A DNA stretch of 64,000 bases, from NCBI RefSeq assembly GCF_022605165.1, contig NC_063071.1, positions 1,922,001-1,986,000 on the forward strand, read 5' to 3'. The stretch is from Purpureocillium takamizusanense (taxonomy: Eukaryota; Ascomycota; Sordariomycetes; Hypocreales; Ophiocordycipitaceae). Shown one piece after another: positions 1-64,000 of the stretch. The notes under the pieces were generated by a model. That model saw only the letters and a list, made by a program, of their open reading frames with translations, had not been told where the DNA came from and ran no database searches. A program made the position numbers and the translations under genes. Every line of letters starts with the position of its first letter. Positions within the stretch are counted from its first letter, which is position 1.

Positions 1-322
1 CGTCGGCTTGCGGCGGACGGGTATCCATGTACCCTCCCATCTCTCATCGCCGCTCTCCATCGTGTCGAGGTACCGGCGCCATGGCCCGCCCCGAAGAAGG
101 GGGCTCCAACATATATCAGTCCCTATCCGCCCGCTCCCGTTGCCCTCCCGTTTCCCTCCCGTCTTGAAGCCCTGTCATTAGACGTCTCTTGCATCTGTCA
201 GCGTGTGATTCAACAACACGGGTGACTTGTCTCGTCCACTCTGTCGTTGTCTTTAACAAGACCAACACCACTCCCGCCCTGCCTCCCATCACCCTCCCTC
301 GTCCACTTGACTCAACGACAAC

Positions 323-1398
323 ATGGGCTCCCTCGGCTCCGACGCAAAGCTCCCATGGAGCAAGACGCCCTGCGTCCAGAGCCCCCAGCTCTCCCGGATC
401 GCGGGCTGGTAAGTGCAAGCACGGGGTCCGAGCCAGGGCCGTCACGCTGACGGCTCCCCGACAGCAACATCTACCTGAAGCTGGACAACCTCCAGCCCAG
501 CGGCTCCTTCAAGTCGCGAGGAATCGGTAACCTCATGACCCGGGCCGCTGCCTCTGCAACTGGAGATGTTCATTTTTACTGCTCCTCGGGTGGCAATGCT
601 GGCCTCGCCTGCGCCACCTCGGCCGTCGCCCTCAACAAGCCCGCCACTATTGTCATCCCCATGACCACGTCCGATCTCATGAAGAACAAGCTACTGGATC
701 TGGGAGTCGAAGTCCACCAGACGGGAAAGAACCTGGCTGCCGCCGACGAGTACCTGCGGACCGAGCTGCTCACAAAGGACCCCCATGGCGTCTATGTCCC
801 GCCCTTTGACCACCCCCACGTCTGGGACGGAGCGTCAACCATCGTGCCGGAGCTGCGGGATCAGATGGATGTGCCGATGGACGCCATTGTGTGCAGCGTC
901 GGCGGGGGTGGCCTCTTCAACGGCTTGATGCAGGGCATCGAGAGCTACCCCTGGTCCGGCTGCAAGCCCGACGTCGTCTGCGTCGAGACGGCCGGCGCTG
1001 ACAGCCTCAACGCCTCCCTCCTCGCTCAGTCCCACATCACCCTCCCGGAGATTACGTCCATCGCCACATCTCTGGGCTGCTCCCGCGTCTCTGCCGAGAC
1101 GTGGAAGTGGGCGCAGTACCCCAACACGCACAGCCTGGTCGTCTCGGACGCCGACGCCGCCATCAGCTGCGTCCGTTTCGCCGACGACGCCCGCCACCTC
1201 GTCGAGGTCTCGTGCGGCGCCGCGCTGGCCACGGTGTACCGCGGCGACCTGCGGGAGCGGCTGGGCCGGGGCCTGAGTGACGACGAGTGGTCGCAGAAGA
1301 ACATTGTTCTCATTGTCTGCGGCGGGTCTGGCGTCACCCTGGGCATTCTCGACCAGTACGTCAAGGAGTACGCACACCAGACGGTTATCAAGGTATAA
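323..1398 (+). CDS. PLP-dependent L-serine/L-threonine dehydratase
   Basis: Two exons, 323-408 and 465-1398, with a 56-nt intron (GTAAGT...ACAG), encode 339 aa. The start is the ATG at 323 because it opens the frame that joins cleanly across the intron (...SRIAGC|NIYLKL...). Fold-type II PLP enzyme signatures are visible: the PLP lysine in PSGSFKSRG (K45), the phosphate-binding and substrate loop SSGGNAG (about 69-75), and the glycine-rich cofactor loop GGGGLFNG (about 175-182). The family deaminates L-serine to pyruvate or L-threonine to 2-oxobutyrate, normally in the cytosol. The length matches CHA1/SDS-type catabolic dehydratases, and no C-terminal ACT-like regulatory domain is present, which argues against the biosynthetic Ilv1 type. 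The choice between serine and threonine as main substrate cannot be made from sequence alone. Confidence 0.93.
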
Positions 1399-2937
1399 GC
1401 GGCGGAGCCTGGAGGCACGCCGATTTTTGATTTTAACTACGAGCGATTTGTTTCATGCATGGCCCTTGACAAATTTCCGGGAAATCTTGGATAAGAGATT
1501 AATAAGAAAGATTCACGACATGGAGCCCTCGGACGTGTTATCTGATGCCCAAGACCATCGAGGCTAGATGCTTGCACATGATGCTCGCCGCGGCATTGGC
1601 CGAAACGTTTTAAGACGATGCTGCAGCAGCTGAGCCCTGCAGCCCTGGGCGCGGCCTGCAACTTGATGCAGCACTTTCACAGCTACATCGAGTTGGCCTC
1701 GTGACACGAGTGCGTCTATCTATGGGGAAGATCGGATCTGAAGGTCGCCACCATGTCGGGCAGGAACGGAACACGATCCGGACAGGGAGGCATGCGACGA
1801 ATCATGATGGGAGCGATATTCGACTTGCAGCGGCATCTTTTATTCTTACGGCGCACATGGGTTTGATGGCGGACAAAAGCGCCACCAGTGGCACGACAAC
1901 GTGCCCGGTTGATTTTGGGAGAGCGTTCGGGCGGCCGCAGCGGACACGAGGCTGCAGGCTTATACACGAGCCGGCAAAAGACGACTGCTACGAAGCAGGC
2001 ACGAACTAGAATAGAAGGAATAGAATTAACACATCTATTGCCCCTTGCATTTTACGTCGTTGGCTCGGGTCATCAGCCGCTGGTGCCCCCTCCGCATGGG
2101 ATCTGCCATACCATTGGGCTTGGACAGCCGTGGCGGGCAGCTCCACGTCCGAGACCGGGCAAGCAGCACTCGCGCAGGGTGGCCGAGCGGGCAGGGCGAG
2201 TTTGGGGGGGGGGGGAGACGGCTCTGCAGCCCCTGCATGCCTTTTTTGGGGGGGTTTGCTGTGACGCCATGTGTGCGAAGTACCTCTGTACCGCGCGCGG
2301 GCGATGTGAGGGCGAAGCGCGCGCGCGCCGCGGTCCGGGGGCGCGGGGGAGGATGGAGGATGGAGAAGCGGGCGGCCCCACGGGGGGCTCCGAGGGGGGA
2401 AGGGGGGGAGGTGGCGCCGGGGCCCAGCGCGGCGGGGGCCGGCGGCATTACTTGGGGCTACGGAGATGTAGTAATATCCCGGGGGGGGGAATGAATTGTT
2501 GGGATTGTTTAGAGACTTTGTCGGGGGGGTGGGAGAGGCGAAGGTGAGTACTATGGCCAGGATGAGCTGGTGTTTGAATGTGGTGGTGGTGACTTTTTTG
2601 CTTTCGTGACTTCATTATCTGAGGGCTGGTGTGGTCCGTAGGAGGGGAGGGGAGGATGAAGAGGACGAGGATGATGAGCCAAGGGCAGAGGCTGAGATAT
2701 CGTCATGGCGGCGGCGGCGAGTGCGCGCATGATGACACGGTCAGTCCTTTGCTCTCTCGTCCCCTCTTCCCTGTCTCTCCTTTGTCCTCTCTCTCGTGCG
2801 CGCGCCCTTCATCCTTCTTCCCTTCCCTTCCCTTCCCTCAACCATCCATCCCACGGGTCCTTTCTTGTCCCCTCCCTCCCTTTTCACACTCTGTCCGCTG
2901 TCATGCCCGCTCGAAATACTGGCTACACCACGCACAC
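1399..2937. other. Intergenic, with G-rich tract
   Basis: No coding region is supported between the dehydratase stop and the MHF1 stop; these two genes converge here. The stretch 2200-2545 is packed with runs of 5-10 G on the + strand, alternating with GCGC runs. The stretch 2750-2900 is the opposite, a pyrimidine-rich TCCC/CTTCC tract. Apparent open frames here are low-complexity Gly/Arg or Pro/Ser translations of these tracts. Confidence 0.6.
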
Positions 2938-3662
2938 CTACGCGCCGCCGGTCCTACCGCCCCTTCCTCCTCCCGCTCGTCCCGCTCTGCCGGCCCGCGC
3001 ACCGCCGCCGCCACGGCGGCTGTTTGTCGTCTCCGCCGTCCCCGCCGTCGCCTTGAGGCGGTCGACGTAGTCGCCCATGAGCTGCTGCAGGTCCGGGTTC
3101 TTGCGCGCGAGGAGGAGCACGTCGTCGGTGGTGACGGTGGAGCGGCCGGCGTGGCGGGAGAAGGACTCGAGGTCGACGGCGACGTTTTCTGCATGGGGGA
3201 GGGGGGAAGGGGGGAAAGTAAGTAAGCGTAGTAGTAAGTCGGTTGGTGACCTTTGTGGTCATGTGTGTACTTGGGGGGTGATGTTGCACGTAAGATAGAA
3301 GGGGGGGGACACAAGCACACACATACTCGTCCCCCCTCTCTCTATCAACGTGTCTGTGTGTATGTGTATGTATGCATGTATGTATGTAATGGGCAAGTGA
3401 GAGGACATACCAATCTGCGTCCAGACCAGCTCCGTCAGGGCGCCGATAAACTGCGGCGTGGCGTTGAGGTTGCGCCGCATGCTCTCCTCGTCGACCATTT
3501 GCCCGACGGCGAACCAGAGGGCCGACTTGAGGCGCTGTCAACGAACCATTCCCCCCCGCCAACAAGGGGGAAAACTCTTTATCAGCGACGGATCTTCGTT
3601 GATGCGTTTCCAATCAGTGCGTTAGTTACCTCGCGGTCGTCCTCGGCTGTCGTGTCGGCCAT
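2938..3662 (-). CDS. MHF1: MHF1 / CENP-S histone-fold protein
   Basis: Three exons on the minus strand, 3630-3662, 3411-3534 and 2938-3188, encode 135 aa. The first exon codes only 11 residues (MADTTAEDDRE). The second and third join as QI|ENVAVDLESFSRHAGRST, giving a histone fold at about residues 12-90 whose blocks RLKSALWFAVGQMVDEE, ATPQFIGALTELVWTQIENV and TTDDVLLLARKNPDL match the CENP-S/MHF1 family. MHF1 pairs with MHF2 (CENP-X) in the Fanconi-pathway FANCM/Mph1 DNA-remodelling complex and in the CENP-T-W-S-X kinetochore module, in the nucleus. The C-terminus (about 110-135) is Arg/Gly-rich. The second intron (3189-3410, 222 nt) is long for this window and carries a TG/TATG microsatellite. 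Confidence is high because all joins restore family motifs. Confidence 0.9.
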
Positions 3663-4344
3663 GGTGGTGGTGGTCGGGCGGGGTTTGTCGTTGATGTTGA
3701 GCTGTCTGTCTGCCTGCTTGTTGCGTCTCTTTCCCTCTAAACGTGTGTGTTGTTTGCGATGACGGCTGGGGCGGGGAGGGGTGAGTCGTGGTGAGAGCGT
3801 GAGGAGTTGAATGATGTAAAGGTGAGTGAGTGAGTGAGGTGCAGTGGCGAACGTGTGTAGTTAGTTGAGTGAGTGCACAGCACCAGCGGGGGGTGATGGG
3901 AGACGCGTGCACTTTACGCGACGCGGGGTTGCTGGTAGGTATGCGGTTATCCTTGTGGTGGGGTCCATTCTTCCAGGGCCTTGGTGATGGCAATAGACGC
4001 CTCTCTACCACCCCCCTGCACTCACTCATCACTCATCACTCTTGCGCGGGCAGAGATTCCTTTTACGCCCGCTCGACATTCATTTACACTCATTTCTTTA
4101 ATATCATTCATACCATGGCGCTTATACTTTGCTGTGCTAGTATGTTCTGCCCTTTCTCACTTTATGTTTTCTTCTGTGTAGACACGCACACAACATGCAC
4201 ACGCGCACACGCACTTATCCGACGGTTACGGAACATGGGAGAGCCAACGTCCATTCGTCCATCTTCAGAAACCCACTCTCTGAATATATATATATACCTG
4301 AGAAGAAACTGCCACTCCTGGAGCTGACGTCGTAGCCGCTTCCA
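3663..4344. other. Intergenic, promoter side of MHF1
   Basis: This stretch lies between the MHF1 start and the peroxidase stop. It contains a short GAGT tandem run at 3822-3838 and a CACTCAT run near 4020-4040. No coding signal was seen. Confidence 0.55.
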
Positions 4345-7228
4345 TCACGACCGGACCCTGCGCCGCCTCGCTGGCTGTGAAGGCAACGGCGTCGGAGACG
4401 GAGACGGCGTCGGAGACGACGAAGGGGGAGGTGACGATGAAGACGGCGGCGGCGGCGGCGGCACCACCTCCTTCTTGCTGTACACGCTCAACCGGCTCGA
4501 CCCGCCGCAGTACTGCTGCGCGCTCCCGCCGCACAGCATCCCGCACTCCTTCTGCGGCGCCACCTTGCTCGACACGTCCAGCTTGTTGCCGCAGTAGCAC
4601 TCGCGCCCGTACTCGGTCCCAAAGTACTTGTACGCCTTGCAGTAGTCGGCGCACTTGGCGTTGGTCAAGTCGTCGGCCGCCGTCGACGCGTCGCCCAGCG
4701 CCCGCGTCCCGTTGCCCTCGGTCTGGCACCCGACCAGCACGTAGTCGCCCACGGCGGCCGGCTGCTCGGGCGGGCCCCCCGTCGCGTTGGGGTTCATGTA
4801 CAGCTCGAGCCGGCTGCTCCCGCCGCAGTACTGGTACTTATCGCCGCCGCATGGCATGTTGCAGTCGGCCAGCGGCGCCGTCTGGCTCGTCCCGTCGAGG
4901 TAGCTGCCGCAGTAGCACTCGCTGCCGTACTCAGTCCCAAAGTACTTGTAGTCCTTGCAATAGGCGCCGCACGCGTCGTTGGTCATGTCGACCGCCGCCG
5001 TCGCCTTCTGCTCCAGCGCTCGCTTGCCGTTGCCCTCGGTCCAGCAGCCCACGAGCGTGTACGGCGACACGGTCGGCTTGTGGATGAGCGTCGCTGTCGG
5101 CGTCGGCGTTACCGGCGCGCTCGTCGTCGAGTACAGCTCCAGCCGGCTGCCCGCGCCGCAGTACTGGCTGCCGTCGCCGCCGCACGGCATGTTGCAGTCG
5201 GCCAGCGGCGCCGCCTTGCTGCTCGCCTCGAGGGCGTTGCCGCAGTAGCCTGTGTCACGCACCCGGTCAGTCAAGTCAGTCAAGCCCGTCCGTCTGGCAG
5301 GTCGCGCGCTCCCGTGTACTAGGTAGGTACTCACACTCGCGTCCGTACTCGGTGCCCCAATACACGTAGGCGCTGCAGAATTCCATGCACTTTTCCAGCG
5401 TCATGCTGTCGTTGGCAAAGGTGTTGCCGGCCAGAGTCCGCCCCGCTGGGCCTTCGGTCCAGCACGACACCATCTTGTATCCGCCCACCGTCTCGCGGTG
5501 GTGCAGCGTCGCGGTCGGAGACGCCGAGGTGCTCGTAGTGGTGGTGGTGGTGGTCGTCGTCGTTGCCGTGGACGACGTGTCAGTAGTGGTGGTGGTGGAC
5601 GAGGTGGTAGTCGAGTTCACCGGCGGGTCGGCCCCGTCACAAGGCGCCGGGTTGTCAAACGCCCGGCACGTCCCGCCGATATCCGTGAGGCTCTTGAAGC
5701 CGTCGGTCTGGGTGCCGGCCGTGACGTCGACGTGCGACTGGTACGGCAGGCCGCCCTGGATGGTGTAATCGGTCGTGAACAGCGTGTACTTGCCGACGCA
5801 GTTGCCCTTCTTGAGCTGGACGGCGGCGCTCTTCTGCAGCGGCACGGGGCTGCCCGTCTGCGGCTCCTTGTACCAGACGGTCGCCTGCGCGCCCTTGCTA
5901 GCCACGTCGTTGCGTACGGCGGCCACCAGTGTGACGGCGCCCGCGTTGCCCGTCACGCAGCTCTGCGGCGCCTGGAAGAGGACGTCGTCTTGGAGGGGAT
6001 ACCCCTTGCCGTTGTTGTCGTACGTCTTGTCGTTGACAGTCACGGTAAAGGACGAGATGCCCGACGCGGCGGGGATGGTGGCCTGGATGGGGAAGAAGGC
6101 AAACGTGTCGTCGAAGCCCTGCCCGACGCCCTGCAGGCTGCTCGTGATGGCGCAGGAGCTGGCGCCGCAGTCGGCCGAGCCCTTGCGGTCCTTGTAGGTG
6201 AGGGTGATGCTCTTGACGCTCCCGTCCGGCAGGCCGGTGGTCTTGACGCGGATGTAGCCCGTCAGGGACAGCATGGTGCCTCCCTGCGCGAGCGTGAGCT
6301 GCAGGTTGACGGGCTTCACCGTGTAAGGGACGATGGGGTCCGTCAGGGTGACGCTCGGCGGCACGACGTCAATCATCTTCTGCAGGACCACCTTGCAGAT
6401 GGCCTTGAACTTGTCGTTGTCGGTCATGGTGGCCATGGTCTTGTTGCCGTCGGCGTTGAAGACCTTGAAGTCGGCGTTTTTGTTGATGGCAACCGAGGGG
6501 CCGACGACGAGCGGGTTGGTGGTGTTGCCGGACAGGTACTCGGTGACGACCTTGTTATCGAAGACGGCGACGGTCGAGTCCAGGGGCACCTCGCCGTTGG
6601 CGGGGGCGTTGGCGGGCATCAGGTCCGGAAACTCTTCCTTGTGGACGCCGCCGAGGGTGTGGCCGCAGGCGGTGACCTGGATCATCTCCTCGGTGGTGAA
6701 GCCCATGCGCTCAAACTGCTGCTGGAAGGTGACGACCGAGTTCTGCGGCTGGGGCACGCCCGTGTTGCCTTTCTCGGTCGCGTCCTTGCGGCCGGCGCGG
6801 AAGGGCACGGCGGGCCCGCCGCAGGAGCGCACCGACGTGTAGACGCCGAGGGCGATGAGGTCCGCCAGGCTGGACCGGGGCGAGACGAAGGGGGCCATGA
6901 ACTGGAGCGTCGTCTTGTGGCCGGGCCCCGTGTTCTCGCCGTTGTCGAGCTCATACTGCAGAGAGCCGTCGAGGCCGCCCGTCTTGAAGAAGGTGTTGGC
7001 CGTCGACATGTCGTGGAAGGCCGTCCGGAGCCACTCGGCCGCGTTCTGGCGGCCCGGGCCCGACGCCTCGTTGGAGCACGGGCTGACCGTGTCGGCGAAC
7101 TTGCGCGCGCGGAACGACGTGAGCTGGAACATGATCTCCTCGAGCTCGTCAATGGGTGACGGCCAAGTCGGGTCGGCGAGCGCCCGGCCGGCGAGGCCGA
7201 GGGCCAGCATCGCCCACGACGACCGCAT
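4345..7228 (-). CDS. Secreted class II heme peroxidase with three WSC domains
   Basis: Two exons, 5335-7228 and 4345-5249, flank an 85-nt intron whose removal restores EC|YCG inside the first WSC domain; the product is 932 aa. I chose the ATG at 7228 because it begins a signal peptide (MRSSWAMLALGLAGRALA); an in-frame upstream extension has no such character. Residues about 25-300 form a plant/fungal-type (class II, AA2-like) peroxidase domain with distal Arg68 and His72 in LRTAFHDM and proximal His190 in ACGHTLGG. A middle region of unknown fold follows, then a Thr-rich linker (about 545-580), then three Cys-rich WSC repeats at about 584-672, 695-782 and 800-888, and a Pro/Ser-rich tail with no GPI signal. 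WSC modules bind cell-wall or plant polysaccharides, so this is probably an extracellular peroxidase held on a glucan or xylan surface. The substrate is unknown. Confidence 0.9.
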
Positions 7229-10200
7229 GGTTGCGAAGAGTGACAGCGGCTGCGGCGAAGAAGGATGACCAAAGACGGATACACTGTTGGGAGGAGGACC
7301 GTGGTGGGCGCTCTCTCCGTCAAGGTGCAAACGGGTGGTCCGCCGCGTGTAAGTCACGATGTGTCAAGACGAAAACACCGCACTGCCCATGACCGGAAAC
7401 GAGCGACAAAGGCGTGAACGGCGGAGACTTTTAAGAGACGAACGACTCCAGTTCAGTCGACAACGCGAAGACGACAAAACACTCGCATGAGCCTAGACAT
7501 GACCTGCAGGGCCCGGCCCGGTGAGGCGCATCGTCGGACGCTCGCCGGTTCGCTCATGGGCGGCCAAGATGCCACCGTCCGCCACAGCTGCAGGACCTTG
7601 TGGAGCGTCCGAGTGGCCGATGGTACGGCGACCCCCTTGTTTGCGGGTTGCATTGTGCGTAATGTGTGTAGCAGCAGCCCAAGGCGAGCGAGGCAAAGCA
7701 AGTCTGCCGGCGCCTGGTCAGGCTGGGCAGCTGATCATGGAGAGGGACCGGCCGCAATGCCATCTTCCAATCTCTGCCTCCCCGCCCGCCAGTCTCTGGT
7801 GGCCTCGTATTTTTTTTTCCTTCCTCCGCTGGCGGTCGAGCGAGGCGTGCGTTAGCTCCCTTTCAGGGGTCAGAGTGCCTGGTTCCTCACATCGCGCTCA
7901 GCCGCAACCCGGAGGGCGACCCTTGTCGAGCCCGTCTATCCCGTCTCCCCGTGCATCCGTACTCCTCCCTCTGGCGAGCTGCCTTTGGCGGGATACTGCA
8001 TCGTCCTCGGCGTCGTCTGCATGCACCCGCGCGCGCCCCATGGGTTCGGTGGACGGGATGGCTCTTCGTCTCTTCCACCGGAATATCCGTCTGCTGCCGC
8101 AACGCGCATCAATAGTCCCGCCCAGACTCTGCACGCCAATTGCGGCCGAGATATTTGCAGCTGGCTCGTTGCATCTCAGCGTTGTAACCGCTTGTCGTCC
8201 CACCGCGCAGACCGGACGATCTGGGCGCTACCCTCTCCAGACTGTCCATTGCAACAGAACCGGGCTGCTGGGCCGCACGAAGGCGACAGAGGAGCCATCG
8301 ATTGCCTGGTGTTTTTGCCGTTGGCGTTGGGGACTTGAACATGGCGTTCATACTCGTGGTGCCCCATCTTCTCCCCGAGTTTTCCCCCTCGTCTGGGCCA
8401 GCAGATAAGCTTTGCCATTGCAGATGAGCCACCAACCGCCCATGTCGTCGCCAAGCAGCTGGTCTATTCGAGGTCCCTGATGAAGGGGGCTGCCGTCCAC
8501 CACCCAGAGACATCGCATTTGCAAACCGTTCACCGGCCACCCAATCATGACGGGCCCTCGATAATGACCTGCAGGTCAGCCGCCGATACGAAGCCCAAGA
8601 CGGCAAGGATGGGGAACAGAGTGCAGGGCTCGCCCGGCCCTTTCAGCAGCGCTCTCATGCCCACTGCCCACTGACTGTGACCGTGACCGTGACCCGACTT
8701 GGCTTGAACAGTCGCCCCCCATATCCCGGTCGCTCGGCCGGGTGGCGGGGGTAGAAAAGAACCGGCCGGCTCATGCTTCCGAAGTCCACGACGGTGTGAA
8801 CCTTGTCGACTTCGGCCATCACATCGAGGAACGGCTGCCGTACGATGTAACACTGACGCTGTTCTCGACTGCTCCACGACATGGCAGACAGGCGATAGTC
8901 TGGCTACGGATGCATCCAGCCGCCTCCATCATGCGGGTGCCTGACGATGTTGGCCCTGGTGAAGGCTAAGCCACGGCCCGCGGTGATAGCCGAAGACTCT
9001 CAGGGACAACTTTGTCTAGATGTTCGAAAGAGAGGTCGAGACATGGCGGCATGCTGGTTCGAACCCCTGGGTGACCTGGCCATGATACCCATGGAGTAGC
9101 ATCGTGCATGGCATGGGTAGCGGAAAAACAGGAGGAACTTTTTTTTTTCACACGTCCTCGTTTTGTTTCGATGCATACGTAGTCGCCGCGGGCGCGCGAA
9201 CGGCCTGCCTGTCGAGCTGACTCTGTCGGCCGAGAGGAGACCTGCACCGTCGGCGATTCATCGATTCCCCCGCCCGCTCCTCCTGTATCGTGGACTTGCG
9301 TTGATATAGCCACCGGCACTTATACCTCGGAGGCAGCTATGACCATGTACATTGTTGTTGGTTCTGCATCGCACGAGCCGCGCCGGGCCAGCCTGCGGTC
9401 GAGGGTCGCACGGGCGTCCCACGTGTGCGACGCGAACTGCTGCTGTCTTGTTCTTGTGCGTCTGTGCCACCACGCAGGTCGCCGCAAGCCACTGGGGCAA
9501 GAGGGACCCCGAACCGACTCATTTCTGCATCAGCAAGCCACGGGCCACTTGTTGACTCCAGCGACAGCGGGAGCGACAGACAGCGGAGCTGGCCAAACCC
9601 TCAAGCGTGGAGTCGTGGCACTGAGCGGAAGCATCAAAGACGAAACCTTGACTGCGCTGACATGATGCGCCCGCTTCAAAGTACCGTTAATGGAAAGAGA
9701 GAGAGACAGGTCGGAGGAGTTGGTGCATTTGGGCAACCGGGTGTCCTGGACTTTTGCTGCGCCCCGACTTTGATTAGCAGATGAGGAACGGACATTGAGA
9801 ATTGTGTTACGGTGGGATGGGCTGTGCGTGCTACAGCGCTCAGGCCCCGTTGTCGTTCTATTGGGAAGGAGCCTACGTCTACAGTGGGGTGTACCTACCT
9901 TTGTTGGTATGCTCCCAAGTCCGTTATCGATAAATTACAGGCTGTAAGGTGGAATATCTGCGCTACTGCTCCCACCAGCAAAGGTGGCATCGTTCCCATT
10001 GGGAGGGGTCACGATTATTATTAGCGATCGAGCCCCCCCGGTTGGCTCTCGCTGTCTTCTGCTCTCAGACCCACGTTCATCGCCTGTCTCTCTTTCCAGA
10101 CCCCCAACTTTCACGACACCCCCAAGACCCCTTCCTTTGCGCCTCTTCAGCCATCAAACGTGGAATGCTGCTCGTTCTGTTTTCTGACAAGGGCTCTGGG

Positions 10201-10469
10201 GATGATGCCGTACACCAAGTTACGTTCATGTTGAAAAGTTCCTCATCTTCTCCAGACCAACGGAGGACATCCCTTAATGGAACAGCTGTCGTTCCTCCAG
10301 CACCATTTAGAGATTTCGCTGCCATAAGGCGGACGATTCTTTTCAGCTTCGGATATTTTTGGCCAGCTCCTTAGCAAGAATCGTGCCACAGTTTTATACT
10401 AAAACACCTTCTCCAATTCATCATGTCGGTTTGCTGTCATTGTCGTCAATTGCCCACGCCGGGTCAATC
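7229..10469. other. Intergenic, 3.2 kb
   Basis: No protein family or spliced model could be recognised. The first few hundred bases should include the peroxidase promoter. A long open frame on the + strand (7521-8408) is compositionally ordinary and overlaps other long frames, as expected by chance in GC-rich DNA, so I do not call it. A B-box-like GGTTCGAACCC at 9056-9066 lacks a matching tRNA fold. Confidence 0.5.
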
Positions 10470-11477
10470 TCAAATATCTTCGGCCCCAAGAGAACCACCC
10501 GTGGCTTTAGAAGCAAGCTCTTTATCGAGAGCTTCGAAGATTTTCGTCAAATACCTCTTTTCACCAGGGATGTCGATGCCCATCGCAAGCCCCGCGTAGA
10601 TCATCTCCTCGAAGCAGGCTCTAGCCGGCTTCGCGACCTGGTCGCAGCCATGGCGATATAAATCTCCAAGTCGCTGTCTCCAAAACAGCCACCTTGCCAA
10701 GCTGAAGCCTCCGTTCTCAATGCTGGACCCAGCCGTAAGGGGCCCCGGAGAAATCGATTCGCAATCGTCCTGGCCTGAAGTAGGGCGATAGTTTTCCAAA
10801 GATAATCTCGCGAGCTTGAACTTGCTGTATTTCAACCACTCGAGGCATGCCGGAAGTAGTTCAGCGATGCTAGGCGAGGTTCCTACCAAAGCGCGGGTTC
10901 CGGTGCTGGGGGCACCCTGTGGTCTTTCCGTTTCTAACGCCCCTTTTAGCAGCCAAAGCGCACTTTGAGCTAGCTCGGGCGCGCAGACTCCAACGGCGCA
11001 GAGTTTACCAGACAGAACGGCGAGGCTCTGCCGCTCACGGCTTGTGAACGCTGCAGATTCTCTTGTCTAAGATACGTAGAGCTCCTCTGCGAGGTAAGGA
11101 AGATCGATCCATAAACGCTGGCCATTGGGCATGATGGCCACTTCCTCCTGGGCGGTGTCGTCTTTTTTTCTTCTGACAAGCTGTCCAAGCTCTCGTAGCT
11201 CTAGAATGAGTGTCACAAGCCTGTCATGCTCAGCATCAACCGATGGAATAATTTTTGCGGCATGAATCAGCTCGTCCCATGCATCACGAAGGTTCCCTTC
11301 GATACATGCGAGGTCGAAGGCGAAGACAAAGTAGTTCTGTCTAATGCGGAACAGATCATCGCGAAGGCCTTGGCAGATTTCTGCAGAATTTGCTTCATCA
11401 TGCTTCAAGTTTTTGCGCTTCTCATCGCGGGTTCGAACCGGCACGGCGCAGGAACCGCTGGGACACTCGGCGGCCAT
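10470..11477 (-). pseudogene. DUF3632 family protein, interrupted by in-frame TAG
   Basis: A single reading frame from ATG 11477 to the stop at 10470 (336 codons) is open except for one TAG at 11067-11069. Both halves look like the fungal DUF3632 family: upstream DAWDELIHAAKIIPSVDAEHD and LILELRELGQLVRR...DLPYLAEEL, downstream SRERQSLAVLSGKLCAVGV and the ALWLLKGALETERP block. The function of the family is unknown. The stop sits where many members appear to have Trp, so a TGG to TAG change is the simplest origin. On the + strand this is C to T in a CpA context, as RIP or cytosine deamination would produce. The alternative is an in-phase 48-nt intron, 11028-11075 (GTATCT...GGCAG), which would remove the stop but also residues that look conserved. 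Broken versus spliced is therefore unresolved. Confidence 0.6.
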
Positions 11478-13684
11478 GTCTACAATGAGAGGGAGAGCTC
11501 AAAGAGGAGCGAGACGATTGGGAATAGACGGCTGACGAGAATCCAGAAGGCCCGACTAAGAAGGCCACAACGCTGAGCTGCCGTTTTAGCTGATTATATG
11601 CTCGATCGGTGGATGGCGGATGTGAGTATGGATCTGCAGGATAGCCACAATGGTGGCCTGCCGTTTAGTCCGATGCGGCGATCAACAGTTTGCGATAGCG
11701 CCGTGAACCTGCCTTGCCCACCTGCCATGCTGCGTATGCTGTTGGTTATACGCTGTTTCACTCAAAGAGAGAGACCTTGCCACAACCAAGCAGCGTATAT
11801 CCAATCGAAGCAATAGCGCTGGTCTGCCGTCTAAGCCGGCGCAACCACAGCGCCCGGCATATGATGTTGGCTATACCTTTGCTGTGACACCCAAAAGTTC
11901 CTTTTTACAAACGATGCACATTCTGTCGGCCTACCAGTGAATCCGCAAACCTGCTGCTACTGAATGGGCATGCTCTTCCATGATGCTGCCGGTTAAGCTC
12001 AATTGTATAAGATCATATGCAATGCGAGGCTTGCCCACTGCTTCCTCTAGCTTCGTGAATAATTCGACTACATGTATTTGTTTACTGGTCTCTGTACCCC
12101 CCTCCTCGCCTCAAGAGTAGTAGTAACTTATAAAGTAAATAATCCATGGCTCCAGCATGTATTTCTCGGAGCGATTTCATCGACCCCGAGGCACTTCATG
12201 TTGACTCTGGCGCTCTCGAGAGGGTCGCGCACACGCCGCACCAATACGATCCCACATCGTAGGACCTACAAGGCATCGTGGTTGAAGACTGCGGGGGCCT
12301 CAATTGACCCGTACGCAGCAGATGGTGCTGCTATCTCTTCCTTCCATCTCCAAAGGGGGCAGCTCGCCGGTCGAGCAGGAAACGAGACACGCTCTGGCCC
12401 AGGCTGCACCACCACATGTTCTCAGATCTGACATTTGCTAGGAGATCACCCCCATAGTCGTCACACAATGCAAATGCATCCGTTCCACCAGCCCACTCAC
12501 TAGACACTCCCCCCCGCACTTCCATTGCTGCCACGCCTGCGGCATCGTCGCAGGAACAACAGGAAACCCGCCCGCTGACAGCCGCGAAGTGAAGCGCTGG
12601 GCGTGCGCCGGGTGCATGCAGACTGGGACCGTTGTAACCAGTCGAGTCTCACCGGCGATATGGGAGTGTTTGCTCCGCCTGCGCCACAACCTAGGTTGCT
12701 TGTAAGCGGGCGGCCGCTGACAGACGGCCGGCGACGCTGATGATGAGCCACTTACACTCTCACATCAGCTGTGCCGCTGCTCCGGTGCCGCCGCTGCGTC
12801 AAGCCACTCACTCACGCACTGACGACCTGCGGACGAACGGACGGCTCTGTACGACCCGTGTGGCTGTGCATTAGTTACTTACCCACCGGACAGGGCAGTC
12901 CGCACAAGGACCAGCCCACCCTCGCTCACCCAATCACGCGCGCCCACGGCTCATTGACGGACGAGTGACCTCATCGACAACCCCCACCAGCCACACACCA
13001 CATCATCCCCTCCACGTACTTCGTACCTACTTGCTACCAGCTTGCCCTCGCCTACCACGTCCGTCGTCATCAGCGCGCAGGATAGAACTCTCTTTGCTAC
13101 AATGAAACGCCATGGTTCCCACCTTACAAGCCCCGCGTCCGGGGCGCTTGCTGTGCTCTGAGCTTGCTGTTGGCTGGACCGCCCGCGGGCGGAGAAAGTC
13201 TTCGATTCGAGCGATGCGCACCCCGGAATAGGCAAACCTGAAGGGGGGGGGGGGGACCTCCCGAGATGTCGATGCGCCCCTCCCCGGCACCCCGTAGACG
13301 ACGTAATTGCCTTCCCTGCCCGGCAGGTAGTTTTTGTTGTTCATCGATCGCGGACGGCCAGTCGCCTTGCTGTGGCCTTTCTTCCATCTTCTTGATCCTC
13401 GGGACTGGCCTTGAACCTCGTCACTTCCTGACCCTAGGCCCTAAATACCATCTCGACGCCATTCGAGTTACAGATCCATCCAGTGGACGCTCCTGCTTCC
13501 CACTAATATCGAAGCCCCCCCCCTTCTTCGTCTCCGTTTGAAACCTCATTCATCGTCACCTACCCCTCCGCGTCTCTCCCCGCGGCCGAAGAGCAAAGCA
13601 AGGGAGCAAGCGGAAAGGAAAGAGACAGAGAGAGTGTGTGTGTGAAAAACAGGAAAGAAAAGCGAGGTGAAAGAAACAACCATC
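11478..13684. other. Intergenic between divergent genes
   Basis: This lies between the DUF3632 start (-) and the MARVEL gene start (+). Nothing coding is supported. The last 430 bases before the MARVEL ATG are C/T-rich, then turn into AG-rich leader sequence with a GT run at 13636-13644, as expected for a strongly transcribed fungal 5' region. A G run occurs at 13243-13254. Confidence 0.5.
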
Positions 13685-14846
13685 ATGGGCGCCGGGTCAG
13701 GCTTCGCCCTCAAGGGCATCCAGTGGTTCATCCGCGGCGTGCAGTTCTGCTGCGCCGCCCTCATCCTCGGCGTCTTCTCCTACTTCCTCGCCACCCTGCA
13801 CAACCACGACCTGCCCATCGCCACCTCGGTCAAGGCCGTCGAGGGCATCTCGGGCGCCGCCGTCCTCTACACCATCGCCGCCCTGCTGCTGCTGTGCTGC
13901 CTCGCCGGCTTCCTCCTCACCTCGCTCGTCGCCATGGTCCTCGACGTCTGCTTCATCGGCGCCTTCATCTACGTCGCCGTCGCCAACCGCAGCGGCGCCA
14001 CCTCGTGCAGCGGCTACCTCGACACCCCCTTTGGCCGCGGCGACGCCGGCGCCGTCGCCGAGGGCCGCACGGGGGGCTTCACCGCCCTGCCTAGCTTCCG
14101 CACCGCCTGTCGCCTGCAGACGGCCTGTCTGGCCGTCTCCATCATCGCCATGTGAGTAAATTCCGATAACGGGGAGGGGGGTTTCCCGTCCGTGGAGCCG
14201 TGCGTTGGCGGTGGTGTGGACAAAGTAAAAAAGTACTGACAGCATCTCTTTTGTCGTCAGCTTCTTCTTCATCTTCTCCCTCCTCATGGAAATCGCCCTC
14301 GTCCGCCACCACCGCAAGGAGAAGCGCTTCGGCCCCGGCCCGACCAACAACTACACCTCGGGCTACGGCACCAAGCGATCCAACAGCGCGGCGGGCACGG
14401 GAGGAGGCTTCCTGGGCCGCTTCCGCCGCAACAAGCACGCGCAGGCCAACAACAACACCGCCGACGCCCTGCCCGAGCACACGCACCCGAGCCAGCTCGG
14501 CGGCGACTCCGCGGCCGCACGCCAGAGCTACGGCACCGAAAACACGGCCTACTACGGCCACGACGGCCGCGGCCCGAGCGCCGACTACGCCAAGCAGGAG
14601 GCTGGCTATGGCTACCCGAGCGTCGGCAACGGCAACGTCCCGCAGACGACGGGCTACGCGCCTGCCCCTGCGGCTGCGGTGCCGCCGGCGGCGGCGACAC
14701 CTGGTGGTGGTTTCCAGCAGCAGCCCACGACGGGCGGCGCCGGCGTTGCAGGTAGTGGTGGTGGTGGTGCCTGGCATGTGCAACCGCAGATCAACGAGCT
14801 GCCTGCCAACTACCGCTACGGCGACGGCGTGTACGAACGGTCGTAG
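13685..14846 (+). CDS. MARVEL-domain four-helix membrane protein
   Basis: Two exons, 13685-14151 and 14261-14846, with a 109-nt intron (GTGAGT...TCAG) inside the fourth membrane helix, encode 350 aa. The ATG at 13685 follows an AAACAACCATC leader context and precedes the first helix closely. Four hydrophobic segments lie at about residues 15-40, 55-75, 78-102 and 145-165, in the pattern of fungal MARVEL proteins. The cytosolic C-terminal half (about 175-350) is hydrophilic and rich in Gly, Asn, Gln, Tyr and Ala, with no catalytic motif. MARVEL proteins act in membrane apposition, plasma-membrane microdomains and vesicle traffic; the specific role of this one is not known. Confidence 0.85.
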
Positions 14847-15369
14847 GGGTCGGGCGGTACTATCTGAATCCCCCCCCCTCCTGAGAGGTTTGTGAGTGTA
14901 CAAGACGGAGAGGGGACAAAGGTTCCTGGTTCAAGGTGGACGCGACAGACGGTACCTACAGACCAGAACCCCCCCCCGTGATAGAAACCCCTCGTCTCGC
15001 CGTGCGAGACGTGGCCGGGCGATGACGCCGTCGTGTACCGTCGCCCGGTCGGGGCTACATTTTGTTTGTATTGGAGGAAACCCAATCCGCGATTTAAACT
15101 GTAAAGGCAAGTGCCTCAGAGGCGCCCCGTAATGGTAATGGTATCGGCCCTGTAAAAAATATTCAAGACTTTGTATAGCAATATCAAGTATTGGTCTCCG
15201 ACTTGCATGGGAAAACACCTTAGTCGAAAAATGCCGTGAGTGCACTATTTGGAGAGGCCAACGAGGAAATGCTCATTATTGCTCGCCCATTCACTCACTC
15301 TATGCGCGCTTGTCTATTCGTAAACATATTGTAGATGCCGTGCCTCCCCCTTGATATTCGTCCACGTCC
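14847..15369. other. Intergenic between convergent genes
   Basis: This short 3'-to-3' space between the MARVEL gene and the Far11 homologue contains two C runs (14870 and 14970 regions) and AT-rich sequence near 15150-15220 suited to polyadenylation. No gene was seen. Confidence 0.5.
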
Positions 15370-18300
15370 CTACGACGGCCACCCCTCGACATGGTCCATC
15401 TCGCTCATGTCGTCGTTGCTGCCCATGTCGGGCCAGTTGACGTCGAGCCTCTCGAGCTCGCGCGTGAAAAAGTCCTGCTCCTCGCGCATGGCGGCGCGGA
15501 TCTCGGCCGCAATCTTGTCCGGGTAGCGGCGGATGTTGCGCCAGTGGGTGAGGCTGCGCAGCGCCTGCTCCTGCGGCAGCGCGCCCTCCACCTCGGCGTC
15601 GACGTCGCTGCCCGCGAGCCACTCGTCGCGCAGCTCCGGCCGGCAGTGCAGGTACACGGCCGTGATGACGCGCATGTTGCTCTGCCGCCACTTGCGCCCG
15701 CAGTACGGCACCTGGTTCTTGAACAGCTTGAGCGTGTACAGCCGCAGCTCCTCTTGCGGCACGCGCAGCGACTTGCGCAGTATCGTCGACGACTTGTACT
15801 GCACCAAAAGTAGGTTTCGGTGCGCCTTGTTCTTGCACATCTTCTGCATCACCCGCAGGTAGTTGATGAGCGAGAAAAAGTTGCGCCTGGAAAAGTCGGT
15901 GATGGGTTCCGCCGGCAACGGGTTGACTGGGTAGCCGAGCTCGTCCACCTCTGGCCGGTTCGAGGCCTGGTCGTCGCTGCCGGCGCCCTCATCTTCCTCT
16001 TCGTCCTCGGCTTCGGGCGTCTCCTTGCCCTCCCCTTCGGGGGATCGCCTCCGCTTGATGGGCGGCGGCGCGGCACTGTCATCGCTTTCCTCGCCCGGGC
16101 GTGGCTCGTTACCCCCATGCTCGTCCTCTGCCTCCGCCTCTTCTTCCTCTTCCTCGCCCTCAATGTCGCTCTCGACCTTGTCTTTGAACTTGGATCTCAG
16201 GTTGCAGAATTGAAAGAAGCTACCAAATTCAGCATTGGCAATGTTCATAGGGATCGTGTTTGGGTACCAACCTGTTTTCGACGCGGTCCATCTTGCTGTC
16301 GACCACTTGCTGGATGTCCTGGTGCGCAAATAGCTTGAGCACGAGCGGGACGTAGTTAGAATCCAGCAGCAGCTGCGTCAGGTATTCGAACTTGAGCACA
16401 TCTAATAAAACATCGTCAGCCCACAGACTGCTACCTGATCATCGCAAGACACTCACGGGACACCCTCAGCCACTTAAGCAGCAACAGGAGTATACCTGTC
16501 ATCGCCTTGGATGTGATTTCTCTGGTCCTCGCCGCGTCGATTTCCTCCGGAGACGGCTCAGGCTCCTCGACTTGCGGCATCTGCCCAGCTGTCTCGGGAG
16601 ACCTCTGCGCTGCGTGACCGCCATTCAATCCGGGATTGGCTCCCCGACCAGGCAAACCGTTGGGCACTTGCGCCGACTGCTGTTGCGTTACAATGGCCGT
16701 GACATTGGCGAGGATTGGCCGTAGAAGCACAATGACGAGTGACTGTAGATGGGGGAGCGCTTCTTTCTGTAGCGAGCTGTTAGCCACCGAGGAGGCGAAC
16801 AACCAAAGGGAAACTCACGTAGAACCTTTCGACGGCGACAAGTCTCTGCATGTCCCTCTCGCTCAGCCGGTCAGGGTGAGGACCAAAGTCCACCTCCTCG
16901 TCGGGGGAATGCGCTCTCTCCTTCCTGTCCTCTTCCTTGAGCCCCTTGAGCACCTCTCTCTCTTCCAGCGAGAGCTCGTCGAGACTGAGACCTTCTATCT
17001 CGTCATCGTCGTCCTCAACTTCCCATCCGCGCTCGAACTTGAGGAATCGCTCGCGCTCGTCCCACAGCTGGCGGGTCGCACGCGTCATCCGGACGCGAGA
17101 CGAAAACAGCTCCCCAGCCTCCAGAATCGACGCGGGGATGTCGCTACCCTCCCAGCGTCGGCTCACGAGAGTCTCGTGGATGCCAATCATGCCCTTACCG
17201 CCGGCACTATTACTAGTAGCGTCGAGCGGCGGGTACATGAACGGGAAGTTTTGGTTGGTTTGGTAGTTTTGCTTCTTGCCCCCCTTTCCGCCCACGCCGG
17301 GAGATGGCGGCGGCGAGGGCGCAGGCGTGGCAATGTGGACCGGCTGATGCAGAATGGAGGCCCCGCCGCTCTGGGCGTGGGCTGGCGCTGGAAGTATCCC
17401 GTTTGAGGCGTTGTTCCTAGCCGACTGATGCGGCAGGGGTGGAAGGAGAGAGTTGTTCTCCGCCTCGAGGGGTATCAACGGCTGGGGAGGCACATAGGCT
17501 GGGTATTTTGACGTGACTTCCTGGCGAAAGGCGTGGTAGTCCAGGGGCGACGCCGTGATGGTTTCCTTGTCGCTGTTTTCGCTCGTCATCTCGCTGGTGG
17601 CCTTCTTGACCTGTTCGAGTTCTTTGGTCCCGCCGAAAACGAGCAGGATAGATTTCCAGAACAGCAAGAAAATCTGGACCGTCAGCGGCGAAGCCTCGAC
17701 GTCTAGGGGAGGAAGGATTATTACCTGCATGTGAGGCAGCGTACTTTGCTCATCCCATCGGAGTTTCGAAGTTGCGGTAAGCATGAAATCTATCAACGAC
17801 GGGTTCAAGTCGACTGGGACAGAGTCAGTGCAGTCCGGCGCATAAATGTTCGGGAGAGGAGTCTCCGAAACATACGAAGCTTGTTGTACGAAGAAGACAT
17901 GTCCTCTGGGTCGTTGAGCGCCTCCTGAATGGCAATGTACATGATGGTCATGAGGTTCATCAGCTCATCCTGCGCCTCTTGGGGACTGGCCTGCTGCTGA
18001 ATGTCGCCGGACCTGCGCTGATTAGCGGAGTCCTCGCGCGCATTGAGGCTGGGCCATCGCTTGGCACCTACCAATGCATCTCGAAGCAGTTGCGCAGCGC
18101 TCCCCAAACGACAGGGAGCCCTTCGAGCGAGGTTAGGCACTCGACGCCCGCCTTGATGGCCTGGAGCTGCGATATGCTCGCAATCGAACGCCCCTCTCCC
18201 GCCGTCGCGTTTGGCGTCGCCGTGTCCCCCCACCGACCCAGCACGAGGTACACCAGCTTGCCGATAGATGCGGACCGGAGCGCTGCGTCGTTGGACTGCA

Positions 18301-18940
18301 CGCCCGCAATGGCCGCCTGCACGAAGCGCGCGCGCGTGTCGTGGTCAGCGTCATCCCACGCCAGCGGCTCCCTCCCGGCGCCCTCACCATCCCCGGCACC
18401 GCCGGCACCGGCACCGGCACCGCTGCCGCCGTCGCCCGCCTCGGTACTGTTCCAGTGCCACTCAAACGCTTTTTGCGCGGCGTTGAGCCGCACCCACTGC
18501 CAGAACTGGTACACGAACCACTCGTCAATCTCCTCGGCGTGCGGGCCCATGTCCGAGTAGACGAAGTCGTAGGCCACGGGCTCGGCGCGGTTCACCTCGG
18601 CGACTATGCGGCGGAGCTGCAGCAGCGATAGCGAGTCTGTGGGCTCGGGGCCCTGCTGCTGCTGTTGCAGCGGCTGGCCCTGCTGGGAAGGCTGGCCCCG
18701 GCCTCGCCCGACGCCCTGCTGCGGCGGCAGCCCGGGCTGCATGGCATTCCGTGGCAGGCCGGGCCGTGTCGGCGGCGCGGGGACGGGCGGTCTCTCGACC
18801 TGCTGCTGCTGCTGCTGCTGCTCGGCGCGGGATCCGACATCTGCCACCACCGGGCCCGTATCGGCGACGTCGCCGGTCGGCTTGACGAGGTCTGCCGCGG
18901 CGTCTTGGCCCGCAGCCCTCGAGGGCCACAGGCTGTTCAT
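15370..18940 (-). CDS. STRIPAK subunit Far11/STRIP (HAM-2/PRO22 type)
   Basis: Six exons on the minus strand, 18072-18940, 17876-18012, 16819-17813, 16457-16766, 16272-16401 and 15370-16219, total 3291 nt and encode 1096 aa. Every junction restores readable protein, for example EMHW|SGDIQQQ, YNKL|LDLNPSL, ERFY|KEALPHLQ and LRVS|HVLKFEYLTQ. The N-terminal low-complexity region has a seven-Gln run, followed by an N1221-like domain (about 115-430). The C-terminal half carries the Far11/STRP (DUF3402) region, including LLLDSNYVPLVLKLFAHQDIQ and RSLTHWRNIRRYPDKIAAEIR. An acidic Glu/Asp insert lies before this last block. In Neurospora and Sordaria the orthologue (HAM-2, PRO22) is a STRIPAK scaffold subunit needed for hyphal fusion and fruiting-body development, located at the nuclear envelope and ER. 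Identity rests on family motifs; the exact orthologue name was not checked by alignment. Confidence 0.9.
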
Positions 18941-19500
18941 CGTGCCGCTCGCTGTCGTTGCCGTCGTGTCGGCGTGCTGATGGAGGAGGAGGAGAAGGAG
19001 GAAGCTGAGGTGAAGCTACCGCGGTCGTGATGGTGGTAGTAGCTCCGTCTCGCGAGGCACATCGTGGACGCGACAGCTAGGACGATGTGTGCCGCCGCGG
19101 ATGCCGGCCTACTCCATCGATGGCCGCGCGTGCTCTCGATATGTAGACGGTGTCGATGGGTTTTGTAGTTTCTGTCCAACGCGGCGTGGCGGCTGTCGCG
19201 TGTCGTCGCTTGGAGGGGGTTGGAGGGGTCCGCGGTTTCGGCGTCTGGGGAGGTGCAGAAGCTGGAAGGTCGTGGTGGAGGTGTTCAGTGCTGCTAATTG
19301 GCTGAAGGTCCCGCCACCTGAGAGATGCACCCCCAACTGGCAGGCAGCCCCGGCCCATTCCGTGCAGTCAGCATCAGGGGTCTTATGATCTGGAAGTATG
19401 ACGACGCATCGAATGCTCGTCATTTGTACAACAAAGTAAGCTAGAAACGCCCGCTATAGGGAAAATAGCAGGAATGCACACGTAGTTTCGTGCTACCAGC
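18941..19500. other. Intergenic, promoter of the Far11 homologue
   Basis: This 560-bp space between two genes of the same strand holds the Far11 5' region and the DUF2011 3' end. No gene was seen. Confidence 0.5.
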
Positions 19501-20485
19501 TCACTCAGATCCGCCATCTGAGTCCGACCCGCTGCCGCCCTCTGCCCCGCCGCCGCCGCCGCCCTGCTTCTTCTCCTTCTCCTTGGCCCGCCTCCGCAGC
19601 TTCTTGAGCCTGTTGAGCCTCTTCTTCTTGTCCTTGAGATGCTCCTCCTTGTCCACAAGTTGCTTCTTCGCCGCCTCCTGCTTCTGCTTCTTCGCCCTCT
19701 CCTTGATCCTCTGCGCGATGCGCGCCTTCTTCCCCGGCCGTTTCCTCCGCCTCGCCTCCTCGACTTCGTCGTCGTCATCATCGGCGGCAGTGGTCCCGCG
19801 CGGTGGCTTACTGGAACCCACGCCTGCGCCCTTGCTGCCGGCCTTGCATGTCGTCGTGGCGATCCTGATGACCTTCCAGGGCATCTCGAGACCCCAAGAC
19901 CGCTGCCGGGAGCGCGCGAGCACGTCCTCGCCGCTCACGGCGGCCAGCTCGTATTCCTTCCTGCGCTCCGGCGGGACGTCCACGACGAGGTAGTACTGCG
20001 CCGGTCTCTTGCGGACGATGTCGCCGTCGCCCTGGCCGGCGCTCTCGTCCTCCAGCACGACCTTGGGCGCCGCCGTCGAGGTGCTGAAGAGCTTGAACTC
20101 GAACTCGCCTAGGTCGGCGGCGTCCTGGTCCCCGTCGACCCCATCGTGGCCCCCCGCGCCCTCGGGTTGACCCTTTGCATCTGCTTCTGACGCGGCAAAG
20201 GGCCCTTTGGAGCCTGCGGCGGGCCGGTCTGCTGGTGGCCCGACGGCCGCATCCACGTCAAACCCGAGTGACCGCGCGATCTGGGCGTTCAGGAGGGCCT
20301 GCAGCTCGGCGTCGATCTCATCGCTCTCTCTGCCGCTCCAGTCCGAGTCGCCCGAGCGGTTGAGATCCTCGCGTCGGACCCTGTGATGGTGGTGTCAGCG
20401 GTGAGGTGACTGATGTGTCGGGTAGCGCTGTGTGCGCCGAGGGGGGGTTGTGGCCGCACCTCTTTGCCTGCGGCAACTCGAACAT
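19501..20485 (-). CDS. DUF2011 family nuclear-type protein
   Basis: Two exons, 20460-20485 and 19501-20380, encode 301 aa. The first exon codes only MFELPQAKR, and the 79-nt intron (GTGCGG...CACAG) joins it to VRREDLNRSG. The middle part (about 85-180) contains the family-like block FKLFSTSTAAPKVVLEDE and the segment AQYYLVVDVPPERRKEYELA, followed by EMPWKVIRI. The C-terminal 90 residues form an extremely basic Lys/Arg/Glu-rich predicted coiled coil (about 205-285) with several possible nuclear localisation signals, then a Gly/Ser/Asp tail. This layout matches the fungal DUF2011 family, whose role is unknown; a nuclear or nucleolar location is inferred from the basic region. The gene is on the same strand as both neighbours. 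Confidence 0.8.
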
Positions 20486-22537
20486 GATTGCCTCACCACT
20501 GGGAACAACCTCGGAGCAGTAGTAGTAATGGCCTCTTATTCTCCGCGCAATCGATGCGTTGGCCCGTGAGTTTTGTCACACAGCCGCTTCCGATATCAAT
20601 GTGCGATGTGGGAGCAGAGTGAGTGAGTTTTGTTGGCCAAGGCCTTGGGCCGTTGGAGCGCTGTCGTCCTCCGTCTAAAGAATTTGGCTCCGCAGTAGGA
20701 TGGCTTATCTTATCGCGCCATAGGTGCTAATGGAGCAGGTACTGTATCGGCTCTTGCCTGCACGCGCTGGTGTGGAGGTACCTGTCTCGACGCCGTGGCC
20801 CTGCGGGGCGCCCAGGTACCGCACTGAGCTGCCAGCGTCCGCTACGCCAGCCAGGCACACGCGCTAGCCGACCAAGGCCATTATCACGAACAGGCACCAC
20901 GAACTTTGTCCATGGACCGATTCAATGCCATCGTTCAACAACCGTCACCGACGACGGCTTACTTAGACACGTAAATCGCGGAATCAACGCATGGCAGCCA
21001 CAAGCACACGCACCGTCGTAGAGCTATCCCAATCAAAGTCAAATAAGAAAAAGTGTATATCCCAGAGCTAGTAGTAAAACGAGAAAAAAGAGAAAACCCC
21101 TCCCAGTCAAACGTGGATATCGCGCAACATAAAAAAGGACCAGAAGAAAACCTGCCTCCGCCCAATAAACACGAATAACCAAAAAAAATAGTACTTAGAC
21201 AACAAGAGAAGATATCCGCCCCCCAAAGTCGACTCGACGACTCTCGACTCTCGCCTGCACTCCCCAGTGATTTCCCCCATACAAGACAGTGGCCGCCCCG
21301 CCTGTTCCCTCGCGGCTGGCTAGGCGCGCGCGCGCGCACGTTGCCCGAAGTCAGTCACGTCAACGCCGAGTCCTGTCGACAGGAACTCAAAAAAAAAAAG
21401 GGAGAGCCACAATAAATCACACCCCCCCGTCCGGATCGTCGCTCGTGTCCGGTTCTGCCCCGTCGCAGGCCGGCCGGCCGGCAGCAGCGCAGTAGCAGCA
21501 GCCTCCCCTTGCTCCCAGGACCTTCCCAGCGCAAGGCGATTGAGTCATGGCGTACGGGCGACGTTGCGCATGTCCCTGCTGCAATATCAGGCAGTGGGTA
21601 GGGGCAGAGAGAGAGAGGAAGAGAGTGACAAAGACCCCATCTCGTGCTGTTTGTTGCCCTGCCCGTCACCAGCGCTAATCCACACATTACAAAGCGGCCG
21701 TCCTCATGCTTGCAGAGAGAGAGAGGATGGAATCGCTTGCATGCCGCATCATGCCAAGATAGAAGACCTCACTTCCTCCCCCCCACCTCTCACGGCCCGC
21801 TCCATGCCGGGTATCGAGGCTCGGCTTCCCCGGTTAGTCCAAGCTCGGACATTTTTTCTCTCTCTCGCGCTGCGGCCCGGCCGTGACTCGTCACACGGCA
21901 CACGACTGGCTGCCGGGTCTGCCCATGGACCACCATGCGAATGCGCGGGCAACCAAGAAAGTGGGAAGAAAGGGTGGTCTCGGAGCCTGAAGCCTGCAGC
22001 AACCGGTTGCATCGTCCCACCCGCCTGCTCCAATCGACTCCGCCCCGTCCCGTCTGCGACCGGGATGCCACACATTCATGCGTTGCGGTGCGATTGGCCG
22101 GCCTTGTCTGCCACATACAGTACAGGCCCCGGGGAGGTGCTCGCTCGATGAGGGACGAGGGCATGCGGCGGCATGCCTCGATGTTGATCTGCTCCTTTGC
22201 CGAAATGCAATAGCCGCTGCCGAATCTCGTCGCCGTCGTATGATTCGACACGCTCGCTCTCTTCCGCATAGAGACGACGACGTGCGTGGTGGTCCCGCCT
22301 GAACGACATGACTCCCCCCTCCCCGCCAGACCCGGGCGCCGTTATAGGGTCATCAAGGAAAATCCATACCGGCTCGTTGATCCCATCCTTCTGCAGAGGG
22401 ACCACCGAGCGCAGAGCCAAGTGTTGTACAAGGAAAACCCGGGCACGGTGAAAAAGTTCTAGGCCCGGGACAAGTCATCGGCCTCGAGCGGCAAATAGAT
22501 CCTCAGGGCCTCCTCGAGCCTCCCCTCCCCCCTCCCC
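20486..22537. other. Intergenic, 2.05 kb
   Basis: This is the promoter of the DUF2011 gene and the 3' side of the NDT80-family gene. An A-rich patch at about 21040-21210 stands out in otherwise GC-rich DNA and probably belongs to untranslated or terminator sequence. No coding model is supported. Confidence 0.5.
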
Positions 22538-24601
22538 CTACGCCGCGCTCCACGAGTAGTTGCTCATCGAGTCAAAAGCGGCGCGAGGACCGCCGCCGTA
22601 AACCGCCGACGAGCCCACCTCATGCTTGAGGGGCGGGATTGTCGACGCCCCGCTCTTGTAGGGCTCGTGGGAGAACGAGTACGACGACCGTGCGTCTGCG
22701 CCTGCATATGCCAGGCTGGAGCTGGGCTCGGCCGCCGTGCTTGTCCATGTGTTCGACGAGGGGTAGTAATCTCTAGACGAAGGGTTGGTGGAGTTTGACG
22801 ACTCCGACGTATAGCTGGGCGCGTGGGAGGCGTCGCTCGCACCCGCCGTCGAGGTTCGGTACGGGCCGTAGCGGTAGTCCGACGAAGCGTCCGTGTTGGC
22901 GATGGACCCGGAGCTGTGCACCGACTGATGGCCTGCCTGGCGGGGGCTCTTGGACGGCCTGGGGTTTCCGTCTAGATATCGTGGCATGCTGAAGGCACCG
23001 TCCGTAGCACCCATGGTGACGCTGGGCGCCGAGCTGGTGTACGCGTACTGAGACCGGAGCGAGGACTGCGGCTGCTCTCCCGTCGTCAGTGACAGCGACG
23101 GCGCCAAGGACGTCTGTAGCGGCAGATCCTGAGACTCGTTGGCGAAGCTGGACGCGCCCGCGAGTGGCAGCTTCGGGTAGGGCTCGCCCCCTATACTTGT
23201 TGCTGGATAGGCGCCCGGCCCCGACGTGGGGACTTGCTGGCTCCATGAAGGGTAGGAGCTAGGGAGACGAAAAGTTTAGTATCGAAGCGATGCCAACGGG
23301 CTGTTGCGCAAGGAAACTTACTTGGACCGCATCGAGCTCAGCGAGCTTGCCGCCGACTTCGGGGGGCTGAACGTAAACGAGGATCGCGGGACCTGCATAT
23401 CCATGCTCCTCGCCTTGTCCTGCTTCAGGGTCATGGCGCTGGCCACAACACCAAGCCCCGTCTCGACCAGAGCCTGGCCCCGGGAGCCGGCGCTAGACCC
23501 CAGCAGGGGAATCTCCTTGCGTGCCTGGAAGTTGCGCGGGCTTCGCCCTCGCACCACAATCGGGGCCGTCGTCGACTCGGTGAGCACAACCTTGCTGCCG
23601 TCGGAAAGCGTCCCGTGAACCTTAAGGTGCAGCACAAAGTGTTGCTGAAGCTCCTTCCTCCGCCCGTTGTTGGCGGTGGCTCTGCAGATTCCCAGGGTCA
23701 GCGATCGTCACTCGCGGAACGATAACACAGTCAGAGGCCTCGCCTACATTCTGAACTGGAGCCGGCGCCACCCAACGGGGTAGACAGCCAGCTCTCCGTC
23801 GGCTTCGGCGCCGTCGTCCTGGAATGGTATCAAGGGCACTGCAGGGGGTTCCTGGTCCGGAGTCTGCGCAATCTCAGGCGTGTTCGGTGGCGGCGTCTTC
23901 CAGGGGATCACGATGAGGCGAACGCTGTTACCGTCGACTGACTCGATGGCGGAAATGGAAACCTCCATGCTGGTGATGGGCAGCGTCTCGTTCGACTCGC
24001 CGAGTACGGAAAGCTGCCCTCGCGGCATCACCAGTGAGCCGCTGATCTGGAAGAGGTTGCGGCGGTAGCAAGTCAGCTCCGGCTGCATCGACGAGCCGTC
24101 GGTGGCGTTGGCCGGCATCTCAGACAGGAAGAACATGCCGTGCAGCTGCGCGGACAGGTCCATCTGCTGGACGCGGCCGTGGTGGTCGACGACCGTCGAC
24201 TTGTCCTGGGCTCGTCGAAAGGCCAACAGCTTGTGGTCCTGGTTGACAGTCAGGCGCGAGCCATCGTCCCGCAGATCCTGGACAATCTCCTGGTAGGCGG
24301 GGGGCTCGGCTTGCGAAAAGGAACGCTTTAGGTTCGAGTAGCTCGGGTGTCGCTCGTAGGTGCTTGGCTCGTCCTGGGAGTAGCCTCCGTACCGGTAAGC
24401 CTGATGATGGTCCATGGGCGGCGCATGGCCGCTTCGAGGTCGAGCCGCGGCCGACGAGGAGCTGTGAAAGGGCGAGTCCATGGCGCCCCCCAGGCGGCTC
24501 GACAGGTGAGAGGAGCCGCCGTAGTTGGGCCAAATGCCGGAGTGAGCGGGCTCTCCTCTCAACTCCGTCATCGTGGCCGGGTATGCTGCGGTGGTCATCA
24601 T
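22538..24601 (-). CDS. NDT80/PhoG-family transcription factor, VIB-1/XprG type
   Basis: Three exons, 23748-24601, 23322-23681 and 22538-23258, encode 644 aa. The joins read LQFRI|ATANNGRRKELQQHFVLHLKV and SSMRS|NSYPSWSQQ. The NDT80-like Ig-fold DNA-binding domain spans about residues 120-340 and includes RLTVNQDHKLLAF, the RRNLFQISGSL block and the conserved RLQFRIATANNGRRKELQQ segment. The rest is Ser/Pro/Tyr-rich and disordered, as in activation regions. I start at the ATG at 24601 (MMTTAAYP); an in-frame ATG at 24712 would add 37 Ser/Pro-rich residues and cannot be excluded. Members of this type (VIB-1 in Neurospora, XprG in Aspergillus) control extracellular proteases, nutrient stress responses and heterokaryon-incompatibility cell death. 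An unusually long non-coding region lies upstream. Confidence 0.88.
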
Positions 24602-26548
24602 GAGATCATGTCCTCGCGTCGAGGGTCTGGGCGTCTGTGCCAAGTTGGACCGAGAGGGGGGGGGGGAGAGGGAGATGGTGTTTTCTCGTCCCGGGCTGCT
24701 TCTTATGGGCACGGAAAAGGGGATGAGGACGTGCGTGGGCTACTATATGTCGTCCCTGGACGGTAACACTGGTGGCTTCTAGCTTTCCACGGACCGAGTC
24801 GATGGAGCAGATGGCCTGAGCGGATGGTGATGCGAGTGATCCAGGTCCTGTACGGCGAGCGAGGCAAAAGCGGACGAGGTTGCGGGCGGGCGTTTACTTG
24901 TATCCCGATGGAGCCCCAAGACGGCAGATGGTGGAGGGGCGTGTGTTGTAAAAGGCCCGGCACTGCTCCGGGGGCGGATACATCTGACTTTGGCACACGG
25001 CCGGTGTTAACATCCAGGAACGGGAACTAGGCTGGAGCAACGGGTCCCTTGGGACAAGGGGACAGTGGACAGGTCGCATCCTGGGCCCGGATGGCTAACA
25101 CCGATTCACCACGACTACTAATCCTCGTGGTGAACCTACATTTGAGGCGCGAGCCGGCCCAGCCTGGGCGCACGCCGCTCGTCTTGGAAGGAGACAAGCG
25201 GACCCAGACCCAGCGAACGTCTCCGAGATCAACGTTGAACAGACAAATCTCCCCGCCCAAGTCCGGGTGGATGGGGATTATTCCTAGCAACGGAAGAGCC
25301 CAGGACGTCTGCAAATCGCTTGGAACGAGACGAGGGCCAAGCCTGAACCGCCCCAGCCCAGCGGGCAGCGGTAGCATCAATAACACAGGCGCGCTGCCAC
25401 CCGCCCACAACGTCTCACTGATCTATGCATCGTGGCGCTAAGCATGTCTCTTCGTCTGCAGAAGAAGCGCCAGGGAAAACAAGCAGAACAGGGCCAGCCC
25501 TGCTGGATGGCAGGCACGCCGCGGGGGGGAAGGGGGGGTCTCGAAGGTACCGTTGGGGGCGAGATCAACTCTGACGACACGGGAGAGACTGCCGTGGGAT
25601 GGGTGATGTGCGAGACAATCGCAGGTGGCATACGAGATCGTTGGAGAGGGAAAAGGAAACAGGTGACTTGACAAGGCAGGAGGACTCCTTGCGAGACATG
25701 GCTCCATGTCGCCCGTACACACACACCCCTCCCCTCTTCATCCGTCCGCCCAGGCCAGGCCCGTCGTCGTCTGCCGAGGACCTGATTTGACGTCTGGCCT
25801 GGGTGCTGGTTGGCAGGCTGCTAGCTAGCCCTGGCATCAAGGTCCTTTGCGCAGCGAGTACCAGTGACGGGGCAGGGAGGGGCCGGTCGGTTCTGCCGAG
25901 GCGGTGGCTTGGGCGGATGGCTGGAGGAAGCCAAAATAGACCCCAGGTAGCGTCTACACGCGCTCGGCAAGGGCCACGGCCCACGGTCCCCATCGCTGTC
26001 GATTGGAGGACGGCCGGGGACGAAGAAGCAGGGGTCAGGCGTGAAGGTTGGCGAAAGCAGTGGAGCAGCGTGGAGATCCCATCCTTCCTCGGTGGGCCAG
26101 TTCACAAGCCGTCCCAAGGGCACATTCCGAACCCTGGCCACTGACGAACCTGGGACCCGCAGGGCAGTTGCGGATGTCCTTGCGCAGCAGATTGCCCCGA
26201 AGCCAGCGAGCCAGCGGAGGAGGGCCAAGATTGAGGCGCGCGTGTTCTAGAAGATGGCACCGTTGGAGAACGGCGGGCGCCCTTCAGCTTCGGCTGCGCT
26301 TGTCCGCCCGCCCGACCGACGCAATTCATGGCGCCGAGGGGCAGCGCAAAAGGCCGGCGCCAGAGTCGACGGGAGGGAGTAGTACGAAAACTTGAGAGAC
26401 TTGTTGCTGCATAAACGACGCGATCCTCGGGGGAGAGTCATGCTTCGCTTCTCTACGACGGCGGCAGCCGAGGCAGCGGACCACATCACGAGAGAGCGAA
26501 CATGCGGCGGCGGAGGCGGCATGTACGGCCCGCACAATGCGGCGACGA

Positions 26549-26598
26549 GTGTGTGTGTGTGTGCGTGTGTATGTGTGTGTGTGTGTGTGTGCGCGTGT
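26549..26598. repeat. (GT)n microsatellite
   Basis: A GT dinucleotide run of about 50 bases, interrupted by single C and A substitutions. Confidence 0.9.
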
Positions 26599-27542
26599 AG
26601 GCGAGAGATGGTGCGCGCGCCGTGTGTTGCGTCCGTGTCCTGCTGGTCCGTGAATGTACCAAAAAAAAAGCCGTTGTGCGAGCGTGCGTGCGTACGGGCG
26701 TGTGCGAGTGTGCGCGTAGGCATGGCCCGATCAAGCACGTTGTAGTTTGTACGACCGAACCATCGTCAATCAGGAGAGGATCCAAGCAGAGGCCGGCACG
26801 AGGCCAGTGTCAAGACGCAAGCCCAAGCACCTCCAGTCGGCCGAACTGTCGACTCTGGGCAGAGCGACTAGTAGCCTGTCCACGCGGACAATGACCGAGG
26901 GCTCTGGCGCACTCTCTGTCGCCAGTGTCTCCGGCGAGCGAGGCTTTGCGTCGGCGTCAGTGCACCCGGGGAGCGGCAAGGCGCGCGAATATGTGTCAGA
27001 TGCGGATGAGAGACAGGCACCGGGTGATGGATGACTTGGGGGGGGGGGGGGGAAACGGCGGGCGGCGGCGGCGACGGCGACGACGACAACGTCGACAACG
27101 ACGGCGACGAACGACGACAGGGACGCTGAGCAGGGCAGGCTGGCGCTGGCCATCTGGCTGGCGGCGGGTGAGGGTGCGGGTGCGGGTGGGAGAGGCAAAC
27201 GAGGCCGCAAGGCAGGCACAGGCAGCAGCAATCAGAGATGGTTGAGATGGAGCCTCCCACTAGCGGCGGCACTGGCTGGGCTGACGGGTGCGCCTCCATC
27301 GCCCCCATCTCCCCTATCGCCGACACGGAGGCAGAGATGGATGGACGGAGCGGCTTGCCGTGATTGGCCTGGCAGGGGGGTCGGGGCCGTCAGTGGGGAG
27401 GGGGACGAGGAGGGGCGTGAGGTGGGCGAGGGGCGCCTCTTCTTCAGGTTGGGGAGCTGCGCTTGGGGCCTCCACGGGGCCTCCATGGGGCCTGGGGCCT
27501 TCGAGGGGCCGTTTGCCCAGGCATGGCCCATCGTCGCGCGCC

Positions 27543-27567
27543 CAGGCAGGCAGGCAGGCAGGCAGGC
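27543..27567. repeat. (CAGG)n microsatellite
   Basis: About six tandem CAGG units. The same unit forms a longer array near 38290-38320. Confidence 0.9.
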
Positions 27568-27597
27568 CGACAACCTTTTCGAGTCGGGTCTACGATG

Positions 27598-27632
27598 TGA
27601 TGCGCTGCGATGCGCTGCGATGCGATGCGATG
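27598..27632. repeat. GATGC/GCTGC tandem run
   Basis: Alternating five-base units of the form TGCGA and TGCGC repeat about six times. Confidence 0.8.
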
Positions 27633-28324
27633 GGGTCCGCACGGGACGGGCGGCCGGACATGAGAACGAACGTCAAGTTTATGCTCTGCCGTGCTGTTCC
27701 GCGATGCGAGTGAGCTGAGGTATTGTGCTCGACGACTAGTACTTGCGGCGTGCCGACTGCGGAACATGCCTACCTCCCTCCCTACCTTGGATGCTTGGGC
27801 ACTCTAACGTGTCGCTCCGCTCGGCGGCGCGTGCGTGCACTGTCCTGTCTCCAATGTCATCACCGCCAGGTGCTTGCTGCGATGAGCTACTGTAGGTAGG
27901 CAGGCGCCTGTCCTTGGCTTGATCCGTCCGCTCCGGCGCCAGGTCCCGTTGTCCCGTCGGTCTGGTCTGAGCACTCCTGGGCTTGGCGATAGTGGACTCT
28001 CTCTTCTCTCCAGCGCTCTCTTTTCTCATCTCGTCCGTCGTTGGCCGGACCGCAAGGCGATCCCGTCACTGTCGCGGGCAGCGGACATTACCTTGCCTCG
28101 CCTCTGCTATCAAGGCTTTCCCCTGTGTGTGCTGGACCCCCCCGTTTGACTCGAGTATACGTGATTCGTGGCTGCCGCCCAGCCATGTCTTACCCTGCTC
28201 CGCGAAACGAGCAAAGGTCCTGTGGCGTCGTCGACCGTGGTCGGTCGAATGTGTGAGGTGCGGCGTTTCGGCTCCTTGTTGGCGGAGCAGTAACTACGCG
28301 GTAGGGAAAACTACGGTGCGGTGC

Positions 28325-28354
28325 TGTGCAGTGCAGTGCAGTGCAGTGCAGTGC
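28325..28354. repeat. (GTGCA)n microsatellite
   Basis: Five to six perfect tandem copies of a five-base GTGCA unit. Confidence 0.9.
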
Positions 28355-29782
28355 GCACGGCGGCGGCGTCGGCGGCGGGAGGCGACAAGCTCGCGCACTG
28401 TCCCGCCCCAAAAGCCCCCCGAGAGCCGGTGACAAATGCGGAGGGAGGACTGGGCCATGCACTGCCGAAAGGGGAAGCTACGCTGGGGGCGTGGGCTTGA
28501 ATGGCTCGGCAGGATGAAGGTTGAAGGCGACAGGTGTCGAATGGGAGACGCGAGATGGCTACACACGCGGACACACACACGCGCAGAGAGGGAGAATAGG
28601 AGAGAGAATGGGTGATGAGTGAGTGAAAGCTTTGGTGGTGGCCTCGCGCCTCGCAGCCTTCACCTCCTTTGCAGGCAGGCAGGGGGATGGAGGGGTGTTC
28701 CTGCTGCAGGGGTGTGAGGCAGCTTGATGATGTGCCCATGCCCTGCCGTGCCATGCTTTGCCATGCGCTGGGAAGAAAAAAGGCCCCTCCAAGGGATTGT
28801 TAGGGGCAAGCCGCCACAAGCCACCTCCACCACCTGCTGTTGCAAGGTGGGAAAGCAACCATACTAACAGCTATTAAGGTATAAGCCATCTTTCTCCAAC
28901 TCGATACGTAGCAGTGGCATATGACTTGGTAGTACTGGCACAGCGGATGGTTCTCCATGCGCCGAGATGGCGGCCGAAGATGGTGGCTGATGGACGACGA
29001 GGGGGGCTGAGTGCTTGATGGTGATAGGCTGCACTGACAGGCCCCAGGTCCAAGGCAGAGCTCCAGCCAGTAGGGGCCATGCATGGGTCGATGCCATCCC
29101 ATGCCATGTCCGCGCTGGGCGATGGTAGCATGGCGCCAGCCTTCTTGGCCTTTGTCGTCCTTCTTTCGCATCCCGGATTAAGCTTGCAGCGCCAAGGGTC
29201 GTCGGCCGATGGCCAGACCTTGGGCCTGGCGGCCGCGGCCTGCTACGACCGGTGCGGTGCGCGCGTGCGGGGGGGGGGCCAGCCAGGCACCGCGCAACAG
29301 GATATCACGGAGGCAGAGACAGGATTCCCTGGATCTGCCGCCGCTTCCAAGGCGACCAACCCCGTCTTGATACTGAATGGAGCGAGGGCCGTCGATAGGG
29401 GAGCAGGGAGCAGGGGAACGCGCCTCGCCTCAACGGCCAACGATGTACGGAGTATATGGAGACGCTGGACGTCCAACGGGCGACAGCCCTAGGCTGGAGG
29501 GGGGCGCAGAGCATGGGGCATGTCGATGACGGACGTCGTTGCTTCTTCGTTACCGCCATTCTGGCACGCCGCGTTGGGCCTGCATGAGACGGGGTTTCAA
29601 GGTTTGTCGTCCTGCGCTGCCGTTGTTGGGTGCACAGCTGAGATGCCGCAGGACGGGCGGACGCTCACGCACGCAGTGTCGTGACGACAACCACCAGACC
29701 GATAGGTATTCATTCGTACGTCCATCCGCGGACGGTCGATAGGCCGGGGAGGCTGCTCCAGCGGCGCCGGCGTTTGTGTCTG

Positions 29783-29804
29783 GCACCGGCGCGGGTGCCG
29801 GTGC
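29783..29804. repeat. Short perfect hairpin
   Basis: GCACCGGC at 29783-29790 and its reverse complement GCCGGTGC at 29797-29804 form an 8-bp stem with a 6-nt loop. No gene end lies nearby, so a terminator role is not supported. Confidence 0.6.
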
Positions 29805-32800
29805 TGATGCCGGTACTGACGATCCAAGAAGGGCAATTGGAATGAATGGAATGTGCCTGCGCCCGCAGAAACCGGAGCCCGTCCATCCATCACCTCGATG
29901 ATGCTTGCATGCGAGCAGTTGGATGGCATGGATGGATGGAGCTGGGTGGGCACCGACAAAGGGGGCGGAGACCACACATACAGAGAGGCGACGGCCGTGC
30001 CCTAGCCGCAGGTTCAGCGGTGCGGTTGACGGGCGCTAGAGGGTTCTTGGCCTGCGCTGGCCTTCCATCGGGTATCTCGCAGCCGGGGTGGTGCAACCTT
30101 GCGTTGGTGCTGCCCTGGGACTCGCAGACCTGAACATCCCATTGTTGATGAATGGTGATGGATGGTCTGCTGCGTTCTGGTCGCCGCTGACTTGCTGGCC
30201 ACCAACTGCCACTTGGTTGGCACCCTGGCTGCCGAGTGTCACCACAAACACCCAGTCTCCCGGTATATACCGGCACGAAGTACTACTAAGGTAGTACAGT
30301 ACTACTGCTTTGGGAAACCTAGGCAGGTGGTGCCTTGACTATCAGAGGCGCAAAGCGTAGCAGGGTAAGGTAGATAGGTACCTTAGGTGGTACCCAGGCG
30401 GGTACTTCGTAGCCGGTGTGTTGAATGCCAGGGCATTCTGTGTAGGAACGTACCTACGGGGGCAGAGCGCGTCATATCTCGAAACCCCATCGTCCGTGGC
30501 CTGTATGCATGTACAAGTCGTACGTTGAGAGTTTACGGCGCTACTTGCGGAAACGACTGGTCTCGGGCGCATCCAGGCGGGTTGAGTCGACGACGACTAG
30601 GGAAGTAGTAAACGTGGGGCCTCCCGGCGCGGGACAGAGCGGACGCGAATGGATGCTATATGCGGACGTCACATTCCGTCTCGAAGCTTCGCGCCTCGTC
30701 TCGCCGTCGACCTCCATCGCACCTAGCCATGTAGACGATTTTGCCCTTTTCCCTCCCTCTGAGGAGCCGTGTGTCGTACGGCCATCGAGTACCAAGTAAG
30801 CCAGACTGATCTTAGCTTCGGTATGTACCTACCTACTCGGGTAGGCACAGTCGGTACCTGCCCGGGACGGTGTGTCTTGCGCTGGGGAGAGACACTGGGG
30901 CCGCACTTTCGAGACTGAGACGACGCCGCGAGCCGCCCAAAATAGACGCTCGAACCGGTATGTCTGCGCACGCGGCCGACACATGCAAGCACTGTCTGTC
31001 CTCGATTGAATTTTTAGTGCCGCCGCGCCAGCCCGCGCTCTGCTGTGACGTTCGTTGCGCAAGGTAAGTGAGTACGTACGGTACTAACGTGTATGCAAGG
31101 CAAGGGGCGGTTAAGCTGTAGCGCCATACCGTCCTACAGGTACCAACAGCAGCCTCCGTCTCCCGTCGCCAGCTCCGTCGACAGCCGGCATCGCCCGCTC
31201 GCCGGGCCCCGTCAAACAGTTCTGGGCAGGCGCGACCGAATGCGAGCGCTTGGCCTTTTTTTTTCTGGAGCATCGCGAGGGAAACGGCCCGAGGGTGCCG
31301 GCGCCTCTGTGTCACTCCGCGTTGGGTGGAAGCTGCAGAAGCAGAAGCAGGCGAGCACGCACTGGGAAGCAAGTCGGGTGTCACACACAGTCAGTATTCT
31401 CCAGGGCCCGCTAATTGGCGATGCGTCCCGCACGCCCCTGCACTGTGCCTGAGTACGTACTCTGCAAGGCCTACGTCCGTGGTCGCGCCACACTTGTGTT
31501 GGTGTGCTGGTGTGGCCTGGCATGCCTGGCCCTCGTCGGCCCTGTAAGGCAGGCATGAGTATGAGGTACAGAGCCCTTCCCATTCGTTCCTGCTCAAGTC
31601 AGGTTGCCATATACCGGGTATGTACTGTACTGACGCGCCCTCTCCCATAGGAGAACGGCGTTGATGCCTTGCGGCAAGAGCCATCGACAACCCCCATGGG
31701 AAGCCGAGCGCCAACCCTAGTCCACTCGTCGACACCATCTCGACTGAGGCTGGCTTCCGTTCTCTGCATTCCAGGTTTGCTCAGCCCACTCCGGAACCGC
31801 ACTCTCCGGGTCTCGCCGCTCTATTCGCTTGTCTTTGATTCCTCTGACGTCGGCTACAGTACCGCGTGCGCCTGGCGCCAACCTCGACTCTCGCGGCTAC
31901 CGGTGCCTGACCACTCGTCATCGTGGAACTCTTGTGCTTGGCTAGAGCACGTCGTCGAGACAGCCCGTCGACCGAACCAGGGGGGGTCCCCAGACCTCAC
32001 CTGATGTCACCGTCAAGCTAGCGACACTCTCGGCATGGAGCCGTGGCCTGGCGCGGCGATCCTGTTCCAGATTGAAAGCACCTGCTCCTCCAGTATGTGC
32101 ACAAACCCCGTCGCCCCGAACCCCTGTGGCCCCCGTCTCCCCAGCGCCTGCTTCCAGGTCGTTGCACGCGCGCGCAGGAGATACGGCCGTGCATGTACCT
32201 ATCGCACGTACATGCTCGTACGGTGCACAAACACTATTATGCCCTTGTGGACGGCATCACGTTGGCACTGCTTGGCTTCTGACTTTGCCTCCAGGGGTGT
32301 GCGCCTTCATCTGCCGTACCCTGGCCGTCATCGCGACCACCAAACTTTATCGACTGCACAGCACAGTAGCATCCGGAAGCCTCGCCGTCCAGAGATCCAC
32401 TGTAACCACCAGTCGTCGGCCTGAAGCCTGAAGCCACTACTTCAAGAATCGCGACATGTGCTTTTGCTTGGCCATCTCCAACCGCACAGTACGTTGCGGG
32501 CCAGGCACATCGGCACGCGGCAGGGTCCATCAAGAGATTGGACTCGCAGGTTTTTGGCAAGTCCTCACGGGCCAGGAGGAGTCGTCGTCTGTCATTCTCG
32601 GCCGTACTTCGCACCCGGCTTATGAGCACCTATGTGCTCATGTCTTCCGTTAGCTGCTCAGACCAGTGGCTTGTGCTTGATGCGGCTACTACTGGCGGCG
32701 CGCGCACATGCATGGCCACCTCCTACTCGGTGGCAACGTCGACTTGTCCTACACGCGTCTGGAGACTGGGCGTCATTTCTTCAACGGCATCGCGCACACG

Positions 32801-34147
32801 TTCCCTCTGCCAAGTCTGGGGTGCCCTCGCTCTGAGTACCACATCGGGGGGCAACGGCACCCACCACCCTGCCGGGCCCGAGTTCTTTATCGTTAGCGAG
32901 GGCCATGATGGCAGACAGGCTCTTCCACCCGGCCGTCATTTTGCTCTCTCGGCCGGGTGCTGGCATGACGGTCGCGCACACAATGGCCTGGCAGCCTTGG
33001 GGGGGGGGGGTCCATTACGACCAGCCCTCGCGGTAGTTGCATTGCGCTTTCCAGCGTTCCCACACCGGAATATTTTCCCTTGGTCTGCCTCGCGATGTAA
33101 CCATCAGGGGCTAGACAGGTAGCTAGCGCGCTTGCGAGATCTCGCTGCAGGATGCCACCCAAACCCTCTCGGTCGCTGTCTGTTGCTGTTACTGACGCTC
33201 CAAGAGATGGGTTACTTCCCGCCCGCCCCCGCACGTTTGGAATAGGCCCATGATTATTCCTGGGGCTACGTACCTCGCAAAGGTTCGCACGCCCGGAGGG
33301 CAGCGGACGATGGGACGTCCCGTCGAGATGCTACCAGGATGGCCTGCTGGCATGAGCCGCCGCCCGCCGCCAAGTCGAATTACACCCACCGCGTCGATCT
33401 GGCAGGCCAGCTTCCTCATTCCGCCAACACGGCGATGAGGGGCTGCGCTGGTGCAAACATCCCAGCTGCCGCAATGCAGGACGGGGCGCGCCCCGCCGCA
33501 TCAAGTCGAGCCGACTAATAAAGCTGCGTGCCGAGAGGGACTTTTTGACGCTTGAGGGGTTTGGGGCCGAGATTGCGTTTGGTGAGGGCACGAAAGCCAG
33601 TGTCTCGCCAGGCACTTGCTACCATCCGCCAGCCCGGCTTAGAAGGTCTCGAAGCGGACAATTATAGCAACCATGTCGATAAACGGGCAGTTTGAGCCGT
33701 GTGGATGTCCTTTGTCCTTTGCACCAGGCTTCCGCGGCGCGGGGCCGTCCCTCATCTCACGACGCAGCCAATCGTGCGAGGCGCAACGGCGTCGACTCGC
33801 GCGGTCAGCTGTGGATGAAGAGGTTGATGAGTCTGGAGATGAGGGTCCTGACGATGCCACGGAGAGCCGCCCAGCTGCACGCAGTGCCGGAGATGGCAGC
33901 CCGCCACCGAAACGCCCCGCCTGGGGATGAAGGAGCCGCGTCGTTGGGTGGTCCCAGTCTGCGGGTGCCTACGCAGCGCAGCCCTTTACCGGCTCTTTGC
34001 CATGCCATGTCGCGCACGTCCAGCTGCCCTCCCGCTTTGGCCTGCAGTGCCACGGTTCGTCTCGCGCGCCACGGCCTCGTCAGTCCCGACCACATGGCCC
34101 CCGACAAGGGCTGCTTCCCGTGGCCGAGCCGACACATGCGCGCGGGT

Positions 34148-34463
34148 GGCGGGTGGCGGGTGGCGGCATGGCAGCAGCATCTGGAGCAAAGACGCCCGCC
34201 CAACTCCCTGGGCCTGCTTTAGTCAGTGCGCGAAGAGGGAGGTGAAAGAGGCAGAGCTAACTCGGTTCGTTCGCGTGCTGCCGGGCCTGTTCCGGGCTCC
34301 GAGGCATCTGGACGAACGCCAACGCTACACAGCGGTCGACAGAGTTCTGCGAGCGCCCAGCAATACAAAGGTACCCAAGGCATGGCACGCCTTTGACGAT
34401 GCCTACGGAATCAAGCCCACAATTCTCGTCGAACTGGTGGATTGGCGCCACCCGCCACCCGCC
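34148..34463. repeat. 18-bp inverted repeat with 280-nt spacer
   Basis: The left arm at 34148-34165 is built of GGGTGGC units. The right arm at 34446-34463 is its exact reverse complement. The spacer contains no recognised gene. Confidence 0.75.
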
Positions 34464-37400
34464 GCCCGAGGACCCTAGGCCGGATTCAGGGTCGTGCCTC
34501 CGGGCGGCCCACCTACTTTCGGCGATCATGTCCGCCCGGAGGCGCTTCTCGCCGAAGAGACTGGCTCCGTTAAGTGAAGTCATACGTACATACATACATG
34601 CGTGCATGCGACACACGGGATGACGGGCAAATATTAGTTAGTCTTTGCTCGCGGTGCCTGGCCTCGCGCAGCCGGCGGCCGAGATGCTTAGAGCCGGCGT
34701 CATTAGATCGCCGGCCGTCGCGTGCCGCCGCTAGAGTCCGGTTGTGCATACGCATTATCAGTCGGTATTGAGTCCCAGTCCCGTGCGACGACTGCCTGAC
34801 GCTGTCCAGGCCGCGTGGAGCCCTGGGCACAAGCACAAAATGGCAAAGTCAGCGGGCAGCGCTAGCTCACGGCAAATGACTCCAACAGGAGCACTTGGTG
34901 AGCCAACAGCCGGCAGAACCATTCTGTCGGGGGCTTACCACGCACGGCCAAAGGCATATACAGGCGTGCATATACAGGCGTATAGACACTTGCATTCCGC
35001 ACCCACATTCATTGTCCGTCTCTGACGACTCGCGCGCGCCCGGGGGGGCGCTCCCTGCTCGCACCATACGACTGCAGCGCATCTGTGCAACAATTTGCCG
35101 CCCATCGGCATGCACGCGCGACAGGACGCAGTGGTTTCTCCTGCAAGGCTATGGAACCTGGCATGCGCCACCCGCTCGGCTGCGGTCGTTGGCAGGGGAC
35201 GGCGCAACTAGGCCGAGTCATTAGTCGACGTCCTCCAAGTCGCAGACCACCTACATAACACGGCGCGCCTATGATGGACTGTGCGCGGTCGAGAGGCGCA
35301 GTTCTATGCGTGCGGGACATTCTACCCTTCCCTTTCACGTCCTCGAGCGGGAGGATGCAGACGCAGAAGTGCAAATTATCATGCAAGGCCCCGGAAGCGT
35401 GCTCTTGCCGACGCAGTCAATACTGGATACTCGCGGCCGGGTTTGGCCCATCTCCCGCCCCTCGACGTTGCCTGCTTGGCAATTGACCGATCCATTCGTC
35501 GTTGCTGAACGCGCCGAGATAGTAACGGGATAGTAACTAGGCCCCCGGGCGCTTGCGACGGAAACTGCGTCGCCCGAGGGCCTCCCTCACGCCATGTTCG
35601 TCCCCGCGCCACAAGGACGTCATTGTCGACGCCCCTCCCCCTTCCCTCGTTGCGACAGCAGCGTTGCACTGTCACGCCGTCAGGGAAGGGAAGCCCCGGG
35701 GCTCGGGAGAGCACAGGATAGTGCCGGCATGGTGAGCAGATTCGACGAACAATGCGGACCGAAAGGGGGACTTTGCGCCACCGCGACACGGCCGCCACCA
35801 TTGACGGGCTGGGCGTGGACTGGGAGGAGGGAACCGATCCTTGGTCCCACCCGCCGACCGCGATCCGGCCCACCAACCCAGTGGCAGGCGGGAGACGTGC
35901 TTCGAGGTGGGGGTAATACTATCGTCGGACGCGATGCGCTATGAGTCGTCGCCATCGCCCAGCCCAGCGTTGCCTTGAAGAGAAGGGGGGGGGGGGGGGT
36001 TCCTCCAGGCGCGAGTGGTACGCCACAAGCGGGAGACTTTCCGGACGGCGTCGTGTCCCGTCTCAGGGTCGCTGGGTCGGTATCGGCTCCCTCACAGCGC
36101 GAGTTCAGGGTCTGGTTCGTGGTTATTACTACTAGCCCGCGAGGCCTGCCAAGTTGTGCGCCAGGCCCTGACATCCGTCCGGGGCCAAAGCGGCACTGGA
36201 GCCAATGCTGATGCCACTGGCGCCGTCCGTGTATGTCCACGAGGGCGCAAAGGCAGACGGAGTTCCACGCCCCCTTCGGCAGGACGGGGCCCGGAACTCC
36301 CCCGATGACATCCATCGCTACTTGCCGCCACCACCACCAGCATTCATCGACTTCAGGGATGGTGGCCCCCAACACGGCCAGCGTCTTGTGACCGAAGTCG
36401 TGAGTGCCCCGGGACACCACCAAGGGTCCTCAAGAGAGCAGCTCACGAAGGGGGTCTGGTTGCAGAGTGCCCCCGCAGCATGCGACTCCGGTGCGGGCCA
36501 CGGTTCCACGGCCTCGACTCCTGCGGCCAACTTCCCTTGTACGAAGCTATGGTGGCGAGGAATCAGGATCTCGGTGCGTCCCTTTGAAAGCAGGATTCTG
36601 TGCCCATGTCCTTCAGAGTCTGCGTGTGCGCCCTCGCCGACCCGCTCCGTCTCTAGTCATCAGACGCTCGTTGTCAGTCGACCCCGTTTGCCGCGCATGG
36701 CACGCACTGCCGGCATGCGGTGGCGATGCCCGTGGCTACCGGGCCGCACGCCAGGTATGGGCGTCTCTCCTCGCTTCGGCAGAACGATGGGTCGTCGCAC
36801 ATATACACGTGATAGCATACAAAGTCACTAATCGCGATGCTTCGCATGGCTCGCCAGCTGTCCGTCATTTGCGCTCGCGCTACTGTATACAGTGTTTGAC
36901 TGCAAGCAAAGACCATGTGTACAGCCGGGGTCATGCCACCAGCGCTCTGCAGTCTTTAATCTATGGGGGAACGCAACATGGCCCTTCCCGCAGGCGGCGG
37001 GTAGGACAGCCCCTAGGCCTGCAGGCGTTCTGGTGTCAAGTGTCATAGCCGCAGCCATCCGCTTTCGAACCATGAGCGCTAGAGACCGGACAGCATAACT
37101 CGCAGTTTCTAGGCCCTGACAGCTCCCTCCCGGGGGGTCTGCTTCGAGCAGTGGGACACGAGGAGTCGTGACGTGAAGCGTGTCGTCGCGATGTGCAAGC
37201 AAAGATACTTGGCTGACGTCTACGACCAGAAGCAGCGTCTCGCATGGGCGAATCTCAGCAAGCATGAGATAAGTGGCCGGCCCTTGGCTATGACGCCAGT
37301 AAGGACGTTATTGTTGGGAGCTGTCGTGCATGACTGGGCGCCGTTGCCCTCCATCTCGGTTGGTTGGGAGGTGAAAGGGATAGAGGCAGCTGTTCGAGCT

Positions 37401-38239
37401 GAGTCTCTTGGTGCATCACCGGGCGTCGTGGCCTTCCACTCTGATGCAGGGCAATGTCAACGACTGCAAGCATGGGCCGGGTGCCGGACTTGGCACAGAC
37501 AGCTGCCCACCAGCAGCTTCTCCACGGCGTCGCTTCGCGGACGATGGGGGCCGCCAGGGGGGGGAGAGAAGAGGGGCAGGGGGGCGTATATTATGCCGCC
37601 GCGACGTTGACGTCTTGTACGACCCGTCTGATGCTGTCGATGTTCTGCTTAGTACAGCCGTTTTGGGGTGCATGTGTGTGAGTGTGCGCTTGGGCTGCCC
37701 GTCCGCGGACAGGGCCAAGGATCCTGTGACTGACTGACGGTCCTTATGTCTCCTTGCCTTTGTGATACGCGGTTGCGTGATGCGCATCCGGGCCCGCATG
37801 AGAAGAAGGGCTTGGGGCCAAGGGTTATTTCGGCTGGACAGTTTGGACGGGTTGAGGTGTTCGTGACCCATTCTTCAAGTTTGGAGGAGGGGGGAGGGGC
37901 GTCTGCGTCAAAGGGGAGGGGGGGCAAGAAACACTGCCGTCGTCATCTACCGCCCGGCCCAAGGCAGGAAGGGGGAAGGGGGGGGAGGCAGACGCGCCGG
38001 GGGTTGACGGATGGATGGATGGGCGGACGGAATGATTGACTGATATCAGTCGATGACAGGCAGCCCCGCGGCGGGAGGCCGGGGCGGGTGGATGCGAGCG
38101 AAATGGGCGAACCGGACGGACACGGCCCCTGGATGGATATGGGGGCCGGTTTGGCAGTTGAGACGCGCATCAGGTACGTACGAAGTACGATGCGGTACAT
38201 CACTGCACGCGGCATGTATGCAGTAAGTAATGATGATGC

Positions 38240-38286
38240 AGGTAGGTAGGTAGGTAGGGAGGGAGGGAGGCAGGGAGGTAGGCGGG

Positions 38287-38318
<32 letters not shown>

Positions 38319-38320
38319 CA
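38240..38320. repeat. Compound GTAG/GGGA/CAGG microsatellite
   Basis: A run of about 80 bases made of GTAG units, then GGGA units, then about nine CAGG units; all are tetranucleotides related by single changes. Confidence 0.9.
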
Positions 38321-39091
38321 TCCAGGCCGGTAATGGATAGCTGTATTGGGCTTTGAAGATTTGCTCCCCCTGCGCTGCGTGGGACGAAGCCGCTCGCCGT
38401 GCGTGGCCGGCCCGTTGCAATCACCATCGTCATCACCGTGCCATTGTGACCTGACTTGCTTGTCTGTATGCTTCCCCTTCTCTTCTTCCTGGCGATCATC
38501 GTCGCTTGTCGGGCGTGTTGCGAGTTCCCAGGGACTCGTACGGGCACGGGCACGACGAGGTCGGACGACGAGCGCAACACAGTTACTGCCTATACCTACA
38601 GCCCGCCGCCCGGTACGAACAGCAGCAGTAGCAGCAGCAGCAGCATCCCGGTTTGTCCGCCCCCCCTTTCCCCCCCTCCACTGCGCAGCAACTCGCTTGT
38701 CCTTCATCGACTTTACAAGACGGGAGGTCACGCAGGGCAGGGCAGAGAGGTGATGGATATACGGGTGGAGTGATATCCGGAAGGTCTGCATAGCAAGACT
38801 GATCTGGAAAGAAGGAGAAAAAAGAAGGGGGATGGAAATGCGTCCGTTCCGTGGGGCCTGATCCTGGGTTCTCCCGACGACACAGCCGGCGGCTTCTCCT
38901 TTTTTGATCCCGATTTACCCATCTACTTTCTACCCGTAGACCGGTGCAGCCGCCCGCTCGCCCGCTTCTACGCTATCGCTTTCCCTCTAGCTAGCTAGCT
39001 AGCCCCTAGGCGCAGGCCAAGTCGCCGGCCGTGCCCGCCCGTGTCGTTCGCTCCCCGTTTGCCGTTGCGTTATATCGTCGTTTGTTGGTCG

Positions 39092-41486
39092 TCACCGTAT
39101 GTGCCAGTTGCCGTCGTCCGAGTCCGAGTCTCCGCCCTCGACCTGGTCCTCCTCGTCCAGGAGCGCCATCTGGACAAAGTGTCGGACCCAAGCCTCCTGC
39201 GCGGCGTCGAGGCCGGCGCCTGCGTTGTTGTTGTTATCGTTGTTGTTGACGATGTTGTCGTTGCCGCCCCCTGCCGGTAGTGGCTGCTGCGGCCCCCGCT
39301 GCCGCCGCTCTTGTTGATGTTGGTTGTGGTGCTGCTGCTGGTGACGACGATGTTGCTGCTGCTCTGCGGCGGCGGCGGCGGCACCGCCCCCACGACCTGC
39401 TGCCGCTGCCGCTGCTGCTACTCGACCGCCTGCGTAGGCGCCCCGGGCGGGTCGGCCTCCGCCTCTGGGAACGGCACCGCCGCCGCGGCCGCCGCGTTGG
39501 GGTAGAGCGCCTCGGCCGCCGCCAGCGGCGCGGGGGTAGTGGTCTGCACCCCTGGCGGCTCCGCGATGGGGGCCGTGGTGGTGGTGCTGATGGTGACCGC
39601 GGCCGCCGCCACGGCCCCTGGCAGCGGCTGGATGCGGAGGCTGTTGGGGCGGCGCGGGCTGGGCCACACGTCGCCCGCCGCGGGGTTGTTGGTTGTTGTC
39701 CATGAGGCGCAGGACGAGCGGCGCTTCCCTGGCGACTGCGATGGCTGGCCGGCCGACCGCCGGGGCATCGTCGCCATCCTCCGTTTCGGTGTCGCTCTCG
39801 TCGGGCTCGTCTTGGAGTAACGCGAGCAAGACGGCATCGCCCATGGCCGCATCATGATGAGGCTGAGGGTCGGCTCCTCCTCCCCCGGCGACGGCGGCGG
39901 CGCCTCGCCCACCGACGAAGCCGATGCCGACATCGTTGCCATCGCCGCCCTCAAGCTCCCACAAGCGCATGTAGCACGAGGTGACCTTGCCGTCGCCCTG
40001 CTGGTTGTAGTGCTTGTAGGGGTTGCCCGGGTCGAGCCACGAGGAGCAGAGATAGCAGAAGTGCGTATCGCAGCGGGAGCAGATCATGTGGTTGCAGCCG
40101 TGCGTCTTCTGGGCGGGCGCGGCGCATGTCGGGCAGGGGCTCGTGTGCAGCTGGAGGTACTCGAGCGAAGCCTTTTCTTCCTCGGTGAGCTCGTCGGTGT
40201 TGCGCTTGGGCACGCAGTACACGAACTCGCCGTGCCAGGTCTGCAGACAGCGGCTGCAGAAGGCGAAGCCGCAATCCTCGCAGACGGAAAGGAGATCGGC
40301 GGCGCTAAACTTGGCGGCGGCTGCCTTTTTCCTATCCCTTTCCCTATCGCGCTCCTCCTCGACTGCCTTTTCGTCGGTTGCGTCCTGGTCGTCATCGCCA
40401 TCGGTCCCGTCGCCGTCAGAATCGGCGGTGTCGCTGAACTGCAGGCCCTCGGGTTTTTTGTGCTTCTTGGAGCGCGCGGCGCCGTTGCACCACTGGCGCG
40501 GGCAGTAGATGGTGTCCTTGTCCGATTCGAGCTCCGTCTTGTACTTGAGCGTCACGTAGCGCTTGACCGCCTCCTCAGTCAGTCCGATCTGGAGCAGCTC
40601 ACTGGGGCTGATGAAGGTTTTACGGCGCGAGGCGGCAGATGGCCCGGCAGCGGTACGTTGCTTGGCGCAATTAGGCGTGAGGCAGCGCACGGCGGACACG
40701 TTCCCCTCGGTGATGGTGCCGTTGTAGAAATCCTGGAGGCACTGCAGGCAAAAGATGTGGCCGCACTCGAGCATCTTGTGACATTTGCTTCCCTTTTTGG
40801 GGTCTGCCGAAGCGTCAGCATCACATGTGAACGCAATAACCTGACTTGAATTTCATCAACTCACCTAAGCAGATTCCGCAGTCAAACGTCCCTTGCTCAA
40901 AGGCGGCACGCTTTGCCTTGATGTCGTAGTCCAGGACGGCGAGCTTATGCTCCGGGGGAACCGCGAGGGTACCCTCGGCGGTGATGGCCCCAAATACGTC
41001 CTCGGCGGCGCGATGGACGTGGTCAATGTAGGAGTAGGCGACCAGATCGCGGCCGGCCTCCTCCCACAGGCGCGGTCCGTCGCTCTCGAGGTCGGCGAGG
41101 GTCTCGCGGGAGAGCCATTGTGGCGCGGTGGAGATGGAGACCTGAGGCGGCTTGTCGGCCGGATAGCCGTCGGGAAGAACGATGCGCAGTGAGACTGGTG
41201 GGAGGTGAGAGATGAGGAGGGAGTCGACGGGCTCCGCGGCTGGCGCAGGCGGACCCGACGATGTCGACGAGGAAGGAAGCGCAGTCGATGATGCGGCCGC
41301 CGCGGTGGCAGGCTGGCTGCCGTCCGGGGCGGGGAACAGAACCGTCACCGGCTCAGCGGGTCGCACAGGGAGCTCGAGCTCAAAGACGAAGCCCGGGGCG
41401 TCGAGCGGACGGCGTATCTCGGGGAAGATGGCCTCGAGGGTCTCGAGCTCCGTGACGCGCGCATCGTCGTCATCTGAGCTGGCCAT
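39092..41486 (-). CDS. RWD-RBR E3 ubiquitin ligase (RNF14/Itt1-like)
   Basis: Two exons, 40865-41486 and 39092-40803, with a 61-nt intron inside RING1, encode 777 aa; the join reads DCGICL|DPKKGSKCHKMLECGHIFC. Residues about 10-165 are an RWD domain (ELETLEAIFPEI..., VSLRIVLPDGYP). RING1 covers about 203-255, the IBR about 285-400 with an acidic/basic insert between its Cys pairs, and RING2 about 431-460 with the catalytic Cys444 in GCNHM. RBR ligases take ubiquitin from an E2 onto this cysteine before passing it to substrate. The domain order matches RNF14 and yeast Itt1, which act in translation and transcription quality control. The C-terminal third (about 540-745) is rich in Gly, Arg, Ala, His, Gln and Asn with RGG-like repeats, followed by a conserved-looking AQEAWVRHFVQMALLDEED end. 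The tail is unusual for the family. Confidence 0.9.
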
Positions 41487-44400
41487 GGTCCGTCACTCCG
41501 CTGCTCAGCACGGGCCGAAACTGTCTCATTATTTGCCCGGGCGGCGCGCGGGGGATTGGGATGAGATGAGGACGCGAGAAGAAGAAGAGGGGAAAGCACG
41601 CGATGAGTTTGCGTTGGCGCTGCTGTGGCGAGGTTGAGGTCGGGCCTGGATGGCTGGCGGGGAGAGATATGGCGTTGAATTAGTAGTGGGGGTGGTGAGC
41701 ACCAGCACCGGCACTTTCGGGGACAAAATACAGTGTACACTGTGGATGCCCGGACACTCGGGGACCCTTCAGTTGCGCGCAATTGCTGCTGGCGCTAGCT
41801 GGCTTGGATGATTTTTTTTTATCTCAAGAAAGACTTGCAATGACAAGTTCAAGAGACCAAGCGGGAAGATATGGGATGGCGGATTTCGGGGTTGGAACGT
41901 GCCAGAACAGGTAGAGTGGACTACGTACTTAGTGCGTACTGGCCGGCATGACTCTTCATTTTTGGCCCAATATGTATCGCGTTTGGCGGCCATCTTTTTC
42001 ATTTTGCCACAATAGCCGGGCCCCCCCACCACCCTGGACGACGACGACGACACACCACTGCGCTCTCGCCGTCGAGGCAGGCCGGCAAGGGCAGTCAGTC
42101 GAGGCTTGGTCACTTGACACATCGGGTAACGGCCGTCTCTCGGTAGACGTAGACGCAGCATCGCGGGTTCAATGAGGTGGCGTTTGCCGAAAGCAAGCCT
42201 TGGCCACGGCCGATGACAGCGAACAAAGATCGGGCAGCGATGGTGACATCTCGGCATATCGTAGACGCACAACCATAACGGGCACTCCCGCTGTGATTGT
42301 TCATCACGATGATCGAGTCTGCCAAGGTCAAGTCACTTAAGATACCAATGCCAACACCGAGAGGTAATATGGTGGCCCCCTTGCAAACACCATATCGTCG
42401 CGTCTTCACTTCTTCACATCAAGTCAAACAAGCGTGGTGATTCACCGCGGCAGACGGGCCGAGACATGCGGTGACCCGTTCCAAACACCTCCGCATCACT
42501 CGCCCGGGCCGGAAACGGGACAACGGACAAGCAAACGCGCCGTGATTCACGCGCCGAGGCTCTGGCTATATAAGCTCGATCTCCCGACCGCATCCTCGAC
42601 TTCCTCTTCTTTCTCTTCGCTAGGGCCAGGACCCGGTCCCCTCTAACACGTCCGGACCACGTAGTCCGCATTATTTTGCCTCCGTGGTCCCTATCGACCT
42701 TGACGAGAATACCTCTCCGCAGGAACATGAGACCAGCGACATCACTTTGAACCTTGGCTCCCCACGCGAGCATCGCACGTACCAACAGCCCTCGCCAACA
42801 CGACTGGCGGCCCTGCCCCTGCGCCAGCCTGGTACGGCCTCTGGAAACCCGGTCGAGAGCCCATGTCACGCCCCTGCTGATTCTGCCGAGGTCGTGCGGT
42901 GGCACTTATATGCCCACCAGGACGATGCCCTCCCGGTTTGGCTCAGCGTCCGACAACATGTGCCTTTGATGTCTCTCGCCGTTGGTCAACGCCGCTTGCC
43001 TCTCCAAGCGGCGACTTCGACTATCGCTTCACGTCCTCGCCCCAAGCCCATCGCACCGTATATACTACCCGCAATATGGTCCTCATCAACCTATTCTGGC
43101 TCTCCACCACCCTAGAGGCGGACGACTTCAAATTGCGGATGGGTGGGAGAGGCGAGCTTCGTTCGACAACGACGCCATATTTCGGAAACCGAAAGCCCGT
43201 CCCCTTTGCTGTCCATGAGAAACGGGCGGACTGGAGACTGCGGCGTTACGCAGTCTGCAATTACCATCGTGGGCAGGAAGAGCGTTGACACGCCTCATGT
43301 GGTCACGCACAGCCTCCCTATTCGACCAAGAAACACAATGCCTGGCCTGCGGGATTTGACCGCAATTCAGTCTCTTTTATGACCCCGGATGAGTGTATCG
43401 CTTCTCGGCATCACCGAGCTGCGCCGCAACCTGCTGCTGGATGCTGTGGAGTACACGTGAACTATCGTACGCACGCGCACACACACAATACGTGCACTTG
43501 CGGGAGCCAAGCGAGAAGATGGACCCCGGGTCTCTGGTTCATGGTATCGTCCTACATCACGATTGCCCCAAGGCACTTACTCGGTCCGAAAACAACTCTG
43601 TCCGTGAGCATCGGGAACCCAGCACGGCCTCCCGCCGTCCTCGCCCTCTTCAACGTCAGGACGCAACTGCGACAAGCAAGGCGCCAGAAATATCGTTTCA
43701 CAACATTGCACCTGAGAGGCTGAGACAGCAGCCAGGCGCTGAAAAAGAGCGCCGGCTTGCGTGACGAGGCGATGCGCCGACCCAATCGCTGTCAGACGCA
43801 CGCCCATGACAGCCGATCCAACATATACTCAACGAGTGATAGGTCGGCACAACCGCCTCGGGAACGCCAGCGACGACGCCATCTCACAGCAGACGCCGTA
43901 GCAAAATCTGGAGGAGCTGCAGCCGACCTACGCGCTTGCGGGCGGTGACCATACAACGGCGTCATGGGGGAGCAGCACGTCGTCGGGGGCATGAGACGAG
44001 TGACCAACTTGAACGGCAACGCCATGCCTTACATAATGGCGATCCGGCATGGACCTCATGAGCATACATGAGCGGGCGTGCACTTGATCGATGGTCAGGG
44101 TTTGAATATCCCGCGTCTTCTGATCGGGCCTCGGTCTAAGGCGTGGCAGACTGCCGGAACTGGAATCAATCTCGAGCGAACACCTGGCCGTGCCCAATGT
44201 GATGCTTGCAGTCCGCGGCACATCTGGGCATTAGCTCCTTCGGGGTTGCATGCTCCCCTTCCCGCGTGGCCTCAGGAAGGCGCGTCGAGCCTCTCTCACC
44301 GTCGTCAACCATTCACCAGGGAAGACACACACGTGCACCCGGTCGACATCATCGTCCTCGTCCCCCAAGAGGCGGCAGCAGTCGTACCCGCCTCGGTCCT

Positions 44401-47400
44401 CGCCACCGAGGTCGGTCCGTTTGTTCGGGTCCGCCGACACAGACGCAGCGTGGACCTTTGCCCGCCTCACCCTGCGGGCCGTTGTCGCGAACGAGCTGGG
44501 CTTCCCCTCCAGCTCCTCTATCATGAGGGTGACGGCATTTTCGCGCCCCGGAGGTATCCTGCTCCGCCCGCCGCAGGCGAACCACCTTCCGACTGGCCTC
44601 CACGGTCCGGCAGCTGATCGTACATGTATGTGAGGAATCCGGTACCCTGCTGTCTCCCTATATACCCGGCCCGGGGTCGGAGCCTCGGTGGCCCGGGTAT
44701 ATCGCAGCCGCAGAGCCGCGCGCTGGGGGAGGGAAGAAACACGCCGTCAAAGAGGGCGATGAAGGTTGCAGGAGCCACAAAGTTCTGCTTTTGGATAGCC
44801 ACGCGGACGGCTCGTCGCCGCTCGCTTGCGCACCCAAAGCGTCGCGGCAACCACAATATCGCCACCATATAGTACGCGAAGTGGTCCGTGGGAAGCGTGT
44901 CTGTTCCAACTAGCGTCGATTCCCAGCTGCCTGCAGCGACCAGATGGAACGGCATCTGTTTGCCACCACTGGTGCTGGCGTCGCTGGCGCAAAGCAGGTC
45001 ATGCCATCTACTCGACAAGCAGGGCGCCCCATCAAATGTAGTAGAGACGGCATACATACAAAAGGGGGTGCAGGCCGCTGCTGCTCCAGAGGTTGCAGAC
45101 CAGGACGCACCACCTTTCCCCCCTGGCCCGACGAGCGGGCTGACCTGGACGGGGGAAAATACGAGGCAACCAAAAGTAAAAGAGGACCAGACAAAGAAGC
45201 TGCAGGTCGAGTTCTGACCGGACCATACTTTGGTCTGAGAATGCATCGAGTCGACTATGGGACACAGTTGCGATGCCGGCATCTACAGGTCCGGAGGAGC
45301 ACAGAGCCGCCAAATGCCCTCGACCCGGCCCTCGGCACTGCTACTGCGCCAAGGATGTGCCCAAAGCAGACCATTCACACTACTTGCCATCTCTGCCCGG
45401 CTTCGGTTGCTTCTCACACGGCCATCTAGGGACCTATACATCGAGCATGGCCCCCGCGATCGCGACCAAAGAGTCAAGAATTCTTGTCGTCGTCGTCGAT
45501 ACGGGAGAATACTAACACTCGACGGCCACGGAGAGTGACAGTAGAGTTGTTTGCGGCAACAGTTCGATTGTTTGTCTAGGACAACGAGCTTTCTTGCGGG
45601 CGAAGTCATCGCCCTACGACGATCGACAATCGGAGTTTTTGACTTAGCTGAAGCATCACGGAGTCCAGTCGCCAGACGCATCCTCCAGTACAACCTTGAG
45701 ATTGGCGTCCGAGTTTCTAGGGCGCCACTTGCACCTGACATAGTACGCATGACTTGCAGCAAGGCTCCATGTAGGTCCAGTCAATGATGCCCTCCTGGCC
45801 GGCTATATTGGTCGCCATGCTTCTCATACGGCCGCTACCGCGATGATGATGGCCTCTAGGCCGTGCTCCATTACTCTGTCTATTCTACACCCGGAGAGTA
45901 CCTGGCCATACCCGATCCATCGCTACCGTCAACGCTGTTTGTTGGTTGTCCACCATGGCTCGCAGGTGCCAAGCTCGTCCCAGCGCATCGAGAAGATGGC
46001 GAAAAAGGGGTTACAGGGGCAGAACTCGAAGTGGTTTCTTGCGACGTGACTGAACGGCTAAGCAACCACGGGAGGTGAGAGCGCCTATTGAATGTGGGAC
46101 GAGCCCTGTGAGCAGACGGTCTCCGGCAACAGAAGCATCCGCGGCCGCGCCGTGGACCGCAAGCGGCGACCTTGGCCCTGACTCGAGTTCACTCGACCGG
46201 CTTGCGGGGGTTCGTTTGCGCCGAGCCCGCGGCGTTGGGAGGTCGAACAAAGTCCTCCTCCTCCCGCCTAGCCAGGAGGGAAAGGACACGAGAAACCTGG
46301 CTGGAAGCTTTACGTATAAATGTCTGATAGCAGATAGCTGCGACTGCCGCCGCACCACAACGACTCGCCGAGCGAAGCACTGACCGTCTACAACCTCGAA
46401 CATTCCGTCTGCGGTGCCACGGTCGGCGACTCCGTCTCCAGGGCAGGCAACATAAAGTCCCTTTATGTGAAGGCTGCGCGATCTCGACATCTGCTTCTAT
46501 ACAACTTGCCAACAGCAGTGCTCTTGGGGAATAGAGCAGTAACCAGGACATTCAACGGTCGGACACACGCACGCCCTCATCCGCCAGGTTCGCATAAGGC
46601 TCTTCCGACCGTCTGGTGACTGTGCGTGGCCTCCGCTGGCTAGTTCAACGCAAGACGTGGACACCCTACAACCCACAGCAGCAGCCAAGAGAATCACGAG
46701 CTGCCAACATATCAACGGGACCCGATGGACCGAGTCATGGATCGCGCAGCACCTTGAGAGCAAAACGCCAGTCGTCAAGAGCTGCAGAGTCATCTAGCCG
46801 TATAGCTTCAGGCCGCCCACTACGGTCGCGATGGCGTCAACGACGTCAAAGCGGGGAGGCCCTATTGCCTAGCGGCAGCACCAGCACAATTCATCGATAG
46901 GACATCGTGGGAAGATACCCGCACGTGGCGAAAGGAGAATATGCAATGTAATTCGCTGGAGAGGCGTGCAGAGGAGAACACGCGCAAGTCCTGGCCCCTG
47001 TACAGACTCCCGAAGATGACGCAGAAGACAATGCCTCAGCCAACGCAAACCGGAGTCGACCGTCGTGTGGAAGGAAGATGTTATCCTGCCCCTTGGCCCG
47101 CTGCTCCTAGAGCGGCACTTCAGCCTCATGTCAAGACACTGCCAATCAGCCCGTCGGCCAGCGAAGAAGGCAGGACCATCTCGGCTCAGGACCGGTACCC
47201 TCATGACAGGTTACATGTATGGCCTCGCAAGCCCCGAGTCCCCCACCGCCGCAATAGCCCGGCCGCAAGAGACAGGCCCACGCGGCGGCTTCCGCGGTGA
47301 CTGAAGTCCGGATTCACCATCCTCGCAGACGGCGTCAAAAGATGTCGCGACGGCCACGCGGCCGCAAGAACATACCACAGTCATTTCTCTAGGGGCACCA

Positions 47401-48320
47401 CCAACTTACTAGATGCAAGGCCAAGGCTCAGAGTATTGAGAACCCATGGCCCCGTCTGCGCAGGCCATGCCTACAGCTAGCCTCACTCATCACCTCACTG
47501 TAACGATATACAGCCTCTTGGATTGGTCATTCGTGGAGCGGTTTTACTCTTGCCCATAGGCGCGATAACCACCAAACTTTCAAGGCCTGTCTCTATTCAG
47601 CTCTACACTCGCACCTTCGCAGATAGAAAAGGAGCCTACTACAACATCCTCCCCGTTAAGAGGGCATACGAGAAGATGCATCGAGGCTGCACCAAACCCA
47701 GTTTTTTGGGGATAGCGGTGGCAACGTATCTCTGTTGCGGGAGGTGCTCCAGGATGGATGGATCTGAGGAGGACCGTCCCGAGGGGCATGGAGAAGAACA
47801 ATTATTAGTCACATTGAAGGGGGGGGGGGGCTTACGCCACTGGAGATTCTGAGGCTGTCAAAGGGTCTCTGTCTCATCAATTACGCGTTATCGTCCCTGG
47901 TCAAGATCTGAATCGGTTCATATTCCGAGCTTCTCTAGCCTTTAGAACAATGCATCATGTCGTGATGGCGATACCATTTTTGTCTCGCTTTCGGAAGGCG
48001 TTCGACCTCCAGTCGCATCAAGCAGCTTATACTTTCCGCAGCATATCGGATGTTTCCCGTTTACATGTATCCAACGCCGGAGTCGGCTGTCTGCCGTCTC
48101 ACGTCATGGGTCAAGCCGATCACAGCTGCACCAACCCCGGTCACGAGGGTGTGCCTCACAGAACGGGCAATGAGGATTCCGCCGCAACCGCATGTCTCTC
48201 TTGTGCCTCCAACAAATGGGACATGCGTTTTTCCGTCCCCGATCTGCCTGTATGCTGTTGTGAACCTTTTTCCTCGCTGCAAATAGTTCACTTTGCTCGC
48301 CCGTAGCCAGACATTGTGAG
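41487..48320. other. Gene-poor stretch, 6.8 kb
   Basis: No gene is supported between the RBR ligase start and the carboxypeptidase start. The first part is the RBR promoter. Several open frames at 44.2-45.3 kb (both strands) and 46.9-47.3 kb have more balanced amino-acid content than the desert, but they break quickly, cannot be joined with plausible splice sites and resemble no family I recognise. A G run is at 47819-47830. Decayed genes are possible but not shown. Confidence 0.5.
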
Positions 48321-49889
48321 ATGATGTGGCCACGGACCTCCATCATCGCGGCAGCGCTCGCCGGTTCTGTTTCCGCTCAACTCCTTTGGAATACCGGGAT
48401 CAGACATCTTGATATCGCAGCAGGAAGTCACGCGACACATCCGGGGCAGCAATCACGACTCAGTGGCACTCGGGCGCGTGATCATACGGCGCCACTATTC
48501 AAGGCCGGGCAGTTCTCCATCGGCACACAAGACAATGCCACCTGTCCGACCTACGGCGAGTCCCAGTGGACGGGGACGGTGGATGTCTCTGATACACATC
48601 GATTGTTCTTTTGGTTCTTCGAGAGCCGCCATGACCCTAGCAACGATCCCGTCATCATTTGGATGAACGGCGGCCCGGGCGGCTCATCGATGTATGGTCT
48701 GTTCAACGACCTTGGGCCATGCATCTTGGATGGAACGAATCTGAGCACGAATCCATGGGCATGGAATAACAACGCTTCCCTCATCTTCCTCGATCAACCT
48801 GCCGGCGTGGGCTTTGGCTCCTTGGCTGAGGCAGCACACATGCCGGCTAGCGATATGGACGGCGCCGCCGACTTTCAGGCCTTTCTCAACATCTTCTTTG
48901 GGAAAATATTTCCCGAAAAGGCACATCTACCTATGCATGTAGCCAGCGAGTCATACGGAGGCCATTACGGGCCGGTATATCTCAAGCACATCCTCGACTC
49001 CCGCGCCTACGATTCCAAGTCGGCCTTTTGGGGCAACATCACCTCCTTGGTACTCGTCAGCGGCATGGTCGACTGGACAGCAGGTGCCGTAGGCACATAT
49101 GAGCTTCTGTGCTCTGACTATCGCGGCCGGGAATTCCTCAACTCGACCGCATGCGATAAAATCCGTTCCGCGACGATAGAGGTTGAACGCCTGGGGCGGT
49201 TGTGTGATCTGAGCCAAGATGGCCATGAATGTTTCGCTCTGCACTCTTTCTTCATGGACCAGATCGACATATATTACCGAGAGCTTATCGAAATGGGGAA
49301 GAAAAGTCCCTTCAACAGTAAGGAAGTCAGTGCACATGGGCTCCCAGATGGTTGCTAACAACGGACAGTTCACCTGCCATGCCCAGACCTGCCTTTCTGC
49401 TACCCCGGCAAAGCCGAATTTACATGGTACCTGAATCAAGACCACATCAAGTCAGCCCTTGGCTTCCCGACGTCGTTTACCTTCGAAGCAGTCAACCTCG
49501 AGCTCCATCAGGCCTACGAGGACAGCCGCACCATGCTCAAGCCGACAACGGGCGAGATCGCCACAGTCCTGGATGCGTACAAGACACCAGGCCTGGGAGA
49601 CATCCGCGTGCTGGTGCTCAACGGCAACGAAGACTACATTGTCAACACGCCGGGCCAGAAGTGGATATACGACAAGTTGCCCTGGAGCGGACAGCCGGAC
49701 TACCGCATCGCGAAGTGGACTGCTCTCCCAGAGGGTTTGGCCGCGACGGGGTTCTGGAAGGGGACAAGGGACGGGCGGCTCGTGTTTGTGGGTGTCGATG
49801 GGGTTGGGCACACCGTTCTGGGCGACGCGCGGGAGGGCAGCCAGCGCATTCTCCAGCGCTGGTTCGAAGGCGGATGGAGGCAGGAGTGA
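48321..49889 (+). CDS. Secreted serine carboxypeptidase, family S10
   Basis: Two exons, 48321-49317 and 49369-49889, with a 51-nt intron (GTAAGG...GACAG), encode 505 aa. The product starts with a signal peptide (about 1-19, ending SVSAQ). S10 hallmarks are all present: the oxyanion motif WMNGGPGGSS (about 114-123), nucleophile Ser211 in ASESYGGHYGP, Asp421 in NGNEDYIVNTPG and His480 in GVGHTVLGD. Several NxS/T sites suggest glycosylation. The family removes C-terminal residues from peptides in the vacuole or outside the cell, and some relatives work as acyltransferases in secondary metabolism. It converges with the first MATE gene and sits at the left edge of the proposed metabolic cluster, but membership is uncertain. 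Confidence 0.92.
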
Positions 49890-51455
49890 TTTGATGCTTA
49901 TCTTGAGCTTCGTCGTCGGGCGACCCGGGTGGCTTGCACAAGGGCTTATACGCGGCGCTATGCCAGGCGTCATGACATTTAGGCTTCTGTTAGCCTGCGC
50001 GGAATGGCCCAGAAGAATCTGTGCAGACAGAAAGCTAGAACTACAGACGGTGAATACACGGGTAAGTACACGCCGCGTACAACTCGCTGTGCTTCTTTTC
50101 CTCGACCTCTCAGACGACGCCACCAAGCAGAGGTAGGCAACGCGCCTTCTCCTTAGATGTACAGACACTTCGTTCGAAGTTCGGCTTCCTGCTCTTTCAA
50201 GTTGAGACGGGCACTGTCCATGAGCGCCAATGTCTCGCCACTCTTCGGAGAATATGGACTTTGCCGATATCGTCGAGGTCACTGACATTGGCGTTTTGCA
50301 CAGCGAACATAGGCATAGTCACGGCCCAGACTCTCTCGCCTCGTGGGTAGAACAGTTGGCGCTCCGGGAACTGGACGCCTCTGTCCAGTGTCATTCAATG
50401 ACATCACTGCTCTCTGGCGTCGCAAGAAAGTCCTGTTGGGGGAGATGGAGGCGGCGGGTTGGATCTCTCAACCATTTCTCAGATTCGAGATGCAATGCAT
50501 CGGGCCATTCCGGCATCACACGAGACAAATGCCCCCCGGGCTAACTGCTGCCTTCTAGGAGCTTTCCTCGCGTAAAGTCCCCATTCCATGCAGTTGGGGC
50601 TGGTTTGGAATCGGGCGGTGTTGCCATTATGCCCTTCATGTCTCTGCCTATGTGATGTCGTTGTCTTACATGGCCCGGGCGTTGGTTTGTTCCCGGCCTC
50701 GACAACGCCCACAACGCAGATCTTTGCAGTTGAGTCCTGGAGCCGATGCACCATGTAGCTGCCTGTCACACCGCTGCTGCATGTTTCCGCAGCGCTTCGA
50801 ACGACCATGTAGTAGTACTAACTAACTTGGTAGCTGTCTAGCAAATGTCTCATGCGGCACCGGCCCGCTGTCGCGGGATGCCGGGATCTAGACACAGCGC
50901 TAAGCTCAAAGCTTACACATGCCGTGTCGCAGACCTAGGAATGATGATGCCCTGATGGATTTCGGTGCCTGTTCTGGCAGACGTTCCGAATTCGGATGTG
51001 AATGAATGCATCTCGGCATAGGCGGCTTGCCATAGAGACAAAGTCACCGAGATCGAGTGCGACATGCAGTCGGTCATGTGAAGGACATGATCGGGCAGAA
51101 GCGCTCCGGGGTGTACCGAGCAACTTCATGTTCTGTCTATAGCTCACTGTCTGTGTGACTATACGGCCCTGGGTGGGCGTCGATCAGTCCCCCCTGAGTA
51201 GGAGCAAGCTGGGCCATTTGCCGCCTCAGAACCATGTAGGCACTACGTGACTTGAAACGAAGAGAAGAGGCAACATCAAATGCACGACTGACGGTCCTGC
51301 GCGAGCTGGTTGTGCAACACCACCGCCGTATCAGGTTGGTCTGAACATTGAAAACTTGCTTTTGCCGGCAGCCATGAAACCGCACGTCTTCACTGTATTA
51401 CTTGTGCGTCCCCCAGCATTTGCCCACTGCCACGCTGCCTGTACGCAACGAGACA
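49890..51455. other. Intergenic between convergent genes
   Basis: This 1.57-kb 3'-to-3' space between the carboxypeptidase and the MATE gene is long for convergent genes. No coding model was found; only short overlapping frames occur. Confidence 0.5.
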
Positions 51456-53164
51456 TCATCCTATGGCCCTTCTAGCAATTGCCTCTTCGACAGCTCGGTG
51501 CCAATTTGTCGTGAGTAGATACGTATACTCAATCATGGATACGCTTGTACAATGTCAGCTTACGCCCGTGGTCGTCCCACATCAAAACCCAACCAAGCTA
51601 TGTTGCACTTACACCACAAGCCCAATGGTAGAACCCGCCCACAAGCCGTCAATCTTCCCGTGAAGCCCAATGCTGAACCAGAGCGACAGGGGCAACGAAA
51701 CGACGTAGTATGCGATGAGGTTAGCCACTCCGCCGATGGATTGTTTGCCAATGCCTCGTAGCAACCCATGAGCCGCCACGCCCAAGCCGTCAAAGAAGGT
51801 CGAGGCTCCCGCAAGCAGCATTGTCGAGGCGACGATCGCGCCCACCTCCTCGTCGTTGGTGAATATGCGTGGTAGCTGGGCTCGAAAGGTGATGTAGACG
51901 ACGCAGTTCACAAGGGTACACAACAAGGACGCCACCACCGCCTGCGAGGATGATTAGCACTCACTCCATGTTCCAGTTGCAAGGACACACTCCCCACGTA
52001 CCACCCGAGCTGCCACTTTTGCATTGTCGACCTGTCCAGCGCCAATCAAGCCAGCCACTCTGGTAGAGGCGGCGATCGACAGGGGAAAGGGAATCTGATA
52101 CGCGAGCGTGGTGAGGGTGATCAGGATGCTCTGCGCCGCGAGATACTCTGTTCCAAACCGGGCCGAGATGATGGTCATGATCTCGAAAGCAAGCCATTCG
52201 GCCTCTACCATGATCATCCCTGGTATGGCGAGTCGGAACACCACTCCCATGTTGGCAAACGCCCTCCAGCTAAGCCCGTCCCAGCATTGGGAGCCGTCGA
52301 CGACTCTGACGTACAGGATCAGGAACAAAGGCAGCAGCGTTCGCGTGATGACAACTGATATAGGGGCGCCGATGAAGCCAAGGTTGAGCTTCCAGATAAG
52401 GAGCCACATCAGCATAGCATTGATAGGTGCACCGGCGAGAAGAACGTAAGTAGTCGCCCTAAACAGTCCTTGGGCCTGAAGAAAACGCTTGCCGACTTCG
52501 AATGCGGCATATCCTGGAATGGCCAGCGTCAGGATCCTCAGGTATAAGCTACACAGGCGAGCTACCTCAGCGTCGGGAAGGAGGTGGACCATGATACTCT
52601 CGGAAAACATCCACAACGTCGCTATTGGGATAGAGCAGCCGAGCAGGAGAAGTATCATGCGCTGGCAGTACAGCCCTACTAGCTGTTTCTCCCCGGATCC
52701 GTACGCCTGGGAACATAGAGTATCCAAGCTTGTAGTGAGGCCTTGAAATGCCGCGAAGCAGGTAATCGCCGCCAGCATGTTGGCCACTGTCGGTAAGAGT
52801 TAGCGGCAACCATAAAACATACCGTGGTGGCAGGCATGGGTATGGGCCCAGACTGACAAGATACGGCTCCCAGCTCTATTTTCCCAAGCCTGCCCGCCGC
52901 TACGACGCTCGATACGTCAATCGAATACTGGAGGAAGAATGTCACGATCAGGGGTGCAGCGTAGCCCACGAGGATCATCGCCTCATGCTGCCACCTGCTA
53001 CAGGGACCGTTTCGCGCTGCTGTCTGCCCGAGTTGCACTTCGGCAGACTGATCCGTAGCGATTGCACCTGCCGCACGGGCGCAGAGTACGGGGGGGTTCA
53101 ACAGAGGCGTTGCCTCTGCATCACCGTTTGAAACGATCATGGCTTCCTCATCATTGGGTTTCAT
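51456..53164 (-). CDS. MATE-family multidrug/toxin exporter
   Basis: Four exons, 52858-53164, 52002-52786, 51613-51941 and 51456-51543, encode 502 aa. The first intron uses donor GTCAGT and its removal gives ELGAVSL|ANMLAAITCFAAFQGLTTSLDTLC, the conserved MATE helix 2 region. Other joins are VAAR V|AVVASLLC and GLVV|VSMIEYTYLL, ending in the typical TNWHRAVEEA tail. Twelve hydrophobic segments are expected between about residues 55 and 480, and a cytosolic N-terminus of about 50 residues precedes them. MATE proteins are proton- or sodium-coupled antiporters that export organic cations and other small molecules. The gene lies next to the PSD-like decarboxylase on the same strand, and a related MATE gene closes the cluster on the right, so export of a cluster product is the likely job. 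Confidence 0.92.
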
Positions 53165-54387
53165 GCTGGTGGACCAATCTGATCCGGTCCCTGTGCTCCG
53201 GCCAAAGTGCTCACACCGATGCTCAGAAGGCAGAGAACTCCTACTTCACATCTTAAGGTCAACCCTCATCATCTTTTGCGCCCAGGATGATGGCGATACT
53301 TACCACGGTGTGTGGTCTGGGATACGCTGACGAGGCGCGCGCGATGCTGGCAAAACTCGGCCGTTTATGGCAGCAACGGGCGTTTCAGGGGCTGGAGGGT
53401 GTACTTCTGCGTTTCTTGAGTCGTCTTCCGGCAACGTGGCACCACATGTTCCCTGGAGGTGGCCATCTAGAGAGTTGGCCGACACAGGGGGCCGAACGTC
53501 CCGCTCCGCCGCTGAGCCAGCCAACGCTCCACGGTCCATGGATACACACGAACACGCTGCCTGTACTGGTTACAGGATCAGCCGCTCGACCAAAAGCTGA
53601 AAAGAGGCGACACGTGATTGTGAATATACCTCTGGCACCTGAACTGTCAATGGCACGGTACCAGCAAAGATGAAAGGCAAGGTCGCACAGCATCAGGTTC
53701 GATGCATCTCCAAAACTTGGGGAATCAGTGAGAGCATCAACAGGAAGGGACTGGAGTATCTGACATCGACCAGACGAACAGCTGGCAATGCATCATCTGC
53801 GGCCATTACCGGTTTCGGGACCCATGTTACTGCTTGCCATTCTATCAATCTGAGACAAAGGTCGAGGCTGTCCGTAGATCCGCGCATAAGCGACAGCAGC
53901 CGCAACATTACTCGTTCTTTCTCAGCCGTGTTTCAGTGAATCAGCTTTCTACCTAGCAGCCTGACATGTGGCACAAAAACAAAACATCTCAGGTCAATGG
54001 AAATTAACTCAGGTGGCTTGCCAGGTGGTGTTTGCCAGACTGCCGCATCAGTCAGTGAACGCACCAGACCCCATCAGGCTCAGGTCCGAGGGCGTATGTA
54101 CGTCTCCCCGCAGTTCCCTGCCGCCGGCAACGCAATGGTGACACATTCTGCATACGAAGCTAATGTTGTCTTGATCACTTTCTTCGAGCTGAGATGCGAG
54201 TCTCTCGGGGGCTTGAAGGATGCACCTTAGTTCCCGGATTGATACATATCGTAAACCCCATCGCTACTTGTGCCACAGCAAGCCTACAAGCTTAACATTA
54301 AACATTACTCTAACAGTGTTCTTAAAAACCGCCAAATATCTCTCACATCTGCACTACTATGGCTTCTTAATACTCATTGTGAAAGCG
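53165..54387. other. Intergenic, promoter of the first MATE gene
   Basis: This 1.2-kb space between same-strand genes contains only short overlapping frames with no family resemblance. Confidence 0.5.
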
Positions 54388-55806
54388 TCAACTCTTATAT
54401 GCGAGAGCCAGCTCGCCACGGATCGGCTGGTTCTTCTTTCCATTACCAGGAATCGCCCCTGGGACCCAGGCAAGTTGCACTCCTTTCCGGAAGAGGAGGC
54501 AGCAGCTTGAACCTCCGTAGTGGAACATGCCAAGCTCCTCACCCTTCGCCACCGGCTTCGGCAAACCTGTGCTAAACTTTGCTGTGATCTCACATGTCGA
54601 TACATCAGCCGCGCCGAGGGCAATAAGGCACATGAGCCCAATAGGTTCGGGCGCCTGGATGAACAAGATGGCTCGGGTAGCGATATGGCTGCAATATACT
54701 TCGTGCTGGTGTATGTTATCTGGACCCTGGCCGTCCAGCCCCGTGGTTTGCGTCTTCGCAAAGTACTTTCCCTGGATCACCTTGGCAAATACCACGTCTC
54801 CTTCTACCGGAGAACTCCAGCGATGATATTGCGTCGAACTCAGGATAGACTGGTGTACTGTGCCGCCGACGAACTGATCCGCAAGTTCGTGGTGGTCCAG
54901 CATCTCGGCTACTGAGTAGTTCTGGCCCTTCATCCAGAATTTGTCGTATTTCTTGACATTCATTGTCAACGCGAGGGGCATGGATTCGCACGCGTGTACC
55001 ACCCATGCAGGGTCGCTAGGATGGGAGACGGGACGAAAGCGGTCGATGTCCCTGAATTTGCGCGTGAAAAAGTCGTCCCATGTCGCATATCCCCAGTAGA
55101 CCGGGTCCCTTTCAGGTTCGCAAGCGAACATGGCCTGGAACGAGGCCCAGGGTACAACACTGATATTGGCGTCTTCCTCAATGACCCTCAACGCCGCGTT
55201 GCAGAGCCAACCCCCGCTCGCGGTTGTGAGAACGTACTGCGACTTGGTGGTTTTTAGGACTCGTTCTCTCCACGTGTCCAGAATGGTTTTGAGCTTCGCG
55301 TTTACATCATCTCGCAGGAAGAACGCGTACCCGCTCGGTGTATTCATTGGCCAGTCCAACAGGATGTTGAACGGCTCTCCAATGATTGCCATATGGTCTT
55401 TGGTCATGTTCCAGGCTGGCGCAACCTCGTTCATGATTACACTGACGAGTGAGAGCAGGTGTTGATAGTCTCGGATGTGTTTGTGCTCTGAGGGGTTCCT
55501 CTTGTAGGGGTCTTTGACCGGTATCTCATCGAGCATGGCCGAAGCCAACATGCGGATTTCGGCTTTACTCTCAATGAGATCCTTGAGTTCCTGGACGATT
55601 GGATCCAGTGAGAAGTTGGCTCTGCCATCGACGTCCTTGATGAAGCCTCGGAGCCAGGGGCCCAACTTGGGGGCCCCATCCGGCGGCAGGCCGCTGACGC
55701 GGAGAGCAGAACGGTATAGTAATGGGCTTAACTGCTGCACCGTCATGGTGGGAAGGGTACTGTAGAGTTTGTGGCCGGGAAGAACGGAAGGTGATTCCGA
55801 CTTCAT
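54388..55806 (-). CDS. PSD-like PLP-independent decarboxylase (PsiD-type)
   Basis: An intronless gene of 472 aa starting at ATG 55806. The first 230 residues match the N-terminal domain found in fungal PSD-like proteins (YQHLLSLVSVIMNEVAPAWNMT..., PMNTPSGYAFFL). The C-terminal part is the phosphatidylserine decarboxylase fold: DDFFTRKFRDIDRFRP (about 244-259), then VVHACES, QYHRWSSPVEG (about 326-336) and the self-processing site HYGGSS (429-434), where cleavage would create the pyruvoyl cofactor. There is no mitochondrial targeting or membrane anchor, which separates it from true PSD. Relatives such as PsiD decarboxylate aromatic amino acids, so an amino-acid decarboxylase is the best guess. 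Compared with bacterial PSD, the triad His appears replaced by Ser331 and the Asp by Glu274 (from memory of the family, not an alignment). It lies between the MATE and DUF3445 genes on the same strand. Confidence 0.88.
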   Translation of the reverse strand: MKSESPSVLPGHKLYSTLPTMTVQQLSPLLYRSALRVSGLPPDGAPKLGPWLRGFIKDVDGRANFSLDPIVQELKDLIESKAEIRMLASAMLDEIPVKDPYKRNPSEHKHIRDYQHLLSLVSVIMNEVAPAWNMTKDHMAIIGEPFNILLDWPMNTPSGYAFFLRDDVNAKLKTILDTWRERVLKTTKSQYVLTTASGGWLCNAALRVIEEDANISVVPWASFQAMFACEPERDPVYWGYATWDDFFTRKFRDIDRFRPVSHPSDPAWVVHACESMPLALTMNVKKYDKFWMKGQNYSVAEMLDHHELADQFVGGTVHQSILSSTQYHRWSSPVEGDVVFAKVIQGKYFAKTQTTGLDGQGPDNIHQHEVYCSHIATRAILFIQAPEPIGLMCLIALGAADVSTCEITAKFSTGLPKPVAKGEELGMFHYGGSSCCLLFRKGVQLAWVPGAIPGNGKKNQPIRGELALAYKS

Positions 55807-56308
55807 TTATGTTTTGGACAGACATTGCTATCCGCAGGGGCATCGTAACACACCTCGTCTTCAGGCCAACTTTGCTTCAGAGTCTCATACAGACAACACC
55901 GAGTTTCACGGCTTAGGTCACCGTTATATTACACAGTCCGATTTTTCCATACCCCGAGTGCATCTAGCGTAAGCCACAAGATCATCATTCCTTCATATGG
56001 CGGCACCTCTTCTTTGCTGGACACAAACAGGCATGTCTCAGCGATTGACGGGGGATCGAGCACATGTTTGCAAGTCTGACCGCGGACGGCCGGACTTATT
56101 GAATGTTAATTTGCCGTAGAACCGTTTGTGACAGGCTGTACGTACGTGAATCAAAAATGTTCATGTTGGCTCATATGTCTCAGTAGTACGTCCGGCCCGG
56201 TGGCCCCGGCAGGACCCCTTCCAACAGTGATTTTTAATACAGCGAGAGACACCGGATGCGAGAACAGGGACCTCTGCGGACAAAGAGGTAGAAAAGAAAG
56301 ACAACGCA
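55807..56308. other. Short intergenic
   Basis: This 0.5-kb space is the promoter of the PSD-like gene and the 3' side of the DUF3445 gene. It carries a CGGAC-type doublet near 56083-56095 (CGGACGGCCGGAC). No gene was seen. Confidence 0.5.
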
Positions 56309-57863
56309 CTAGGATCTGAGAAACCTGCATACCGCCTCGCCCCAGATCTTGCTGCCCTTGTATTTGGCCATGCCAGGGGCGTTTCCCCTGGCCAGGCCTT
56401 CAATCGCGTCCGCGAGCGCCGGGCCCTGCCCTTCGGCTCTTATGTCGGCCAGAGGGTACAGGTACGTCTTGTACATGAGCACGACGGCGCGGGATGAAGG
56501 CAGCCTGAATATGTGCTGGAGCTCCGTCCGGAGATGCGCCTGATGCGGATGGAACGAGCGAGCGCGCAAGTCGTCAGATCAGATCCCATTCGCATATTGG
56601 TAGTGCGGGGGGGAGGGGGGACAACAACGAACCTGGCTTATGTCCACGTCAGTTTGCTGTTGCTGCTGGTGCTGCTGCCGTGACGTTTCGTGATCTGCGT
56701 ATAGGGCGTTCTCGCCATGGCTGAGCTTCAAGCCACCACGCATGGTGATGGCCCACTGCGAATTGTTGACGTGGTAAGCAACGTGTTATACGTAGGTCAA
56801 CACTTTCGAGTTAGGGCCATGGACTTGGGGCCAGTGTCTGGTGACTGGGAAGACGCACATTGTAGCGGCGGGCGAGACGGCCGACTTCGAGCCGATCGAA
56901 CCACCTCGTCATGCTCAGCCCCAGTTTCTCCTCATACCCCGGGACAGGGGCATGGACGGAGCTGAGGGGTTTCCCCAGCAGCGGCGGCAGGTCAAACCCG
57001 CTCGTGAAGCAGACGAGCCATGCCTGCATCGTGTACTCGCCTCCCTTGGCCCCGTCCGGCGGCGGCATGAGAAGCATGAAGTCCTCGTCGACGAGCGTGC
57101 CGAGGCGCCGCATCGTGGCATCCGTCGAGATGGGGGCCCGCTGGGGGAATATCTCGCCCGAGGCGAGGTTCTGAAGCATAGCTTCGGCCCCCCCTTCTGC
57201 ATGGGACCTGAACAGCGTGGGGTAGCGCTTGGGGAGATAGAACCCCGCCAGATACTCGTAGAGTTCCCGCACGGCTGGTTCCGCTCTCGGAGTCGCTCGC
57301 ATGGACGAGACGGGGTGTTCTCCCATGATGTCGCGGCGGAGCTCCAGACGTTTGGGGAACTCTTTGTCAATGGTGATGAGCTCGGACGTGCTGGCGTTGC
57401 TCACCCCTGTTCAAGTCCCGCCAACATGTCAGAATGCAGATCGTCACATTGAGAGAAGAGGTAGGTACGTAGGCGTGAGGGTGGGAATAACGCTACCCAT
57501 GGTCATATAATATCGTGGCTTATACGGTCGAAGCTTCATTGGAGGAGTGACGGTCCAGTCAAAGTCGCGGTGGGGTTCGATGTTCCAGAGCGGCCCGTGA
57601 CGAGCCGCGTCTTTCGGTGTGACGAGGTGCCATTGCAGAGCCCAACGGCGTCTACTACCCCTGCCAACGGTTTATTATCAGCTACTGCTAGCATCTTTCG
57701 AGCATGGCAGCGCCCGTGATGAGGATGCGGAAGTGAAAAGGTCCCCTTACCAGTGCCATAGCCAGCCGAGAAAGGTCCTCGCTGCGAAGGCGAAGAGCAC
57801 GACGCCGATGATATGAGGGATGTGAAGCACGATGAAAGCTTGGATCCCAAGCCCCGTGATCAT
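56309..57863 (-). CDS. DUF3445 protein, heme-dependent oxidative N-demethylase alpha-like
   Basis: Five exons, 57751-57863, 57497-57660, 56859-57406, 56633-56755 and 56309-56539, total 1179 nt and encode 392 aa. Joins read LWHW|GSRRRWALQWHL, YYMTMG|VSNASTSELI, ARRYN|WAITMRGGL and DISQ|AHLRTELQHI. Residues about 5-30 are one membrane helix (FIVLHIPHIIGVVLFAFAA), so the enzyme is probably anchored to a membrane. The remainder matches fungal DUF3445: PLWNIEPHRDFDWTV, RLELRRDIMGEHP, VRELYEYLAGFYLPKRYPTLF, LGTLVDEDFMLLMPP, FTSGFDLPPLLGKPL..HAPVPGYEEKLGLSM, and RTELQHIFRLP. The bacterial relative HODM is a heme-dependent oxidative N-demethylase; the fungal branch is largely uncharacterised. A Gln-rich insert (about 295-310) precedes the last exon. 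It shares a 1-kb bidirectional promoter region with the Fe(II)/2-oxoglutarate oxygenase gene. Confidence 0.88.
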
Positions 57864-58881
57864 GGCTACTCCAAAATAATTTAAGAAAAAAAAAACCCAG
57901 CAATAAGAGCTCTGTAAAGGTTGCGACGTATGCTCGTCATCAGCTCAGGGCCTGATGCTCGTAACTTCGTATTGAAGCATCCACGATGGCTACTTGTTAT
58001 GTCTGGCGGCATGTCCCGCATATTATATGAGGTTTGTCACACCTCATAACACAGACAGAGGTGCTTTGTACGCAATGAGGTCCGTTGGTAGTCGATCAAG
58101 ATGCCTGCTCAAGATCGACTTGAATCACACCGTCACCCATTACTCCTACTACCCACATCAAGACCAAAGCCACAGACCGCTGCTGCGCAGTGTCATAGCT
58201 TGAGACAACAATTACCGGTATGAGTAGGTAGAAGACATGTTTGCAAATGACGCGTCGGAACGCCTCTATGTTGGGTACTGTGGCAGCGTGAGGACCGCTC
58301 TGAATAATGTCGTCTGGGCAACTCCGTTGTTGATCACTCGCTTACTCAGAGCGCGCCCATCATTGATCCTTGGCAATGCACTGCGACTGCCAATGCATCC
58401 AGCTGAGACCTGCGAGCTCGAGGCTGGCAGCTTTGTTGTCACGACTTCCCGCGGTTCGGACGCAGCAATTCGGACGCATCGAGTCCCGTCCTGCATGGTC
58501 AGCTGCCGATTCCGAGACTCCAGGCAGCCACAGGTCGCGACGGCTGAAGCCCAGGCTTTTTTACCACCATGGTCAAACACCGTTGTAGCAGCCTCGAGCA
58601 ACAGACCGACGATTGTCATGCGGGGCGCAGAAGCAAAAGCTCCTGCCCGGTTCAGCAAAACTGCGGTCTTTTTCTGCAGAGTAGTATGCCGGGGCCAGTC
58701 CAGTCCCGGCGCCAGTTCGAGGGTCTCTCTTGTTGTCGGTGTGTTCGAGTTGGTTTATCTATCAGGTGGATAAAACCCTCAACGGCGCGGACATATGTAG
58801 ATGACTGGCTGAGTATCCTCCTCTCCCGAGGTCTTCTCGCTCGCACAACTATTGTATATACAACTGTTTGTTTGAGCAAGA
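57864..58881. promoter_or_regulatory. Bidirectional promoter region, DUF3445 / 2OG oxygenase
   Basis: This 1.0-kb space separates two divergently transcribed cluster genes and should hold both promoters. Inside it are two perfect copies of TTCGGACGCA, at 58455-58464 and 58469-58478, 14 bp apart start to start. Direct CGG repeats are a common target form for fungal Zn2Cys6 factors. No coding model is supported. Confidence 0.6.
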
Positions 58882-60137
58882 ATGCTGCGTCATATTCGCC
58901 GCTTGCCTCCCTCCAGGGGGAAGAAGACACCCTGGACAAGGTCCATCTCAAGCGCGGCACCCGCCGCAGTCGGCCCTGCTGCCTACGGGAGATCACAGCC
59001 GCAGCCTGTGGCTTCCATTGCCCCTGGCGCACGATGGACAACCACACACAGCGTGCCCCTTAGTCGCGATACCGTGCTCGACCTGCTCTATGGCAGGGCG
59101 CCGCTCATCAGAGAGCCCGGGTTCCTCACTCCGGCGGAGTGCTCCAGGTATGAACAGCATCTAAGCCCACTCGTGACTCCCTACGTCCACAACACCGGGC
59201 CAACCTTGCGGAAGGTGGGCATCGCACAGGTAAGCATTGCGCTCGACGAAAGCCTGCCGAGCGGGACCACTTGACATTGATGAGCGAGAAAAGGCTGAGT
59301 GAGATTGGCACAGTTTGAGTATCAGGCGCAGTCGCAAGAGGACCTGAGAACGCGCAGCAATGGTACGCGATCTTGAGCCCACACACATGTTCTCTCTATC
59401 TCACGAGCGTGTCCTCGTTGACATATATATATTCGCAGAGCAGGATCGGTACTTTGAGGATGCCAAGACGTGGGAGGACTTTCACAACAACCTGTCTGCC
59501 GAAAAGGGACTCGACGCATGGTTTCGAGTCTTCAATCGCATTTCTGGCTTCTTCCCGGACTGGGACGTCCAGGTCGCCTCCGAGGGGCCGGGGCGCAAGT
59601 ACTTCTCCGGCATCTTCCGGGCGCTCAACGACTCGACGCATCTCCATTGCGACTTTTCACCGTACGACAGCCTTACCGAGGACTGGATCATCAACACAGT
59701 CGAGCATCAAATCGTGTTCAACCTCTATCTCGCTCCGGTGAAAGACGGCCGGACAGTACGTTTTTTGAACCGGTTCCCCTTCCAACCCTTTTTTTTTTTT
59801 GGTTGGTATCCGAGATTTTGAGAGTCTGACGAGTCTTTACCTGTAGATTGTCTACGATGTCCAGTGGACGCAGGACGCGCTCAAGCTACGCGACCCAAGC
59901 AGCTACGGATATCACCGTGACCTGGTAGCCGGGGCGCGCAAGGTCTACTGCGAGCCGACCGTCGGGGCGCTCTGCATGTTCAACTCGCGCAACATGCACG
60001 AGGTGGAGGCCGTGACGCCAGAGGAGATGCCGTCGCTGGGGCTCAAGTTTAGGCCGCGGTTGTGTCTGAGCAGCTTCATGGGCCTGTTGCCGAGCTCAAA
60101 AACCGGCGGCAAGCCACGGTTGATATTTTGGTCGTGA
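58882..60137 (+). CDS. Fe(II)/2-oxoglutarate-dependent oxygenase
   Basis: Four exons, 58882-59229, 59314-59362, 59439-59755 and 59847-60137, encode 334 aa. Joins read GIAQ|FEYQAQSQEDLRTRSN|EQDRYFEDAKTWEDF and DGRT|IVYDVQWTQ. The double-stranded beta-helix iron site is intact: His202 and Asp204 in STHLHCDFSPYD, His289 in NSRNMHEVEAV, and a 2-oxoglutarate-binding Arg at 307 or 309 in FRPRLCLSSFMG. Because the acidic ligand is present, hydroxylation or a related oxidation is expected rather than halogenation. The overall pattern (KYFSGIF, LHCDF, FNLYLAP, VYDVQW, GYHRDLVAG) resembles uncharacterised fungal 2OG enzymes distantly like WelO5-type proteins. The first 60 residues are Arg/Pro/Ser-rich and may not be real; the true start could lie in another upstream exon. 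Intron 3 contains a 13-T run. Confidence 0.87.
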
Positions 60138-61083
60138 ATAGCAAGCCGTATGTTAGTTGTGTAGGCAGCTGGTATACTCGACCTCTTGCGAAATGGCAAG
60201 TAGTCCTAGAGACATAGTGGAACAAACAAACATTGTATTCGTCAAGTCTAACTTGAAGGAGTAATCCCCATAATTGAAAAGGCCGCAAGCTCATTACTAG
60301 TTGCCTTTGTGTACTTTGTAGAGGGGGCGTTGCAGAGCGGAGTATGTGGCAACCATCATTGATGTGTAGTTCAATGAGTGTTTCTCCAGTCCCTGGACGG
60401 CGTGTGCTGTTCATGCAATCTTCAGCTGAGGCGCTTTTGTTGGAACGGTGTCTGAGTTCCGCTTTCTTTTTGCTGCATGCAATGTCGTCTTTTGGCTGCC
60501 GCCGTGTTTCGGCTGCTGTCGTCTTGCGGGTGATGTATCCCGGCATATCCGGGAGGCGGTGTAAGTCGTCACCGCTGCATCGCCCGCCTGCGAGACACCT
60601 GTCCGCTGGATGATCCGTGCAGATACTTGGCGTATTTTGGGGTCTGAAATCGGAGTTCAGCCGTCCTGATGTGCGCCCCTCCTTGGCACGATGACATTGA
60701 CAAGGGTGATGATACCAAAAGGAACCGAGAACATGACGCACAGTATAGTAAAGATCTTCCCTGCTAGTTGTGCTTGGGAGAGCTTCAAGCAAGGGTTTGA
60801 GGGTACTTGATCGCTAGTTGCACATCAGTTTCAGCCAGACAGCTATCCAGCTCAACAACATGAAGTGGCTCGTGGCATGACCAATCTCGCGGAGAAGTAA
60901 ACCCTAAAACTGTAAACACATTACTTGAGTATTCGACACGTTCTCGTTCATCCAGGAGCAGATTACCTTTGATCCTACGCCCCCTCTTCTTATATCTCTT
61001 CTTATTGATCGACGGACGCTTAAAAGCCAACCACATCCGCGTTGATAGGGGGCCATCGTCCAAGCCCTACACACATTCATCCC
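60138..61083. promoter_or_regulatory. Promoter region of the threonine-aldolase-type gene
   Basis: This 0.95-kb space lies between two + strand cluster genes. The last 100 bases are C/T-rich followed by AAGCC/CACAT leader sequence, usual for fungal promoters. A CGGACGC copy lies at 61013-61019, the same heptamer found twice in the divergent promoter to the left. A minus-strand frame at 60657-60760 encodes one strongly hydrophobic stretch (ILCVMFSVPFGIITLVNVIV) behind a possible acceptor site, but no first exon could be found. Confidence 0.5.
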
Positions 61084-62316
61084 ATGGATTCACAAACTGT
61101 CGTCTTGGAGAAGCCTTGGAGTTTCGAGCCTCCGCCGGCGTCTGTCGATATCGAACCCAAACCTCCCCAATGTAGCTTTCAAGTCGTCGAGTCCGAGAAG
61201 CACAGACAACTCGAGCCAAATTTGGCGTGGTCGCACAGCCATGAGGCCTCCAACGACTTCCGGTCGGACATCTTCACGAAGCCGACACTGCCCATGCTGG
61301 AGGCCATCATCAATACCACCCTCGGCGACAACGTAATGGAAGAGGACACGACCACGAACCGCTTCCAAGAATACGTGGCCGACCTTGTGGGCCACGACGC
61401 CTCCCTGCTGGTCATGTCGGGGACCATGGGCAACCAGGTAGCCCTCCGGACGGCCCTGACCACTCCGCCTCACTCGATCCTCGCCGACCACAGAGGCCAC
61501 ATCGTCACCTTTGAGAGCGGAGGCGCGTCGGCCCTGTGCGGCGCCTTGTTCAAAACGGTCGTTCCGTCCAACGGCCATCACCTCACGCTCGACGATGTAA
61601 AGAGCCATTGCACCCTGACGGACACCGTCTACGACTGCCCGACCAGGATCATCAGCCTAGAGAACACGCTATGGGGTACCGTCATGCCCCTCTCCGACAT
61701 GCGCGCCATCTCACAGTGGGCGCGGTCGCAGACTCCCCCGATACACATGCATCTAGACGGAGCCCGCCTCTGGGAAGCCGTCGCCACCGGGGCCTTTACC
61801 CTTCGGGAGGCTGGGGAGTGCTTCGACAGCATGCAGTTATGCCTATCAAAAGGCCTCGGGGCGCCCATTGGCAGTGTTCTGACGGGGACCTCGGCCTTCA
61901 TCAAGCGAGCGAAATGGAGCCGCCATTTCCTCGGCGGCGACATTCGTGCCGCCGGTCTCATCTCGGCGCCGGCGAGGGTAGGCATCGACAACGTCTTCTT
62001 GGGTGGTAAGCTGGGGGCGGCACAGGACATGGCGAAGCGTGCCTCGGCCTTGTGGGTGGAACTCGGCGGGAAGCTGCAAGCGCCTACGGAGACGAACCAG
62101 ATATGGCTTGACCTCAATGCCTCGGGCCTGAAACCCAACGACTTTTACCCCGTGGCTGCGCAGTTCGATCTGAAAGTCATGGACCTGATTCCGGGGCGTA
62201 TTGTCCTCCACTACCAGATCACCGAGCAGGCATTCGCCCGGCTCTGTAGTTTTTTCAAGGCTCTCCTCCCTAGAGAACAGACTCCCGAGACTGTCGAAAA
62301 TAAACTAGAGAATTAG
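61084..62316 (+). CDS. Threonine aldolase-family PLP enzyme
   Basis: An intronless gene of 410 aa starting at ATG 61084 in the context CATCCCATGG. Fold-type I PLP aldolase features are clear: DFRSDIFTKPTLPMLEAI (about 58-75), MEEDTTTNRFQEYVADLVGHD, the SGTMGNQVALR cofactor loop, SLENTLWGTVMPL (191-203), Asp225 in HMHLDGARLWEA and the PLP lysine K256 in LCLSKGLGAPIGS. Family members cleave L-threonine or L-allo-threonine to glycine and acetaldehyde, and in biosynthetic clusters run in reverse, adding glycine to an aldehyde to make beta-hydroxy-alpha-amino acids. The N-terminal 50 residues are an extension compared with housekeeping aldolases. It converges closely with the second MATE gene, with only 190 bp between stop codons. 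Confidence 0.92.
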   Translation: MDSQTVVLEKPWSFEPPPASVDIEPKPPQCSFQVVESEKHRQLEPNLAWSHSHEASNDFRSDIFTKPTLPMLEAIINTTLGDNVMEEDTTTNRFQEYVADLVGHDASLLVMSGTMGNQVALRTALTTPPHSILADHRGHIVTFESGGASALCGALFKTVVPSNGHHLTLDDVKSHCTLTDTVYDCPTRIISLENTLWGTVMPLSDMRAISQWARSQTPPIHMHLDGARLWEAVATGAFTLREAGECFDSMQLCLSKGLGAPIGSVLTGTSAFIKRAKWSRHFLGGDIRAAGLISAPARVGIDNVFLGGKLGAAQDMAKRASALWVELGGKLQAPTETNQIWLDLNASGLKPNDFYPVAAQFDLKVMDLIPGRIVLHYQITEQAFARLCSFFKALLPREQTPETVENKLEN

Positions 62317-62506
62317 CATACCTAGAGTCTATTGTTAATAGCTGCGTGGGCGGTGGTCGAATAAACGAGCTGGATTTTGCATCACCACCTGCCGGACGCT
62401 GCATGTGGTCTATGCCAACCACAGGACGCGTTTACTCGCCGCTGTGACAATCTCCATGGGTATGGCTTTCCTTTCGTCTTGTTTACAAACCAACCGGTCT
62501 GCTGCC
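62317..62506. terminator. Shared 3' space of convergent genes
   Basis: This 190-bp space is left between the aldolase stop and the MATE stop. AATAAACG at about 62360 is a plausible + strand polyadenylation element. The two transcripts probably overlap at their 3' ends. Confidence 0.4.
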
Positions 62507-63918
62507 TCAATCCCGCTCGTTCCTGCGTTCAGCATCTGCAACCGCATCGTTCCAGTCCCAGCGATACAGCCACCAGAACTCGACCACACTTACACTACAA
62601 GCTCTGTTAGCCGAAGCGCTCCGCAGCATGGCAGCCCGTTCGCAACCCTGACTTACATGCCCAAGCCAACTGTGATGCCAGTCCAGAGCCCGTAGATCTG
62701 CCAGTGGAGAAGAAAGGCGGTGCTGAAGGAGATGGGGATCGCAATCAGATTGTACGCGACCAGGTTGAGGTAGCCGCCAAATTCCTGGTAACCGATGCCT
62801 CTCATCAGGCCGTGAGAGATGGCCGAGATGGCGTCGAAGCACTGCATGACCATGACGATAGGCAGCGCTTTGGTGATGATGCCGACGACTTCCGCGTCAT
62901 CGGTGAACAGGTACGGAAGGTGGTACCGCAGCGCAGCCGTGAGGACGGTGCTCAACGCGGTGAAAATGAGCCCAAGCACAACAGCCTGCACCATGAAAAT
63001 CAGCAGCCGCTCTCCATATGTCGCTCATGGCGGAAGAAGGGGGGGGGGATCGAATAGGGCGATGACTGACCACCACTGCCGCCATCGTCGCCGCGTCAGT
63101 TGCCTTGGCGCCAATAAAATTGGCAACACGGATGGAAGCAGCGATCGATAATGCGAGGGGCACTGTCCAGACGATTTGTGTCAGGGTCACCAAAGCACTT
63201 TGGGCGGCGAGCTGCGCCGCGCCAAACTGGGCGCACGCGATGGTGAGGATTTCATCGGCAGCGAATTCAGCCACGTGCATGACCATGCCTGGTATTGCCA
63301 ACCGCATCATTGGCTCTGTGACGACTGTGAGTCTCTTCTCTGCCTCAAGGCGCCCCCCAAAGGACAGGAAAGACTTACTCCAATTCGAAAGAGCCTTTTT
63401 CGAGAAGCCTCCCCAGCACTGATACCCGTCTATCAGCCACAGGTAGAGGAACAGCAGCACGGCCATCAGATTCTCCGTAACAACGATGGCGACTGGTCCC
63501 CCGATGAAGCCCCAGCCGAGATGCCAGGTCAAGGCCCACATGATGCAGGCATTCAACGGCGCGATAAGCAGGAGGACGTAGGTCGCGGCGTTGAAGATGC
63601 CCTGGGCCTGGGCGTACCGCTTCCCGCACTCGAAGAGAACAAAGGCCGGGACGCGAAGGATCATGATCTTCAGGTAGAGGCCGGTCAAGTCTGCCAACTC
63701 ACGCTCCGGGAGGATAAGCGCAAGCATGGCGTCGGCCTTCCACCACAGCGCCATGAGCGGCGCAGTGCAGAGCAGGATGAAGTAGACCATGCGCTGCGTG
63801 TGGATGCCAACCAAGTACTTGTTGCCTGACCCGTAGGCTTGGCCTGCCAGCGTGTCAAGGCTGTTCGCCAGTCCCTGGATGATGGTGTTGCCTATCATGT
63901 TGGTTGTGATGCTTGCCA
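62507..63918 (-). CDS. Second MATE-family exporter (5' exon beyond window)
   Basis: Four exons are visible, 63379-63918, 63071-63315, 62657-62985 and 62507-62603, coding the last 403 residues or so. The missing N-terminal exon must lie past position 64000, because the sequence upstream of the acceptor at 63919-63920 has no matching helix-1 coding and no good donor. Joins read SNW|KPMMRLAIPGM, MAAVV|AVVLGLIFTAL and GLGI|ACSVSVVEFWW. The protein starts in the same place as exon 2 of the first MATE gene (ASITTNMIGNTIIQGLANSLDTLAGQAYGSG) and shares three intron positions and phases with it, plus one extra intron (63316-63378). A role in product export or self-protection is inferred from its position. 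Confidence 0.88.
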
Positions 63919-64000
63919 CTGATGCTTGTTGTCAGCGCACACGACGGCACCGTCTGGGGGCCTCCTCCTCCGGGCTGCGAGCGCCGGATGAGATATAGAT

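Follow-up and report, generated by a model that had tools for sequence, protein, structure and literature searches.

A candidate amine-forming and exporting gene set lacking a nearby NRPS or PKS core in Purpureocillium takamizusanense

Results

Layout of the candidate gene set

We found a candidate metabolic gene set at about 51.6-64.3 kb of the window, by which we mean the whole 64,000-nucleotide stretch of DNA that was analysed. The set comprises MATE1, PSD, HODM, 2OG, TA, and MATE2, and we tentatively read it as a small cluster lacking an assembly-line core that may make and export an amine in the order 2OG, TA/PSD, HODM, and MATE. A pathway at the level of the genus, leading to a small amine that is hydroxylated or shortened, and a chance-like, loose grouping of accessory genes were judged about equally likely. 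The gene classes named in an earlier note on this DNA were all present, such that the S10 peptidase, the two MATE transporters, PSD, HODM (DUF3445), and TA were recognized by Pfam and 2OG by its homologues. The DNA also continues past position 64000, where the note had suggested extending the contig. The genes of the set lie on mixed strands with a spacing of about 0.3-1.2 kb, and exon models were built by us from splice signals and homology. The source genome of the locus is that of P. takamizusanense, an insect-infecting fungus.

The earlier note had proposed that no PKS or NRPS core accompanies these genes, and the search agreed with it. Among the best-scoring candidates on C4, the contig of the window, the nearest NRPS condensation match was located about 1.08 Mb from the window, and the nearest PKS ketosynthase match about 0.79 Mb from it. 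The P. takamizusanense genome has 36 antiSMASH clusters (PMC9302088), and a second paper gives 39 (PMC11576294). RNA-seq reads of strain PT3 are publicly deposited as SRR16888993 (PMC9302088). Listed titles and abstract openings from one open-access library contained no description of this gene combination.

Assignment of the four enzymes

PSD (54388-55746, minus strand; single exon, 452 aa) contains the PSDC and PS_Dcarbxylase domains (PF12588 and PF02666) of a pyruvoyl-type decarboxylase. Its translation carries GGSS in the context HYGGSSC, and GGSS is a hallmark of PsiD-like proteins according to PMC6121855. The nearest PDB entry was 9jer, a PsiD-like protein (228 bits), followed by PsiD 8zia/8x4q (about 150 bits). 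PSD is a predicted PsiD-like decarboxylase. Both domains and GGSS are common to PSD and the PsiD L-tryptophan decarboxylases (8x4q, 8zia), although residues 111-402 of the 402-residue 8x4q chain align to PSD from residue 121 onward only. Psi clusters additionally encode a kinase, a methyltransferase, and a P450 (PMC6121855), none of which was among the genes found at the locus. In the tree, PSD was a member of a Hypocreales group, and no relatives were found in viral contigs.

The 2OG oxygenase (58882-59229, 59314-59362, 59439-59755, and 59847-60137, plus strand; 334 aa) gave no Pfam match with either the one exon or the spliced model scanned. Its identity was taken from its 71 homologues, many of which carry PF22814 (named WelO5), and from the predicted structure of one homologue, P0121. 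The best fold match of P0121 was WelO5, with 12-17% identity to the WelO5 rows, and the next was SadA, an N-substituted L-amino acid dioxygenase. The HxD...H motif is retained in the window protein, with HxD as HCD, and D195 was invariant across the 50 aligned of the 71 homologues. The WelO5 halogenase, in contrast, has HxG in place of HxD, in agreement with the structure title "WelO5 G166D variant". Since HxD is the motif of hydroxylases, halogenation is unlikely, and a halogenase function for 2OG was rejected. The fold of the family resembles that of amino-acid hydroxylases, and a corresponding activity is proposed for 2OG. A PF22814 search of the fungus's own genome gave no matches and missed the window 2OG gene itself, indicating that this search was uninformative. 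No bacterial relatives were confirmed among 341 pattern matches in genome contigs, and viral contigs searched with the 2OG alignment yielded none. The homologues include P0126 (PLIIFM63780_007721) of P. lilacinum and P0122 of P. lavendulum; the latter is named restless-like transposase, which is a plain annotation error.

TA (61084-62316, plus strand; single exon, 410 aa) is a threonine-aldolase-type PLP enzyme with a Beta_elim_lyase domain (PF01212), and it matched L-allo-threonine aldolases in the PDB. K256, which we take to be the PLP lysine, was nearly invariant in alignment A2. This gene is probably an accessory copy. TA scored 213.7 bits against the GntG profile NF041359, whose curated cut-off is 230, whereas another TA of the genome, on C2, scored 275.4 bits. 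Because the C2 enzyme outscored the window TA, the GntG label is not specific, and membership in GntG of TA, whose score is below the cut-off, was rejected. The guanitoxin pathway, to which GntG belongs, also has a hydroxylase and a MATE exporter. Its aldolase of the same broad family thus stands alongside an oxygenase and a MATE pump, as at the window locus, but its cyclase, transaminase, and methyltransferase were not among the genes found there. GntG carries out a retro-aldol step in that pathway (PMC10367076).

HODM (56309-57863, minus strand; five modelled exons, 392 aa) is a HODM-like haem protein of the former DUF3445 family. PF11927 (HODM_asu-like) spans its domain with 263.4 bits compared to a cut-off of 25, and PDB 5lte, a haem-dependent oxidative N-demethylase, was matched at E 1.7e-8. 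The likeness to 5lte consists of PF11927 over the domain, whereas the window protein is fungal and has a modelled N-terminal hydrophobic stretch. The sequence points to a HODM alpha-like protein, for which haem binding and N-demethylation are predicted; we know of no activity for fungal HODM-like members. Ten exon matches were grouped into six HODM loci in the genome, the window included. At one place elsewhere, a copper amine oxidase lies between two HODM genes, and a regulator and an amino-acid permease are also present there. A DUF3445 gene also appears in an expression table of PMC6320622, which adds nothing on the present locus. HODM and 2OG are divergent, and the 1018 bases between them (57864-58881, from the model geometry) are a possible shared promoter.

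The two MATE pumps

MATE1 (51609-51941, 52002-52786, and 52858-53164, minus strand; three exons, 474 aa) and MATE2 (about 62653-64336, minus strand) both matched Pfam MatE. The MATE2 model covers the 5′ end only, and its start codon at 64336 is beyond the window end. The 11 genome-wide MatE matches were grouped into four genes, two of which are at the window locus. When gene positions were simulated over gene slots, two genes out of four came to lie no more than five gene steps apart in 0.5% of draws, a post hoc figure, as the simulation was picked once the result was known. The closest paralogue of MATE1 among those found was C7:1396k (57%), which adjoins an actin-domain gene, whereas MATE1 and MATE2 are about 41% identical. 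A recent tandem duplication was accordingly rejected. The first intron joint falls at identical residues, LGAVS/LA, in MATE1 and MATE2.

Co-location and regulation

Conserved co-location of the set, as the earlier note had envisaged, gained no support from a shared-contig comparison. This comparison is indirect, as it pairs contigs by their length, and took in three of the families, PSD (120 of 514 matches listed), 2OG (71 of 71), and TA (120 of 1685). Among these listed matches, 2OG and TA shared no contig, and the sole usable shared contig outside this genome was one of P. lavendulum bearing 2OG and PSD. This contig is 2.5 Mb long, so adjacency of the two genes does not follow; moreover, the P. 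lavendulum PSD is 58% identical to the window PSD and branches outside its clade. P. lavendulum was therefore rejected as proof of linkage. No P. lavendulum TA occurred among the 120 of 1685 matches listed, and no row named P. lilacinum occurred among the 120 PSD or 120 TA matches listed. Beyond the window's own contig, PSD and TA shared one contig among the matches listed, which has 2801 bases and different sources and looks spurious. The named species common to the listed 2OG and PSD matches were P. lavendulum, Biscogniauxia mediterranea, and Neonectria ditissima, with the two genes on different contigs in the latter two. The trees of the set's genes also disagreed.

Promoter words were compared across six regions. 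No 8-base word was common to five of the six regions and no 9-base word to four, and two looser word classes showed a weak excess, such that common words were at most weakly enriched overall. A shared promoter motif thus gained at most weak support. No regulator was seen at the locus.

Proposed pathway and alternative readings

We infer the substrates, step order, joint action, and export of the proposed pathway as follows. The 2OG enzyme, by its WelO5/SadA fold, would hydroxylate an amino-acid-type substrate, probably at the β carbon. TA would then cleave the β-hydroxy amino acid or form it in reverse, and PSD would act as a decarboxylase on an amino acid, or on a product of this kind, to give an amine or amino alcohol. 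Oxidation of an N-alkyl or amine group may fall to the HODM-like protein, and the organic cation would leave through one or both MATE pumps. Given a PsiD-type PSD bearing GGSS and an amino-acid-hydroxylase-like fold of the 2OG family, an amino-acid-derived amine is chemically plausible. The amine-building set that the earlier note had suggested is borne out in its enzyme identities and plausible in its chemistry, but was not supported as a conserved unit by the shared-contig comparison. A stronger version, in which the hydroxylase, TA, and PSD together with a haem N-oxidation finish and dedicated MATE export yield an exported amino alcohol or aromatic amine of a new class, appears improbable.

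That independent accessory genes merely lie side by side, without one pathway, is quite possible in our estimate, if short of probable. The members would be a PSD expanded in Hypocreales, an additional TA, a 2OG of patchy occurrence, and HODM and MATE genes. This is consistent with the different species named by the listed PSD and 2OG matches, the differing PSD and 2OG trees, the lack of usable conserved co-location in the shared-contig comparison, the at most weak excess of promoter words, and the mixed strands and spacing of the genes. However, it leaves to coincidence that a stretch of 13 kb holds two of the four MATE genes found in the genome along with a single copy from each of four small-molecule enzyme families. 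The same enzymes could also form a catabolic or detoxifying locus, a rather unlikely case, in which HODM, TA, and PSD act on an amino compound of insect-host or soil origin that is N-methylated or hydroxylated, degrading or modifying it, while cations leave through the MATE pumps. The amine oxidase flanked by two HODM genes elsewhere in the genome would fit such a role, as would the degradative function described for threonine aldolases (PMC4401734). Against it, Pfam found neither an amine oxidase nor an importer among the genes of the set, the 2OG family has the WelO5/SadA fold, and decarboxylation produces amines rather than removing them.

It is very improbable that 2OG and TA, optionally with MATE2, act alone as a hydroxylation/retro-aldol pair, comparable to that of carnitine or guanitoxin biosynthesis, with PSD, HODM, and MATE1 unrelated. 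The two genes are neighbours on one strand with about 0.95 kb between them, the fold of the 2OG homologue is next to SadA, and the retro-aldol step of GntG offers a precedent (PMC10367076). A Rutstroemia 2OG homologue, P0153, is further named "l-allo-threonine aldolase protein", which may come from a fused model of neighbour genes. However, this name may also be an annotation error, as with P0122, and 2OG and TA shared no contig among the matches listed.

If the pathway to an exported amine is real, fungi would produce export-ready amines by single-step enzymes alone, from loci of a type that core-based mining could miss. The HODM-like haem proteins and the WelO5-like 2OG enzymes, two fungal families about which little is understood, would also gain a context. 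If it is not, the locus is a warning that a striking series of enzyme names need not make a pathway.

Surroundings of the set

The GC content of the region was 0.559, compared to 0.615 and 0.612 in its flanks, and the genome mean is 57.76% (PMC9302088). As the region is close to this mean, low GC alone is no sign of foreign DNA, and a foreign origin was not supported. None of the six open frames tested at 44-48.3 kb matched a Pfam family. The secreted-type S10 serine carboxypeptidase (48321-49317 and 49369-49889, plus strand; 505 aa; Pfam Peptidase_S10), which the earlier note had counted in the set, is connected to the other genes by its position only and is probably a mere neighbour. Elsewhere in the genome, relatives of TA, HODM, and 2OG occupy further loci that look metabolic. 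To the right of the window, inspection of the open frames by eye suggests genes for a PAP2 phosphatase, a 7TM protein, a chromate transporter, an NAD kinase, and an MFS carrier.

Gene content and layout of the locus

The genome holding the window (G000:C4:1922001-1986000) comprises 35.57 Mb in 14 contigs; that described in PMC9302088, from an entomopathogen, comprises 35.6 Mb in 14 scaffolds (N50 of 3.09 Mb, 57.76% GC) with 36 antiSMASH clusters. Gene models at the locus were built in this analysis, and the gene families that the earlier note had named in the window were borne out. From left to right, the locus contains S10 (secreted-type serine carboxypeptidase, +), MATE1 (MatE transporter, −), PSD (PsiD-like decarboxylase, −), a HODM-like haem protein (domain score of 263.4 bits, −), 2OG (Fe(II)/2OG oxygenase, +), TA (+) and MATE2 (−). 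From MATE1 to MATE2, which bound the candidate set, successive genes are spaced by ~1.2, 0.6, 1.0, 0.9, and 0.3 kb. The extension that the note had called for showed that the sequence continues past 64,000, with the MATE2 start at 64,336, GC back to 0.61, and open frames right of MATE2 that are ordinary-looking genes as judged by eye. S10 had been counted in the set as well; the gene is indeed present, its 3′ end 1.7 kb from MATE1, but beyond position no tie to the set was seen. An IBR-type (RBR-like) ubiquitin ligase frame at 39095-40852 (−; Pfam) lies outside the set.

The proposed lack of a PKS or NRPS core also held, as domain searches that scored the best candidates detected no condensation or ketosynthase domain near the window. 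Every part of the set is a member of a known family, and no description of this gene combination was found among the titles and abstract openings that searches of an open-access library listed. If a cluster at all, the set would represent a new form of a known type, the metabolic cluster that lacks an assembly-line core.

Relatives of the decarboxylase, aldolase and oxygenase

Pfam identified both PsiD-type domains in PSD, whose translation carries HYGGSSC close to the C-terminal end; PMC6121855 names GGSS as a hallmark of these decarboxylases and tryptophan as the PsiD substrate. The closest solved structures were 9jer (named PsiD-like) and PsiD itself. In a 44-row tree, drawn from the best 120 of 514 matches, PSD had as its sister a jgi/ena protein of 85% identity within a Hypocreales group, and the P. 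lavendulum PSD was placed outside the clade of the window gene. A PSD paralogue on contig C8 is closer to an Aspergillus fumigatus-type protein than the window PSD is (573-586 vs 317 summed tblastn bits).

TA is a threonine-aldolase-type enzyme by family assignment. Its sister in a 41-row tree was an 86% identical ena protein, followed by a paralogue on C3 of the same genome (97/84). P0265, an NCBI homologue encoded on C3 (3,467,122 bases) at 100% identity, was omitted from this tree because it duplicates the C3 gene. The paralogue lies ~54 kb from the C3 end, with an MFS carrier on one side and a Cys/Met-type PLP gene on the other. An adenylation protein bearing a NAD_binding_4 (reductase) domain follows further along, as does an ABC transporter. 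This locus (L040, L055; G000:C3:3408001-3423000) is a candidate NRPS-like cluster.

On C2, a WelO5-like relative of 2OG (L054; G000:C2:3577237-3577863) is 31% identical to the 2OG homologue P0121, and its WelO5 domain score of 25.4 bits is slightly below the cut-off of 27. A giant NRPS with an open frame of 11306 aa lies ~5 kb away and may be the leucinostatin synthetase. According to PMC4946873, the P. lilacinum lcs cluster includes lcsS, a hypothetical protein of 243 aa, between lcsE and lcsT and close to the NRPS gene lcsA. The C2 gene may be an lcsS counterpart and an amino-acid hydroxylase. Two further 2OG homologues bear odd public names, P0153 as an l-allo-threonine aldolase protein and P0122 as a restless-like transposase, perhaps through fused gene models or wrong name transfer.

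Do the genes form a unit?

The homologue lists for PSD (best 120 of 514), 2OG (71 of 71), and TA (best 120 of 1685) were screened for contigs of equal length; the comparison covered these three families. Among the matches listed, and the window contig aside, a P. lavendulum contig of 2,545,696 bases was common to 2OG and PSD, and the only other shared-contig match (2801 bases) was a coincidence between records of different sources. Misses prove little here, because one contig, the longest, represents each protein cluster.

Six promoter regions of the locus were compared with 60 Markov shuffles. No 8-base word occurred in five of the six regions and no 9-base word in four; two 8-base words occurred in four (reached by 11/60 shuffles). 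There were 30 7-base words in four regions against a shuffle mean of 14.6 (1/60) and two in five regions (19/60). Gapped 3+3 words numbered 70 vs 44.8 in all six (2/60) and 630 vs 559.6 in five (7/60). About a dozen word classes were tried; therefore, the excess of promoter words common to the set genes is weak at most.

Possible functions

The chemistry of the set is compatible with a small amine or amino alcohol pathway, which we tentatively prefer. Such a pathway would comprise hydroxylation, an aldol or retro-aldol reaction, decarboxylation, N-oxidation, and finally export, in an order that we infer. Carnitine and guanitoxin biosynthesis likewise have a hydroxylase step and then an aldolase step, parallel to the proposed pathway. 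GntG performs the retro-aldol step in guanitoxin, as PMC10367076 states, and the GntG model score for TA was below the cut-off. A sub-module of 2OG and TA alone, to which these two steps would equally apply, is highly improbable.

That the genes are a loose neighbourhood is nearly as likely, given the promoter-word result; family relatives occupy accessory-looking loci in this genome, and joint action of the window genes does not follow from this. Against this, in simulated draws, two of the four genomic MATE genes (eleven MatE matches), as many as the set holds, fell within five gene steps in 0.5% of cases, a test chosen post hoc. An amine-breakdown locus seems rather unlikely. The C14 locus L041 (G000:C14:50001-60000) bears on this reading: a copper amine oxidase lies between two HODM-like genes, and the locus also contains a Fungal_trans_2 regulator along with an amino-acid permease. 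It is likely an amine-use cluster, which hints at the role of fungal HODM-like proteins. One C14 HODM match is interrupted by a stop, perhaps an intron.

Ten HODM exon matches correspond to six loci in the genome, one of them in the window. Some relatives have plainer surroundings: the C2 HODM gene adjoins an aspartyl protease gene, and the closest MATE1 paralogue adjoins an actin-domain gene.
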